Source: Diplonema papillatum (taxonomy: Eukaryota; Euglenozoa; Diplonemea; Diplonemida; Diplonemidae). From it: a DNA stretch of 64,000 nucleotides. Below the pieces are notes generated by a model that saw only the letters and a list, made by a program, of their open reading frames with translations, was not told the origin of the DNA and searched no databases. Shown in pieces: positions 1 through 64,000 of this stretch. Location of the stretch: the NCBI GenBank assembly GCA_030068145.1, contig JAPJBO010000012.1, forward strand, positions 434,001 through 498,000, in the 5' to 3' direction. The position numbers and the translations under genes were made by a program. How positions within the stretch are numbered: position 1 is the first letter of the stretch; each line of letters opens with the position of its first letter.

Positions 1-105
1 CCTGGATCTGCATCTGCGCCTTTTCGAACTCTGCATCGAGCCGTGCCTGTGCGATGAACGTTTCGTAGGAAGTTTGTACTAGCGCATAATCTGACGAGGT
101 TTGCG
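1..105 (-). CDS. Possible coding exon fragment at the left edge
   Basis: Read on the minus strand, the first hundred bases give an uninterrupted, charged, helix-prone stretch ending ...AEFEKAQMQIQ that runs off the window edge. It could be part of a coiled-coil exon. No splice site, start or family can be assigned, so this is only a composition-based suspicion. Confidence 0.2.
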
Positions 106-577
106 TGTTTGATGTGTACAACACGACACGTTGTCAACCAACTATTTCTTAATAAAAACGACCAACGCGTTGGTACCATAAAACATCGAGGAGTATTGTC
201 CCCAGAGGCCGCTTATGTCTCACCCCCCACTGGGAGAAGCCCATATCACGGCGTCCCAGAGGGAATCAGCTAGGTTTGACGAACCTGCGAACCTACAGGG
301 TGTCTCTTCGGCGAAGAACACTTTCGTTTCCCCTCCCGCCTTCCTCGTGGGAGGAATGGCGCGACGGCGGGGGTGAGATGGTTCCTAAGCGTCTACTGTG
401 CACCGGGGCTCACAAAGCACATCGTAAGTGGCATGGGGAGTTTCTTCTTCCCTTTCTTTCCACTTGTTTCTCTTGTGTACACGGATCCTACTTCCCCCAT
501 TTCGTCCCCATATAATCTCCTGGAAAGTTTTATGAACGTTTTTGTGTCGCAATGGGTGCACATACTGGGGAGTCAAT

Positions 578-690
578 TGCCATTATAGTCCGTGTTTTGT
601 TAGATTTTGCTATTACAGTCCAGGTCGCTTAGACTTTTCCATTATAGTCCATGTTCCTTCGGTTTTGCCATTATAGTCCAAGCCCTCAGG
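578..690. repeat. Short tandem repeat (CCATTATAGTCC motif)
   Basis: Four imperfect copies of a motif close to TTTTGCCATTATAGTCCA recur every 30-40 bases. No coding potential is visible. The flanks from 106 to 577 hold no gene I can support. Confidence 0.6.
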
Positions 691-739
691 GACTGTTTCA
701 TCGAATCGCGAACGGATACCACAGGGCTGCAAAACCGAA

Positions 740-870
740 CACATGAGGATGGCCGACCTGCTGATGAACTGCGATAGAGAGCGACAACTGAGGTTAGAAT
801 GCAAAACGTCTATAGCGATGGCCTGCATTAGCCACTGGGTGGCTACCTCTTCGATCGTACCGTGCCGTGC
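740..870. repeat. Dispersed repeat, copy 1
   Basis: A segment around GATGGCCTGCATTAGCCACT followed by CTACCTCTTCGATCGTACCG recurs at 43,205-43,295. A diverged form lies at 36,020-36,090. It lies just downstream of the cyclase gene. The 43.2-kb copy is followed by an inverted copy of its own end, forming a hairpin. No function is assigned. Confidence 0.6.
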
Positions 871-916
871 TTCTGGCGTTTGCACTCATTCGAGAGCAGC
901 AGGCATTTCCGTGCGG

Positions 917-3900
917 TTATGCGGTTCCAGAGGATAGGGGCGGCCGGCTCAAGAAATAGTACTGAACCAGTGCCGCGCGATATAGTAAAAAGCACACCAG
1001 CCTGGCGTCCATCTCCGCGAGCCGCTGGCAGCCTTGGCAACCGCCGTTGGACGGGCTCTCGCCGGCGGGCGCGGTTCGGCCGGGTGACGGAGGCGCGCCG
1101 GCGTCGCGCGACCGCTCGTCGTGCAGGGCCTGCAGCTTGGCCTGGAGCTGCCGCTGCTGCTCGTCGCGCTGGAGGCGGTCGAACTTGAGGCGGAGCTCGT
1201 CGTGGACGCTCTGCGCGTGCTGCTGCCGCGCGGCCTCGCCTTGCAGCCGGCCGCGGGCCGCGTCCAGTTCCGCCTGGAGCCCGGCAACCTGCCGATCACG
1301 CTCCTCGCGGGCTTCTTGCGCCCGGCACAGTTTTTCGAGCAGGTTCCTCGACTCCTTCTGCAAGGCCTGCACTTGGTACTGGTCGACGCTGAGCCGGCGG
1401 GACATCGGGCTGGACGCAGGGGACGCCGAGAACGTGCCGGCCGGCGAATCGTGCTGCGAGGTCTGCCGCGGCTTGCTGTTCGTGGAAGGCGGCAGCAGCG
1501 TGCGCTGCTCGTTGGTCCACGACACGCTCGGCTTGCGGGTCGAATGCTCCGCCGGCGAAGACGGCGCGGCTTCCGCGCGCTTCCTCTTCAGTATGCTCGG
1601 CGAGTGCTGCCGCGAAACCGGCAACGCCTCCGCCGCGGCGCCTTCGTCTCGTTCTTCGATGTGGGCGTCCACGGAGCTGCTACCCCCGTTGGAGTCCGCT
1701 TGCTGCCCTTCCTTGCTTTTTTCGGGGATCGCGGGTTCCTTCTGCGCCGGCGAAGTAGGCGTCCGAGCAGAGGTTTCGCGTGGGGTCTCCTTGCTTTCTG
1801 TGGAGATCACGGGTTCTTTCTGGGCCGGCGAAGTAGGCGTCCGAGCAGAGGTTTCGCGTGGGGTCTCCTTGCTTTCTGTGGAGATCACGGGTTCTTTCTG
1901 CGCCCTCGAGGGCGTCCGAGCAGAGGCTTGGCGTGGGGTCTCCTTGCTTTCTGCGGGGATCGCTGGGTTGTGCTGCGCCGGCGAAGTGGGCGTCCGCGCG
2001 GAGGTTTCACGTGGGGGTTCCCCAGCGCTCGCTTGGTTCTCGGAACCCGGATTCCGCGGCGCCGCGGGTTGCGGCGCCGGGTCCGGGCCGCCGGTTGCGG
2101 CCGGCTTAGGGTGCACGGCCTGCGGGGGTGCTTCGCCGCCCGGCGGCTCGGGCGCGGCGGCGTCGCTCGGCGACGGCTTCGCCTGCGAAGCAGGGGAACC
2201 TGCCGCCTGCAGGTGTGCCTGGGGGGTCGCCGTCGAGGCGTCGGATCTCAGGGGACGCCCGTCGGGTAGGGCGCGAGGAGATGCGGGACCCTCGTTTTCG
2301 GCTGGTTTCACCTCCGTCTGCGTCGTCGCGTTCGCGCGCTCAATCTGCGGGGCCGCATGCGCGCTGCCGGCGGCAGGGGCGGCGCCAGGCCCGCCGTAGG
2401 CTTCGTTCGCCTTCTCTGCGAACGGTGCTGCGGGCAGGGCGGACACTCTTTCGTCAGAGCCCCTCCTCCCGGAGCTCAGTCGGCAGGCGTCCACAGCGGG
2501 AAGAGGTTGCGGGACAGCTGGGGCTGGCTTGTCTAGGCTTGGCTTGTTTAGGCTTGACTTGTCTAAACCAGGCGAGCCGCGTCCAAGGAGGTTGCTGTTT
2601 CTGTCGGGGCTGTCTGTGTCGATGGGTTCTATTACGACGGACGATTCGAGCGCCTGGACACTGGACTCCGTGCACTCGCTCGGCGCGTTGGGCTTCGACG
2701 CGGATATTTTGATCCCCATGCCGGCGGCGTGGCTGCGCAGGCAGCCCTCGCTGAGGCTCCTCGTCCACTCCAACCCGTCGTCCGACATACCTCCTTTGCT
2801 CAGTATCTGCAGCGCGAGCTCATCCGCTCCGGACCACTTTTCGACCTCGTTCGAGCCCATGACGAGCTGCCCCCTCCCTTCCAGTTCCACGACGACGCGT
2901 TCGTTCCCCGTGCCTTCGTACCCTGCTATGACGCCGCGCAGGCCGTTGAACTCGCCCCGTTCGGTCTTCAAAAACACAGTCGGGTTCTCGTTCGCCGCCA
3001 TGAGCACGGCCTCGTAGGCCTGCAGCGCCTTGACCATCCCTTTGTTGCTCGCGATCCTCTCGAGCGGGTTCTTCGCCGCCCCGGCCTTGCCGTCCCTCCC
3101 GTCGACGGCCCGCCGCGACGCGGTGATGACGGCGTTCGCGGCGGACGTCAACTCCTCCTGCCGCCGTTTCCCGTGGTGGTCCTTCAGCGCCCTCGCCGCA
3201 GCTTGTCGCCACACGGTCCGGACCCAGCGCGGTTCGTCTCGCTTGCTGCTGTCGGTGTACGCCGACGGTGTGAGGGAGATCTGCGACATTTTGGTCGGGA
3301 TCAAGCACTTCGGCGACGCCTGCTTCGCGAGCACCGGGCTGCAGTACACCGGGTTCGACGCCGAGTCGTTCGAGTGCACCCCGTACGTGATGGCAGGCGA
3401 CTCCTCGAACTTGTGCATGGGGGTAATAGACCCCCTCCTGATGACTTCCCAGAGCTCGCGTCTCCCTTTGAGCTCCGTGGGCAGGATCGAGAACAGCGAT
3501 TCGTTCCGCGTGATGCCTTTCAGAGACTTCGACCCGTGGCAGTTCAGGTCGACGTTGTCGTCCGGGAGCGCGCCGCTGCGGTACAGCTGCCGGAAGGCGG
3601 CGCCTCCGATGATAACCTCACCGCCCGACCCAACGCCGCCGATCCTCGCAGCGAGGTTGACCATGGGCCCGAAATAGTCCATTCTGCCCGTGATCGGGTC
3701 TTGTTCGCACTCCGGCTCGCCGATGTGGAACCCCATCCGGACGCGGAGCCCGCGGAACGTTCGGTTTCCCCGGGCGTCGAGGAGCTCGCAGGCCTCCTCC
3801 TGCCGCAGGATGGCCTGCGGCCAGTCGACGTTCATCAGCTCCACCTGCGTTTCGAGGCACCACGCCAACGCCGACTCCGTTCGCTGGAACGCGATCATAA

Positions 3901-4365
3901 AGGCGTCGCCCTCCGTCTTCACTTCGTAGCCGCGCCACTTCTCGATCAGCTGCCGGATCACTTGGTTGTGCTGTCCGAGGGCGGCTTTCATGTCGTCCGC
4001 CGCTTTGTCCCACAGCTTGGTGCTACTCTGCACGTCGGTGAACACGATCGTGACGAGGCCCTTCGGCGCCGGGAGGCGGTACCGAAAGTCGTGGGACTGC
4101 ATCACCGTCGCCTCGAGCGACCGGATTATCTTTAGCACCGGCGCGCGCACGTGGACCAGAGGGTCCGTGGGCACTGGTGGTTCGACGACCTGTTTAGCCG
4201 TGGTTTGAATGAAGTAGGCGAAGCCAAAAGAATCGGATCTGAGCAGTGGTGCTTCGTTTGTTTGTGCGCACTTAACGCACGTACTCTCGGCTCGTCAGCG
4301 GGCCACTCAACAGCGGCGACCTTCACGCTAGAAGGATCAATGTCGTTGCGGTGAACGGCAGACAT
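917..4365 (-). CDS. Class III adenylate cyclase with long disordered and coiled-coil C-terminus
   Basis: This protein should make cAMP from ATP. I assemble two exons: 4365-4285 (ATG, 27 codons) and 4189-917, joined across a 95-base GT-AG intron (donor GTACGT) with matching phase, giving about 1117 residues. The cyclase domain is at roughly 70-265. Visible catalytic residues are metal-binding D79 (FTDVQSST) and D122 (KTEGDAF), adenine-selecting K118 and D198, and N205 and R209 (VNLAAR). The D-x6-N-x3-R spacing equals that of known adenylate cyclases. All sit in one chain, so a catalytic homodimer is expected. A Pro/Ser/Ala-rich region follows with three to four repeats of about 21 residues (TPTSPAQKEP-SKETPRETSAR), then a Gln/Arg/Glu-rich coiled coil near 980-1065. 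No membrane segment is evident, so it is probably soluble. The extreme C-terminus may be read-through past a further splice donor. Confidence 0.85.
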
Positions 4366-5320
4366 TTTACTTACGGCCTCCTTTTGTTTGTGCGGACTAG
4401 CCGACCCATCCCTCCTTATGTACCGCGATAGACCGAAGAATGCAGCTCTTGGCAAATTTATGGCAGATTTAAGGCAGATTTATGCAGCTCTAGGAGATAG
4501 GTATGAGCCTGATGGACCGTGGTGGGCGTGATTGAGCAGCGGCAGGCAATTCGATGCAGTTCCAAGAGATAGGGATGAACTGGCTAACGTAGGAGCACCG
4601 TAGGGGCACCGTAGGGGCACCGCAAGCGAAGCAAAACAAACAAGCGAGATAGGAGAGCAAAGAATGTTCGCGGGCGAGAAGCACCCGTTTGCAGTTCCTT
4701 GGAAAGTACCGCCCTCGAAGGCTTTACGACTCGAGCCATTTACCGTGGGGGGGCTTTTGCGCGCTTCAAGTATGTGCGGTGTTCCTTCGTACCTCCGAAG
4801 CATGCCCGGGTGATTTCGACCCCTGAAACAGGTTTCGGGGCTTCTGACCACGGGTCAGTTGAGGGGGGGGGGGGGCGCAAAACACAAAATTAGTGGAGTG
4901 AAAACTGGGCGTTTTTTGGCCGTTCTGCAGGGGGTGCAAGACGGTCCTTGGAACACCCCGACGGATGCATCCCCCGAGGGTATCCCCAAAACATCAAAAC
5001 AAGATTTTCCCCCCGGCCGAACTAAAGGGGGGGGGGGGTCGTTGTATAATGGTTTAGCTTGAAGGGCGTTGGAAAGGTTGAAAAAGGTTTTGGGGGTCAC
5101 CGTCGGTTTGTGTTTTTATTTTTTTTTTTTTTTTTTTTTCCCTTGTATATTTTGTTTGGGGGGTAATTATTTTTTCGGGGGTTCGCGTAACCCTTCTTTT
5201 CCGGCAGATAACGTTATCTTTTCTTTTCTCTCTGGCGCTCTTTTTCTCTCTATCTCTCTCTTTGGCTAGCAAAGCGACTATTGCGACCGACACCACGACC
5301 ACACCCGTAATGAATGTGAT
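4366..5320. other. Gene-free region with G-runs and a repeat shared with 43 kb
   Basis: No gene is supported. There are G-runs at about 4861-4875 and 5026-5038, a poly-T run near 5112-5140, and a segment at 5050-5300 that matches 42,960-43,130 in inverse orientation (shared landmarks GATAACGTTATCTT and a GAGA-rich tract). It looks like a dispersed repeat. Confidence 0.6.
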
Positions 5321-5332
5321 CAAGGGCCCCCC

Positions 5333-5405
5333 ACTAAAGGGGGGGGGGGTCGAATAATAACACTGTGTTATTATTCGATTAGTCGAATAATAAAAAGGAC
5401 AAAGT
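5333..5405. mobile_element. Truncated G-run MITE (GTCGAATAATAACA family)
   Basis: An end of the form AAAGGGGGGGGGG-TCGAATAATAACA is followed by an inverted copy of TCGAATAATAACA. The same family occurs at 8647-8753, 39,044-39,207 and 58,515-59,142. Only one G-run terminus is present here, so this copy is partial. Confidence 0.55.
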
Positions 5406-5439
5406 ACCATATCCGGAGCCGAACTTTTGGAATAAACCT

Positions 5440-5600
5440 TTGTATACCTTATATGGACGGCAGATGTTCAAAAATACCTTGTATGGAGAACCTACCCGTA
5501 ATAGGACGCCGTACTTTCAAAAAAAGTCCCTTGTATGGACGACAACCTTTGGGAAAGTCCCTTGTATGGACAAAAAACCTTTTGAAAAGGCACGGTGTAC
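5440..5600. repeat. CTTGTATGGAC array, outer left block
   Basis: About five copies of a roughly 30-base unit built around CCCTTGTATGGAC, separated by runs such as CTTTTGAAAAGT. It has the same unit and orientation as the block at 6534-6985 and is inverse to the block at 8284-8640. The phrases translated from it (VHTRDF, PCMDG) are repeat artefacts. Confidence 0.8.
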
Positions 5601-6350
5601 TTTCGCAAAGACCAGACAATCCCTTTGGGATATGAAGGAAACCCTTTGGCCAAGGTTTCACAGTTTCCAAAAAAACCAGAATTTCAGCCGACTCTTCAGA
5701 TTTTTGCCATTTTTGTGTCCAACAAATGCAATGTGTCAAGAACAAAAACAGATCCCATGGCAGCGTACTATCCTCCCTCCCGTTATATGAACAAAACAGG
5801 TTTGAAGGAAGTGCGCAGAAACAAACGTAAGTTCGCTGCACAGACTTTTTTTGCAGAACAACAGTACTGCACAGGAAGCAATTGCAATTTCATCGGTTCC
5901 GCATGCCTGTTGTTCTTCGAACTTTGAACCAATCAACACTCCGTGAGACGGTGACAGGTAAAGAATGGGATCAGGGGTCAGGGAAAAGCGGGATGACTGG
6001 GAAAATGTGCTGCTGGTTGCTTGTGTGAGTGCTTTTGTCCGATCTTGAGGATGGAGATGATGCTGCACTCTGCTAGCGCGGGAAATCCTGCCGTGCCAGT
6101 CTGTTTGATTCATCCGTCCACAAGGTTATATATCTGATGCGAGCCCTACCATAGGCTTTGTTGAGCGTCCTCGGCGTTCATGCTTTGAGCAACTCCTGCA
6201 GGTGGTTCCTCGCAACTAGCCGAAAAAACTTTGTCTCACGACATCGTATGTGGCTACCCGCAGTGGAAACGAACCAGGAGGAAGCAAGACAAAGCACTTG
6301 CTGCAGCAATCTTTGGTGGCAGGGAACCTGTGATGAACCAAAATGTCAAA
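5601..6350. other. Stretch without a supported gene
   Basis: Short ORFs are present on both strands, but none has a motif, a convincing start or splice sites. I see nothing identifiable here. Confidence 0.5.
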
Positions 6351-6354
6351 CCCG

Positions 6355-6440
6355 GACCCAGATTTTGGGTCCAAAATTTGAGTCCAAAATTTGGGTCCAA
6401 AAATTTGGGTCCAAAATTTGGGTCCGAATTTTGGGTCTTG
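6355..6440. repeat. Short tandem repeat (GGGTCCAAAATTT)
   Basis: Five to six copies of a 13-base unit, GGGTCCAAAATTT, with small variations. It directly precedes the 30-base array, so it may be part of the same element terminus. Confidence 0.75.
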
Positions 6441-6533
6441 GGACTTTTCCAAAATCAGGTGGCCATACAAGGGGCTATAAAAAAATAGGACAAAGTTCCT
6501 TATCCGGAATCGAAGTTTTGGAATAAACCTTTG

Positions 6534-6985
6534 TATGGGCTCACTAGTTTCTAAAAGGGCCTTTGTATGGACAGCAGAGTTTTGCAAAATACCCTTGTAT
6601 GGACACAAGGTTTGCAAAATACCCTTGTATGGACAGAAGATTCTGAATAAATACCCTTGTATGGACACACACATTCGCAAAAGGGACCTTGTATGGACAG
6701 ACTTTTTTGGTGCCTTATATGGACGGCAGATGTTCAAAAATTCCCTTGTATGGAGAACCTACCCTTATATGGACGCCGTACTTTCGAAAAGTCCCTTGTA
6801 TGGACGACATTCTTTTGAAAGGTCCCTTGTATGGACACCTGACTTTTGAAAAGTCCCTTGTATGGACGGCATACTTTTGAGAAGTCCCTTGTATGGACGG
6901 CATACTTTTGCAAAGACCCTTGTATGGACACCTGACTTTTGAAAATATCCTTGTATGGACGACGTATTTTCGAATACCCTGGTGC
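6534..6985. repeat. CTTGTATGGAC array, inner left block
   Basis: About 14 imperfect copies of a 28-34 base unit with core CCCTTGTATGGAC. The block lies left of a decayed Mutator-like transposase. An inverse block (GTCCATACAAGGG) lies on its right at 8284-8640, so the two form long, array-built terminal inverted repeats. The phrase GGCTATAAAAAAATA is found beside both blocks. Confidence 0.8.
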
Positions 6986-7099
6986 ACTATTGTGTCTGGA
7001 AGCCTGCTCTCCATTGCAAAAGTTTTGTGTGTGCGCCCCCCTCCCCCTTTCCCTTTGCAAATCCAAAATATTTGCAGTGTTAGGGGTATGGTAAAGTCA

Positions 7100-8183
7100 T
7101 AGCAAAGATGACCGAGGCGACAGTTTTTTTGATTCTGAAGGACCTCCCATTCGCCTCTGCGGATGAAAAGAGTGATGTTCTTAGCCTTGCGTTTCGCGAG
7201 GATTTGAATGATGGCGTTGAATGAAGCCCTCAAGGGTGAGCCAGATGTATTGTTAGCTGCATTGCGTAAACTCTTGAAGAGGAGCGGGTCTTTGGCGTCT
7301 GAGACGAGCGAGACGGACTTCGGGAATGCATCAGGCAACGAAGACGAAGACGAAGATGAAGACGAAGACGAAGCTGTTGGGACTGCCCCTGTGTCACCGG
7401 ACACAACTTCTGTGTTGCCAGTGGTGGGTGCACTTTTTCCATCGGCCGACAGTTTTTTTTGAACGGGTGCTAACGGTCTGTTTCCTTCAGCGACGAAGCT
7501 CCGGCGTTCACAGAGAGCAACCCGTATTTTGCTGCCATCAGAGCAGTAGATCCGGACTCGTGTAGTCGTGTGTACACCAAGCGCGATGAAGAAGGCAGGC
7601 GGTTTACATTTTGTTTCCTGGCCTTCGGGCCCGCGATCCGTGCGACCGCCCACGTGGTCCCACTGGTAAGCATTGGCGCCGCGAACATGGAAAGGGGGGG
7701 GGGTGCTTTTCAGTGCTGTTGGCATCGACGCCAACCTCGGGGCACAATTCCCACGGAAGATACAGAGTCATAGTCTCGATTCCTTGTGGAAAGGGTATGA
7801 AAAGGCATCAAAGAGCGACATCATGCCTTGTCAGAACAATCCAGAGAAGAAACCACGTTCCGCTTTATGTGTTCCCGGCAAAGTAAGTTCGGTGTCCTGG
7901 GGAGAACCCCTTCCACAGCAGCCTCGAGTCCTTTGTCCCTGTCAGAAATGAGGCCAAAGTTGCTGCCAGCGAGAAGGAACGGGCCGTGGCGCGAGCGACA
8001 TGGGAGCACTCGTACGAGCAGCGGTTTCTGAAGTGGGCGGAAGCCCAGACCCAGATAGCGAAGGAGCGGTACGACGAAACGTACAAACAGCAGCTGCTCT
8101 GGATGGGGGACGTCGAACGCCGCTTACTCGCGTTCGAAGACGAAACGAACGCGCGAATCGAATGGATACTCAGAATGTGAAGG
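7100..8183. pseudogene. Decayed Mutator-like (MULE) transposase with an internal inversion
   Basis: On the plus strand, 7484-7765 reads NPYFAAIRAVDPD..., then RRFTFCFLAFGPAIRA..., VPLVSIGAANMERGGG and, after a frameshift in a G-run near 7690-7698, LFSAVGIDANLGAQFP. This is the order of motifs around the first catalytic Asp of MULE transposases. The Asp itself is Gly here (VSIGAAN, where families have a D-[GA]-[AT]-H pattern). The next MULE block, GLISDRDKGLEAAVE followed by a C-x3-H motif (CREH), is on the minus strand at 8009-7821. The middle of the gene is therefore inverted relative to its start. A helical segment at 7950-8183 (+) may be the C-terminal part. Acidic repeats at 7339-7375 could belong to the N-terminus. 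I consider it non-functional. Confidence 0.55.
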
Positions 8184-8283
8184 CTCCAATTTCACCGCAG
8201 CTTTACTAATGTGTACATGGGTGAACCCCAACATCAGATCATTCCACGGGTCGACGTGCAGCAAGCAGGTTTCACTACACCGT

Positions 8284-8640
8284 GTAAGGGACTTTTCCAA
8301 AATCAGGTGTCCATATAAGGGACCTGGAAAGTTTGTCCATACAAGGGGCTATAAAAAAATATCTCGTCCATACAAGGGAATTTTCCAAAGTCAGGTGTTC
8401 ATACAAGGGACTTTTTCAAAGTCAGGTGTCCATACAAGGGAATTTCGAAAGTTTGCTGTCCATACAAGGGACCTTTTCAAAGTCAGGTGTCCATACAAGG
8501 GACTTTACCCTTAAAAATATGTCGTCCATACAAGGGACTTTCCAAAATCAGGTGGCCATACAAGGGAATTTTGAAAGTTTGCTGTCCATACAAGGGACTT
8601 TTTCAAAGTCAGGTGTCCATACAAGGGACTTTACCCTAAT
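8284..8640. repeat. GTCCATACAAGGG array, right block (inverse of the left blocks)
   Basis: About 11 copies of GTCCATACAAGGGACTTT-type units, the reverse complement of the 6534-6985 array. Together they flank the MULE relic as array-type inverted ends. Confidence 0.8.
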
Positions 8641-8646
8641 AAAAAA

Positions 8647-8753
8647 GTTCCGGGTAGTCGAACAGTAGCAGGATCCAATAGTGGGAGTGTTTTTAGACAA
8701 CCAGACGTGTGTCAAATAACTGTTATTATTCGACCCCCCCCTATATTTAGTAG
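8647..8753. mobile_element. Partial G-run MITE copy (inverse orientation)
   Basis: Reverse complement of the left two-thirds of the 39,044-39,207 copy, sharing the TTATTTGAC-ACACGTCTGG-TTGTCT block and the C-run terminus before 8753. It lies immediately right of the 30-base array. Confidence 0.65.
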
Positions 8754-8868
8754 TAGGTAGTCGTAGGAGCACACGGGTGCACGGGCAGAGGCAAGCAAGT
8801 ACACCTTGCCTTAGGACCGACTGACCCATGCCTCGGCATGTGTGCACGCGAGATGAGATGGGACATAC

Positions 8869-11800
8869 GGAGATCCGAACTTTGCACCGCGCGGCGTTGT
8901 GGAAGAGCGCGTGCGGGACGAGGTTCGCCGCCCCCGGCCCTACGGGGAGGGCGTGCAGCAGCGCCTTGTTGTGGAAGATCTTCGCGATGCCGGTCTCCGT
9001 GCAGTTCCTGATCTTGACCGTGATCACGTCGTCCTGCGCGATGCGCAGGTTCGGGAACGTGATCGTCGGCGCGTCGGGCGCGTCTCCCAGCAGGTACAAG
9101 GCGCCGTCAAGCCTCAGGGAAAACCCGAACTCGGCCGCGGGGCCGCGCTTCTTGTCGAAAAGCATGGCGGCAGGAGGGACCAGGCCGACCTGGATCCCGT
9201 CGGACGGCCGGAGGATGGTGTACGTGATCACCGTGTACTTCGGCGGGTTGCGGCAGTGCAGCTTTTCGAGCGGGATGACCTTCTTGCCGAAAGCTTGCGT
9301 CTCGTGCCGGGTTGTCGCGTAGCACACCATGTCAACCTCCTCGAACCCCACCCTTCCCGACCGCAGCCTCGACGCTGCGAGAACCGACTCCCAGCCTTGG
9401 TCGCCGGCCCACTGGCAGGAGAAGTCCTGCCTGCCTTTCTTCGCTTCCTCCTTCGCCGTGGTGATGACTTCGTTGATCTGCGCCGACACTTCTTTGCAAA
9501 TGGCCTCTTCCCGCCACGACGCGTGCTTCGCGCCGAGTTTTTTCACCACTTCGTCCAATCCCGTGAATTGGGAAACTGCTTGGTCGTCAGACGAAGTGTC
9601 GTCCTTCAGCAAGTCGGTGAGCATCCGGACCCCTTCGACGATTCCGTTCATCATCTGCCGCAGGAGTTCCACCTCGTGGGACGGAGGTGTGCTGTCCCAG
9701 AGGGATCGGAGGAGGACCGAGTTGGACTGCGAGCGGCGCTTTTTGAAGCCGGCGGGCCCCTGCGGCCCGCCGGCCGAGCGGGCCGTCGGCGACGAAGTCG
9801 TCGGCAGGCCGTCGACAGACGGGTGCTTCTTCATCGACGACTTCAGCGTCTGCTCCCCCTGCGACTCCCGTTTGGACTTCCCGCTGTCGTTCAGCCCAAA
9901 GAACGGCTCGCTTCCCCGGTCGTGCCAGTCGTCCCGGAAGACGGCCATCCCGCTGAGCAGCCCAGCCTCCGAGGCGGCGGCTGGAAGCCCATCTCTCGTG
10001 CTCCGCCTCCGCCCGGGTTCCTTGACGTCAGCCAGGTTCCCGATGCTCCGGTTGTTGCTCGGGAGGTGCCGGACGCTGTTGCTCGCGGCAAGCTTGCCGC
10101 TCTTCTGCCGCGAGACGCCGCTGAACGAGCGCGTCCGGTGCGCCGGCCGCCCGTCCTCCTCGCTCTCGTCCGAGAACACCGACCGGCGCCGCGACGAACG
10201 GTCCCCCGGCTGGCCACCGCCTCCGTTGTGCAGGCGGAAGCTGCCGCTGTTGCAGCGCATGGGCCGCGCGTCGAGCCCCGGCGACATCGACCCCACGCTC
10301 TGCCGCCGCAGCGGCGGGAAATCGAGGGGCTCGACGTCCGGTTCGAACGGCGGGTCGTCGAAGACCAGCTCGTCGGGGATCGCGTGCTTGATGTTGAACT
10401 CGACCGCGATCGACTTCAACCCCGAGAGCACCGCCACCGCGTCCAGTCCAGCCGGCAGCCGCACGTCGCAGCCCAGCGGCGCGAGGGTCACCGAATACGG
10501 CTTTTTTTGCCCGTCAAACGCGAGACTTGACACTGAAAACGGCTCAATGTGCGGCAGGTCCGCCGTCAGCTGCGCGTCCTTGCGCGAGATGGTGAAGGAG
10601 TACAGCAGCCCGTCGATGGTGTACGAGAGGTCGGACAGCGGCGCGGTGTCGGTGACGGCGTGCCGCTTGCGGGTGGCCGCGATGACCTGCCGCCGGAGGC
10701 GCAGGGCGTCGGCGACGTCGAGCCTGCGGTTGAACCGCTTCGTCGTCTCGGAGAAGCCTTCCTCTGCGAGCACGCCGCGTATCCGCGGCGCGGCCGCCGT
10801 GAGCAGGACCCACCCGGCAACCGCCGCCACCTCGTCGCCGCCCCGCCGCCCGCGCACAAGCTCCTCCAGCACGTCCAGCAGCATCCGGACGGCTTCGTCG
10901 GCGACGCTGCACACCCGCTCGCGCAGCTCGCCGGAGTGGTGGGCCCGCCGCAGGATGCCCCGCCAGCGGCGCTTCGTCTGTTTGGACGTTAGATGATGCC
11001 AGAGAGAACACAAAGAGTATTTTTAGAGTGCGAGTTCACTTAGGAACCCGGGGGTTTATAGTCTCCCGGTGACCATTGTCGTAAAAGTTCCTTTAAGGTA
11101 TAGTATGTTTGTGTGCGTATCAGATCTGCTGTAGTGGCAGTACGTGTACTGCGTGTGTCTGTTTTTGTGCGTGCGTGTGAACCCCCTGTTTTAAGTGATT
11201 CAGCACAGTGTGCAGCAGGTTCGCCGTCAGCTGCGCGTCCTTGCGCGAGATGGTGAAGGAGTACAGCAACCGTCGATGATGTACGAGAGGTCGGACAGCG
11301 GCGCGGTGTCGATGACGGCGTGCGGCTTGCGGGTGGCCTCGATGACCTGCCGCAGGAGGCGCAGGGCATCGGCGACGACGAGCCTGCGGTTGAACCGCTT
11401 CGTCGTCTCGGAGAAGCCCTCCTCTGCGAGCACGCCGCGTATCCGCGGCGCGGCCGCCGTGAGCAGGACCCACCCGGCCGCCGCCACCTCGTCGTCGCCC
11501 CGCCCGCGCACAAGCTCCTCCAGCACGTCCAGCAGCATCCGGACGGCTCCGTCGGCGACGCCGCTCACCCGCTCGCGCAGCTCGCCGTAGTGGTGGGCCT
11601 GCCGCAAGGATGCCCCGCCAGCGGCGCTTCGTCTGTATGGACGGTAGATGATGTGTGCAACTAGAAGAGGGAGAACACAAAGTAGAGTAGCTCGTCGGAG
11701 GACGCTTTGTCTGCTGGACTTGAGACGATGACTAGACCCAGAGAAACAGACTAGCAAGAACACAAAAAGCATATCCGAGGAGTAGCTCGTCGGAGGACAC

Positions 11801-12908
11801 TTCGTCTGCTGGACGATATAGACGTTGGCAACAGAAACAGAGACTAAAGAGAATACAAAAAGCATGTTCCGTAGAGGGACGGTTTGTCTGCTGGACTTGA
11901 GACGATGACTTTCCCCAGAGAAACAGACTAGCAAGAACACAATAAGCCTATCCGAGGAGTAGCTACACTTCGTCTGCACGGACGTAGTCATAAGGTAACA
12001 CTAGGATGTGAACAGTGCTCGCCAGTGCCTTCATGGCACTTGCACTTTACAGAACTCAATGCTGGACATTATAGACGTTGGCAACACCCAGAGAAACAGA
12101 GACTAGAGAGAACACAGAAAGCGTGTCCGTGGAGTAGCTCGTTAAGGACTCTTCGTCTGCTGGACTTTTGACGATGGCAAGACGCAGACATCAGAGGGAG
12201 CACGAATCAGAATATTCTTTGGAAGACAGGAAATGCGCATTTGCGTTGTCTTGCCATCTTCCGTTCCTTGCGCATTTAACACAAAAGGGAGGGAAAGAGG
12301 GGGAATACCTTGCCGAGCTGAAGGAAAGCCGCCTCGCTCATCTCGGTGAAGGTGTGGTGGGGATGCGTCCAGGCCCGGAAGCAGACCCGGCAGAGGTCGA
12401 CCGGGGCGTCGGTCGGGCACGAGTTGCACCGGTACCAGTTGCTGTCGTTGATGTACTCATGGCTGCAGCTCTGGCAGGTGGCCGGCATGAACGCGAAGGC
12501 CTGGTGCTTGCCGCAGGTCACCGACGGCCGCGCGCTGCCGAGCTCGCGCTTGATGAGGACGCACGCCGTAAAAACGTGCACCAGCCGCCTCCAACCCCGA
12601 GCCTTTGGACGTGGGGTGCCGCGGGCCTGTAGGCCAAGGAATGAAGGGTTTCGCCGTGACTTTCGGGAGGTGTTCGTCCATGTGCTGGACGCGGTCGTCG
12701 ACGCGACGGAAGCTGGGTGCGACGCCGGGCTGATCGGCGGAGACTGCGACCCCGGCTTGCCCAGCGACGCGTCGTGCGCGCCGAGCGCCCGCGCGCTCAG
12801 CTTCCGCACGCTCCCCGTCTTCCGCAGCACGCCGCCGCCCACCGACGCCAGGCTGCCCAAGCGGCTCGGGTTGCGCGGGGCGCCCTTCCCGGGGGGTGGG
12901 AACGACAT
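8869..12908 (-). CDS. ZZ-type zinc-finger protein with Ser/Arg-rich middle and SPRY-like C-terminus (two exons)
   Basis: I join exon A, 12908-12309 (ATG, 200 codons, donor GTATTC after ...QLGK), to exon B, 10977-8869 (acceptor CAG before TKRRWRG, 703 codons). Both junctions are phase 0. Residues ~130-190 of exon A carry CxxC...CxxC...CxxCF...HxxHHTF, a ZZ-like zinc finger, usually a protein or histone-tail binding module. Exon B has a helical N-terminal region, a Ser/Arg-rich linker of about 200 residues, a helical segment, and a beta-rich end (EFGFSLRLDGALYLLGD...) that resembles a SPRY fold; that last call is inference. A good donor (GTATGT) follows at 8868, so a further exon is expected but not found. 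The intron (12308-10978) contains a broken copy of exon B and a repeat array. Function is not known. Confidence 0.7.
11020..11120. repeat. Dispersed repeat shared with 59.5 kb
   Basis: A segment including GGTTTATAGTCTCC...GGTGACC...TTCCTTTAAGGTATAG recurs in the same orientation at 59,545-59,645. Here it lies between true exon B and its broken copy. Confidence 0.7.
11199..11645 (-). pseudogene. Broken duplicate of exon B of the ZZ zinc-finger gene
   Basis: This matches the 5' part of the true exon (10977-10549) closely, including its acceptor CAG and the encoded TKRRWRGIL. A one-base insertion soon after (CATCCTTGCGG against CATCCTGCGG) shifts the frame, and several later indels restore and lose it. 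It stops near ...ISRKDAQLTA. It sits inside the intron of its parent gene. Confidence 0.8.
11650..12175. repeat. Imperfect tandem array of splice-acceptor-like units
   Basis: About five units of 80-130 bases. On the minus strand each contains CCAGCAG followed by ACGAAG or ACAAAG, then ...CTCCGACGAGCTAC and CTTGCTAGTCTGTTTCTC. Each unit resembles the 3' end of the intron plus the first bases of exon B, so this looks like repeated copying of the intron-exon junction of the ZZ gene. Confidence 0.65.
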
Positions 12909-13217
12909 CGCCGGGACTCTTCCTCCCTCCCTCCCCGGAGCCCCTGCTTATTTTTTGGCGGTGGAGTTCTGGATACTTACTGACAGCAGGATATGTGGAC
13001 CCCGGCGTATATGAAACGCATTGGAGTCCTGTCTATGACCTGGAATTCAGCTGCGGGATTTTCAAGAACCAAACCCCGCGTACCTACTGAGTCCAGATCT
13101 TTCATGCGGACTCATTGCGGGACCTTGGGTTTGATGGATTCTGAAGTCACCGGCTGACTGTCGTTTTACTGTTCTTGTTGGCAGCGTCCTGTTTAAACGT
13201 TGTGCGAGCATGAGCAT

Positions 13218-13526
13218 CTACCGGTTGGTACCTGTCGGCTCGTTTAGGCTATAGCCCACGTAATTTCGTTCTTTGCATGATTGCGGGATCTGGATGACTG
13301 ATTCGTCCATGTGCTGGACGCGGTCGTCGACGCGACGGAAGCTGGGTGCGACGCCGGGCTGATCGGCGGAGACTGCGACCCCGGCTTGCCCAGCGACGAG
13401 TCGTGCGCGCCGAGCGCCCGCGCGCACGCTCCCCGTCTTCCGCAGCACGCCGCCGCCCACCGACGCCAGGCTGCCCAAGCGGCTCGGGTTGCGCGGGGCG
13501 CCCTTCCCGGGGGGTGGGAACGACAT
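13218..13526 (-). pseudogene. Truncated copy 2 of ZZ gene exon A
   Basis: It begins with the same ATG and MSFPPPGKGAPRNPSRLGSL as the parent. An 11-base deletion (the parent has TCAGCTTCCGC, + strand) then shifts the frame after ...KTGSVR. The zinc-finger part is absent, as the copy diverges after the position equivalent to VQHMDE. It is not expected to yield a working protein. Confidence 0.75.
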
Positions 13527-13835
13527 CGCCGGGACTCTTCCTCCCTCCCTCCCCGGAGCCCCTGCTTATTTTTTGGCGGTGGAGTTCTGGATACTTACTG
13601 ACAGCAGGATATGTGGACCCCGGCGTATATGAAACGCATTGGAGTCCTGTCTATGACCTGGAATTCAGCTGCGGGATTTTCAAGAACCAAACCCCGCGTA
13701 CCTACTGAGTCCAGATCTTTCATGCGGACTCATTGCGGGACCTTGGGTTTGATGGATTCTGAAGTCACCGGCTGACTGTCGTTTTACTGTTCTTGTTGGC
13801 AGCGTCCTGTTTAAACGTTGTGCGAGCGTGAGCAT

Positions 13836-14144
13836 CTACCGGTTGGTACCTGTCGGCTCGTTTAGGCTATAGCCCACGTAATTTCGTTCTTTGCATGATT
13901 GCGGGATCTGGATGACTGATTCGTCCATGTGCTGGACGCGGTCGTCGACGCGACGGAAGCTGGGTGCGACGCCGGGCTGATCGGCGGAGACTGCGACCCC
14001 GGCTTGCCCAGCGACGAGTCGTGCGCGCCGAGCGCCCGCGCGCACGCTCCCCGTCTTCCGCAGCACGCCGCCGCCCACCGACGCCAGGCTGTCCAAGCGG
14101 CTCGGGTTGCGCGGGGCGCCCTTCCCGGGGGGTGGGAACGACAT
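13836..14144 (-). pseudogene. Truncated copy 3 of ZZ gene exon A
   Basis: It has the same 11-base deletion and the same truncation as copy 2, so the two share an ancestor after the first duplication. There is one replacement, Gly to Asp, in the SRLGSL region. Its upstream region differs from the other copies (extra C-rich insert at 14,165-14,205) before running into the DIRS-like element. Confidence 0.75.
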
Positions 14145-14532
14145 CGCCGGGACTCTTCCTCCCTCCCTTCCCCCTACTTTCCAGCTCCCCCCCTCCCCGG
14201 AGCCCCCTCGAAAGTTCTGGATACTTACTGAGTCGATATTGCCTCGCCAACCCCGGCGTATATAAAAGCATTGGAGTCGTGTCTAGGACCTGGGATTGGA
14301 AGAGAGCCAAGACGGAGAACCCCGCGTACTGACTCCAGATCTTTCATCTGGACTCATTCCGGCTGCGGGATTTTGGTTTGGTGTAATTCCCTTATATCCC
14401 AACACTTGAAATTTTGTTCCCTTATATCCCAATGGGATTGCCTTGGGCAAGGCAATCCCATTGGGATATAAGGGAACAAAATTTGTTGGTTGGGATATAA
14501 GGGAACAAAATTTGTTGTCCCATTGGGATATA

Positions 14533-15729
14533 CCGTAGCGGTGTTTATTATCGGCGGTCTTTATTACCGTCGGTCTATATTACCGTCGGTGTAATTTATC
14601 GGCATTTCGACCCATGACGATAATTAACACCGACGGTAATAGAGACCGGTAGCTACAAACAACTTAGGAAACGCGGAAGGGGTGGTGGGGTGGTGAGCGA
14701 AATTTAAGCGGTTTTGTCGACCTAGAGAACGCTTCGCACCGATTTCGACCGCGAGCCATACATCTCCCTCCCAAACAACGGTCATCAGCCGAGCAGTGCA
14801 GGAAGTTGCTGGGAATGCTGTTGCGGAAGCAGTAGGAGACGAACTGCGAAAGGTGGAGAAGTCGGCGTTGCAGCGAGCAACCTGGTCAGCAGAGGAGAAA
14901 GAGCACATCGCTCAATCAGTGGCACAAAGAGGTGCAGCGAAGGCGGCGGTTCACTGGAATGGCCCCCTGCAAGGAAACGCGAAGGTGCTAACTCGCCAGA
15001 CGGCGAAGAGCATGTACGATGAGTACATCAGACTCCTGGCAGACCGGGAAAAGAAGCGAGCGCGTGGGCTTGACGTAGGTGATACAGTGTTCAGGGAGGT
15101 CAAGAGAGGCCGCAAAGAGACACTGGATACGAGGGAAACTAAAAACGTGCTCCAGCTTGTCCGTGCAGCGCGAGCAGCAGGCGGAATTGTTACGCGCCTG
15201 ACTGTGTCCGCGATTGCCCGAGGTATCGTGCAAGTAAGCAGCCATCCAGAGCGGGAATCGTGGGGCTGGTTGATGCACGCCTGGGTCTGATTAGTTCTTG
15301 CGGATCCTGCTGTTGTCTGTCGTTTGCCTTCCGTTTGCTGTACACCGCTTCCTTTTGGCTGCCTTCGGCACCCGTCTCTTCGCCTCCACCATCAATCGTC
15401 GTTGGTTCTTCCGGTGCAGGTTCCTGTTACTCGTTTTCCGTTCACAAGGGACACCTCGCGCAGGTTGAGTAAAAGGAGGTCAAAAGCGCTTGAAGCAGAG
15501 GCGTGAGTGGGCAGGCATGGAGCGATACAGAAGTGCGCCTTCGGTACATCCGAAAGTTAAACTGAGTATCTTCCACAGGCGAGCATAACCCGAGCGTGGC
15601 ATGCCAAAAACGCGAAATTCTTCTAAGTGCGTAACCCTACCCGTGACTGAAATATTACCGTCGGTGTAATTTATCGGCATTTCGACCCATGACGATAATT
15701 AACACCGCCGATAATAAACACCGCTACGG
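14533..15729 (+). mobile_element. TA-target DNA element nested in the DIRS-like left end
   Basis: A perfect inverted terminal repeat of at least 26 bases starts CCGTAGCGGTGTTTATTATC. It is flanked by TA on both sides (14531-14532 and 15730-15731). Removing the element and one TA restores CATTGGGATATAAGGGAAC, which occurs intact in the neighbouring array, so the boundaries are firm. A further hairpin lies inside the left end (14579-14640, about 23-base stem) and a same-strand copy of its core lies in the right end. TA duplications are typical of Tc1/mariner/pogo elements. At 1.2 kb with one short ORF it is non-autonomous or truncated. Confidence 0.8.
14796..15290 (+). CDS. Putative transposase N-terminal (DNA-binding) fragment of the TA element
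   Basis: An ORF of up to 164 residues lies wholly inside the TA-target element. It is basic and helical. The segment RGRKETLDTRETKNVLQLVRAAR... followed by ...TRLTVSAIARGIV resembles the region after the first helix-turn-helix of pogo/Tigger-like transposases (GR-x-L-x(3)-E..., then VT...). No DDE catalytic domain follows. The listed start is CAG-rich context without a clear ATG upstream, so the true start is uncertain. A different decayed pogo-like DDE domain lies at 48.9 kb. Confidence 0.4.
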   Translation: MQEVAGNAVAEAVGDELRKVEKSALQRATWSAEEKEHIAQSVAQRGAAKAAVHWNGPLQGNAKVLTRQTAKSMYDEYIRLLADREKKRARGLDVGDTVFREVKRGRKETLDTRETKNVLQLVRAARAAGGIVTRLTVSAIARGIVQVSSHPERESWGWLMHAWV

Positions 15730-15756
15730 TAAGGGAACAAAACTAGTTGACCACAG

Positions 15757-16130
15757 AACCTGGCCAGACCAGTCAGTCCGACCAGCCTGGACAGACCAGA
15801 CAGCCTGGACAGCCTGGACAGCCTGGACAGCCTGGACAGCCTGACCAGACCGGTCCGTCCGACCAGCCCGGACTGACCAGACAGCCTGGACAGACCACAG
15901 CCTGGACAGCTTGACCAGACCGGTCAGTCCGACCAGCCCGGACTGACCAGACAGTCCGACCAGCCTGGACAAACCAGACAGCCTGGACAGCCTGACCAGA
16001 CCAGTCAGTCCGACCAGCCCGGTCTGACCAGACAGCCCGGACAGCCTGGACAGACCCGACAGTCCGACAAGCCTGGCAGGCTGGAGGCTGGAGGCTGGAG
16101 GCTGGAGGCTGGAGGCTGGAGCCTGACCAG
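15757..16130. repeat. Minisatellite (AGCCTGGACAG / GACCAGTC units)
   Basis: Dense imperfect repeats of AGCCTGGACAG mixed with ACCAGACCGGTCAGTCCG-like units, ending in six copies of GGCTGGA at 16,078-16,122. All ORFs reading through it (VWSVRAGRTD...) are artefacts. Confidence 0.85.
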
Positions 16131-16455
16131 TCTAGTCCGGCTGACCCAGAGTCCGACCAGCCTGGACTGCCTGACCAGACCAAGCCCTGGCGGTTGGTGC
16201 TGCAAGATCAACAGGAAGGGTGGGTCTTCTAGGTCCTTGGTTTCTTTCAATGGGAAAAACGGGAACAAAATTAGTTACCCAATGAACAGATGCAGAACCT
16301 GTCCTGCTGTACGAAGGTACAAGGTTGTTAACAGTCCACACGAATCACAGGAGGTAGAACATGATTCATGGATTAAGTTTGAAAGTACGAATCACAGGAC
16401 GTGGAACATGATTCGTAGGACCGCTGAGCACAAAGTTACCAAGTTTTCAAAACAC

Positions 16456-16848
16456 CGCAACGGAGCAGGCGCCCGGCAGGCAATAGGCTCGGTCAGGACT
16501 GATCCCTCACACCGAAGTGATCACGGGTTGCCTTGTGAGCGTAGATGCGCGGGGCTGAACTCAGGCTGCATGAGTGGGTTTTGTCAGGTAACGATGGCCC
16601 TCCACACCGGATCTCAAGAGTAAGCTTCGTTTCCAAAAGTCGTGATCAAGTCTGTATACCCACAGAAGGCGCGAACTTAACGCAAGGACCCTTCAGACGT
16701 GGAACGCATTGGTCAGAAAAGCAAACACCGCAACGGAGCAGGCGCCCGGCAGGCATTAGGCTCGGTCAGGACTGATCCCTCACACCGAAGTGATCATGGG
16801 TTGCCTTGTGAGCGTAGATGCGCGGGGCTGAACTCAGGCTGCATAGTG
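16456..16848. repeat. Tandem duplication, period about 275
   Basis: Two copies of a ~115-base segment starting CAACGGAGCAGGCGCCCGGC lie at 16,456-16,571 and 16,731-16,845, nearly identical. No gene is recognised. The surrounding 16.13-17.05 kb holds nothing else I can name. Confidence 0.8.
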
Positions 16849-17079
16849 GGTTTGCGGACCTGCCGTAGCATCGATCAGCGAGTAAACGTATCCATCCCTG
16901 GCCGTGGCGCTCGATGGCTTCGGTAAACCGCATCGCGTATACAGACGAGACTTGACTCCGTACTTAGAGAGCGAATTCCGTCGATCATGGTGCAGATGAC
17001 TTACGCAGGACGATGCAATATTACCCCTCCCTTTCCTCTTTGCCCTCATGAAAAGAAAAGGCGTCGTTGAGCAGAGTGT

Positions 17080-18261
17080 AAAAAAGGATACGGGAGCACG
17101 CGGGGCTCATGCAGATGGGAAAAATCGGCCAATTTATCCGTACCGTAAAACACGCAAACATGCAAGAAGCTGCAGCGCAACCGAGACATTCTTCGGACGT
17201 CATTCAACGAGGAGAAGACGTCGGCAAACAACTACTTTCGCCATCTCGGCTTGATGTTTACCATCAAAACGGAAGCAGTGAGGTCGGAATCTCAGGGCCC
17301 AGGAGGCAGGGTCTCATTCACATGCTGGAGGGAATCCTGAGCCGCGATTCCTTGTCGCCGGGGGAGGCTGCGTCGTTGGCAGGTAAGCTCGCCTTCGCGA
17401 CTTCGGCGCTCTTCGGCAGGATTGGCCGCGTGCCCCTCCAGCCGATCTACAGGCGCTCCAATGCGTCATCGACTTTTGCAGGGTTCAAGTTAGGTGTCGA
17501 TCTTCGAGCATCCGTGAGATGGTGGGCAAGCACGCTGGCCGCAGGAGAGTTGTGTTTCAGAAGATCTGTGCCCCTTCGTCTAGTGCAGCCCGGCGTAGGC
17601 ACCAGATTTGTCCTCTTCACCGATGTCTGCCTCTTCGGTCTTGGCGCGGTCTTAGCTACGGTCGTAGATGGCTTTCCTACCGCGGTCGAATACTTCGCGC
17701 ATCCTGTCCCCCCGGCGGGCTCAGAGCTGCAGATCCACCACCTCGAGTTTGCTGCGGTCTCGGTTGCGTTCTCCCTGTGGCAGATTCGACTTCACCGTCT
17801 CAGTCTGGGTTGACAACAGCATCGTGCTGGGCATACAAGGGAGGACAAAGGCTAAAGAGCTTCTTCTTCCGGTTCATGCGTTCTGGGAGCGTCTAGCTAG
17901 GTCCAGAGGCGATGCGTGGTTCGAGAGGGTACCGGGGGAGGACAACCTCTCTGACCTTCCCAGCCGGCTCAACCATGCCTGGGGGGATATTCCATTTAAG
18001 GGTCTACGACCCAAGAGAAGGGACGTAGAACAACGGATCGTCGACGAAGCGATCGCGGACGTAGAACAACGGATCGTCGACGAAGCGATCGCGGACGTAG
18101 AACAACGGATCGTCGACGAAGCGATCGCGGACGTAGAACAACGGATCGTCGACGAAGCGATCGCGGACGTAGAACAACGGATCGTCGACGAAGCGATCGC
18201 GGATGTGCTCGGGGGCAGTCTGTCCGGCCTGGTAGGCTCTTCCGCGTCGCCTGAGCCGTGA
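17080..18261 (+). pseudogene. DIRS-type reverse transcriptase C-terminal part and RNase H, frameshifted
   Basis: The reading starts in 17,109-17,800 with ...GILSRDSLSPGEAASLAGKL..., the conserved block just after the RT palm in DIRS/Ngaro elements. RNase H follows, with FTDVC (Asp), HHLEFAAV (Glu), then after a one-base frame change near 17,795, VWVDNS (Asp) and GEDNLSDLPSR (Asp). The RT palm with its YxDD box is absent, so the 5' part is lost. The ORF then runs through a five-fold 36-base repeat to a stop at 18,261. It cannot act alone. It would have copied the element's RNA. Confidence 0.75.
18022..18201. repeat. Five exact tandem copies of a 36-base unit
   Basis: The unit begins GACGTAGAACAACGGATCGT and is repeated five times without change apart from the last edge. 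It is in frame with the RNase H ORF and encodes DVEQRIVDEAIA each time, a helix-forming dodecapeptide. Perfect identity means recent expansion. Confidence 0.9.
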
Positions 18262-18344
18262 GAGGAGGAAAGAGAAGACGCAGGGCATCTGCGGCGCTCC
18301 TTTCGTTCGTTCTCACGCCAAGGTCCATTGGGATATGTGCCATT

Positions 18345-18668
18345 GGGTGAATCCCACTAGACATGCGAGGAGAGCGGCCCCGACGGCCAGCATTCGCAAG
18401 CTGTTGCGCCCGCCAGTGCTTAGAGTGTCGGACAACTGTCGTGGTTGTTGCCGCCGCGCAAGCCGCCACCGTTTGGCCACGGCTCGCACGCGCAGCCTCG
18501 CAGGGAGACTTCGCCGGTCGGCTCTGTCCCATAGCTTGGTGGGCCAGTTAAGGGCCGTAACCGTTAGAGAACTGTTTGTCGGAAGAGCGCATTAAACATA
18601 CGTTAAATTAGCGGAATGAGAAGGGAACCACGGCTCCGAGTGACCCATCTCGAGGGAGGTAATTTAAT
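18345..18668. repeat. 324-base direct repeat, copy 1 (left of the tyrosine recombinase)
   Basis: It begins GGGTGAATCCCACTAGACAT and ends GAGGTAATTTAAT. The second copy is at 20,167-20,490 with the same length and about four substitutions. It is internal to the DIRS-like element, between RNase H and recombinase. Confidence 0.9.
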
Positions 18669-18773
18669 GGTAGTTTAATGTCAGCTAATTTCGTGTAAAG
18701 CCCCGGCAGGGAACGAAATTTACCAAACAGGAACGCTGAATCTTTTCTTCCCGCCCACCCTGCCCCAGAAAAG

Positions 18774-19067
18774 ATGATTGGGCGGGTCGCGTTTCTGCGG
18801 ACCTCGTTCAATGAGGAAGAGTGGAGGGACGTGAGTAGAAGCCTCCGAAGCCTCCCGGACGATACGACCCTTCTGACACTGGAGAAGCTTCCGATGTGGG
18901 CAGTGCCGGTGCCTATGCCCAGTCCTGAGCTGTACCGCCGGGTACAGGACCTGGTGAGAGCGCGCGATCAAAGCTCTCCTGTGCTGGGCAGTCCCGTACC
19001 ACCGGCCGAGAAGAGGTCGACGTCCCAGCGGCGGGCGCTGAAACGTGCCCTCGAGGACGTCCCCTGA
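18774..19067 (+). CDS. Small ORF overlapping the tyrosine recombinase start
   Basis: 97 residues, starting at ATG and ending ...RRALKRALEDVP, rich in basic residues at its end. It overlaps the recombinase reading frame by about 22 bases in another frame. It could be a separate accessory protein of the element, or the true N-terminus of the recombinase with a frameshift at the overlap. No family is recognised. Confidence 0.4.
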   Translation: MIGRVAFLRTSFNEEEWRDVSRSLRSLPDDTTLLTLEKLPMWAVPVPMPSPELYRRVQDLVRARDQSSPVLGSPVPPAEKRSTSQRRALKRALEDVP

Positions 19068-20067
19068 TGCGGCCCGCGCTCGCATGAGGAGCCTGTACAC
19101 AGCCGCAGGCACCAGGAGGGTCTACAACTCGAACACGGCCACTTACAGGGAGTGGTGTGCGAGCGAGGGCGTGCAGCCATACCCGGCAACGGTCCGGAGG
19201 CTTGAGACCTTCGGCGGATACCTGTCCGGCATGGATGATGCGGCGTACAAGGCGCCCCACAACATCATCAACGCCATCTTAGCCGAGAACACGGCTGACG
19301 GTTGGGTTCTCGAGGATCCTGCCGACGACATCCGCAGGATGATCAGAGCGTTGAAGAGAGCGGCGCCTGACCCTGAGAGTGGCGAGCCCCTAGGCGCCGC
19401 ACAGTTCCGTCAGATCTTCGGCTTCGTGCGGACCGTTGGCGAGTACGGCGCGGCGCTGCAGCTGCTGGGTGAGCACTTTACTCTCCTAAGGGCATCCAGC
19501 ATGCAGTCGATCCTGACGGAGGATGTCCGCGTCGGCGAGGGCGGCGTGAGGGTTGAATGGACTATGTCCAAGGCAAAAGGGACGTGCAGTAGATACCTCA
19601 CCTTTGAAAGCATCAATCTGTTGCCCCCTTTGCTCCTGCCTAACGGACCCGACGGCGTGCCAGAGTCCATTCGGTACTGCCCTGTCGAGGTCTTTTCCCT
19701 TCTGAAACTCATGGCCAAGGGGAGACGCCTCTTGTGCCCGTTTCCCGTCTATGCCTCGTTTAGGGATGCCCTTCGCGGGACCGCGGGGAAGCGAGGCATC
19801 CTGCAGCCGCTGAATGACGGCGACGGCTCGGGACGGACGAGGGCGCGTTTTCTAACCCACAGTGCCCGGATAGGTGGTTGTTGCACCCTTCTGAAGTCGG
19901 GTATGGACCCCATGCAGGTTCAGAAGATGGGTGATTGGGCGTCGGGAGATATGGTGACCCACTACGGTGAGAAAGTCCTAAGGGACCCGGGGTGTGTTGA
20001 GGCGGTTCGTTTCTACAACCCGGTCTCGCTCGCCCACTTTTACACCGCTCGGACCCGAGTGGGATGA
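19045..20067 (+). CDS. Tyrosine recombinase of a DIRS/Ngaro-like or Crypton-like element
   Basis: 340 residues. It would cut and rejoin DNA through a covalent phosphotyrosine, integrating a circular element copy. The N-terminal part (residues 10-110) looks like the SAM-like core-binding domain (SLYTAAGTRRVYNSNTATYREWC). Catalytic residues visible are R149 (FTLLRASS), H272-x-x-R275 (THSARIGG), W298 (GDWAS) and Y307 (THYGEK), with a candidate Lys at 176-178. All are intact, so the enzyme may be active. The apparent start is GTG; an upstream ORF overlaps in another frame. It lies between two 324-base direct repeats, downstream of a DIRS-type RNase H. Cryptons, which carry only a recombinase, are the alternative. 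Confidence 0.85.
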   Translation: MPSRTSPDAARARMRSLYTAAGTRRVYNSNTATYREWCASEGVQPYPATVRRLETFGGYLSGMDDAAYKAPHNIINAILAENTADGWVLEDPADDIRRMIRALKRAAPDPESGEPLGAAQFRQIFGFVRTVGEYGAALQLLGEHFTLLRASSMQSILTEDVRVGEGGVRVEWTMSKAKGTCSRYLTFESINLLPPLLLPNGPDGVPESIRYCPVEVFSLLKLMAKGRRLLCPFPVYASFRDALRGTAGKRGILQPLNDGDGSGRTRARFLTHSARIGGCCTLLKSGMDPMQVQKMGDWASGDMVTHYGEKVLRDPGCVEAVRFYNPVSLAHFYTARTRVG

Positions 20068-20166
20068 CCGGTATCTTCCTTGCTCCGGCTCCCCTCGTCG
20101 TCAGAAGTTTTGTTTTTCTTTTTGTTTTGGTTGCGGTCCCTGGCCTGCCGGGGCCGACGCGGTGAA

Positions 20167-20490
20167 GGGTGAATCCCACTAGACATGCGAGGTGAGCGGC
20201 CCCGACGGCCAGCATTCGCAAGCTGTTGCGCCCGCCAGTGCTTAGAGTGTCGGACAACTGTCGTGGTTGTTGCCGCCGCGCAAGCCGCCACCGTTTGGCC
20301 ACGGCTCGCACGCGCAGCTTCGCAGGGAGACTTCGCCGGTCGGCTCTGTCCCATAGCTTGGTGGGCCAGTTCAGGGCCGTAACCGTTAGAGAACTGTTTG
20401 TCGGAAGAGCGCATTAAACATACGTTAAATTAGCGGAATGAGAAGGGAACCACAGCTCCGAGTGACCCATCTCGAGGGAGGTAATTTAAT
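20167..20490. repeat. 324-base direct repeat, copy 2 (right of the tyrosine recombinase)
   Basis: Same length as copy 1 at 18,345 and about 99 percent identical by eye. It is followed at once by the TTATATCCC-type right inverted end. Its left neighbour is the 100-base tail behind the recombinase stop. Confidence 0.9.
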
Positions 20491-20667
20491 CCCTTATCCC
20501 AATGGGACAACAAATTTTGTTCCCTTATATCCCAGCCAACAAATTTTGTTCCCTTATATCCCAATGCCCTAGGTAATCCCATTGGGATATAAGGGAACAA
20601 AATTTGTTGTCCCATTGGGATATAAGGGAACAAAATTTGAAGTGGTGGGATATAAGGGAAACTCACC

Positions 20668-20815
20668 TTTTGGTTTTGATGGATTCTGAAGTCACCGGCT
20701 AACTGTTATTGTGGGCAGCTTGCATGGGGCTGGCGGGTTACCTGTCGGCTCGTATAGGCCATTGTCCACGGACTTGTTTTCGTTCTTTGCCTGATAGCGG
20801 GATCTAGATGACTGC
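20668..20815. repeat. Resumed spacer of the ZZ exon duplication
   Basis: GATGGATTCTGAAGTCACCGGCT and the following ~130 bases match 13,131-13,300 and 13,750-13,920 with about 15 percent divergence. This shows where the DIRS-like element was inserted. From 20,816 to 21,480 I see no gene. Confidence 0.75.
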
Positions 20816-21483
20816 CAATGAGCACCCGCTCTGTGTTGTGGCCGTGTTATGCAGACCTCTGAGAGATCTGTCCGACGGTCTCTCATGACCAGAAGCCACC
20901 ACCACTGTGTTGGCTTTGCTGCTAGTAATCATGCCGCATCGTCGCCTCTGGGTTCAAGTCGTCTGCTGGCGGTTTCTTCAGTATGTGGCAGCCAGAAAAG
21001 AGATGCCTGGAAAGGAGACTGTCCGTCCGAACACCCGCGAAACGTGTGACCGAGGACATTGAAGGTGGGTAGTAAGCGTTAGGATGCCTCTTTTTCGCAC
21101 ACCTCCACAGTCAGTTTGACAAAAACTGACTCATATGACGGACACCACGGTGCACAGGGTGTGGGGGATGGGTCATTGTCGTTGTATCTATTTCGCAGGT
21201 GAAGTAGTAAAAAGAACAACACGCACGGGCACAATCTTCACACTCACGCTGGCTTGCCAAACGACCGACACACTATGTTGCAACCACACGTGCAGGGTGT
21301 CGATACCGTGGATCTGGTGTTGGGAACACAGGTTCCAGTACTTCGAGCTCACAAAACAGGGCTCCATCTGGGAATGGTAGCCTTCATGGGTAGCGAGTCC
21401 ACAGAAACGCGAAACCGGGGCGCTTCCTGGGATGCTTTTCCGCTTTGGCTGCGTGCTTTTTCCGGAACTTTGGCCGGGCACTC

Positions 21484-21885
21484 CTACGTACTCGACCTCA
21501 GGGGTGCACGAGGCAAAAGTGTTGACTGTTGCTTGATGTGTTTGGGCATCGCCGCCCTGCAATACCAAGGCAGGAGATAACTGCGGACGATCTCGGCAAC
21601 CTCGTCTGGAAAGGGCAGCTTCCGCGTAGCTAGGGTCCACAGCAACATGAGGCCTGGGCACCTCGGGATGTTCCACCGCTTCGGCTCGCTCCGCAGCTTG
21701 TGCGACAGGGCGCAGTACTCCTTGAGCAGGGTCGCGCGCTTTTGGTCGCTCCGCGCCACCCGCAGCCGCTGCTGCACCTTCTCCTTCTTTGCCTGCAGGT
21801 TCGACACCAGGCCCTTGCTTTGCCGCCTGGGCGCGATGTCTATCGGTCCTGCGGCGGAGTGCTCGGGACACAGTGACCAGTCCAT
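21484..21885 (-). CDS. Orphan exon of an unknown protein
   Basis: Starting at an ATG, this reads MDWSLCPEHSAAGPIDIAPR, then a Lys/Gln/Arg-rich helix (QAKKEKVQQRLRVARSDQ), then LWTLATRKLPFPDEVAEIVRSYLL. The last part looks like the short helical LP-x-E(V/I) motif found at the start of F-box-like or SOCS-like helices, but this is a weak resemblance. A plausible donor (GTATTG) lies about 100 bases before the stop. I found no partner exon on the minus strand to the left, so the gene may be cut or spread over a large intron. Confidence 0.35.
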   Translation of the reverse strand: MDWSLCPEHSAAGPIDIAPRRQSKGLVSNLQAKKEKVQQRLRVARSDQKRATLLKEYCALSHKLRSEPKRWNIPRCPGLMLLWTLATRKLPFPDEVAEIVRSYLLPWYCRAAMPKHIKQQSTLLPRAPLRSST

Positions 21886-22020
21886 TTCGCTTCTATCCCC
21901 GGTTTGTTCGAGGCCGGAAGGTCAGTATTCCTCGACGGGAAAGTTAGATACGAAACTCCCACTCTTGCCAGCACGCCCGTCAGCGTGTTCCCCGTGCCTT
22001 GCTTTTCTTCGGCGAGGTAC

Positions 22021-22285
22021 CAGGGAAAGCCTGCTACACGGGAGCCAAGCTTCACGTGTTCGGCGGTACTGCAGAGCCACGGGCCTACGGGTCAAGTGGC
22101 TACCGATTTCCCAAACTAAAGCATCAAGACTTGGCGCACCTTGGGGCTTGGCGCTCGCGCTGAACACAAGCTCGTCGAGACGGTCAGCCGCAGGGCAGAG
22201 CGGACGGGGTTGTGGCACTGTGCTGCCTCCGACTCAAGCTTTGCAAGCTGTGGTTGACCGTCACGTTCCTGGACCAGGAGCGGCG
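22021..22285. repeat. Dispersed 260-base repeat, copy 1
   Basis: A segment starting CAGGGAAAGCCTGCTACACG and running to ...TGGACCAGGAGCGG recurs at 34,655-34,913 in the same orientation with about 4 percent differences, then diverges into a pyrimidine-rich tract at both sites. Reading frames through it are shared but have no recognisable motif. Confidence 0.85.
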
Positions 22286-23600
22286 TTTTTCTTTCTTCTT
22301 CTTTCTTCGGCGAGGTACGGACTCGTGAAAGGCGGGATAGCAGGCGCCGCGTCACTTGTACTGCCCCGTTCGGAACCAAGCTTGCTTCTTCTACCGTCGC
22401 TTTGCCGGTATTTGCATCATTGCGGTGGCTTCTTTTTGTGCGGTTCCTTTTCCTGTGCGGGGATCGTCCTGCTGCAAAGTTAGATTGTTATTGCGTTCTG
22501 TCGCGAACCGCAAAAGTGGCACCATCTTCTTGACCCTGGCTGCAAATTAATGCGTAGGAACCGTGCACGCGTAGTATATGGGAGGTTGCACCTCCCTTTT
22601 TTTAGTAATAGCTGGGTTGCTTGCTGTGAAAGAGGTGCGGTATCTGCCGTCCCTGCTCTGATGCAAGTCTTAAGTCAGAAAGCGACTGCGACGACGAACA
22701 CGGACAGCGTGCGTTCAGGAAATCCGGCGTCTCTCGTCTCCCGCGATCCATACCGATCAAAGCGAAACGGGGAAAGCCAAAGCAAACGAACAGAAACAGG
22801 TGTTGCTACGCTCTATGAGACACGGTGGGGAGGGAAGGGTTCTACGACCGGGCGAGGCTAGGGAAACTCTGACGACATCGGAGTCAATCTCGCACACGGA
22901 TGCGCGCCTGGGCCCTGTCGCGGAGCTGGACAAGTGGTGGATAGGCACACCCGGTGGCATGCGCCATCACCCAGGCGAGCGCGGGGACGGACAAACCATG
23001 GGTGAACGGGTTCGACTACCACTTCGGGTTTCGCCAACGCCGTTTGGTTGAGTCGATTGGCAACCGTTCGGTGTCACGGTGCTGACAGCACCGATAGCGT
23101 GTTTAACTTTTCCAGGCACATGCGGGAGATGCCAGGGTCGCAGTCTGCGGATACGAATACCTGTATTGGTTCGAGTATGAAGCGCAGGACACAAGGAGCG
23201 CAAGATAAGGCACGGGACAAAAGGCACAAGACACAAGACACGGACACGCATCATACTGCTGCGTTTACACCAGCTGCGAGTAGTCGAGTCGCAGCTCTTC
23301 GCAAAATAGGGTTGGCCCCTCTCTCTTTATCTTTTTCCCACCACAGGTACCGTGTGCAGGGGTCCGTTGGCAGGAACTTTCCCTCCCCAGTTTCCTTCCT
23401 CTGTTTACCTCATAAAATAGGGGGTTGGGTTGTTGCTCACTACCACGGGGGGTTGGACGCAAGTGAAAACCCCTGCGCTTGGGCCTGCCTTCCACCTCTC
23501 GAGACTCAGGGAGGGAACTGAAGTTAACGTTCAGACAGAACTCGAAACAAGAAGAAAATACGCTACGATTCTGCCCATCACGCCAGTTTGGAGGTCCTTT
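22286..23600. other. Gene-free stretch
   Basis: Only short overlapping ORFs on both strands without motifs. Nothing identifiable. Confidence 0.5.
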
Positions 23601-23604
23601 GCGT

Positions 23605-23715
23605 ACTTCGAGACTGGAGGTCCCATGAACATGCAATGCGAATAGCCTCTATTCGAGCCAATCTCCAGTCTTGCCCCGCGCCGGCCTTTAGCCGAGCGCA
23701 CGTACTTTTCATGCG
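23605..23715. repeat. Dispersed repeat, uninterrupted copy (empty site)
   Basis: The segment GAGACTGGAGGTCC...CTCTATTCGAGCCAA runs directly into TCTCCAGTCTTGCC...GCGCACGTAC. At 40,944-41,830 the same two halves are separated by about 790 bases that hold a tRNA-like SINE head and a satellite, so this copy shows the site before insertion. Confidence 0.75.
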
Positions 23716-23759
23716 CAGCCGTTGATTCGAAAATGATCCTTTCAGCGCAACATGCACTA

Positions 23760-26700
23760 TTAAGAACTGAAGAAAGAGCACACCTCCGTCAAACAGCGGA
23801 CCTCCCGAGGGGTAAACGCCTCGTCAGCCGGCGCCAAGAGGTCGAATGCCACGGAGAGCAGCTGGAACAACAGCCGTTTTGCGGCGGCCTCGGAAACCCA
23901 GCCCGCGCGTCTCGCAGCGGTCAGGATAATCCGCTTCAAAGCCCCCCGGTCGAGCTGTCCGAGCAGGGGCGCGGGCGGCGAGAGCGCCGCCGCCAGCGGA
24001 TCCGCCACGTACGCCACGAGGCGGTCCAGCGCCGAGGGCGGCGTCGGGCACGGCGACGCGCGGGCCGGCGACTCCGGCTCCCCAGAGTCGCTGCGCGGGT
24101 TTGCGGGGGAGCCGCCGCCGTGGCATGTGGTGAGCCCGCTGCGTTGGAGCGGTCCATCAGCAGGGCTGCGCGGGTTTGCGGGGGAGCCGCCGCCGTGGGA
24201 TGTGGGTAGCCCGCTGCGTTGGAGCGCTCCATCAGCAGGGCTGCGCGGGTTTGCGGGGGAGCCGCCGCCATGGGATGCCGCTGGTCCGCTGTGTTGTAGC
24301 GCTCCGTCGACAGGGCGGCGCTGCGTGGTCGGCAGCCGGTGGGGCGGGGACGTCTCGCGCGTGCCCCTTCGAGCCACGGTTCCGGCTCTTCCGTCGGCGT
24401 CTTGGCCTTCGCCAGCGCGCGAAGCCGCGTCGTGGTCGGCTGACCACCGGCTGGGAGAGTGCGTGAACTCTGCGCTCACGCGCGCAACGCATGCATCCCT
24501 CGCATTTCGGGCGCTTTCGGACCACCCGCCGGCTTCGCCGGCGTGCGGCGTTGCGCGGCGGGTCGCGGAAGGCGGTGCCGACGGACCGTGCGTGATTTCG
24601 GCATCCACACGGGCCGTGCAACCCCGCACGCTTTGGCGCCCGCCCGCCGATCGGACAGGTTCAGCCCCCCTCCGGCCCGCGGGTGTCGGAGAGTGCGACA
24701 GCTCTGCTTGGACGCGCGCCGCCCCAGCGGGGGGAGACTCGACGAAGAGTTCGACGGCTGCTGCTTCCCCGCCGGCTCGGTCTTCGCGCCGCTTGAGATC
24801 CGCCAGCGACGCGCGCAGGCCGCGCACCTCGTCCGTCGGGATCAGCGCCGGGGCGCCCGGGCCGGCTGCTGCTGCGGGTGCGCCGCAGAAGCCGCAGAAC
24901 GCCGCCGGGAAAGGGGGGGGCCGCGGCTTTCGGCAAGAGCGGCAGACGCCCCCGCCGCTGCGCAGCTTCGCCGCGGGTGGGCTGGGCGGGTCCGAGCTGG
25001 CTGGGGAAGCAGAGGGACACCTCTGTTCCGGGGAGAAGCGTTCTGCAGAGGACCCGCCGCCCTGCCATCCCGGCTCGCCGTCGGACGGATGGTTGGGTGA
25101 GGCGCCGGCAGCGACTTCCCCGCAGTGGGTGCAGCGCGCGCATCCCTCGGGGACCAGCGCGGCGCAGCCGCTGCACCGGCGCGGGGGTTCCCTTTGCTGC
25201 TGCTGCTGCTGCTCTTGCTGGTGCTGTTGCTTGTGCTGTTGCTGCTCTTGCTGGCGTTGCTGTTGCTGCGCTTGCTGATGTTGCTGCTGCTCTTGCTGCT
25301 GCTGCTGCTGCTGCTCTTGCTGGCGTTGCTGTTGCTGCGCTTGCTGGCGTTGCTGCTGCTGCGCTTGCTGATGTTGCTGCTGCTCTTGCTGTTCCTGCTG
25401 CTGCTTCGTCAAGAGCAGCCGGACCTCCCGCAGCTGTCCGCCCTGCCCGGGCGCCACGCCGTCGCCCCTCCACGGCCGATGCCGCCGTGCCGACGTAGGC
25501 TCCGGCCCCGCCTTCTCCTCGCGGGCGCCTCGCTTCTCGCCGCACACCCCGCAAAACCGCGCCGCGCCCTCCACCGGCGCCCGGCAGCCGCCGCAGCGCA
25601 CGCTCGTCGCGTCGCTGCTCTTGCCGCTGCTTTGGCGGGTCGTCGGCTCGCCACAGCTCGCGCAGAAGGCGGCGCCGGAAGTGGCGGCCCCGCACGCCGC
25701 GCAGCGGACGCCTGCTCCTCCTTGTCCATCGGTCCCCTGGCTGCCTGCCTGACTGTCATCTTTGCGTTTTCCGCTTTTGCGGGTCGTCGGCTCGCCGCAG
25801 CTCGCGCAGAAGGCGGCGCGGGAAGTGGCGGCCCCGCACGCCGCGCAGCGGACGCCTGCTCCTCCTTGTCCATCGGTCCCCTGGCCTGGCTGACTGTCAT
25901 CTTTGCGTTTTCCGCTTTTGCGGGTCGTCGGCTCGCCGCAGCTCGCGCAGAAGGCGGCGCCGGAAGTCGCGGCCCCGCACGCCGCGCAGCGGACGCCTGC
26001 CCCAGCTGCAGACAGGTCCCGCCGGCAGGCACCGCACCGCCGCGACATCCCACCCGTGGCGGGGCTCCCGCACTCGTCGCAGCACCGTGTTTTCGGCCAA
26101 GCGTCCGCCTCGCGGCGGCGGGTGGAGGGGTCGCGGGGGGGAATCTTAGCTTCGCGTTCAGGCGAACTGTGCCCGTCCCGCGTGTTCGATGCTGGTGGCG
26201 GTATCGAGGAGTCTTCTTCGCGGGAATGCGGGGTCTTGTTTTTTTTCCGGTCGTTCCCCCCTTTTTCTTCTCCATTTCGCGGTCGACGACTTCTGTCTCC
26301 GCCGTGATGCGGGGGTGGCCCCGCGCCGCCCGGGTCGAGCTGCGCGAGCACTTCCTTCGCGAGCTCCCTGTTGCCGGCTACCCGGTCCGTCTTCGAAACG
26401 ACCCCCAATTCCTCTGTTAGTGCGGCGACCGCGGCCGCGCCGCCGCCCCCGGGCCACCGTGCGCCGCGCCCGTCTCGGAACACGCATAGGAGGAACCGCA
26501 GGACGCCCATCCGCACCGAGAACAGCGGGTGGCCGAGGACCCGGCCCGCGGCGCCGAGCAATTCAGGCAGCTCCGCGGCCAGCAGCTCGTCGGGCGTGAA
26601 CAGCGGCCGGTGGAAGGCCGCGAGCGCCAGCGCCGCGTCGGCGGCGGACCGGAGCAGGCCGAGGAACGCCGGGCCGGCGTCCGGGTGGACCTTCTGCTCG

Positions 26701-27554
26701 AACCCGAGGAAAAGGTGCGCGCACGACGAAAACAGCGGGACGACAACGTCGTCGACCTCGCCGTTGCACGGGCCCGAGAGAGCCGGCGAGTGCCGTGTGG
26801 TTCCAAGGAACACGTCTTCAGCGGCGCAAACGACCGCGGACAGCGCGAACGAAGCGTTTCGCTGGCCGATGCCGTGGTGCAAGAGCATCGGGAAGTGCGG
26901 CGCGATCCACGGGTGGAGGATCCGCGGGTATTCAGCTCCGGCGCCCGCCGGGTCGAGGATGTGCTCAACGGACTCGGCGAAGGTGTTCCCGAGGGCGACG
27001 CCGAGGGCTTCGAAGTCGTCAGCGCCGCGGGCGCGCGCGTACAGCGCCGCGAAGGCGCCTCCGGATATCGCTTCGACGTCTGCGAACACAGGGCCCGGCA
27101 GCACCTGCCCGAGGAGGTGCATGGCCCACGCGCAGAACCGGATGCCCCAACGGGAGCGTGCCCGCCGGCACATCTCGGTGCAGCTTGCGACCAGCTGTCG
27201 CGCGGCGGCCGGGTCCTGCGCGGCGGCGGTTGCCTTCACGACGTCGACGAAGGCGGCGGACGCCGATTCGTACGTGTCCCAGGCCTCGGCCTTGTCGTAG
27301 ATCGCGCGGATGCCCCCATCTGCGGCCTGCTGCCCCCCCCGCGCCGCCCTGTCCACGACGATCGTCGGCAGCGGCGGGTTTGCGGACTTCGACCGGCGCC
27401 CGGGCGGGCCGGGCTTCGGACTCTTCGCGCCGCCGCTCCGGCTGCGCCAGGTGATGCTCCGCAGCATCGGAGACGACGCCAGCGGCATCCTCCCGGCGCG
27501 GCCGTCCTTCACCGCACCGCCGGCAGGTCCTGGGTGGCGTTGCGTCTGGCGCAT
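23760..27554 (-). CDS. Large multi-zinc-ribbon protein with helical N-terminus and poly-Q tract
   Basis: 1264 residues from ATG 27,554 in one exon; no intron needed. Residues ~80-420 are Ala/Leu-rich helices that could be HEAT/TOG-like repeats (inference). Residues ~490-700 hold five or six CxxC...CxxC zinc ribbons. Three are near-identical 45-residue tandem repeats (VRCAACGAATSGAAFCASCGEPTTR plus a KRKDDSQ linker) that have expanded recently. A Gln-rich stretch of ~65 residues follows (~720-788), then two more ribbons (~791-815 and ~861-885). The C-terminal third is low complexity with three copies of a SPADGALQRSG-SHGGGSPANPR unit. Double zinc ribbons usually bind proteins or nucleic acids; the role here is unknown. 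The antisense Leu-rich and Cys-rich ORFs are shadows of the Gln tract. Confidence 0.8.
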   Translation of the reverse strand: MRQTQRHPGPAGGAVKDGRAGRMPLASSPMLRSITWRSRSGGAKSPKPGPPGRRSKSANPPLPTIVVDRAARGGQQAADGGIRAIYDKAEAWDTYESASAAFVDVVKATAAAQDPAAARQLVASCTEMCRRARSRWGIRFCAWAMHLLGQVLPGPVFADVEAISGGAFAALYARARGADDFEALGVALGNTFAESVEHILDPAGAGAEYPRILHPWIAPHFPMLLHHGIGQRNASFALSAVVCAAEDVFLGTTRHSPALSGPCNGEVDDVVVPLFSSCAHLFLGFEQKVHPDAGPAFLGLLRSAADAALALAAFHRPLFTPDELLAAELPELLGAAGRVLGHPLFSVRMGVLRFLLCVFRDGRGARWPGGGGAAAVAALTEELGVVSKTDRVAGNRELAKEVLAQLDPGGAGPPPHHGGDRSRRPRNGEEKGGNDRKKNKTPHSREEDSSIPPPASNTRDGHSSPEREAKIPPRDPSTRRREADAWPKTRCCDECGSPATGGMSRRCGACRRDLSAAGAGVRCAACGAATSGAAFCASCGEPTTRKSGKRKDDSQPGQGTDGQGGAGVRCAACGAATSRAAFCASCGEPTTRKSGKRKDDSQAGSQGTDGQGGAGVRCAACGAATSGAAFCASCGEPTTRQSSGKSSDATSVRCGGCRAPVEGAARFCGVCGEKRGAREEKAGPEPTSARRHRPWRGDGVAPGQGGQLREVRLLLTKQQQEQQEQQQHQQAQQQQRQQAQQQQRQQEQQQQQQQEQQQHQQAQQQQRQQEQQQHKQQHQQEQQQQQQREPPRRCSGCAALVPEGCARCTHCGEVAAGASPNHPSDGEPGWQGGGSSAERFSPEQRCPSASPASSDPPSPPAAKLRSGGGVCRSCRKPRPPPFPAAFCGFCGAPAAAAGPGAPALIPTDEVRGLRASLADLKRREDRAGGEAAAVELFVESPPAGAARVQAELSHSPTPAGRRGAEPVRSAGGRQSVRGCTARVDAEITHGPSAPPSATRRATPHAGEAGGWSESARNARDACVARVSAEFTHSPSRWSADHDAASRAGEGQDADGRAGTVARRGTRETSPPHRLPTTQRRPVDGALQHSGPAASHGGGSPANPRSPADGALQRSGLPTSHGGGSPANPRSPADGPLQRSGLTTCHGGGSPANPRSDSGEPESPARASPCPTPPSALDRLVAYVADPLAAALSPPAPLLGQLDRGALKRIILTAARRAGWVSEAAAKRLLFQLLSVAFDLLAPADEAFTPREVRCLTEVCSFFSS
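25190..25400. repeat. CAG/CTG-type triplet tract inside the zinc-ribbon gene
   Basis: Mixed TGCTGT/TGCTGC/TCTTGC triplets on the plus strand encode the poly-Q tract of the minus-strand gene. It is interrupted by GCG/GTT codons (Arg, Ala, His), which would limit slippage. Confidence 0.9.
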
Positions 27555-28795
27555 GGACGCATTCTCTTTTGTTGGTGTTCCCCCCTTCCGGGTGTTGGGC
27601 TGGCTTTATATATTAGAGTGAAACATTCGTCACCAGGGTGCCTATCGTTTGTTGTGTCTGTGCCAGCGCTTTGTGCTGCAATTCGGCCGAGTGCCGCTGC
27701 GGATGAGTCGAAATGAACAAACTGTCCGCAGTCTTCGTGGTGACGAGGTGGGGGCCGCTGAGGTCGCACACAGGGTCTGCAGGGAGACCACGTGCTGTAC
27801 GCTCGCTTTCCTGCTCGAACGAAACTTCTTTGACTTGACAACGGACTCAAACGGGATCTTGACCCATATGTCTCGCCAGAGGCGGTGGCGATGGAATCAA
27901 CGATCGTCACACTCGGATTTGCCCTGTGTTTGCCACATTTCCATCGCAGCAAGAGCCTGAGCGGGTGTGCGAGCTTTTAGGATGTTGCTATCAGTCGTGG
28001 GGATTCCAGGAAACAACCCTCTAAATCGGTTCGGGTCAGGAGCTGACACTTTCCCGCAAGGAGCGAAAGACGAAGAAATGGTGGGAAGGGAGCTGAAACA
28101 CTCGCTTGTTTGGAAATGACGAACTTTCGCCTCGGGGTTCGCTGTTTTCTTTCGCTCGGGGGCTTGCGCCGCGGTTCCCGGAAAAGGCGGCCGCGAGAAG
28201 CGAAGCGGGGAAAGGTCGCGCATCTTCGGTTTTCTTGTGAGATCTGAATAAATCTCGCTGAGACTCCTCGTGGTTTGCAGACAAAACGTGCGCCCGAGCC
28301 TGGATGCTGGGCTTCTGTTGTCATACACAAGGTACGCGCCTGTACTTTTTTGAAGGTGCGCGTGGGAAAAGTAGACCGGGTTTCAACAAATCCGGGGCTA
28401 CTGACTTTCGACGGAATGTTTGTTCTTCTGCACAAGCTCTTGCTGCAGAACGTGCGGTACGAGCAAAGCGGATAGGTGGGTTCTGAGATCCCGCTGGTTT
28501 TAGCCATGGTCCCGTCCAGACGCCCCAGCGCTGCAGGTGTGCCGCTGCAATTCGCCACCTAGTGGCGGTTGCATGGCGAAAGTTAAGGGTTTTAGTGTCT
28601 TGCGGGTGACCTTCGGTAATAAGGATACGAACGCATGGCCCCCGCAGTTCCGCAGGGCAAGCCCCGAGCTTCACACACCCTGACAGCAACACGCCCAAGT
28701 TTTGGACCGACACCTTCAGAGGTCCGCGACTCAAGTTTGAACTGTGCCCGCCCTTTCCGGCCTCTAGAGATGGTTTCCGCTTTCTCGGGTACCTA
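27555..28795. other. Gene-free stretch upstream of the zinc-ribbon gene
   Basis: It must contain the promoter of the 23.76-27.55 kb gene, but I see no distinct element. Short ORFs on both strands lack motifs. Confidence 0.5.
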
Positions 28796-28995
28796 CCCTC
28801 CCCCGTGCATAAGATGGATGAAAAACTCGGGGTTTGGCAGTATCCATCTTAATCAAGGGGGGTATCCATCTTAAACACGGGGGCACTAGTGTAGTCACTT
28901 TGCACAGGGGTACCTCACCCCCGTGTTTAAGATGGATTGGCATTCTCGCCCGTTATCTTAATCAAGGGGGTTTGGCTATCATCTTGCAGCACGGG
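28796..28995. repeat. Fold-back sequence, CCCGTGTTTAAGATGGAT family
   Basis: CCCCCGTGCATAAGATGGAT, then ATCCATCTTAATCAAGGGGGG, ATCCATCTTAAACACGGGGG and further alternating copies. These are inverse units able to fold back, related to the CCGTGTTTAAGATCG elements at 48.5 kb and 55.7 kb. Confidence 0.7.
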
Positions 28996-29000
28996 GGGGG

Positions 29001-29175
29001 TAGGTAGACCACAAATTGCGCGGTCGTCGTTCGCGTCTGTTTGCAGGTTCGGCAGCCACCGGACACTCCGGCGCAGCACCGCCTTCGGCAGGTCAGCGGC
29101 GAAGCCACGCTTCACGGCACGGTCGAGCACCGCGTACGTGACGTCAGCATGCAGCCCGGCCTTGTGGCGCTGCAG
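29001..29175 (-). pseudogene. Partial copy of the last exon of the helical-repeat gene
   Basis: Matches 29,441-29,617 at about 90 percent and encodes LQRHKAG-HADVTYAVLDRAVKRGFAADLP. On the minus strand it begins right after CTTATCTGCAG, a good acceptor-like sequence, at the Gln codon of LQRHKAG. The match ends at ...DAND, where the frame runs out. It lies downstream of its parent gene's stop, so it is either a decayed duplicate or an alternative 3' exon. Confidence 0.65.
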
Positions 29176-29272
29176 ATAAGAATTGCCACAGACTGCACCC
29201 TCACCCAGCGTCTTTTGCGGGCGCAGATGGAGGGATGGGTTCTGAAATGACTGCACAACCCGACCGCAGCCT

Positions 29273-32155
29273 TCATGCGAGGGACACCTCCGGCGATGGT
29301 TGCGACGATTTCACCACTTCGTCGGTTCCGGGACGCTTCGACTCGTCGTGTTGAGCGCTGCGTTGCCGGCTGATGGGGCCGCGTTGTCCCAAGACGTCGC
29401 CGCGGTGCGTCTGCGATGAACGCATGGCCCCGCAGTTCCGCAGGTAGACCACGAATTGCGCGGTCGCCTCGTTCGCGTCTGTTTGCAGGTTTGGCAGCCG
29501 CCGGACAATCCGGCGCAGCACCGCCTGCGGCAGGTCAGCAGCGAAGTCGCGCTTCACGGCACGGTCCAGCACCGCGTACGTGACGTCAGCATGCCGCCCG
29601 GCCTTGTGGCGCTGCAGCACGATCTCTACGCAGCGAGCGACGGTGCCTTTCATCCGCAAGCCGACGAATGCGGCGGGAGACCGGAGGGTGTCCAGAAAAG
29701 CACGCGTCGTCGACTCGTCGGGTTCAATCCCGCAGCACTGCATCGTGTGGACGTAGCGCGCGAGACTATCCATGTGCTTGGGTGCGTCGCAGTGGGCGAA
29801 GAACGCATCGTGAAACGGCTGCACGATACTGGGCACGTCCACTCGGAGCCGCCTAAATGGTTTCGTAGCGTTATTCGTGAATTAGAAGGTCGGAATTTCA
29901 AGTCTCCGGTTGCAGGGGGGGTTGAAAGAGGTGAACACGGTGAGAGGGTGCAGCTCGTTTCGGGTGATGGGGCAGCAAACAGAAAAGCATAAGCGACCCA
30001 GAGTACGAAGAACACGGTAAAACACACTCACCCATCCCCTACCCTACCCTGATGTAACTGGGCAAAGGAAAACCCTCCGTCCAAAGTCAAACGGAAACTT
30101 CAGCAAACCGACCGCTTTGCACAAGAAACAGTCTCAAACAAGCACTCCCTAAACGCGTTACGGGACCTCACTTAGATGCGCATCCGTGCAATCGTCCGTT
30201 TGCAGCTTTTTTGACCGAGCCAGGGGTCCACTTTGTAGCGAGAGTTGTACTGGGCACCCCGCGTTTTGTTCGTGTACTTGTTCGTTGTCGGCCCTCCGCC
30301 GTCCCTAAAATATTCTTCTCCTCGTCGCCCTGCGACTCGTTTCTGTGACGCTGCGGAAAAGAATTTACGTTGAACGAACCCCAGCTGTTCCAGCTTCACG
30401 GATCAGTCTTCAAAGAAGCAGGGGTTCTGAAGAAGAAGGCGAAGCATACGACAAGACTTCGCAGATTCTGGTAAGGAACACCAGCTTCATGTTGTAGGCG
30501 TCGGTGACGCTAAAGGACTGCGTGCGCGCTACGATGGTGAGCTTGATCTTCTCGTTGAGGAGGGGGTCCTGAAGGAGTTCGAGCTGGTCTAGAACCTGCA
30601 GCAAATGCGATAGCCGGTACATGGGCCAGCCCCTATCCAGCAGGTTGCCTTGCGCGGGCTTTCCGTTGAATGCCGCAACCGAGACTTGGCGGACGGCCAA
30701 CTCGACGTTCGGCAACCGAGCCCTCCGCGAAGCAACGTAGCGAAAGATCTCGACAACCCGGGCGGTGCTCTCTGCATTTACGAGCTGCAGGCGGCAGGAA
30801 AGCTTGGACAGAACGGCGTCGAGGTGCTTCAAAAAGTCGTGACTGGTGTCGCCCGAGATGCGGAGCAACGAGCACAGCGATGCAGTTGTAACGTAGTCGA
30901 GAGAGTTCATGTTGTTCTTCAGCTTCTCGAGCAGCACCAGCTTCAAGTCGGCGCCGAGCTTCGCGCCGAAGTCCATCGACGACCCGTCCACCTGCGTCTG
31001 GTTGTTGAACAGCGTGCGGTAGATTTCGACCGTTTCCTTCGTGAAGCCCTTCAGCGTCCCCAGCGGATCCTGGCAGACACGGCGGTACGCGAGCCCCGCG
31101 ATCCGTGGGTCAACGAATTCACGCTGCAGCCCGAGCAAGTGCGACAGGCCTGTGCGTGGGTTCCCGTGGGCCAAGTGGCTAGCATTTTCCGAAGTTGCGG
31201 CTTGCGCTGATAAGCAAAAGTAACGGACGAACGCTTGTTGTTCTTCATGTGCACAAAGAGCGTGCTTGTTGTTCGCAGCGGTTCCTCCATGTGGCTGCGA
31301 AGGCCGTGATTCATGATAAACGGTGCGGGACTCTGTACCACAGGCCTGTTCGTCCGTGCCGGTTGATCTTTTTTCGGGTTTGAAAGTCAGATCAATCCAA
31401 ACACGCTGCCTACGTCGTTCGTGCGGTAAAGGAATGCGTAGTTTTGGTTGGTGGAAAAAAAACGGAGCAGCCAAATGCCCCGTTTGTCCACGATCGACAA
31501 CGGGGCTCCAAGATTTGATTCCGTAGCGAACATGACTGTCTTCAGGTCACCTCTACCGGCGGATACAACATACAACACGCAAAACAGGTGGTCTGGTCGG
31601 TGGCAGAGTTAAAAACTGGTTTTGCGGCTCCTGACGCCTGGAAATTGAAAAAAACACCGAAAATCTACGGTTCCTGAATGGACGCCTCTATCGCATACCG
31701 ACCGGGCTCATTTGAGCAACGTTCTGCGGAGTGATACGCTTGTTGATGGCCGACAGCGCCCGAGCAGCGGAAACCTCGTCGAGGATGTGGATCAGCCTGT
31801 GGAAGGTGGCGAGAATCGCTTCGAGATCAGTGAACGTGCAGGTGTCCAGGGGGCCGTCGTCCTGCTCAAGCTTTTCGATGATCCATGTCACTGCGATCAC
31901 GAATCGCTTCGTCCCAGCGCGCTTGACTAACTCGGTCGTGGTCTCGTATCCAAGAGACTTCGTCAACTGCACGAACTCGCGAGTCGTCGTCGATCTCTCT
32001 ATCAGCTTTCGCCCGATGATCTCGTCAATTACTTCAACGTACGGCTGCCACCCCAACGGGAGGTTCGCGTTCTTACCACCGTGGGACGCTCGTCGCAGTG
32101 ACTGGCAGACCCGCCCACTCACCGTGCCCGCACTGGCCCGTCTCGCAGCCCGCAT
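29273..32155 (-). CDS. Mitochondrial helical-repeat (PPR/OPR-like) protein, three exons
   Basis: Exons 32155-31699, 31206-30450 and 29852-29273 join with matching phases (1, then 2) at GT-AG sites (donors GTATGC twice; acceptors TCAG, TTTAG). They give 597 residues with total length divisible by three. The N-terminus MRAARRASAGTVSGRVCQSLRRASHGG is Arg/Ser-rich without acids, a classic mitochondrial presequence. The rest is predicted alpha-helical repeats with no catalytic motif (e.g. CCGIEPDESTTRAFLDTL, RHKAGRHADVTYAVLDRAVK), like PPR, OPR or RAP-type organelle RNA-binding proteins, which act in RNA processing or translation. The exact family is uncertain. Intron 1 carries a repeat also found at 36.3-36.9 kb. 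Confidence 0.75.
31208..31510. repeat. Dispersed repeat inside intron 1 of the helical-repeat gene
   Basis: Two blocks match 36.3-36.9 kb: TGATTCATGATAAACGGTGCGGG plus GTACCACAGGCCTG (36,320-36,365), and AGATCAATC-AAACACGCTGCC...GTCCACGATCGA (36,825-36,910). They are part of the repeat landscape, not exon. Confidence 0.7.
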
Positions 32156-33411
32156 GGGGTCTGCTCATCTATTCTGTGTACCCTTCGTTATTTTTGTGTT
32201 CCTGGAGAGAGGCAGGTGCACCTCGAAGTCGGTTGACCGTGCGAACCGATACCGATAGACCTTCTTCAGCGGCCCTGTGAGGGCACAGGAGCACCGCTTG
32301 GAGGTGCAGATGGATACACTTCGTTCGAACAACGCACTTCGTTTTTTTCAGTCCCGCTTTTGTTGTCGGCACGGCAACAGAACAATCGGGATTGCGTCAG
32401 ACACTGTCGACGTACAACTGCGATTGGTCGGAGGTCGGCGGAGGCGAAGGGCTGAATGTTGAACGAGCCGTAGCAATCTCGAGTCACCGCGCGCAGCAGC
32501 TGAAAAGATGATTCGATTTGGACGAATAACTCGGATTTGTCAACAAGCGGGTGCCTTCGATTCGCTCGGGACGATCAGGATAGGATAGGACTGAGGAGGT
32601 GACCGCGGCATCTCCGGTGAAGGGTGAGCACCTGACGTGAGTACACCAGCGCTCTCGAACGTACCTTGACTCCCTCATTCCGAAGTGGGGTATCCGAGAA
32701 GCTACACAGACCTGCATTCTGTGGACCGGAGTTGCGAACTTTGCTTCAAAGTTGGTGTTTCCCTACAGAATCACCCAGATGTTCTGTGGTTCCGATTAGG
32801 GTACCAATCTTTGTAAAGCGTCTCCGTTTATGGCCCAGAAATAAAGGAGGCACGCAGGCAGGTCCGAGTGTGGCGACAACAAAAAGGAACAGGCACCGGA
32901 GCACGAGCGGCCAATTTTTTGTTTGTGCGATTTGACCTGTACGCGAGTAAACCGCTGCCAACGTTCCTTTTTAGGTGTGCACACAAACAAGTAATGCTCA
33001 CTGAGGAGGTGGTTACTGGTTTATCGCAAAAAACGAACTTCGGAACCCCTGCTTCGGACGTGCACCCTAATTTGTATACCTGAGCCGGTCTGTCCCTATC
33101 TCTTGAAACTGCATCGAACTACAGGTCCACCTGCTGGAGCGCACCACGCGCGGACAGTACAGCATCTCCGCTCCACAAGGGGGTCGTACAGGCCGAGTCT
33201 CCGAGGAAACCTGTTGTCAATACCACCCAACGACTGCGACGCGCGTGCGAACTAGCGTCTGTCAAGAGCATGCGTGACTCAGCCGTGTTTCAAAGGTGAG
33301 ATGAGAGGCGTCGGCTCGCTCTGTCAAAGGACCATGCCATAAGGGGTCGCACAGGGGTGTAAAAGGCCTGAAAGATGCTCAGGTGAGAGGCTGGCTGTGA
33401 GTCTGGTGCTA
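32156..33411. other. Intergenic stretch between two minus-strand genes
   Basis: No gene supported. It should contain the promoter of the helical-repeat gene near 32,160-32,300. Short ORFs lack motifs. Confidence 0.5.
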
Positions 33412-34137
33412 CTACCGCCGCCGTTTGTGATTTGGTTGTTCGATGGGCATGTGACGAGATCGCCTCTTTGAATTCCCCATGGAAAGGTGCTGCTTCAGTG
33501 CAGCAGGTAGCTCCCAGGCGACCTGGAAGTCGGGCGGGCTCGATGACAAGTCTTGCAGCGTGCGATTCGGGGAGATTTCCAACGCCTGCTCCGGGGGCAG
33601 GACACGCTGCCCGTCGATCGTCGTCACTCTGGCGACACGAGCGCCGATGCCGAGGGTGCGCGTCAGGTAGTCCGCCACGGCGCCGAAGGTGACAGAGAAC
33701 GACCCAACGCGCAGGAACATTATCGAGCACGACGATTGGGTGGGAGACGCGGCAAGAGGAACCAGCACGCGAACCGACAGAAAGGGAGAGCCAGCGGGGT
33801 CGTCATCGAGGGCTATTGGATACGTGGACCCGCGGCGCAGTAGCCTGATGTGTTCGAGACACAAATGGGGGGGCACCGCATTCGCCCCGGCACTGTCACG
33901 CAAACACATCAGCACGTCGAACGCTGTGTGCACATCCGCGACCTTGCCAAGCCGCTCCGCGCAATACCGCACCAGAGACGCAAACCCTGCATCATAAGCC
34001 GACGCTTCCCCGCCCACCCGATCGAGCCAGGAGGACACTTCCGCCACGAACCCGGGCGCCGGCTGCGCGGGCTTTTTGGGCAGCGGCTGCAGCGCCTTGC
34101 AAACCGCTGTCCCGCAGCGCTCGGTTATGGACGCCAC
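33412..34137 (-). CDS. Unknown protein, possible ubiquitin-like/RAWUL fold
   Basis: 241 residues as read from a GTG. No upstream ATG was found in a clear context, so the start may lie further upstream or in another exon. Residues ~25-90 are helical (WLDRVGGEASAYDAGFASLVRYC). Residues ~130-215 (CSIMFLRVGSFSVTFGAVADYL ... DGQRVLPPEQALEISPNRTLQDL) have the beta-helix-beta rhythm of ubiquitin-like or RAWUL domains, with a strand, an XXDYL helix, a G-x-L-x-P hairpin and TLxDL. The C-terminus is strongly basic (KRRSRHMPIEQPNHKRRR), like a nuclear localisation signal. The coding composition (GC-rich) matches its neighbours. Function unknown. Confidence 0.55.
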   Translation of the reverse strand: MASITERCGTAVCKALQPLPKKPAQPAPGFVAEVSSWLDRVGGEASAYDAGFASLVRYCAERLGKVADVHTAFDVLMCLRDSAGANAVPPHLCLEHIRLLRRGSTYPIALDDDPAGSPFLSVRVLVPLAASPTQSSCSIMFLRVGSFSVTFGAVADYLTRTLGIGARVARVTTIDGQRVLPPEQALEISPNRTLQDLSSSPPDFQVAWELPAALKQHLSMGNSKRRSRHMPIEQPNHKRRR

Positions 34138-34311
34138 CGCGACAGAGAAAGGAGGGGGGGGAGGTTCTCGGGAGATGTGACTCTTCTCAGGCTTCGAGAT
34201 TATTTACCCCGGAATGCCCGCGCGCACACGCATGCAGCGCTCTTCTCTTCTTGTTGCTGTGGTCTCGTTTCACCGAGGCCTGCTTGGCGTGCCTTGTTCT
34301 TTTTTTTTTTT

Positions 34312-34510
34312 TGTATGTGCACCTGCTTTGTAGGAAATACCTGCAAAAGATCAAAGGAGGTGAATGTGCTGTAGCCCACACGAAACACAGGTGAATCTGG
34401 GTTCAGTGGCGGGCGTAAGCGTTCAACAAAAAAGACCCACTTTGTAGTTGTATTGTTTCTCCCCCTCTAGCCTCCTTCGTAGTAAGCACAAGGCAGCCCC
34501 TCGAATATTG
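34312..34510 (-). repeat. SINE-like repeat, copy 1
   Basis: Minus-strand copy of a ~225-base family. The consensus runs from AATACTCGAGGGGCTGCC through GTTGAACGCTTACGCCCGCC and TTTCGTGTGGGCTACAGCAC to TACAAAGCAGGTGC and an A-run. The A-run here is the T-run at 34,301-34,312. Confidence 0.75.
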
Positions 34511-34654
34511 TTGCGCCTGCTAGATTCGGGTTTTTATCCGGCTTTAAGAAGAGTGCCAAAGAAGTGGTTGTGTTGTTCAATATTTCGTTTTTAGACGAAA
34601 CTCCCACATCGGTAGCCCTGTTCACGTCAGGTTTTAGAGTTTTGTTTGCCTACC

Positions 34655-34913
34655 AGGAAAGCCTGCTACACGGGAGCCAAGCTTCACGTGTTCGGCGGTA
34701 CTGCAGAGCCACAGGCCTACGGGTCAAGTGGCTACCGATTTCCCCAACTAAAGCATCAAGGCTCGGCGCACCTTGGGGCTTGGCGCTCGCGCTGAACACA
34801 AGCTCGTCGAGGCGGTCAGCCGCAGGGCAGAGCGGACGGGGTTGTGGCACTGTGCTGCCTCCGACTCAAGCTTTGCAAGCTGTGGTTGACTGTAACGTTC
34901 CTGGACCAGAAGC
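34655..34913. repeat. Dispersed 260-base repeat, copy 2
   Basis: Second copy of the segment at 22,021-22,285; see that entry. Here it is followed by an extended TTC-rich tract (34,918-34,965). Confidence 0.85.
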
Positions 34914-34965
34914 GGCCTTTTTTCTTGTTCTTCTTTTTTCTTTTTCTTCTTCTTCTTCTGCCGGT

Positions 34966-36020
34966 GCTTGAAAATGCACGACATCCGTGGCAACAGGCGA
35001 GCCTGCTGGCCCTGGACAAGCTGCATGCTGTCTGGTGCACCCGAGAGACGGTGCATAACCACTTCCCTCTGATGCCTATAAAACCCTGGCTAGATTCTAG
35101 CATTTTTTTTGAGGTTTACAGATCCGGTGTTTCTTGAGATTTCAAGTGAATTTTCACCCTGAACCCACAAACCAACGACAATTCAACAACGGTGCGAGTA
35201 CAAGATGCGATGCAGTTGCCAAGAGTAGACCTTATGGAATCTAGAGCTAATATGTCTACATCGCTTCCGATACCCGCAAACCGCAATGGTCAACCGGAGA
35301 CGCATTCCGCTATTTTGATGCATGCTTACTGTGCTTTCCGACAAACAGGTCTCATGCGGTTGCGGCCCATAGCTTTTGTCTCGCGCGTAACATCGACAGA
35401 GCACTGAAGGTTCGGAAACGGCATGCAAAAGAGAGTTGCAAAGGATTTAGAGCACCCGTTAACTAGTACAAGAACATTTCCGGAGGTGGGGCGTGCACTG
35501 ATAGAACCGGAGCAACGGGCGACCAGAAGACCTGGATCAGCAATGCGCGAAAAAGTGGGGAAGAATGAACGTATCAGTTCCTCTGCGTAAACGGGGAACC
35601 AACCTCTCTGGAAGGGGTTTTCTGCGATGTGTGATAGCACATCTTCGTTGCGGTTTCACGTGCGTTGTTCCGGAAGTGTTCCCTGCAGTACAGTTATCAA
35701 AAAAAAAGAGAAGGAAGAAAAGCAAAGAAAATGGCGAAAGAGCGTCGGAGAGCAGTAAGGATGGAACAAGATGGTCGTAGCTAGCAATTGTTTGCTCGAA
35801 GAGAAGGGGGGTGGAGGAGGCAGGGAAGAGGGGGCGAAAAGGTGGCGGGTGGCGCACGCAGGCCACATCCAAAATGAACCACCTTCTCTGCGTTGAGAGG
35901 CACGCTCGACAAGATTCCGCGGCTATCCAAGTTCGGCCACGTCGTGTGAGTGCCGGATTTATCCTAACTGGGCGGGTCCGCCCCCTGCTGATAGACTATT
36001 GATAGACTGTGATAGACTAT
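34966..36020. other. Gene-free stretch
   Basis: Short ORFs only, on both strands, without motifs. Nothing identifiable. Confidence 0.45.
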
Positions 36021-36262
36021 GCTTGTTGAGGGTAGAACGCAGAATATCTGTAGCGATGGCCTGCACTAGTCACTAGATTACGGTGCTTAGCCTATGATAG
36101 ACAGTGATAGACAGCAGCAGGCAATTCGATGCAATTTCAGGAAACAGTTTCTGGACTAGCTCAAGGACACCCGATCGGTAGCAACAACGGGCGGCCTGTA
36201 CAAAACGGCAGGAGCGTACTAGAAGGACCGTGCCTAGGAGTGTTCACACGTCTCCTTGACAG

Positions 36263-36304
36263 CCGGTCCTCCGTGGTGCGCGCGCGCGCACCACGGAGGA
36301 CCGG
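36263..36304. repeat. Perfect 42-base palindrome
   Basis: It begins CCGGTCCTCCGTGGTGCGCG and is its own exact reverse complement over 42 bases with an alternating CG centre. It should form a cruciform or be the junction of two inverse repeat copies. No transcription unit is seen next to it. Confidence 0.9.
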
Positions 36305-36581
36305 AGCTTTCCTGGATCCATGATTCATGATAAACGGTGCGGGTCTCTGTACCACAGGCCTGCAGATGCTGGAGATGGACATTGTTACCCAACTGGGCCC
36401 AAAAGGCACCTTCCCCATCTGCAGACCCACTGTTGATCCATTTACTCTGAGACTTGCATGGCTTAATCCTTGAAACAAGCATATGACTATTGGCAGGATC
36501 ACCCAGGTTTCTTGTCACTCAACCCAAACTGGACCGAGCAAAATGTCGACAGGCGCTTCGCTCTTGTTCGTTCGTGCCGGT

Positions 36582-36812
36582 TGATCTTTTTTTTGTATAA
36601 GCACCTGCTTTGTAGGAAATGCTTGAGGAGACTGCCAGTTGCGATAGATCAAAGGAGGTAAATGTGCTGTAGCCCACACGAAACACAGGTAACCCTGGGT
36701 TTAGTGGCGGGCGTAAGCGTTCAACAAAAAAGACCCACTTTGTAGTTGCATTGTTTTCTCCCCCTCTAGCCTCCTTCGAAATGAGCACAAGGCAGTCCCT
36801 CGAGTATTTTCG
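36582..36812 (-). repeat. SINE-like repeat, copy 2
   Basis: Near-complete minus-strand copy with A-run end at 36,582-36,592 and head CTCGAG...near 36,800. A third copy in plus orientation starts about 95 bases further on, so the two lie head to head. Confidence 0.8.
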
Positions 36813-36906
36813 GCTTTGAAATTCAGATCAATCAAAACACGCTGCCAACGTCGTTCGTCCGGTAAAGGAAAAAACGGAGCAGCCCAGTGCCCCGTTTGTC
36901 CACGAT

Positions 36907-37135
36907 CGAAAATACTCGAGGGGCTGCCTTGTGCTTACTTCGAAGGAGGCTAGAGGGGGAAAAGCAAAACAACTACAAAGTGGGTCTTTTTTGTTGAACG
37001 CTTGCGCTCGCCACTAAACCCAGATTCACCTATGTTTCGTGTGGGCTACACATTTACCTCCTTTGATGTTTTGCAGCTGATAGCCTCCTCAAAAGTATTT
37101 CCTACAAAGCAGGTGCTTATACAACAAAAAAAATG
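36907..37135 (+). repeat. SINE-like repeat, copy 3
   Basis: Plus-strand copy from AATACTCGAGGGGCTGCC to the A-run at 37,123-37,132. Confidence 0.8.
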
Positions 37136-37713
37136 TCCCTTTTTCTCCCGGGTTATCTCTCTCTTCTTTCGTCGATTCCTTTTTATACAAAAGCGCCAGC
37201 TTGGAAGGAAAGGCTCGACGAAGCTGCCAGACAAAGAACCGAAGGGATCCCAATTGCTGCAACTTCTGAGTTGATCACGCGGGTCTATCCTACACGACAA
37301 GACACACAAGCACAACAGGAAAAAAGGTTCTTTCGCTTACACCAAGGTGTCAGCGAAGAACAAATCAGATTGTGCTCGTATTGTATGTTCCCCTCCACCC
37401 CTATAGTTTCTTCCCTTCCCTTCGGAGTCAAAGCAGCTACGTCGAGTGTTTTCTGCGGGTTCGTTGCATGCGCCTGGTTGTAGCTCTGAGGTTCCGCTCG
37501 TACCAATCAAAGCTCGAGCATACCTCTGGGAACTGGGGCAGGGGGGGGGGGTTTCTTATTTTTGTATCCGGAACAGAATATTTTGAGGTGTGCTACAGAT
37601 TGTTAAGGATGCGACAAAATCGCTTTGCGACGCGTTACAGCAAACAGGTGCCCCGCCCTCTCTTCTTTTCGTTTGTCACAATCTCTCAGGAAGCTGTATT
37701 TTGAAAAGGACCA

Positions 37714-37955
37714 ACCAAAAATGCTTGAGGGGCTGCCGTGTGCTTATAGAAGAAAACTCAAGGAGGAACAATATAATTTGGATGCAAACAAAGTGGGCCT
37801 TTTTTTGTTGACCGCTGGGACATCAGTCCCGGCTACCTTCTTCACCCAACTCACCGCCGTGTGGGCTTCAGCACAATTTCCTCCTTTGCGACAACTGGCA
37901 GCCTCACCAAGTATTTCCCGACAAGGCAGGTGCTTACACAAAAGAAAAAACAGAA
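37714..37955 (+). repeat. SINE-like repeat, copy 4 (diverged)
   Basis: Recognisable by ATGCTTGAGGGGCTGCC..., GTGGGCTTCAGCACAATTTCCTCC and GACAAGGCAGGTGCTTACAC. More substitutions than copies 2, 3 and 6. Confidence 0.7.
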
Positions 37956-39040
37956 AATTTACGGTTCAGCATTTGTGTGGGTCATCTTTTTTCAAAACAC
38001 GATAGCATGGTTTCTGGTTGGCATTAGTTCGGTAGACCTGGTTGGAGGGCCATGCTCTCCAGCATGGGTCCTGCTGCTGTACTCATTCCGCACGGTACGT
38101 GCTGTACTACTACTGCACTACCGGTGCGTACAGGGCCAGCCATACCCTGGTTCTCTTCTCCATGAAGACAAAAGGGTCCGATGTTTTCTGCAGAAGAAGA
38201 AGTACACTCCGGGACGGCAACATGTGGCCGCAGCCTGCAAAGCTTGAGTCGACTGTCGCACCGGGCCGTATATGTCTCCGTGCCCTGTCTGCTACAACAC
38301 AACCGCCAAGATACGCCGCCTTCGATGATTTTGGTTGGGTAACCGGGAACCCACTTGGTCTGTGTACTCTGCGCACCTCAGCCGCCACTTATACTTGAAC
38401 ATTTTCACGCTTCGCTTTTTCACTCACAAAGATGAGGAGATCATGCTCCCTCTCACTGGGGGGGTTGGGGGTCAGTTATGCCTTGAATACGTAGGTATCC
38501 TGACTTCTGGCTTTTTTCGTCGCACAAACTTCAAGGCCAGGATGTGTGACGTCTGCGTTCATTCGGTATTTTGAAGTCTCCGGTTGGCAGTTTGGGGGAA
38601 GGGGAGAGTTGGGGGGGGGCGGCCGTGAGATAGAAATCTCCGGCGATGACGTGCTTTTGTGCGGAGAACGATTAACGTCGTTCCGATGCCTGGCAACATT
38701 TTTAATCAGATTCGTTTAACAACCCGTGGACGGACAGGACACGATATTGTATGTATGCCAGATGAGTCACAACCGAGCACGAGTTCGAACACCGCACCTT
38801 GGAGTGCAGACGCGTCAACAAGGAACAATGTTTGCCACTCTGTGCACTTGTTCCGCAAACCCTTCAACTAGCCCCAGGTTCCTCATTTTGAGGCCACGAA
38901 AACTCTCGAATTTTGACCCGGAGTCTCTTCCGACGTCTTTTTGCACCCCCTCTGCAATCCCCTCCGTCCCCTACCAAGGGCAGATTTCTATCAATGAGGA
39001 GGAAGGGGGCTCCGGGGATGGTGAAAGACCTCTGGGATAG
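37956..39040. other. Gene-free stretch
   Basis: Short ORFs without motifs; G-runs near 38,460 and 38,613. Nothing identifiable. Confidence 0.45.
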
Positions 39041-39043
39041 CGT

Positions 39044-39207
39044 AAAGGGGGGGGGGGGGTCAAATATTAACAGTTATTTGACTCACGTCTGGTTGTCTAA
39101 AAACACTCCACTACTTGGTCCTGCTACTGTTCAGCTACCCGGAACTTTTTTTAGTATTCGACAAGTCGAATAATAACACAGGGTGTTATTCGACCCCCCC
39201 CTTTACA
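39044..39207. mobile_element. G-run MITE, most complete short copy
   Basis: Its left end is TAAAGGGGGGGGGGGGTCAAAT and its right end is TGTTATTCGACCCCCCCCTTTA, so the ends are inverse. Internal inverse copies of TCGAATAATAACA lie just inside the right end. About 164 bases, no ORF. Related copies: 5333, 8647 (inverse), 58,515-59,142. Confidence 0.7.
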
Positions 39208-39803
39208 AGACTGTCAAGTGGTGGTGACGGAACCTGGGGCGCATTTGGGTATATTCCCAGCGGAAAGCATTGCTCGTTGTGATACGCACTTGCTCGGTGC
39301 CCGACTCTGACTTCGTCGGCTCGAATGTGGGTCCCCCCTTCCATAAGAGAGAGATCCGACTCGCAACGTACTCCCCCTGACCCCAAATTCTGTGAGTCTG
39401 ATTTCTCGTACGGGAGTGCCGTGGGTGCCGAAAATGAGGCTCCTGGATCCTGCGACGGCTTGTTTACTTGCAGACGGTAACGATCATCATGGATCTCCAC
39501 GCTCTCGAAGACACGCTCGAATGACCTAGCGTGTTCTCTTCGACTTCCTTGTGAAGGCCGACGGCTGGTGATGCTGCATCTCTCATATAGTTGCTCAGCG
39601 CTTCGTATTTTCCTGCACGCTGAGGCGAGAAGCTGCGTCACAGCTGCCGGGAGGTAACGCTCTGCTATGACCTCGCAACTGCGTTGATAGCGCAAAGCGC
39701 GAAGAATGGTCACAACGCGGGTGCGTTCTGCTGAACGCCTTGTGCACGAGTTGCAGCCGCCAGACGAGGAGCGTGACGCTCCTTTCAGCCTAGGTATGCA
39801 CAC
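39186..39803 (-). CDS. Possible exon of an unknown protein
   Basis: An open frame of 205 codons on the minus strand with a helical, Arg/Ala/Leu-rich middle (RVVTILRALRYQRSCEVIAERYLPAAV). Its last ~8 codons are MITE sequence, so any real exon ends before 39,207. No motif, no partner exon. The length alone is the main argument. Confidence 0.25.
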   Translation of the reverse strand: MCIPRLKGASRSSSGGCNSCTRRSAERTRVVTILRALRYQRSCEVIAERYLPAAVTQLLASACRKIRSAEQLYERCSITSRRPSQGSRREHARSFERVFESVEIHDDRYRLQVNKPSQDPGASFSAPTALPYEKSDSQNLGSGGVRCESDLSLMEGGTHIRADEVRVGHRASAYHNEQCFPLGIYPNAPQVPSPPLDSLVKGGVE

Positions 39804-40861
39804 GAAAACTGGTAATGAGTTTCATGAAAGCGTTGGAGCGGCCGGGCTTGGTCGACCCCGTATTCGTCTGGCACGGTGCTGTAGTAGCGGGAACGCGATG
39901 CGGATCGCGCGTGATGTCGATGGTGCTAGGCTACACTGTGACCAAAGAGGATGCTTCCACTGTGCGCCTGCTGGTCCTCACGACGTGACGGTATGAGCTC
40001 AAGCCTTGGGCAAGTCTCAACTCCTTCGGCTCGTCGCCACAATGGGCCTGACAGCTGGCGGTCTTGCCCAGTCCCACTGAAGTCGTGCGCACGAGCGAGT
40101 ATTCTCAGGGGGAGGGGAGGGAGGTGTGGTGTCTGCATCACGCTGACGCTTCCTTGATGACCAGTCGGATGGAGCCGTGACCTACAAAGACAACCCCAGC
40201 CCCGTTTTGGTGGCCGATGTAGTCCGAAGTCGAGAAGATCGTAAGCTGTGCGGTTGTGTTCGTCTGCTGTTCTTACGGCACGATAAAACGGCGCGTATTC
40301 CAATCTCACGCATGCATACACATTGTTCCGACCGCAAGAGATTGCAAACAAGAGCGTGTGCGGTTGTGTGAGGGAGCGAGAGGCCCTGTTTCACAGTATA
40401 TCATTAGTCGGTTAATATTAATCTTCTAAGACTAGCGTCTTATACGACAAAAAGAAAGTGTGTTTGTTTGTTTAGGAGCCATACCACCCGCGCGTTGTCA
40501 CAAATCCGTACTCCGTTGCTTTTTTCTTGGTGCGCGCGGAAGATGTGCGTGAAGCCGTGTCTATCAAGAAAATTGTCGACCGCCTGTAGTTTTAGCGTTG
40601 TTTGTGGTTTATCGTATTTGGCTACGTGGAGGGGTCTGCGTCCGCGCCCTTTTGATGGCGCTCGCTGGTCTCTTCTCTACACTTTTCAAGGTCCCGGGGC
40701 CATTGTTGTTGGTGCTGGTTTTGAGGGATAGGGAAAGGTAAGAATTTTGCGGTGGTCCGTCGGATTGGTAGTGTGTGCTACCTCCGTTTTTTTACACTCG
40801 TTCTTTTCTCTACTCTACGTACGTGTTTTACCCTCTTTTACTCACGTTGGCTAGCCAAAAA
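39804..40861. other. Gene-free stretch
   Basis: No supported gene; short ORFs only. Confidence 0.45.
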
Positions 40862-40942
40862 CTATGTTGAACGCTTACGCCCGCCACTAAACCCAGATTT
40901 ACCTGTGTTTCGTGTGGGCTACAGCACATTTACCTCCTTTGA
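40862..40942 (+). repeat. SINE-like repeat, copy 5 (partial)
   Basis: Central part only, GTTGAACGCTTACGCCCGCC through ACAGCACATTTACCTCCTTTGAT. It then switches abruptly to the repeat also seen at 23.6 kb. Confidence 0.75.
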
Positions 40943-41083
40943 TTCGAGACTGGAGGTCCTATGAACATGCAATGTGAATAGCCTCTATTCGAGCCAACCC
41001 CACTTTTCTGTAAACGAGTTTGAAAGTGTATTATTTTTGACTGGAATTAGTGCGGAGCTAGCTTTTCCCCCTCCTGCCCAAAT

Positions 41084-41155
41084 GAAAATGGGTGGCACAG
41101 TGAGCGGGCGGTGGCCTTCAGGCCGGTTCGCCCGGGTTCGATCCCCGCCCATGAC
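41084..41155 (+). ncRNA. tRNA-like Pol III promoter head (tRNA-derived SINE)
   Basis: TGGCACAGTGAG (41,093-41,104) fits the A box and GGTTCGATCCC (41,135-41,145) fits the B box at tRNA-like spacing. The acceptor and T stems cannot both be closed properly, so this is not an intact tRNA gene. Confidence 0.5.
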
Positions 41156-41324
41156 ACTTTTTCGGTCGAAGATTGTTTTCGAGGTTTGTTGCGTTTCGGG
41201 GTCTAATGTGCCCGAGATTTGCGTTTTTTGCGGAGTTTCTCACTCCGCCGGCCCCCCGGAGAAATACCGGAGGGGGGGGCGGCGGGAAAAGGCTGCCCCA
41301 GGTGCTGGGCCCCGGGTACGAGGC

Positions 41325-41780
41325 CAAACTTTACACCCGAACTTAGCTACGCCCGGACTTTGTTTCGCCCGAACTTAGCTTCATCCGAACTTTGCTTCAC
41401 CTGAACTTTGCTCACCCGAACGTAGCTTCGCCCGAACTTTGTTTCGCCCGAACTTAGCTTCACCAGAACTTTGCTTCACCCGAACTTAGCTTCGCCCGAA
41501 CTTTGCTTCACCAGAACTTAGCTTCGCCCGAACTTAGCTTCGCCGAACTTTGCTTCACCCGATCTTAGCTTCACCAGAACGTTGCTTCACCCGAACTTTG
41601 CTTCACCCAGAACTTAGCTTCGCCCGGACTTTGTTTCGCCCGAACTTTGCTTCGCCCGAACTTTGTTTCGCCCGAACTTAGCTTCACCAGAACTTTGCTT
41701 CACCCGAACTTAGCTTTGCCCGAACTTTGCTTCACCAGAACTTAGCTTCGCCCGAACTTTGCTGTTCCCCGAACTTTAAC
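41325..41780. repeat. Satellite of 15-17 base units (GCTTCGCCCGAACTT)
   Basis: About 28 copies of C-G-AACTT[TA]GCTTC(G/A)CC(C/A) units, alternating GAACTTTGCTTC and GAACTTAGCTTC. It lies inside the insertion at 40,998-41,787. Confidence 0.9.
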
Positions 41781-41879
41781 TGCTGCCTCCAGTCTCGCCA
41801 CGCGCCGGCCTTGGCCGAGCGCACGTACTCTATCGCAACAGTCTCCTCAAGCATTTCCTACAAAGCAGGTGCTTATATG

Positions 41880-42230
41880 TGTATGCCACGAACTTCTTCG
41901 TGACGCCTCAGGACACTGGACTTGAAGATAAAAATGGGCAAGGGTGGGTGGGCAAGCGAGGGGTAAAATTACGGTGTTCTTCTCGGGAGCGACGGGGCAA
42001 TAACCTTTGTACAAGTGTTAGTTCTCGTCGGAATAGTATTAATCTTCTAAGATCTTCGATCTTATACGACAAAAAAAAAAAAGACTCCTGCGACCGACAA
42101 CACGTCGAAAAGGGGATTGCAAGAACGTGCTTGGAATGGGTATGTGCTCAACACCGCACGTCCTTTAAGCCACGGACACATAAGGCGGACCATCATCAGC
42201 GCGGAACCTGAGTGTCTGCAGACAGGACTG
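41880..42230. repeat. Dispersed repeat, copy related to 63.66-63.99 kb and 48.7 kb
   Basis: Blocks GGTAAAATTACGG, TTAGTTCTCGTCGGAATAGTA, CTTCTAAGATCTTCGATCT and the end around GACCATCATCAGCGCGGA recur in the same order at 63,665-63,990. The last block also occurs inverted at 48,700-48,835. No gene is recognised, although a frame reading ...GHIRRTIISAEPECLQTG is shared. Confidence 0.7.
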
Positions 42231-42960
42231 CGGTGTGAGTCTGGTTTGTCAGGCGGCTGATGTCGAAAAGGGGAGGGGGAGAGTCTCTACACTTTTCAAG
42301 GTCCCGGGGCAGGGTACTTTCCGATTGGGGACAGCAGCATACTCTCGAACCGAAGGTCTTCAAGCCGATACCGCGCGGATTGTCGCCGAAGCCGTGATCG
42401 TCGAGTGCAGAACCGCGGTCAGCTGGATCGGACCACACCAGATCCTCGAGAATCTTGCGGCATTTCTGCACCCACGCGGACTCTTGCTGGAAGACTGAGG
42501 GTTGCACCTGGATTGTTTGCAGCCGCGGGAACTTCGAATCTGTGAGTTTTTTTGTGTTTCCGACGATGCGTGGGGTCTTTTGTCTGCGGCATTATGTCTT
42601 TTGAGGGGTGCTGGCGTGTCCGCGCCGACTCCACAACTGCGGCCGACACGCACTGTTTTCAACCAAAAACGGATGCGCTGCGAGAGCAGGAGAAAGGAGG
42701 GAGACCGCGGAGGTCAGCAGACCGGAGCTACCGGAGAGGGTGTGTGTGTGCGCTGTGTGACAACCTGATACGTGTGTATGCGATGATGCGTGTTTGCGTG
42801 GCAGCCTGATACGTGTGTGCGATGGCTGTTACACGAGCTTGATGATGATCCGCATGGAGCCGCGTGCCGTGGGTGCCGCGCGCTGCACACAGAGATTAGT
42901 TGCGACAGTAAAACCTCGGGATCCCACACAGCAATAAACGAAAAGAAGAACGAACCCCGA
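42231..42960. other. Stretch with an unassigned short ORF
   Basis: A plus-strand frame at 42,235-42,498 reads ...LQADTARIVAEAVIVECRTAVSWIGPHQILENLAAFL. It might be a decayed coding fragment but has no known motif. Confidence 0.3.
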
Positions 42961-43300
42961 CACAGCCCCGGTGTCCGTCGCAATAGTCGCTCTGCTAGCC
43001 ATAGAGAGAGATAGAGAGAAAAGGAGCGCCAGGGAGAAAAGAAAAGATAACGTTATCTTCCGGAAAAGAAGGGTTACGCGAACCCCCGACATTTTCAACC
43101 TTTCCAATTCTCTCCAAGCTAGACCATTAGCCAACTTGGAAACCAAGAGAATTTCGCTGGCCGCACTCCCCTGAACTCAAATGGTTTCAGGTGGCGACTG
43201 GCACGATCAGTTGAGGTTAGAATGCAGAATATCTGTAGCGATGGCCTGCATTGGCCACTGGATGACTACCTCTTCGATCGTACCGTGATACATACACGGG
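42960..43300. repeat. Inverse copy of the 5.05-5.30 kb repeat, then a hairpin
   Basis: 42,960-43,130 matches 5050-5300 in reverse. At 43,264-43,318 ATGACTACCTCTTCGATCGT and its reverse complement ACGATCGAAGAGGTAGTCAT face each other with a short loop. Confidence 0.75.
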
Positions 43301-43505
43301 ACGATCGAAGAGGTAGTCATACGGTACATGATCAGAGGTCCTACTCGGGGCGGCTCAGTTTCCTCACAAATTGCATGTGGCAAACACAAATAATTCGCTT
43401 GGCGCTTTCTTTTTGTGCGCGCTAGCGGAACTCATCTGCTTTGGTAAGGTTCACGTAGTCGGCTGCCAACTACTAATTCTTAGTACCAACAACGCATTGT
43501 CAACA

Positions 43506-43738
43506 CAAAATACTCGAGGGGCTGCCTTGTGCTTGCTTCGAAGGAGGCTAGAGGGGGAGAAACAATACAACTACAAAATGGGTCTTTTTTGTTGAACGCT
43601 TACGCCCGCCACTAAACCCAGATTTACCTGTGTTTCGTGTGGGCTACAGCACATTTACTTCCTTTGATATTTCGCAACTGGCAGTCTCCTCAAGCATTTC
43701 CTACAAAGCAGGTGCTTATACAAAAAAAAAAAAAAAAA
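43506..43738 (+). repeat. SINE-like repeat, copy 6 (reference copy)
   Basis: The fullest copy, from AATACTCGAGGGGCTGCCTT to ...AAAGCAGGTGCTTATAC and a 19-base A-run. The structure (defined head, A-rich tail, dispersed, both orientations) is that of a non-autonomous retroposon, probably moved by a LINE. No clear Pol III boxes, so its origin is unknown. Confidence 0.75.
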
Positions 43739-44022
43739 AGAAAGATTCAGTGTCGGGATGGCACCTCGGTCGCAAAACTGCCAATCTCCGCACCCGTGCT
43801 GCGACGAGAGGCATACCGTATCAAAGGACAACACACTCGCTAAGGAGGAAATACAGTGTCGGGTGATCTTCGTCTGTTGACCTACCCCCCCAGGCATCTT
43901 GTTAAGAACCATCCATCCATCCATCAGCCGGCTGACCCCACGACGCACTAGTAAGGTACATAACTTGTGAAAATAACTAGTTATTTTATAACTAGTTATA
44001 TTTGATAACTTGTGACTAGCAC

Positions 44023-44109
44023 GAGCTAGTTATATAACTAGCTCGTGCTAGTTATATAACTAGCTTGTGCTAGTTATATAACTAGCTCTGCTAGTTATAT
44101 AACTAGCTC
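44023..44109. repeat. Left palindrome array (GCTAGTTATATAACTAGC)
   Basis: Four copies of the 18-base palindrome separated by 3-4 bases (TCGT, TTGT, TCT). Further out are degenerate ATAACTAGTTAT palindromes at 43,972-44,000. Likely a multimeric protein-binding site. Confidence 0.9.
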
Positions 44110-44560
44110 CTAGGGTATTTTACGGGTGAAATGCATTGAAATACACCATCACTAAACAGCTACCACAGCTCGAAAGACACAAAATAACAAGAAAACAGCA
44201 GCCTCGCAGGGAATGTGCCAGCAGGACCAAGAAGGGAAGTGTGTTGTTACAAACTGAGGCCGTGGAAAATCAGAATGTTCCACACGATACTTCGTCTGAT
44301 GCACTCCTATGAATGTGTGGACGCAGAAACTCTGCGGGCACATGGGAACTAACTGCCGAGAACCGGGCGCGACTGGGACTATCACTCAACGCATGCGCAG
44401 AGCGGATACGGATCGTGAAGGAAGAAACTGGGTTGCTATGCGCCGAGGCTGCCGCATCGTGGCTCCTATTATGCAAATTCTCTCACTTGTAACTTGCTCC
44501 TCATGGTATTTTACGGAGAAATGCACTGAAATACTGCCCACTGAACGGCGACCACAGCTG
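44106..44560 (+). pseudogene. Partial duplication of element left region and ORF2 start
   Basis: 44,106-44,170 (GGTATTTTACGG...GAAATGCATTGAAATAC) is repeated in diverged form at 44,497-44,560, just upstream of ORF1. Between them, 44,311-44,440 matches the first ~43 codons of ORF2 (from ATG 45,933) at about 85 percent with a lost ATG and frameshifts. It looks like a remnant of an older internally deleted copy. Confidence 0.7.
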
Positions 44561-44579
44561 ATATACACGAATAATCAAA

Positions 44580-45611
44580 ATGAGCAAGCGCGCACGTGAG
44601 ACAAAGGCGAAGACACCCGAGAAGAAGAAGCAGAAGTCCGGCGACTTGGAGCCGGACGCGAATGCCAAGACGGACGCGAACATCGTGGAAGACTTCGTGG
44701 AGTTGTTTTTGATGGTAAAGGAGGGAGAGGAGGTCCAACACGTGCCTTTGAAGGCACTGGTGGGACAGCTTTTTGGTCTCTCGTTGTCAACGAAGAATGG
44801 CATCCTCGGCAAGGCTATTGCCGCAAAGTTTCCTGCGCTCAAGGCGCTGAAAAACCAGACCCAAACAATTGGCTCAAAACTCTATTCGCTGCGGGTGAAA
44901 ATGAACACCGACTTGGTGTTCCGCGGTGTCGGGCTCCGCAAAAAGCTGACGGCCACGGCGAAGGACTCGGAGGCGTACCACCGATTGAAGGCGGCTACGG
45001 TAGGCGATGTCAACCTGGAAACGGTTGACTTGCCGTCCTTATACAAGTGCAAGACGGCATCGGGGGCTATTACTCCCGCTGCTGCTGTCACAGGGACTCG
45101 CAGAAACAAGTGGCCGGACATCACTGTCCTGGGGAGGAAACAGGTGCGCGAAGAGGGTGTGGACGTCACCTACTTCTGCATCGTTATCGAAAGTGGGTGC
45201 AGTGTCGTGTCGACTGTGCACCCACCGACGCTGACAGGCAACCGGCTGGATTTCACGTTTCTTCGTGAACGTCCGTCGGAGCACTGTGAGGCTGGTTTGT
45301 ACACCGGAAGCTACACCCTCCCTCCAGACGTCATGATCGACAGTGTCCGGCCCCTGCAGGTCCGGGGGGCTAGCGGGGGATTTGCAACCTTTGTGAACTT
45401 TCCCCTGTCGAGGAAGAAACATAGCGTGAGCCTGCAGCCCGGTGACTGGCGCAGCAATCCAGATGTCGTGGGGCTTTTCTCCGACTCGGGGGACGACGCT
45501 GATGGCATCGAGGATGAGGACGACGACGACAAAGACTCTCAAATCAAAGCCGACGTGGAGGATGATCCTGATGCCAGCGACAATGAGAGCGTGACGTTTG
45601 TTCCCAACTGA
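44580..45611 (+). CDS. ORF1 of the palindrome-array element, unknown protein with acidic tail
   Basis: 343 residues from ATG 44,580, intact. The first 25 residues are Lys-rich (KRARETKAKTPEKKKQK), like a nuclear signal. Residues ~35-115 are helical (EDFVELFLMVKEGEEVQHVPLKALVGQLFGL). The middle (~130-285) is beta-rich (TYFCIVIESGCSVVSTVHPPTLTGNRLDFTFL). The last ~50 residues are highly acidic (SGDDADGIEDEDDDDKD). Basic head, beta core and acidic tail recall histone-chaperone-like or DNA-binding accessory proteins by composition only. No catalytic motif. It sits 320 bases before ORF2 on the same strand inside the same inverted ends, so both likely serve the element. Confidence 0.75.
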   Translation: MSKRARETKAKTPEKKKQKSGDLEPDANAKTDANIVEDFVELFLMVKEGEEVQHVPLKALVGQLFGLSLSTKNGILGKAIAAKFPALKALKNQTQTIGSKLYSLRVKMNTDLVFRGVGLRKKLTATAKDSEAYHRLKAATVGDVNLETVDLPSLYKCKTASGAITPAAAVTGTRRNKWPDITVLGRKQVREEGVDVTYFCIVIESGCSVVSTVHPPTLTGNRLDFTFLRERPSEHCEAGLYTGSYTLPPDVMIDSVRPLQVRGASGGFATFVNFPLSRKKHSVSLQPGDWRSNPDVVGLFSDSGDDADGIEDEDDDDKDSQIKADVEDDPDASDNESVTFVPN

Positions 45612-45932
45612 AAACCTTTTTGTTTTTGCAGCACCAAAATCAGATCATCCTTTTTATTTTGTACTCCGTTTTTTGAGCAAACCAAGGTACAGGCACATCA
45701 CATACCGGTAAGCAACATTGACACTTTGCGGGTTACGTAAGCAACTTTTAAAACTTCGCTGGTCACAACAGTTTTTGATGAGTAGGATGCGGTCTTCCAG
45801 GTTCCTCGTAGGGAAGTGTCGAACGAGGAAGGAAATTTATTGTTAGAACCAGACCATGGATACCACTTGAAATCTTCCGCAGGACAAAAAAAATACTCCA
45901 TTCTTTCCTGGCCAGCTTACACTCTTAAGAAG

Positions 45933-47771
45933 ATGGACGCAGAAACTGTGCGGGCAATTGGGAAGATAATAGCCGAGAACCGGACGCGATTGGGACTATC
46001 ACTCAACGCTTGCGCAGAACTTGGACGGATAGTGAAGGAAGAAACTGGGATTGCGATGGGGCTGTCGCAATCGGTCGTGGCCAAGGCCGGCGAAGACTTC
46101 AAGCTGATGGCAGGTAGGGCCCTGGGGAATATCGCGGAATCCCTCCAGTTTTTATTGCGCAAATTTCCGTTCAAGACGTGTAGGGAGGCTCCCTCCGTGA
46201 TTATATTCATGGACGCGTACAACACGGGGAATGCCTTTCGCTCTCGGAGCTCCAGGCAGCGGCTGGCCATCTCCCTCTCGGCTGGGAGGACTGCGACACG
46301 CTTTCTTACAGTTTGTGACAAGCGAAAGCCGCAGTTCCACGAATGGTGGATATTCAACGCCTTGCCGCAGCTGACGCAGATTCAGACGGGCAGTTTCAGC
46401 AAAGGGAAGCACGCAGCCTCTGTACAGCTGTTTCGCTTCGGCGGGGATCATGCGGAGCTGTGGTCGCTGTTCAGTGGTGTTGGCGGTTCTGGCCATCGTA
46501 GTGCGTTTTGTACGACGGCTGCCGGTGACTGGCTAGAGCAACTGCACGCCTGCGAGAGGCTCAGCCTGCAAGAGATGCATGCAGCCGGCTATACATGCCA
46601 CATCGCGCAACGGTTCCTGCAACCGTGCTTCACGATGACCCCGGCCCTGCACGACGTGAAAGGGATGATACGCCTCATTGTGCAGACGCTTCCGCACGCA
46701 GCAGGGATAGAGCTCGCTGTCATCGGCAGCATTGGCAACAACATGACAGGCTCCCAAGCACGCAAACTGCTGGCTGCCCTGATAGCGCAAACGCAAGGGA
46801 ACCAGTTGACACTGTGTTCCCTCATGGATGTTCTCGTGTTCTTTCGCTATCAGGACATACCTGTGCGCTTCTTTTACGCAGACACTCCAGACAGCCAAAT
46901 TGTGAAGTATTTTTTGTTCAGTTTACTGAGCTACCACGCACTCATCTTTGTGCTGGAGTGGGCCAATCCCGGAGTCACTCGTTCAGCTTATGCCCACAGT
47001 ATGAGTCACTGGTTTGATGTTCAGGATGCCCATCGGTTGGTGACATCTGATGAAGCGTTCGAGCAGATGAATGGTGAACGCAAACGATGGGTGGCGTGCA
47101 CGTCTCAACAGACGATGGAACGTGACTTGCAAGTGTGCGAGCTTCAGCACAAACACTTCGACAAAAAAGGTCAACGCACTCCACTACCGGAGCTTACACC
47201 CCCCGCAGCAGGAATACCGAGACTATTTGAGTACGACACTTTTCATTTTTGCATCTGCATTGTTCACAGGGGGAAAAATGCCACGACAAACTTAGTTGCG
47301 CGTCTCAAAAATCTGGGCCTTGGTGCGCACGTAGGTCGCAGAACGCGCTGGGGAATAAAATTCAATGCGACCCCGGGTGTTGAAACTAGTGAAATAATGT
47401 TTTGCGTTTGTGAGGAAGCCCCCTGGAAGCTTCGTCCTCCTGAGAGAGAGAAAGACAGCGCCGAAGTGGCTGAATCGGAAAGCAGTGATAGCAGTGAAGG
47501 CGAGGCGCACTCTTGTATCATATGCGGAAGGAGCTTCAGTCGGGTGTACGGTCTGTACGCACACTACGACTCTCAGCACCGCCCTGCCGTGACATGTGAG
47601 TGCAAGGAAGACTGTCCCGCCTGTGCGAAGTCTGTACTAAAACGTGGCTTGAGCCAACATATCTTGTACAACCATGCAAGTCTACTGACAAAGACGAAGT
47701 GTCCTCTGTGTCTTGAGAGCTTTTCCTCCGCAAGACTAAGAGACTCGCACATGAAGAAACGCCATCTGTGA
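45933..47771 (+). CDS. ORF2 of the palindrome-array element, candidate novel transposase with C-terminal zinc fingers
   Basis: About 612 residues from ATG 45,933. An in-frame GTG at 45,816 would add 39, but the partial duplicate at 44.3 kb begins at the same Met region, favouring this start. The N-terminal ~60 residues are a helical domain (TVRAIGKIIAENRTRLGLSLNACAELGRIV) that could be HTH-like. The central part has Asp residues in hydrophobic strands (SVIIFMDAYNTGNAF, CSLMDVLVFF, VRFFYADTPDSQ) that might be catalytic, but no DDE/DDD spacing can be assigned by eye. After a Ser/Glu-rich linker come three C2H2 fingers (CIICGRSF...H-x4-H, CPACAKSV...H-x4-H, CPLCLESF...H-x4-H). The intact frame suggests recent activity. 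An alternative is a non-transposase host-derived cargo gene. Confidence 0.75.
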   Translation: MDAETVRAIGKIIAENRTRLGLSLNACAELGRIVKEETGIAMGLSQSVVAKAGEDFKLMAGRALGNIAESLQFLLRKFPFKTCREAPSVIIFMDAYNTGNAFRSRSSRQRLAISLSAGRTATRFLTVCDKRKPQFHEWWIFNALPQLTQIQTGSFSKGKHAASVQLFRFGGDHAELWSLFSGVGGSGHRSAFCTTAAGDWLEQLHACERLSLQEMHAAGYTCHIAQRFLQPCFTMTPALHDVKGMIRLIVQTLPHAAGIELAVIGSIGNNMTGSQARKLLAALIAQTQGNQLTLCSLMDVLVFFRYQDIPVRFFYADTPDSQIVKYFLFSLLSYHALIFVLEWANPGVTRSAYAHSMSHWFDVQDAHRLVTSDEAFEQMNGERKRWVACTSQQTMERDLQVCELQHKHFDKKGQRTPLPELTPPAAGIPRLFEYDTFHFCICIVHRGKNATTNLVARLKNLGLGAHVGRRTRWGIKFNATPGVETSEIMFCVCEEAPWKLRPPEREKDSAEVAESESSDSSEGEAHSCIICGRSFSRVYGLYAHYDSQHRPAVTCECKEDCPACAKSVLKRGLSQHILYNHASLLTKTKCPLCLESFSSARLRDSHMKKRHL

Positions 47772-48033
47772 GGGGAGAGAGCGGTGTTAGCTTTGTTCTC
47801 CGACCATCTGTCTCCTTCTACAGCTCTGTAAAGCATTTCTGTTCAGATCGATTACCTCAAGACGCTTCTTGCTTCACCGTTCCGCTAAGGTGAACACAAC
47901 GAAGAGACAACCGAGACAGCCGAGCAGATAGCAGAAAAAGCGGGCCAGGATACCTAGTCCGAGTGATATACACGTCCTTTTTGACTCAACTCAATGCAGT
48001 TTCACTGTATTTCACTGGTTATTCTGCTGGGAG

Positions 48034-48160
48034 AGCTAGTTATATAACTAGCAGAGCTAGTTATATAACTAGCAGAGCTAGTCATATAACTAGCAGAGCT
48101 AGTTATATAACTAGCACGAGCTAGTTATATAACTAGCTCGTGCTAGTTATAAATTTCACT
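48034..48160. repeat. Right palindrome array (GCTAGTTATATAACTAGC)
   Basis: Five copies separated by AGA, ACGA or similar, one with a T-to-C change (TAGTCATATAACTAG). The outermost copies have CGAGC-type spacers matching the outermost left ones, so the array is inverse as a whole. Confidence 0.9.
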
Positions 48161-48215
48161 AGTCATTGAGCTAGTTAATAACTAGCAAAACTCCATAACT
48201 AGTGCGTCGTGCCCC

Positions 48216-48700
48216 TCCCCCCCCCCCCCCCCCCCCTCATAGGCTATTTTCACTGTGGAGGGGGGAGACGCTACCTGTCACACTCTAAGGTGGTCACCAC
48301 GGTGGGCGGTCAGAAAAAAAAAATTTTTTTTGCCCCAAATACCCCAAATACCACACTTTGGAAAATTTTTGTGGGCCCACTTTTGGCAGGGAATTTTGAC
48401 CATTTCACCTTGGAGAATTTGACCACCCAGCCTCCAAGGCAACGGCACTGTAGAGGGGGGGGGTCTGGTTTATCCGGCCATCCGGCCAAAGTGGCTGATC
48501 CTTAACAAGAGCGCTGACCCCCCCCCCCCGTGTTTAAGATCGCGTTTTTCCGTGTTTAAGATCGCCCCCCAAAAAAACCGATCTTATACACGGGGGGGGA
48601 CGATCTTAAACACGGGGGGGGACAAAAACACCCCAAAAAAAAAAAAAATCGCTGCGCGGGGCCTTGAACCCCCCCCACCCCAAACCAGACTACACCGCTG
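48216..48700. repeat. Homopolymer-rich fold-back region, CCGTGTTTAAGATCG family
   Basis: Long C-run at 48,217-48,236. At 48,518-48,622 two CCGTGTTTAAGATCG units face CGATCTTATACACGG and CGATCTTAAACACGG, giving a ~100-base fold-back with G/C-run ends. An A-run then CGCTGCGCGGGGCC follows, a motif repeated at 55,613 and 55,687. No gene. Confidence 0.75.
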
Positions 48701-48840
48701 TCCTGTCTGCAGACACTCAGCTTCCGCGCTGATGATGGTCCGCCTTATGTGTCCGTGACTTAGAGGACCGAAACACGGCGCAGACGGGACCAGTGCGGTG
48801 TTGAGCACATACCCATTCCAAGCACGTTCTTGCAATCCCC
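48700..48840. repeat. Inverse copy of the end of the 42.1-42.2 kb repeat
   Basis: CTGTCTGCAGACACTCAG...GATGATGGTCCGCCTTATGTG and the block ending AAGCACGTTCTTGCAATCCCC are the reverse complement of 42,112-42,225. Confidence 0.8.
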
Positions 48841-48879
48841 CCACCCCCCAGTGCTGATGCTAAGGCCCCTAAACTCGGC

Positions 48880-50040
48880 ATCGTTGTCAGCCGGACGGCA
48901 AGTGGGGTTTTGGGGCTGTTTTTGGGGTGTCTCCCAGAGGGGTAAACGTTGCTTCCGTTTGTTTGGGTTTTCTTTTGTGAAAGTCAGGGTGCAAAGACGA
49001 GCCTGCCCACAGAGCACTTTTGAAGGCAGAATCTATGTCTGCATCTGTGATTGCCAAGTATGAGTCCGCGAGCCACTTGCACACCTCGTCACGGGTTGGC
49101 GCAGGAAGCTTCGCACTGTTTTCTGCAACAAGCTGTTGCGAGGACCAGTCTATCCACTTGGAACGAAGAAGTCGTCGCACCTTCAGATTGCAGGCGCTCT
49201 GGTCGCCAACATTCAAGTGACCTGACGTGTTCGGAGGTATAATGAACACCAGCCAGCCCCGCGATCTCGCCTCCTTCACGACAGGAATGCTGTAGTGCGA
49301 CTTGTACCCATCCACCATTACGAGAAGCTCATACTTCCCTGAGGGGAAGCTGGGTAATGTACAGATACTCGAGCATTACTTCGTAGTCGCACACCTTCTT
49401 TTCGGCACATGAAGTGCACATTGATGTCGTGCTTGTGCCTGTTCTGGTCAAACGTGGGGCGACCCCGTCCTTCCGTGATAGTGTGTGGCCCCTGCCAAAC
49501 AACAAGTGGGTCCATCCTCACCTTTTCCGACACAGAGATGTTTCTTTGGGTGTGCTCCACGTACACCCCCCAGCTCAGGATAGCTGTCATGTTCCGCTTC
49601 TTGTTTCCAGCGGTGCATGCTCTGACCCGGGCTCCACACTCTTTACTGAGCACACCGTGGACTTGGCCAACGGGAGACAAATCTCGCCCATTGCGTGTAT
49701 CACTTCGAATCTCTTCGAGTAAACGACCGCATGGATTGCTTGGCGGGCAAGCGAAATCTCCGAGTCTGTTCCTGAGAGCTGGAGAGAGGCATATGAGCCA
49801 ATCCTCCTTGTTGTTGTTGTTATTATCGTGTTCGCCGGAAACGCGTCCACCAAGTTTCTTGATTCGGCGGGTCCAGGTTTTCTGATGCCCTTCGTTCCCC
49901 TCATATTCGCGCTGCGACGAGAGGCTATTCTCCGTGAGACGGGTGTCAATAGGACGGCCAGGATCAAATACTGCGTTGATTAGGCACAGCATCACAGCTG
50001 CAACGAGGGCAACCTGACTCGTGTATGTGAGCATCTTGTT
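48880..50040 (-). pseudogene. Decayed pogo-like DDE transposase
   Basis: On the minus strand the reading ELLVMVDGYKSHYS (around 49,318) is the second-Asp motif of the DDE_1/pogo family. It is followed by GWLVFIIPPNTSGHLNVGDQSACNLKV, the conserved P-P-N-T-S...L-x-P/V-x-D block with the third Asp, and a helical tail. Upstream, CDYEVMLEYL and ...RMDPLVVW are in other frames, so at least two frameshifts (near 49,345 and 49,400) separate the parts. The N-terminal DNA-binding half is not recognised. Downstream it merges with a minisatellite. Confidence 0.6.
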
Positions 50041-50119
50041 AACCCCTTGATTCCCCTTTCTGCAGTCGTTTTGCATTGGAAGACCAGCAGAAGGAAAAAA
50101 ACCGCAACTTACCACGGCA

Positions 50120-50605
50120 ACCAAACGCCGGACTGGACAAAAAGGTTCGGGTTGCACCAACGCCGGACTGGACAAAAAGGTTCGGGTTTGCACAAACGCC
50201 GGACTGGGCAAAAATGTTCGGGTTTGCACCAACGCCGGACTGGGCAAAAGGTGCGGATTTGCACCAACGCCAGGCTGAGCAAAACAATTCGGGTTGGACA
50301 AACCGGACCGGCAAGAAGCTTCGGGTTTGCACAGCGCCGGACTGGGCAAACGGTTCGGGTTGCACAAACGCCGGACTGGGCAAACGGTTCGGGTTGCACA
50401 AACGCCGGACTGGACAAAAAGGTTCGGGTTTGCACAACGCCGGACTGGGCAAAAAGGTTCGGGTTTGCGCAAACGCCGGACTGGGCAAAAAGGTTCGGGT
50501 TTGCACAAACGCCGGACTGGACAAAAAGGTTCGGGTTTGCACAAACGCCGTACTGGGCAAAAAGGTTCGGGTTTGCGCAAACGCCGGACTGAGCAAAAGG
50601 TTACC
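50120..50605. repeat. Minisatellite of 31-37 base units
   Basis: About 13 copies of AACGCCGGACTGGGCAAAAAGGTTCGGGTTTGCAC with deletions of a few bases. Reading frames through it (FAQTPDWAKR, PVRRLCKPEPF) are artefacts. It abuts the decayed transposase on the left and the LINE on the right. Confidence 0.9.
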
Positions 50606-50739
50606 TCTAGACTCGCTAAGGGTGGTCCGAACACCCATGTACTTCCCGCCAGAACCTCCCAGAGAAAAAGTACCCAAAAAAAAAAAAAAAATCAAAAAAA
50701 AAGTTCGGTGAAACTGACATCTTAGACGCCCTTGAGAAC

Positions 50740-51876
50740 GTGTGGTCGTTGTGCGGCGATTCCGACGTGGTTGGGGAAGCGGTGAAGGCTCTGGGTGCCG
50801 TGACAACCGTCAAGCGCCTCCGGCACGCGGGCAGCTACTACAAAGGGAACACGGTGAAGCTTTTGGAGCTGACGGAAGAAACAGACGGCAAAGTGGCTGC
50901 CTGGTGTGCAGCTGAGAAGGGATTCTCGATTCACCCTGCGGTCTGGGTGGTGAAACCGCCGGAAGGCATCGAACTTGAAGTTTTCCTGAGGAAGGCCGCG
51001 CGCGGGGACAAAACGATGCGCCCCCCCTTGGACATTCTTGAAGCGGCGGACAGGCTCACTATGGGCGTAAAGGTAATGAGAGCGTCGGCGTCCGGGTACA
51101 GGGTTTTTGTCGACCCAAAGAACGAGGGAGAGATAGAGCGATTCGCGGCCTACCTAGATGCAGCTGGGATCGCCGTCAAGCGGGACGGCATCTTTGTGAA
51201 AACTAAGGAGCAGGCGATGCGGGACAAAGAACGATACTGGGAAATGGTGAGGGAGGGTTTCGGAGTGACTGGGCTCGATCGGATGCTGGGGGAGTACGAA
51301 ATGGGGATGATCCTAAAGCAGGTAGGAATCGAGAGAGACTATGTGTTGAGGCCAGTGTACGGGCTGGGGAAGGGGGTGACGGCGCATAGTCTGGAGGGGC
51401 TAGACGAGGATGAGCAGGCCGACCTGCAGCGCTACGAGTGCAAACTGCTGAATCGGAGGATCCGCTTTGGGAAGCTGAAGGACATAGTCGGAGACAGGGA
51501 CGCGACCAGACCCACGTACGCGAGCGTGGCGACTAAGAAGGACGAGGGTACAGCGACGAGCGAGACGGGGTTTGCGAGAGCCGTTGAGCAGGAGACGGAG
51601 GAAGAGGGGGAGGCGAAAGTGATGGTACAGGAGGAGGGGGTGCTGGGGAGAGTGGCGCCCGCCGGGGTGGAAGAACGAAAAGCGGGGTCTGGGAGGGGAA
51701 AGGGGCACGGAGGGAAGGGAAAAGGCGCGAGGGAAGGGAGAGGGAGCGCAGGAGCAAACCCGCTGATGTCTGACGTGGAGATGCGAACCGAGTCAACCCC
51801 GATAAAGAGGCCGCGCGAACAGGCGTCGGGTGCCACGCCGCCTCCGAAGTCGCAGGCAGGGGAAGGCAGCTTTTAG
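50740..51876 (+). CDS. LINE ORF1 (gag-like nucleic-acid-binding protein), 5' truncated
   Basis: 378 residues as counted from a GTG. The frame stays open upstream to the element edge (KFGETDILDALENV...), so the true start is lost. Residues ~100-220 contain two possible RRM-like or helical units (GVKVMRASASGYRVFV, VKRDGIFVKTKEQAMRD). PTYASVATKKD near 255 resembles the linker often found in LINE ORF1 proteins. The C-terminus is Gly/Lys/Arg-rich (GSGRGKGHGGKGKG) and would bind RNA. No CCHC knuckle is seen. Its stop overlaps ORF2's first codon as TAGTG. Confidence 0.7.
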   Translation: MWSLCGDSDVVGEAVKALGAVTTVKRLRHAGSYYKGNTVKLLELTEETDGKVAAWCAAEKGFSIHPAVWVVKPPEGIELEVFLRKAARGDKTMRPPLDILEAADRLTMGVKVMRASASGYRVFVDPKNEGEIERFAAYLDAAGIAVKRDGIFVKTKEQAMRDKERYWEMVREGFGVTGLDRMLGEYEMGMILKQVGIERDYVLRPVYGLGKGVTAHSLEGLDEDEQADLQRYECKLLNRRIRFGKLKDIVGDRDATRPTYASVATKKDEGTATSETGFARAVEQETEEEGEAKVMVQEEGVLGRVAPAGVEERKAGSGRGKGHGGKGKGAREGRGSAGANPLMSDVEMRTESTPIKRPREQASGATPPPKSQAGEGSF

Positions 51877-54800
51877 TGAGCGCCTTAGACCCGCCTCGAC
51901 CGATAGCAAGCAACAGCTCTACCAAGCATGCACCAATCAACTCGAGCCGCGAATTTCTCCTACCCTTCCTCCCACAACCAAGCGTCATGATCCCCACCTC
52001 GCCTGAGAGGCGTCTTACCCTGGTGTCCTGCAATGCCTCCTCGAAGATGTGCCTGGAGCGGTTTTTCCGTCTCCTCCCCTCCGCTGATGTTCTGACGGTG
52101 AATGAGATTGGCCGTGAACCCACAATCTTCAGAGAGTATGCCTCGCGTGCCGGATGGCGCACGGTTGTCATTGGAACCTGTCCGTATGCACATGAAAAGC
52201 CCATTGCCAGAACCGCAATCCTCATACCCAACCAAACGCCGCTGACGGCCGACTGGTGCGTGTCCGGATTTGGCGCTTGCAGTGCTGACCTACACTTGGC
52301 AGACGCGACGCTAAGGGTGGTCAGCGTATACGTCCCGTGCAACAAGCGTGATCGTATGACCTTCCGTCTCGGCGAGTGGGTAGCAGGCCGCGCAAGGCAG
52401 TGTGCTTCTGACTACGTTGTTGTCGGGGACTTCAATCCCAGAACGACCCCGATGGTCGAGGCGAGGATGCGTACAGAGCCTGCCCGAGAACTTGTGCGGA
52501 TGAGAACTACCTTTTCAAGATCTAATGCAACCTCGTCGCTGGACCGGGCTTTCGTACCTCTGAACTCTCGCTGGAGCCTATCGGCAGTCAAGTTTACTGG
52601 AAGTAGCGATCACGCCGCCATAGTTTTGGTACACGACAGAACCCTCAATGGGGCCCCCAGGATGGTATACCCGTGCAGGGGACAACAGCTTCGCCAGACG
52701 ACCTTCGCTCAACTGATGGAGGACATTAATCGTGCGAGTGATCAAGCGCCTCCGCGACCGAAGAACACAAAGGTTGCGCGTCTCCAGACCGCCCTCCACG
52801 AACGATTCATCCGACGACACTTGGCAAGGCCCGACCAACGAGCACCCGTGAATGCCGAAATCCGGTCGATCCGTCGCAAACTCGACTTGCTGACCGCGAC
52901 GAGGGGGTCCGCGCACCTCGCGCGGCATCGGGCGCCCTACCAGCCCCCCGTAATCGATCATCCGGACACTTTCACCCAATACTTGCAAGCGAAGTACCAA
53001 TCGGAGCCCAACGTTGTGCAAATGGCACGCCCGCTATATCCGTATCGTGGTGTGACACTCCGACCCGAAGAAGTAAAAGCTGCGACCAGCTGCATGCGAC
53101 CAACAGCAAGAACGGCCGACTATTCGCCCAAATTTCTGAAAGCAATGGAAAAAGAAGCAATGGAAGCGACGACGGCCGAATTGAACCTGTGGTTGCAGGA
53201 GGGCCTCCCTCTACGGCAGCGCGTTTCGTGGATTTTCCTCTTTTGGAAAGGCAAGCCACTCCAACGGTCCAACCCCCGCGGGTACAGACCGATAGCTATA
53301 ATGCCGTTGTTTTCGAAGCTGCTCCACACCGCTTTATACCTGAAGCTGAAGCCCCTCGTTCGAGGACACATCCTCAGATGCAACTTTCAGTACGGATGCG
53401 GCCGGGCGAGCGGGGCGGCCCAGGTGATCCTCTTCGCGAAGGAATGGCTGGAAAGCGACCCGTCAGACGAAGACGACGAGAACGTGCTCCTGCTGGTGGA
53501 TGTGTTGTCAGCGTATGACTCCGTACCGCATGAGAAGCTGGTGAAATGCGTGGAACGGCTGCTAGGACGGCAGTGGGCGGAGACGATTGCACGCGTGATA
53601 GAGGGCCAACTTGTAACAATAGCGCACTACGAGGGGTTCACGACCCCGGTCCGACTAGAGAGGGGCCTACTCCAGGGATCCTCTCTGAGCGTGTTACTTT
53701 TCCTGCTGTACACGTGCGAACCGCCTGCTGGTGAAGCCGTTCGGGCGTATGTGGACGATGTGGTGGCAAGGACAACTAGGTCGAGACTAAGCCAGACCTT
53801 CGGAGCCCTGCAGAGTTGGGCACGAGCCCGGGAATTGGACCTGGCGGACGAGAAGGTGGTGGTTGTGGCGAAGTCAAAGTTCGAGTGGGGCGAGAACCCG
53901 TCGAGGGGGACGACCGAGGCGGCTGTGGTGCTTGGCGCCTGTGTGCATGCGAAAAGGGTGGAGGGACAATGCGCCAACGACACGGAGAAAGGAGAGCGTT
54001 TCGCTAGGCTCATCGACTTTGTCAATTCCCACCACTTCCGGTCGACACGCCGGAAGTGCGCCCTGGTAAGAAGCCATGTGCTGCCCACCCTTGCTGTCCA
54101 TTGTCACTCTTCGTGCTTCGACGCAAAGTCGCCTAAACTGGTTGCGAATATGCAGAAGCTCATCCCGAAGCACCGACACAGCAAAGGGCTGAGCGGATTT
54201 GCTACTTGTAGAGAGGGCTTTGGGTCCATGACCGTCGAGAGTTTGATGCATCTACAGCGAACGCGGGCCCACCTTGCATACTATTGTGACGTGTTGCATG
54301 ATCGACTCCCGATGCAGGGCTTTCTGCGCCGGCCACCGAGGAGGGGCACGCCGGGGGAGGATGTGATACGCCTTGTGGAAATGGCCGTGCGGAAAGAGTG
54401 GGACGGAACAGCGACCCTCGTGGTGGCCTCTGATGGCGGCTTTTTGGAGGAGGAGGCGCGCGGGTCCGCAGGTGTATCGGTCGGGCAGACCGTGGTAGGG
54501 TGTGCGGTGGTTGGGACCGTCACATCCAGCACGGAAGCCGAGCTCTGCGCGGTGTTGGTGCTCGCGACGGCGCTGCGCAGGTGTGGCGTCCCCCCAAGTG
54601 CTGTAGAATGGCGGTGTGACAGCCAGGCGGCCATCAAGCGAGCCCAGCGGAGCGTAGAGGACGACCCGGTGGCCAGGATTGTGAGCCCTTACGGACAGTG
54701 CATGCAGTGGCACCGGGGACATGCTGGAGACCAGTACGTCGATCGGGCAGACGGGGCGGCATCGGAGGCCTTGCTGACCGGGGGCCCTCTCTTAGACGTG

Positions 54801-55313
54801 GAACGCATATACGTGGAGGGCGGGATACCGACGGTCTGCGTGCACGAGAGGGAGGCTTTCCTGCAGCTTGACGCTCCGACCCGGTTCGTAAAGAGGGCCG
54901 TACAGCACATGGAGTCGAGAGGAGTGCTGAGGAAGATCCGGGAGATAGCATCCCACACCGCGACCAAAGGGTCGACTCTCCAGGCGTTAGAGCGAGTACC
55001 TGGGGCGGTGGACCTATTCCAGGCAATCGTACGCCGTGCGGTCATGCCGAACAGGACTCGAGTGCAATGCAGGCTGTGCCAGCGCGCGGCGACCGCCCAA
55101 CACGTCCTGATGGAAAACGACGCAATCCACAACGCAGCTTCTAGTGTTCTGGAGGCCTACCCGCAAGGACTGCCCAGCTTCAAAGGTTTGATGGAGGATT
55201 TCGCTCTACGAAGGCCGCCGGCGTTGAAGTTCGTTGCTGAGCGTGTAAAATCGACTTATGACGATCCGCTAACCAACCGCTGGACCGCTGCCATCATGAA
55301 TTACCTGCGTTGA
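51876..55313 (+). CDS. LINE ORF2: endonuclease-reverse transcriptase-RNase H polyprotein
   Basis: 1145 residues. It nicks target DNA, reverse-transcribes the LINE RNA and removes RNA from the hybrid. The APE-type endonuclease spans ~45-255 (NASSK, GDFNP at ~184, SDHAAIVLV). The RT spans ~420-690 (FLFWKGKPLQRSNPRGYRPIA, VDVLSAYDSVPHEKL, GLLQGSSLS, AYVDDVV at ~624). RNase H spans ~845-965 (VVASDGG, STEAELCAV, EWRCDSQAA, HAGDQYVDRADG), with D, E, D and D present. A CxxC...H knuckle (CRLCQRAATAQH) lies near 1065. All motifs are intact, so the enzyme may be active. Translation could begin at GTG 51,876 by stop-start coupling with ORF1, or at a later ATG. Confidence 0.9.
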   Translation: MSALDPPRPIASNSSTKHAPINSSREFLLPFLPQPSVMIPTSPERRLTLVSCNASSKMCLERFFRLLPSADVLTVNEIGREPTIFREYASRAGWRTVVIGTCPYAHEKPIARTAILIPNQTPLTADWCVSGFGACSADLHLADATLRVVSVYVPCNKRDRMTFRLGEWVAGRARQCASDYVVVGDFNPRTTPMVEARMRTEPARELVRMRTTFSRSNATSSLDRAFVPLNSRWSLSAVKFTGSSDHAAIVLVHDRTLNGAPRMVYPCRGQQLRQTTFAQLMEDINRASDQAPPRPKNTKVARLQTALHERFIRRHLARPDQRAPVNAEIRSIRRKLDLLTATRGSAHLARHRAPYQPPVIDHPDTFTQYLQAKYQSEPNVVQMARPLYPYRGVTLRPEEVKAATSCMRPTARTADYSPKFLKAMEKEAMEATTAELNLWLQEGLPLRQRVSWIFLFWKGKPLQRSNPRGYRPIAIMPLFSKLLHTALYLKLKPLVRGHILRCNFQYGCGRASGAAQVILFAKEWLESDPSDEDDENVLLLVDVLSAYDSVPHEKLVKCVERLLGRQWAETIARVIEGQLVTIAHYEGFTTPVRLERGLLQGSSLSVLLFLLYTCEPPAGEAVRAYVDDVVARTTRSRLSQTFGALQSWARARELDLADEKVVVVAKSKFEWGENPSRGTTEAAVVLGACVHAKRVEGQCANDTEKGERFARLIDFVNSHHFRSTRRKCALVRSHVLPTLAVHCHSSCFDAKSPKLVANMQKLIPKHRHSKGLSGFATCREGFGSMTVESLMHLQRTRAHLAYYCDVLHDRLPMQGFLRRPPRRGTPGEDVIRLVEMAVRKEWDGTATLVVASDGGFLEEEARGSAGVSVGQTVVGCAVVGTVTSSTEAELCAVLVLATALRRCGVPPSAVEWRCDSQAAIKRAQRSVEDDPVARIVSPYGQCMQWHRGHAGDQYVDRADGAASEALLTGGPLLDVERIYVEGGIPTVCVHEREAFLQLDAPTRFVKRAVQHMESRGVLRKIREIASHTATKGSTLQALERVPGAVDLFQAIVRRAVMPNRTRVQCRLCQRAATAQHVLMENDAIHNAASSVLEAYPQGLPSFKGLMEDFALRRPPALKFVAERVKSTYDDPLTNRWTAAIMNYLR

Positions 55314-55612
55314 GAGGGAGGGACAGGCGGAGGGAGGGGTTTTTCCTTTCCTTTCGTTTCCAGTTGGTTTCGGCATATAAAAAGAAGAAGGGACCGGTTA
55401 GGACGCTAAGAGTGAGGGAGGACGCAGATCAATAAAATGAAAATGACAAAGAGAGCGAAATAGGAAATAAAGAGCCGAAGGGCGATCATCACCGTGGACC
55501 CAAGCAAACGCTGGACGGGGGAGACCCTGCCCGAAGGAATCAACCACCCCCGGGTGGGCTAGTCTGACACAAGTTGTCAACAGGAAAAAAAAAAAAAAAA
55601 AAAAAAAAAAAA

Positions 55613-55812
55613 CCGCTGCGCGGGGCCAAACACCCCCCCCCTACTAACTAAGATTTTCCCCCCACAGTAAAATGCCCAAAAAAAAAACTTTCCCGCTGCG
55701 CGGGACCCCACCCCACTCCCCCCCGTGTATAAGATCGCCCTCATTTCTCAAAATAACCGATCTTATAAAGGGGGGGGGGGGAGGGCGCGATCTTAAACAC
55801 GGGGGGTGGTAG
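55613..55812. repeat. Fold-back repeat, CCGTGTATAAGATCG family, with GC-rich motif
   Basis: CGCTGCGCGGG occurs at 55,613 and 55,687. CCCCCCGTGTATAAGATCG at 55,720 faces CGATCTTATAAAGGGGG and CGATCTTAAACACGGGGGG up to 55,806. Same family as 48.5 kb. No gene. Confidence 0.75.
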
Positions 55813-55850
55813 GTATACAAAAAAAAAGCCATAGAAAAAGGAAGCAGTAC

Positions 55851-58364
55851 CTCCTAGCGTCGTGAGCCGATCGTCGTCCCCTCCAAGGAACCTTGGAATG
55901 CCGCCGTGCACGCAGAAAATCTTGTCATCGATGATGCCGGCTGCGGGCAGATACCGGAAGACTCTGTTGATTGTCTCCCACACCTGCTCTCCGACGCGTC
56001 CGGGAAATTTGGTCATGACCTCGTGTTTGAAGGAGACGTCGCCGTACTGCTTCACGTCACCGTTCACCTCTGGCGACTCGTGGTTGCCTCGAAGCATGAA
56101 CACCTGCCGAGGAGCCAGCACCTTCAGACAGAAAAGGTAGACGACCGTTTCAAGCCCATGGACGCCGCTGAATGTGTGTGTGGGTGTGTGAGTGGAACTC
56201 AATGAGTTAACACCTGACGCGGAGTATGCGATGCATACAATAGGGAAACGTGCACATCCTGCAGTGTCCACGCCCGGAAGCCGAACACTGACCAGAGCGG
56301 TGCAGAGAAACGGAGGAAGAGAGACCTTGCTCGCATGAAACTCCAGGCCCCCATCAGCAGCCCGGTGGGGCATCAGCAGCAACCTACAAGAAACCATGCG
56401 TGGACGCACTGTCGCTAAGAGGGAGGCCACGGTAAAATAGGGTCGCAACACACACACACACACACAGGGGGTAGCAGTCGTCAGCATTGCAGGATGCTTG
56501 GCAACCAGTGATTCGCGCCAATTCCCCGTGCGAGCGAGTCTCGGAACAGGACTCAAAACTGTGACCCAGGTGGCGACTGCCGACCATGACGGGTGCTTGC
56601 ACCAGGAGTTTGGAACAGCTGGTCAGGCCAAGCTCATTGCTTGCCACATCCTCGGGTGAGATGTGCCGCCTGTGTGAAGACACTCAGCTGTTGCACGGGG
56701 CTGAAAACCCCGTGCAGATAACACCGCGAGATGAAAACAGAAGTCTTGAGCCGAGTGCCGGATAGAGAAGCAGCCTCATCCGTCCCCCGAAGGATCCCGC
56801 CCCACCCACTGCCGGCCGATGACTATCACCGTGCATTATGTTGCACGATCTACTAGCTCCGTCCGTATCTCTCCTGGGACCGCATACACTTTGCCTGCCG
56901 CCGTGGACCACAGCAGTAACCAGGAGCCAGGGCGCGATCGCCACCACGCCGTTGACGGTACCACGGGCTTCAGTCCCATCAGAGCTGGTGTTTTCGACGA
57001 GGGGGGAAGAAAAGCTGGTCGCATACCGGTCAACATAGTCGCCGAGAAACAAGAACGAGGTGCCCGTGTAGTTGATGTCTCCGAAGACGAGCTGCGTGTG
57101 TGGATTTCAGATATGCGGCATTGCATCCGTGTGCCTCCACGCGGAAGGAAACAGTAGGCAAGATTGTTTTGTTTGTGCGCACACGTGTGTAGTTCCTACT
57201 TGGTAGTACGATACGCTGGCAACCGTCTCTTTTAGATAATGACAAACGCGTTTGTTACCATAAAAAAGAGAGCCCAGGGTGGACGTCCTCGTCTGCACAT
57301 GCGCGTAGAGCCGGGGAGGGGGTAGAAATGGGAATTCGCACCAGTTTTTCCATGAAGTAGTGGAGATCGCCGAAGTTGCCGTGGAGGTCGCCGAAGACGC
57401 ACGTCGGGGAGTTGATGTTGAGGACCATGCTCTCGGTCTGGAAGAGCTTCTGGACGTCGGCGCAGAGGTGCATGATGCGGGTAGGGAAGTCCTTGCCCAC
57501 GGACTTGATGCCCTTTTTCCACGACTTCACGCACGACGCCATCAGGTCGCGCACCCGCATGTCGACGCCGCACACCCCCCGCGTGTCCTGCTCCAGCTGC
57601 TTCACGATCTCCGCGGTCGTACTCCCTTCAGCCGCGATGGAGAAGACGCCCAGCGACGGCAACCCCATGCCGAACGGCGAAAACGAAGCGGATGCGGACA
57701 GCCCGTTCACCGTCCACGGCTCGTCGCCGACGGACGCCAACGCGCGGTTCACGATTTCAGACACCGGGAGATGCCCCAGTGCGGTGCCGTCGGCGGCTAT
57801 CATCAGCGCGTGGGGGAACAGGACAGGCGCATCTGCCGGCGGCGAAGTGGCCCCCGCAGAGACCGAGCGGCCGGTCGACTTCTTGGGGAGGGCCATCGGC
57901 ACGCTGACCTGGCTGACGGGCACTCCGCCGCGTGCGCTGGAGGGCGGGGTGGCCGGCTTCGCTCCGGGGCTTTTCCCGTTCTTTTTGACGAGGTTGCGCA
58001 GGCTCTGCACGTTGGCCGCCGCCTCGTCGAGGCGTTTGATGATGTTGTCCTGCTTCGAGAGCGGCGTGAGCATCCAATCGCTCAGCTCGTGCTTTTTGAA
58101 CAGCGAATTCGACACGTTCTTCGGCAGCACCACCTCCGTCGGCCCCGTACCCGCGTCGACCAGCAGCGTTCCGTCCTGCAAAGGAGGAGCGACAGAGTGC
58201 ACCACCCCCACTCTATACGACATTTCCGCCGTCAGAAACCTGACCGTGACACCGCAAACCGCCTTCTTATACTCATCGTACTGCAACCTATTCAGCCACT
58301 GGTCCAGCGTATCCCTGGACACCCACGCCCCCTCGACAGACGTTTGGAGCTCTGAACTCATCAT
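55851..58364 (-). CDS. Plus3-like domain fused to a PPP-family Ser/Thr phosphatase, 3' exons missing
   Basis: Exons 58364-57342, 57091-57027 and 56167-55851 join in phase at GT-AG sites (donors GTGCGA, GTATGC, GTACTG). Residues ~16-99 (VSRDTLDQWLNRLQYDEYKKAVCGVTVRFL ... VSNSLFKKHELSDWM, read in two blocks) follow the Plus3 pattern of Rtf1: R-D-x-L-x-x-W, G-x-x-V-R, V-S-N-x-x-F-x-x-x-E-x-x-x-W. A linker rich in Ser/Pro/Ala comes next. The phosphatase begins ~265, with metal-site motifs GDLHG (325-329), GDYVDRG (358-364), GNHE (390-393) and HGGIPR (450-455). The chain stops at the third donor, ~468 residues. The C-terminal third with the last His ligand (the RAH motif of PPPs) is not found. A LINE lies just downstream on the opposite strand. 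Confidence 0.8.
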
Positions 58365-58381
58365 CGCATAACACTCTCCTC

Positions 58382-58514
58382 ACCGGGTGGGGGGGGGGGG
58401 GGCAGCGTGATACCCGTGGGACCCTACGCCCTGCCTCACTGCGAGACTTTTTTTTTTTTTTTTTTTTGTTCTTTTTCCCCCCTTGCCTTTTTTTTTTTTT
58501 TTTTTTCGTTATAA
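58382..58514. repeat. Homopolymer-rich 5' flank of the phosphatase gene
   Basis: G-run at 58,389-58,402 and two T-runs (58,448-58,467 and 58,489-58,506). It must include the promoter, but no element is recognisable. Confidence 0.6.
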
Positions 58515-59142
58515 TTTAAAGGGGGGGGAAGTCGAATAATAACATTTATTTGACACACGCCTGGCTGTCAATTTCCTTTTTATTATTTGACACACGGCAG
58601 TCTGGATGCAGTTCAGAGCGAAACGTTGTCGCCTTTCCAGTTGCTTGCCTATCTGTGGTGTCCACACGTAGTCTGGCAACTTAGGAGTTTGACATCATTT
58701 TTTGCCGAACTCCCCGGGCACCCAAGGAAGTAGCCCAGTTTCTTGAAGCTAACATACGGCATTTGTATTCGTATACCCCGGTCATCACACCGAAGGCCTC
58801 TTTCGCGGGCAAGCCAGTACGGGTACGATGCAAAGGCGATATGGTGCTCTAGCCTTTCTGACGTAGTTGCCGCAGGATGGCCACAAGACGGATTGTACAG
58901 CGCAACTTGAGCTCCCTGTGCGTCCTCTGGATATAGCTCGGAACTGAGATGCGCTTGAAGCCACTGTCTCCATCCCAATTTTTTTATTATTTGACCCTGT
59001 TATTATTCGACATCATGCCTCCCCAATTTTTTTTTTGAGGACTAAGCTTATCGGAAGCACTTAAGTCGGGGAAATAATAACACAGTGTTATTATTCGACA
59101 AATCGAATAATAACACAGTGTTATTATTCGACCCCCCCCCCT
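58515..59142. mobile_element. Longer G-run element (GTCGAATAATAACA family)
   Basis: Left end AAAGGGGGGGG-AAGTCGAATAATAACA, right end TGTTATTATTCGACCCCCCCCCC. Direct and inverse copies of TCGAATAATAACA lie near the right end. About 630 bases, against ~164 for the copy at 39 kb, so the ends are shared and the middle differs. Confidence 0.6.
58649..58978 (-). CDS. ORF inside the G-run element
   Basis: 109 codons, reading MGWRQWLQAHLSSELYPEDAQGAQVALYNPSCGH..., with a Cys/His pattern (C-x-H...H) but no recognised family. It may be a captured gene fragment or a decayed transposase piece. Confidence 0.3.
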   Translation of the reverse strand: MGWRQWLQAHLSSELYPEDAQGAQVALYNPSCGHPAATTSERLEHHIAFASYPYWLARERGLRCDDRGIRIQMPYVSFKKLGYFLGCPGSSAKNDVKLLSCQTTCGHHR

Positions 59143-59544
59143 GTAAGAGGGAGGTGCGCTGCTCAGGGTAGTTGAAGGCCTGTCAGTAGTCCCGAGGAAC
59201 GATAGTACTAATGCAATCCCCCCCTTACGGGCGGAGAGGGAGGAGGTTGTCCAGCGCGCGGAAAGCCTTCTGGGGAACCTACGAGTCTGACTCGAGAGGT
59301 TTACGACTCCAAAATAGGAGAGAGAGAGAGACGAGTTAGAGTGCAGGGACCATCTCTCCGGGGAGTTTCCGGTCTCCTCACTTCTCTTCGCACTGCTACG
59401 GCGGGCGTAAGTCGCTCCGGAGGCGCGCTGCAGGTTGCGGCTCTGCTACAGTGAGTGGCGGCACCGGACCAATAGGAAACCTGGTGCTCCTCGGAAAGAT
59501 TTCGTAACACATCTCTTTTCGCAGCAGCAAACAATTGGTCCTTT
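59143..59544. other. Gene-free stretch
   Basis: Nothing identifiable. Confidence 0.45.
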
Positions 59545-59645
59545 TTTAGAGTGCAAGTACGCTGAGGGATCCGGGGTTTTATAGTCTCCGGGTGACCGTA
59601 GTCGTAAAGGTTCCTTTAAGGTATAGTATGTTTGTGTGTGTATCT
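59545..59645. repeat. Dispersed repeat shared with 11.0 kb
   Basis: TTTTATAGTCTCCGGGTGACC...TTCCTTTAAGGTATAGTATG, about 85 percent like 11,020-11,120. Confidence 0.7.
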
Positions 59646-60157
59646 TTGCTGCCTATTGCCGATTATTCGACTTATTTTAGCGCGCGCTCTTTTTTCCTAT
59701 GTGCTTTGCCAAGACCATGGCTCTTGTGACCGACACCGAGTTCACGTTCGCGAGGTTTTGAGAGTTAAAGTTCGCTTGAAATTCCGGGGGTTTAGGGTCT
59801 CCGTGGGACCGTTCATGAATGGGTTCTCTTAGAGCAAGAAAGGGCTATGTGGTTACGGGTTGTATATTTAGTGCACGCTTTCGTTATGGGTTATGGCTAG
59901 CCATGTCCGGGACTGTTTTGTGTGTCTTTACCCTGGAGGCCGAGTGTCCGAACTCATTCTGGCGTTTTCGACATGAATATGTGGAATGATTCCGACGAGT
60001 GCTGATTCACCGACGAATCAAGTTCGGCCCATCCGACGACGGAATCTAAAAGTGACGAATCACGTGTCACCCCTGTGCGCCGCCGACTGTGGCTGCGCTT
60101 CACGTGTCCGCACGGAAGAGAGAATCAAAGAAATGGGCCGCTGCGGTTTGCTCACTC

Positions 60158-60191
<34 letters not shown>

Positions 60192-62660
60192 CGTGGCAAA
60201 CGCGTGCGTTTTCAATCGTTTCTTCTTCTTATTCTTCGCAGCAACAAATGAAAGTGTCTTCAAAAGAAACCACTGGCACGCGTGTTTTGGAGAAGATTAG
60301 CCTAACGATCGGGTAATCCTCTCCCGGTACGTACCCATGAACATCACGCTCATTGCCTTTCTTTCGAATAAGCATCTACTTTGTGTGAGATACTCGTGGA
60401 AGCCGCGAGCCGCGAATCACGAAGGCGGATACTCAGGAGGACGCCGATGACTCCCCTACTAGCGAGACAGCGCCGAAATCGGAGAAAAAGTCCGAAGACA
60501 ATGAAACACCGATACGCACAAGCAGTGAAGCCCCCGAGCAGGGATCTCTCAGGGCAGCGGGGGAACCCACGGCGGCGAAGCAACGAAGCTCGCTCAATAG
60601 TCCTCAACGGCTGCAGCACGTATTGCACAATACCGCGTTCGGCAAGCAAGACATGACAGCCGTGCCTGAAAGGTGAGGCGCGAGGCATAGGTTCACTCAG
60701 TAAAGCACTCTGTAAAAGGAAAAAATACCAACGCAACAAGACCTGGGGCAGCATCGTTATCTGGCGTCGCCCCTGCTAAGGCACGACCACAACTATTATG
60801 AAGCCCATATCACGAAGAGAAACTTTGCTTCTCAGCCCACACAAAACACAGGTTAACCTGGGTTCATGTCGGGCGTAAGCGTTCAACAGATATCGTTGTT
60901 TAGCTTCCCGTTTCCTGTTTGGCGAGGACAAAATAAATCGCAATGGCCAAAAAGAAAACAGAGGGCAAAAAGTACGCATGTTTTCAGCTTCAGAGCTCAG
61001 ACTCCGCACAAAGCTTCGTTTGTAGGCTAGCAAGACGAAACTACGCATTTCGTTTGAGAACTCGGCAGTTGCCACGCACGAGGGGTGGGTCTCATCATCA
61101 GATACGGCTTTTCCTAAGAAGCGCTGTGTTCTCCGCCCAACCCCAAGTGGAAAACAATCTGTCTGCGATCAACCTCCGAGGTTTGTGCGCCGTAGCAGTC
61201 GGCGGCGTTATTCCCGGCTACAGCGTTCTCTCTCAGAGTGGAAGCTAGTTGGAAACTTCCCAGGGGAATAAAAGAGGGACTTGGAATGTTCTCGAGCAAG
61301 CGCCTGAGATATGCAGGAAGAGGTATCTGCCTGCCAGTGCCTGTGTTCTCGTTCTGTAGCGGTTTCAGCCATTATCCGCGGACTCTACACACTATTGAGT
61401 CCAACCTCTGAAGCTGGAGACGTAAAGAGGGAGCACCTGCACCACACCGACACTGGGGTGTGCGACCTAAACGCGTGCAAACGCGCATGGAGGCTCTTCC
61501 ACACGCTACAGCAGAACTCCCTTTGCCAATGACACTTTGAGCTCAACAACATGCTCCAGGATGCTATTGGGTTGCTCTTCCGCATGCTACTGGAGCATGG
61601 CAACACTCAGCTCCAGCTTCTGAGGCTGAAAAAAGTACGGTAGGCCACCTTTTGCTACAAAAGAATGAGGACTGGGCAGCATCAAGCAGGTCTGAAAGAC
61701 AGAGTCTCTGAACGTTAAGTTCCGTTTTTAAAGTGAAGGTTCTTGTTCGCGTGAGTGCCAATTGTTCTTCCGTGCGATTGCACCGCCCTAGCCAGCTACA
61801 CGCCGGGACGGGAGGCAATCCAACACTGGAGGCCTTTGTTTTTTCTTGCGCCTGGTCGTCCTTCGTCCTCTTTTGTTCTTCGCTTACACCACCGAGTGTT
61901 GGTTTCTCTCACTCAGGACTTTGACCTGTTGTGTTTCTGTGATTTGTCGTGTCTTGTCAAGCCTAGATTGATGCATGATCATTCTATTCATTCTTCAGCT
62001 TTCAAAAGGGGCAGTCCTCGATCGTATCTCTACGACCGATAGCTTTCCTCGATTGCCTTTTTTGTATTTCACCATCGTGTCTTCCCGATTACCTTGACCA
62101 TTTGATCGAGCGCATACGAGTATGCTAACTCGGATCTGGAACGAGTCCATGGGAGAGGAACGGTCTTGACTTTTGCATTTTCATTGGCACATGACCGATT
62201 CATTTTGCATTCCCTCCATGTCTTTCGAGCACGTGGTATGTCATTCATACTCATTCTAATCGGCATCCCTTCTTGAATCGCGAACGATTCTTTCCGTGGA
62301 ATGTTAACACCGCCATTTGAGATTATCGAGGCGAGGTCATGCCAGATTAGTTAGCAGCACTTTTTTCGTTGGCTTCGTTTCTCTTTCATGTGCAACCGTT
62401 GTTCCGGAAATGTTCCCGTCAGTACAGATGTACTATTAAAAAAAAAAAAAGGACCTCGTGCGATAGTTTAGGAGAGTAGGCACTTCGTTTCGTTGGCGTT
62501 CTTTGTTTGTTTGAGGCATGATGCTTGCATTGAATGACCGAGTGTGAATGATGCTTGCGGACAGGCACCCATTGCGGGGTCTAGCGAAACGCGTGAAAGG
62601 AGGGGTCGTCTCCACCAGAAGCGCTGCTTCACTCCAGCTTCACGCAGCACGGCGGCAGCC
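59646..62660. other. Gene-free stretch
   Basis: A 32-base T-run at 60,160-60,191 and a partial inverse SINE-like copy at 60,835-60,890 (ACAAAACACAGGTTAACCTGGG). Short ORFs only. No gene supported. Confidence 0.5.
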
Positions 62661-62667
62661 ACGGAAA

Positions 62668-62930
62668 ATACGCGAGGGACTGCCTTGTGCTCATTTTGAG
62701 GCTCGAGGGAGAAACAATACAAACTACAAAAAGTGGGGTCATTTCTTTTGTTGAGCGCAGATTTACCGGCGTTGTGGGCCACAGCACATTTTCCTTGCGA
62801 TAGCAGGGACCTTTGAGATTTCGCAACTGGCCCTATTTCCTGCACAAAGCAGGTGCTTGAGATTTCGCAACTGGCAGTCTTCTCATATTTCCTGCACAAA
62901 TCAGGTGCTTATACAGCAACAAAAAAAAGG
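62668..62930 (+). repeat. SINE-like repeat, copy 7 (diverged)
   Basis: AATACGCGAGGGACTGCCTTGTGCTC..., ...GTGGGCCACAGCACATTTTCC..., GCACAAA-CAGGTGCTTATACAGC and an A-run. The 3' part is duplicated (two CAGGTGCTT blocks). Confidence 0.7.
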
Positions 62931-63138
62931 ACCCACGTTTTTCGTCCGCCACTTCCTCCGAGCTGACGAATTACTACTTCGCAAAGGCGCGTGTTGCGTT
63001 GGTGGGGAGCCACTGGCATGCCGATGGGTCGTTATACTGCAGCCAGCTTTTTTGTTTGACCTCCGGAAGGATCGGGGTTCGCCGCCTTCGTCGTGGTGCT
63101 GCACGCGACGGTTGACAATGTTCCTGGGGGAACTTCGC

Positions 63139-63475
63139 AAAAATACTCGAGGGACTGCCTTGTGCTCATTTCGAAGGAGGCTACAGGGGGAGAAAAACAG
63201 TGCAACTACAAAGTGGGTCTTTTTTTTTATGGTAACAACCGCGGTTGTCAGTATCAAAAAGTGACGGTTGGCGGCGTACTGTGGAAATTACCATACAGGT
63301 GATAGCACATACGCACGAAACGCTTACGCGCCACTAAACCCAGAGTTGCCCGTGTTTCGTGTGGGCTACAGCACATTTACCTCCTTTGGGATTGGAATAT
63401 TGTCGCGACAGTGGGGTGCCTTTGAGATTTCGCAACTGGCAGTCTCCTCAAGTACTTTCTACAGAGCGGTGCGGC
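63139..63475 (+). repeat. SINE-like repeat, copy 8 (with internal insertion)
   Basis: The head AATACTCGAGGGACTGCC is followed at 63,225-63,300 by about 75 foreign bases around TATGGTAACAACCGCGGTTG, then the normal middle AACGCTTACGCGCCACTAAACC and TTTCGTGTGGGCTACAGC. Confidence 0.7.
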
Positions 63476-63664
63476 GTAGCTGCTTCGACTCCGAATGGAA
63501 GGGAGGAAATATAGAGGTTGAGGGGCAAATGCAATACAAACACAATCTGATTTGTTCTTCGCTTACGCCACCGTGTGTTGTTTTCTCACACAGGACTTTG
63601 ACCTGTTGTGTTTGTGTGATGTGTCGTGTTGGGGTAGATCCGCATGACCTCCTTTCAAGCTGGC

Positions 63665-63990
63665 GGCAAGCGAGCGGTAAAATTACGGCGTTTTCTCGGG
63701 AGCGCGGGTAATAACCTTTTGTACAAAAGTTAGTTCTCGTCGGAATAGTACTAATCTTCTAAGATCTTCGATCTCATACGACTAAAAAAATACGCTGGGT
63801 TCGTGATTGGGTTGTTGCGCACTCAGTTCTGAATCTTCACAGAGACTCTGGTACGATACCGAGAATCAAAGAAATGATGGTCGGCGGGGGCGGGTACTGC
63901 AGAAACGTGCTTGGAGTAAAAGGCGGGCCGTCATCAGCGCGGAGCCTGAGTGTCTGCACACAGGACAGCGGTGTGTCTAGTTTACAGGCG
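63665..63990. repeat. Dispersed repeat, second copy of 41.9-42.2 kb
   Basis: The same ordered blocks as at 41,960-42,230, ending GCCGTCATCAGCGCGGAGCC. It runs close to the window edge. Confidence 0.75.
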
Positions 63991-64000
63991 ACGTGCTACG

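Follow-up and report, generated by a model that had tools for sequence, protein, structure and literature searches.

A two-gene element with palindrome arrays inside its ends

The window, as we call the whole 64,000-nucleotide stretch of the Diplonema papillatum genome analyzed here, contains a complete element (family A) with two genes, ORF1 and ORF2, framed by terminal inverted repeats (TIRs) and subterminal arrays of a palindrome (Table 1). An earlier note on this DNA had described a perfect 14-base repeat at the ends, an inner array of an 18-base palindrome at each and two intact co-oriented ORFs of 343 and ~612 residues; all of this stands, both frames being open, and its view that the layout fits protein binding is shared here: the arrays look like protein-binding sites. 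Degenerate half-sites also lie outside the left array (~43970-44020). Within the window only the two ends match CACGACGCACTAGT at ≤2 mismatches; because 4 of 100 shuffled windows gave at least two such matches (mean 0.34 per shuffle), a single TIR pair is by itself modest evidence. For GCTAGTTATATAACTAGC at ≤3 mismatches, none of 100 shuffles gave any match.

Table 1. Features of the family A element in the window (positions counted from its first letter)
Feature	Position	Strand	Remarks
Left-flank CC that may be the 2-bp target duplication of the window copy	43937..43938		ambiguous, C-run
Complete autonomous element, family A, 4273 bp	43939..48211	+	ends, arrays, ORFs, copies
Left TIR CACGACGCACTAGT	43939..43952	+	14 bp, perfect
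Left array, four exact units of the 18-bp palindrome GCTAGTTATATAACTAGC	44025..44107		spacing 21-22 bp
Non-coding repeat of the initial ORF2 codons (45934-46049), within the ORF1 leader	44318..44432	+	87-90%
ORF1 (343 aa), predicted helper that binds the arrays	44580..45611	+	
ORF1 residues 29-122, predicted RFX-type winged helix	44664..44945	+	
ORF1 residues 178-276, beta core modeled at low confidence, with weak alpha-crystallin-like matches	45111..45407	+	
ORF2, 612 aa, predicted DDE transposase, RAG1-like fold	45933..47771	+	
D94, predicted first catalytic Asp	46212..46214	+	9/9 proteins covering the position
D172, predicted second catalytic Asp	46446..46448	+	10/10
S190-x2-C193, site of the clade's C(2)C	46500..46511	+	S in 9/10, C193 in 10/10
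H355-x3-H359, H(3)H motif	46995..47009	+	11/12 rows; P0008 gapped
E374/E377, candidate catalytic Glu	47052..47063	+	E377 preferred
Three C2H2 zinc fingers, residues 528-611	47514..47765	+	
Right array, 5 copies of GCTAGTTATATAACTAGC, one with 1 mismatch	48035..48137		spacing 21-22 bp
Array half-site in the right TIR region, CACTAGTTAT reading inward	48195..48204	-	
Right TIR CACGACGCACTAGT	48198..48211	-	14 bp, perfect
Right-flank CC that may be the 2-bp target duplication of the window copy	48212..48213		

The ORF2 duplicate in the ORF1 leader gives a 76.7% amino-acid match to ORF2 residues 11-40, and the leader also carries a decayed duplicate of itself (44505-44560); both point to an old rearrangement within the element. 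Elsewhere in the window are co-oriented ORFs of RNase H-like and tyrosine recombinase (Phage_integrase) type, resembling a DIRS-type retroelement (17109-20067); a probable LINE, seen as a 1145-aa ORF that includes a reverse transcriptase domain (RVT_1) (51876-55313); a minus-strand 143-aa ORF without a Pfam match that by eye resembles a pogo/Tigger-type DDE transposase fragment (48890-49318); and a likely host gene on the minus strand, whose 1085-aa ORF includes an adenylate/guanylate cyclase catalytic domain (920-4174).

Copies, mobility and target-site duplications

A search of the genome (271 Mb, 2910 contigs) recovered 86+89 occurrences of the 14-bp end against 1+1 for its reversed control, and 81 matches to the ORF2 protein, 16 of which (the window's included) span the full 612 aa at 100% identity. 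Among eight full-length copies that were fetched (L031-L038), L034 and L035, which lie at two other sites, match the window element in 4273/4273 bp, and the other six are 98.1-99.9% identical, the differences being mostly gaps of array units. The earlier note would have doubted the element had the TIR been missing from other copies of the ORFs; it bounds the other fetched copies.

With the window copy left out, a 2-bp target duplication is present at 25 of 28 family A end pairs (TA 13, CA 5, TG 5, TT 1, CG 1), the exceptions being L046 (TA/TT) and L053 and L056, which lie in TA-rich sites. The duplication of the window copy itself (GACCC, element, CCCCTC) could be CC or CCC and is ambiguous because the insertion sits in a C-run. 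The comparison of occupied with empty sites suggested earlier found, for 12 of the 28 insertions, in the sequences analyzed and among the matches listed (59 of 64), unoccupied relatives that the joined flanks plus one 2-bp copy match across the junction; ten of these are gap-free there by eye, L051 is inexact and L039 has four extra bases. These are a TGCA beside the insertion in the left flank of L039, missing from the unoccupied relatives and perhaps the footprint of an earlier excision. The element is a real, recently mobile DNA transposon, and the recent activity suspected in the earlier note is supported by the identical copies elsewhere and the 2-bp duplications.

Shortened forms also occur: L039 and L041 are internal deletion forms, and L053 (226 bp) and L057 (238 bp) are almost end-only and keep one intact palindrome unit and none, respectively. 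An 8.9-kb unit, L051 (G000:C127:10640-19770), comprises a near-complete element with a truncated left end and, beyond ~4.5 kb of other DNA, a further left end; it has TA duplications on its flanks and looks like a compound unit that moved. Copies of a single host repeat, marked by C/G runs, surround the insertions in L031, L034-L036, L038, L041 and L042, and the window flanks (43885-43938 and 48213-48463) also belong to this repeat, which runs contiguously in L007 (1564-1904); the window contains unoccupied relatives of several such target sites.

Related families in the same genome

Both ORF1 and ORF2 are also encoded in families B, C and D, as established by full reading of one or two copies each. 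Family B (L079) is 65% identical to A in ORF2 and 47% in ORF1 at the amino-acid level, with ends CACGACGCACTTGT and arrays of a 20-bp palindrome, CACTTGTTATATAACAAGTG; family C (L080-L082) has 55-57% identity in ORF2 and 36-37% in ORF1, with ends CACGGTGCAGTAGTAAA and arrays of CACTTGTAAAATTTACAAGTG and its variants. Their ends occur 209+213 (B) and 170+177 (C) times in the genome, against 3+3 and 0+0 for the controls. In 20 end pairs hand-picked among the places listed, the 2-bp duplication is present in 10/10 of B (TA 8, CA 2) and 10/10 of C (TA 5; CA, TT, CT, AG and CG one each); pooled over the three families, a pyrimidine-purine step is duplicated in 41 of 45 cases. Several families look recently mobile, because identical copies are found in one genome.

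Family D (ORF2 28-29%, ORF1 24-26% identity) has the ends CACGGTGA and, in L043, interrupts the left end of a derivative of family A, with a TA duplication. We rejected L043 as a family with the family A TIR, as what it contains is this nested fourth family. The subterminal repeats of D (GGGCATGTGCCACACCC) are unlike those of the other families.

In the A-B comparison, ORF1 has a pN/pS of 0.36/0.70 and ORF2 one of 0.23/0.71; the fewer amino-acid than silent-site changes indicate purifying selection on both genes, a claim limited to direction because silent sites are close to saturation. In a tree of nine ORF2 proteins, the A-B pair alone was resolved.

Array half-sites and element ends

The array half-site reads CTAG in A and CTTG in B, and the same position in the TIR differs likewise, with CACTAGT in A and CACTTGT in B. 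We scored half-sites over the first 21 bp of both ends of each family. The A half-site (9 bases) scores 6, 8 in A, 6, 6 in B and 5, 5 in C, and the B half-site (10 bases) 9, 9 in B, 7, 9 in A and 6, 6 in C. The C array has two forms, CACTTGTAAA (8, 8 in C; 8, 8 in B; 8, 7 in A) and CACTAGTAAA (9, 9 in C; 9, 8 in A; 7, 7 in B), and the ends of D score 3-5 with every half-site. The ends of A, B and C contain an array-like half-site, and the family-specific match of half-site and end is clear for A versus B and equivocal for C. We read this, in a small sample, as one protein probably recognizing both array and end.

The arrays might instead be products of replication slippage or regulatory sites (silencing, promoter) rather than sites of transposase assembly. 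Their length differs by whole units among near-identical copies, so slippage clearly edits unit number, and L057 does without an intact unit; against this, intact units are kept in most gene-less copies, even in the 226-bp L053, half-sites recur inside the TIR in A-C, albeit not always family-specifically, and a binding array could serve regulation too, as the available part of the Spm literature has it (PMC2613891). We regard slippage or regulation in place of assembly as quite improbable.

The two proteins

By sequence, both ORFs fall in no described family, as the earlier note had proposed: Pfam searches reported no transposase model for any of 10 ORF2 members (E≤10; the filters drop most matches above ~0.1), and the best match for four ORF1 members was an unrelated-looking one (E 0.012). 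In a protein database ORF2 has eight relatives (~47-51% identity, four partial), and the search with ORF1 returned itself alone; no relative was confirmed among 49 pattern stretches examined in virus contigs and 25 in those of prokaryotes. HMM searches of the PDB returned no RAG1 among the best 60 of 88 ORF2 matches, and no RFX for ORF1. The ORF2 frame as called mechanically begins at a GTG, at 45816.

The note's further claim, that there is no known transposase signature, is not supported: the predicted fold of ORF2 is RAG1-like, with RAG1 first by 2.8 Z in the fold comparison of the model, and motifs of the clade are recognizable. The model and the motifs support ORF2 as a DDE transposase whose probable active site comprises D94, D172 and E377 (or E374), with H355-x3-H359 as a candidate half of the zinc site common to RAG1 and CACTA-type enzymes. 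Alignment of ORF2 to a known superfamily, which the note had named as a result that could overturn its new group, thus has a divided answer: ORF2 is related by fold and motif to a known group, yet stands unplaced inside it. RAG1 could conceivably come first by common layout only, with ORF2 nearer to some other RNase H transposase that contains a helical insertion, such as the P element. P elements, however, make 8-bp duplications, which differ from those seen here; the H(3)H motif, CAC termini and short duplication fit the RAG1/CACTA group, and with the lead of RAG1 in the modeled comparison we consider such an affinity very improbable.

The three C-terminal fingers reported earlier agree with Pfam zf-Di19/zf-C2H2 matches and with their conserved Cys/His columns, nine of 12 of which are kept in 10/11 covering rows, two in 11/11 and H611 in 9/11, the exceptions being the family D row (where the frame is lost) and P0005. 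In ORF1, the N-terminal third, which includes much of the better-predicted part of the model, is predicted to resemble an RFX winged helix, and the modeled beta core is weakly like small heat-shock domains.

C2H2 fingers commonly bind DNA; hence, in the same transposon, those of ORF2 might read the palindromes and the TIR, with ORF1 an accessory protein (assembly, regulation, chaperone-like) that reads no sequence. The mostly kept finger columns and the heat-shock-like beta core are consistent with such a division, whereas the predicted RFX-like region of ORF1 argues for ORF1 as the reader, as does its faster divergence (the A-B identities given above), which is as expected for a reader of changing sequence. 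En/Spm, too, has a separate array binder in the available part of its description (PMC2613891). Reading by the fingers is rather unlikely, and we favor ORF1 as the array binder.

A proposed mechanism

We propose, with a probability of roughly three in four, that this is an autonomous two-protein cut-and-paste DNA transposon of its own lineage near the CACTA-Mirage-Chapaev-Transib/RAG1 group, with ORF2 as the DDE catalyst and ORF1 as the array binder. Briefly, ORF1 dimers would bind each 18-21-bp palindrome via the RFX-type winged helix, the array placing these sites two helical turns apart on one face of the DNA. With a further half-site in the TIR, the bound ORF1 could pair both ends and pass them to ORF2, which would cut at CAC/GTG and join the ends to the target strands with a 2-bp stagger, usually at a pyrimidine-purine step, giving a TA, CA or TG duplication. 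The near end-only copies (226-238 bp) and the 0.95-1.3-kb derivatives would have been moved in trans. En/Spm, according to the available part of its description, needs both TNPA, the binder of its subterminal repeats, and TNPD, its putative transposase (PMC2613891); by analogy, this division of labor would fit ORF1 acting on the palindromes and the TIR half-site, and ORF2 in cutting and insertion.

More tentatively, and with odds that lean against it, we envisage a superfamily-level RAG1-related lineage with a self-invented two-protein system of end recognition, in which an RFX-type winged-helix protein, perhaps oligomerizing via a small-heat-shock-like domain, reads the palindrome arrays, and array and TIR half-site co-vary so as to keep the codes of co-resident families separate. 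Our reserve is increased by the main family C half-site, which matches the ends of A, B and C equally well. As co-resident families differ in array palindrome and TIR, the end reader, the role of the array in end pairing and code divergence are directly testable.

Comparison with known systems

En/Spm (CACTA, maize) has, in the available part of its description, a comparable plan: two element-encoded proteins, a short TIR starting with CAC, direct and inverted repeats inside both ends, deletion derivatives and a target duplication of a few bp (PMC2613891). The present element differs in that: (i) it ends in CACGACG, not CACTA, so that its CACG..CGTG termini agree with the CAC..GTG of EnSpm/CACTA and the classical start is absent; (ii) it duplicates 2 bp rather than 3; (iii) its ORFs are apparently separate and uninterrupted, where En/Spm uses splice forms; (iv) its array units are palindromic; and (v) a CACTA-type Pfam transposase was reported for none of the 10 ORF2 members at E≤10. 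Transib makes a 5-bp duplication, against 2 bp here; relative to RAG1/Transib, ORF2 has ~12% identity, mostly S-x2-C instead of C(2)C and C-terminal zinc fingers, and ORF1 stands in place of RAG2. Tc1/mariner combines a mariner-type DDE domain with TA; here Pfam reported no DDE match, and duplications go beyond TA.

ESTA (EnSpm-like, rust fungi) shares a 2-bp duplication that is often TA, a RAG1-like transposase and most clade motifs, and its description, in the part available, includes no two-gene plan with arrays (PMC12730594). In the present families TA is the commonest duplication but not the exclusive one (A 13/25, B 8/10, C 5/10), CA, TG and others being used too. PlavakaA and PlavakaB share 2 or 2-3-bp duplications and most clade motifs. 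The element might therefore belong in a named 2-bp-duplication lineage (ESTA, PlavakaA, Mirage), looking unplaced because the proteins were left uncompared. This gains from the TA duplication of ESTA and the 2-bp one of PlavakaA in the accessible text of PMC12730594, and from the mostly CA..TG termini of the clade, seen likewise here. It loses from the lack of a reported Pfam transposase match, from duplications that are not strictly TA, from the C(2)C, said to be common to all, being altered in 9/10 proteins, and from termini given in the same text as TGT..ACA for PlavakaA and CATCA..TGATG for PlavakaB, against CACG..CGTG here (PMC12730594). We judge placement inside a named lineage unlikely, on a comparison that drew on published termini, duplications and motifs.

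A separate lineage remains our preferred placement, and a literature search judged by title or abstract opening found no description of such a transposon group. Set against CMCT, the families have: (i) at the C(2)C after the second D, S-x2-C in 9/10 proteins and C-x2-C only in family D; (ii) before the last E, the H(3-4)H motif; (iii) 5'-CA..TG-3' termini, as in most cases, with CACG..CGTG in A, B, C and D; (iv) a duplication of 2 bp, within the 2 to 5 bp of that group. The group that gave rise to RAG1 would extend to a lineage that sequence models have missed.
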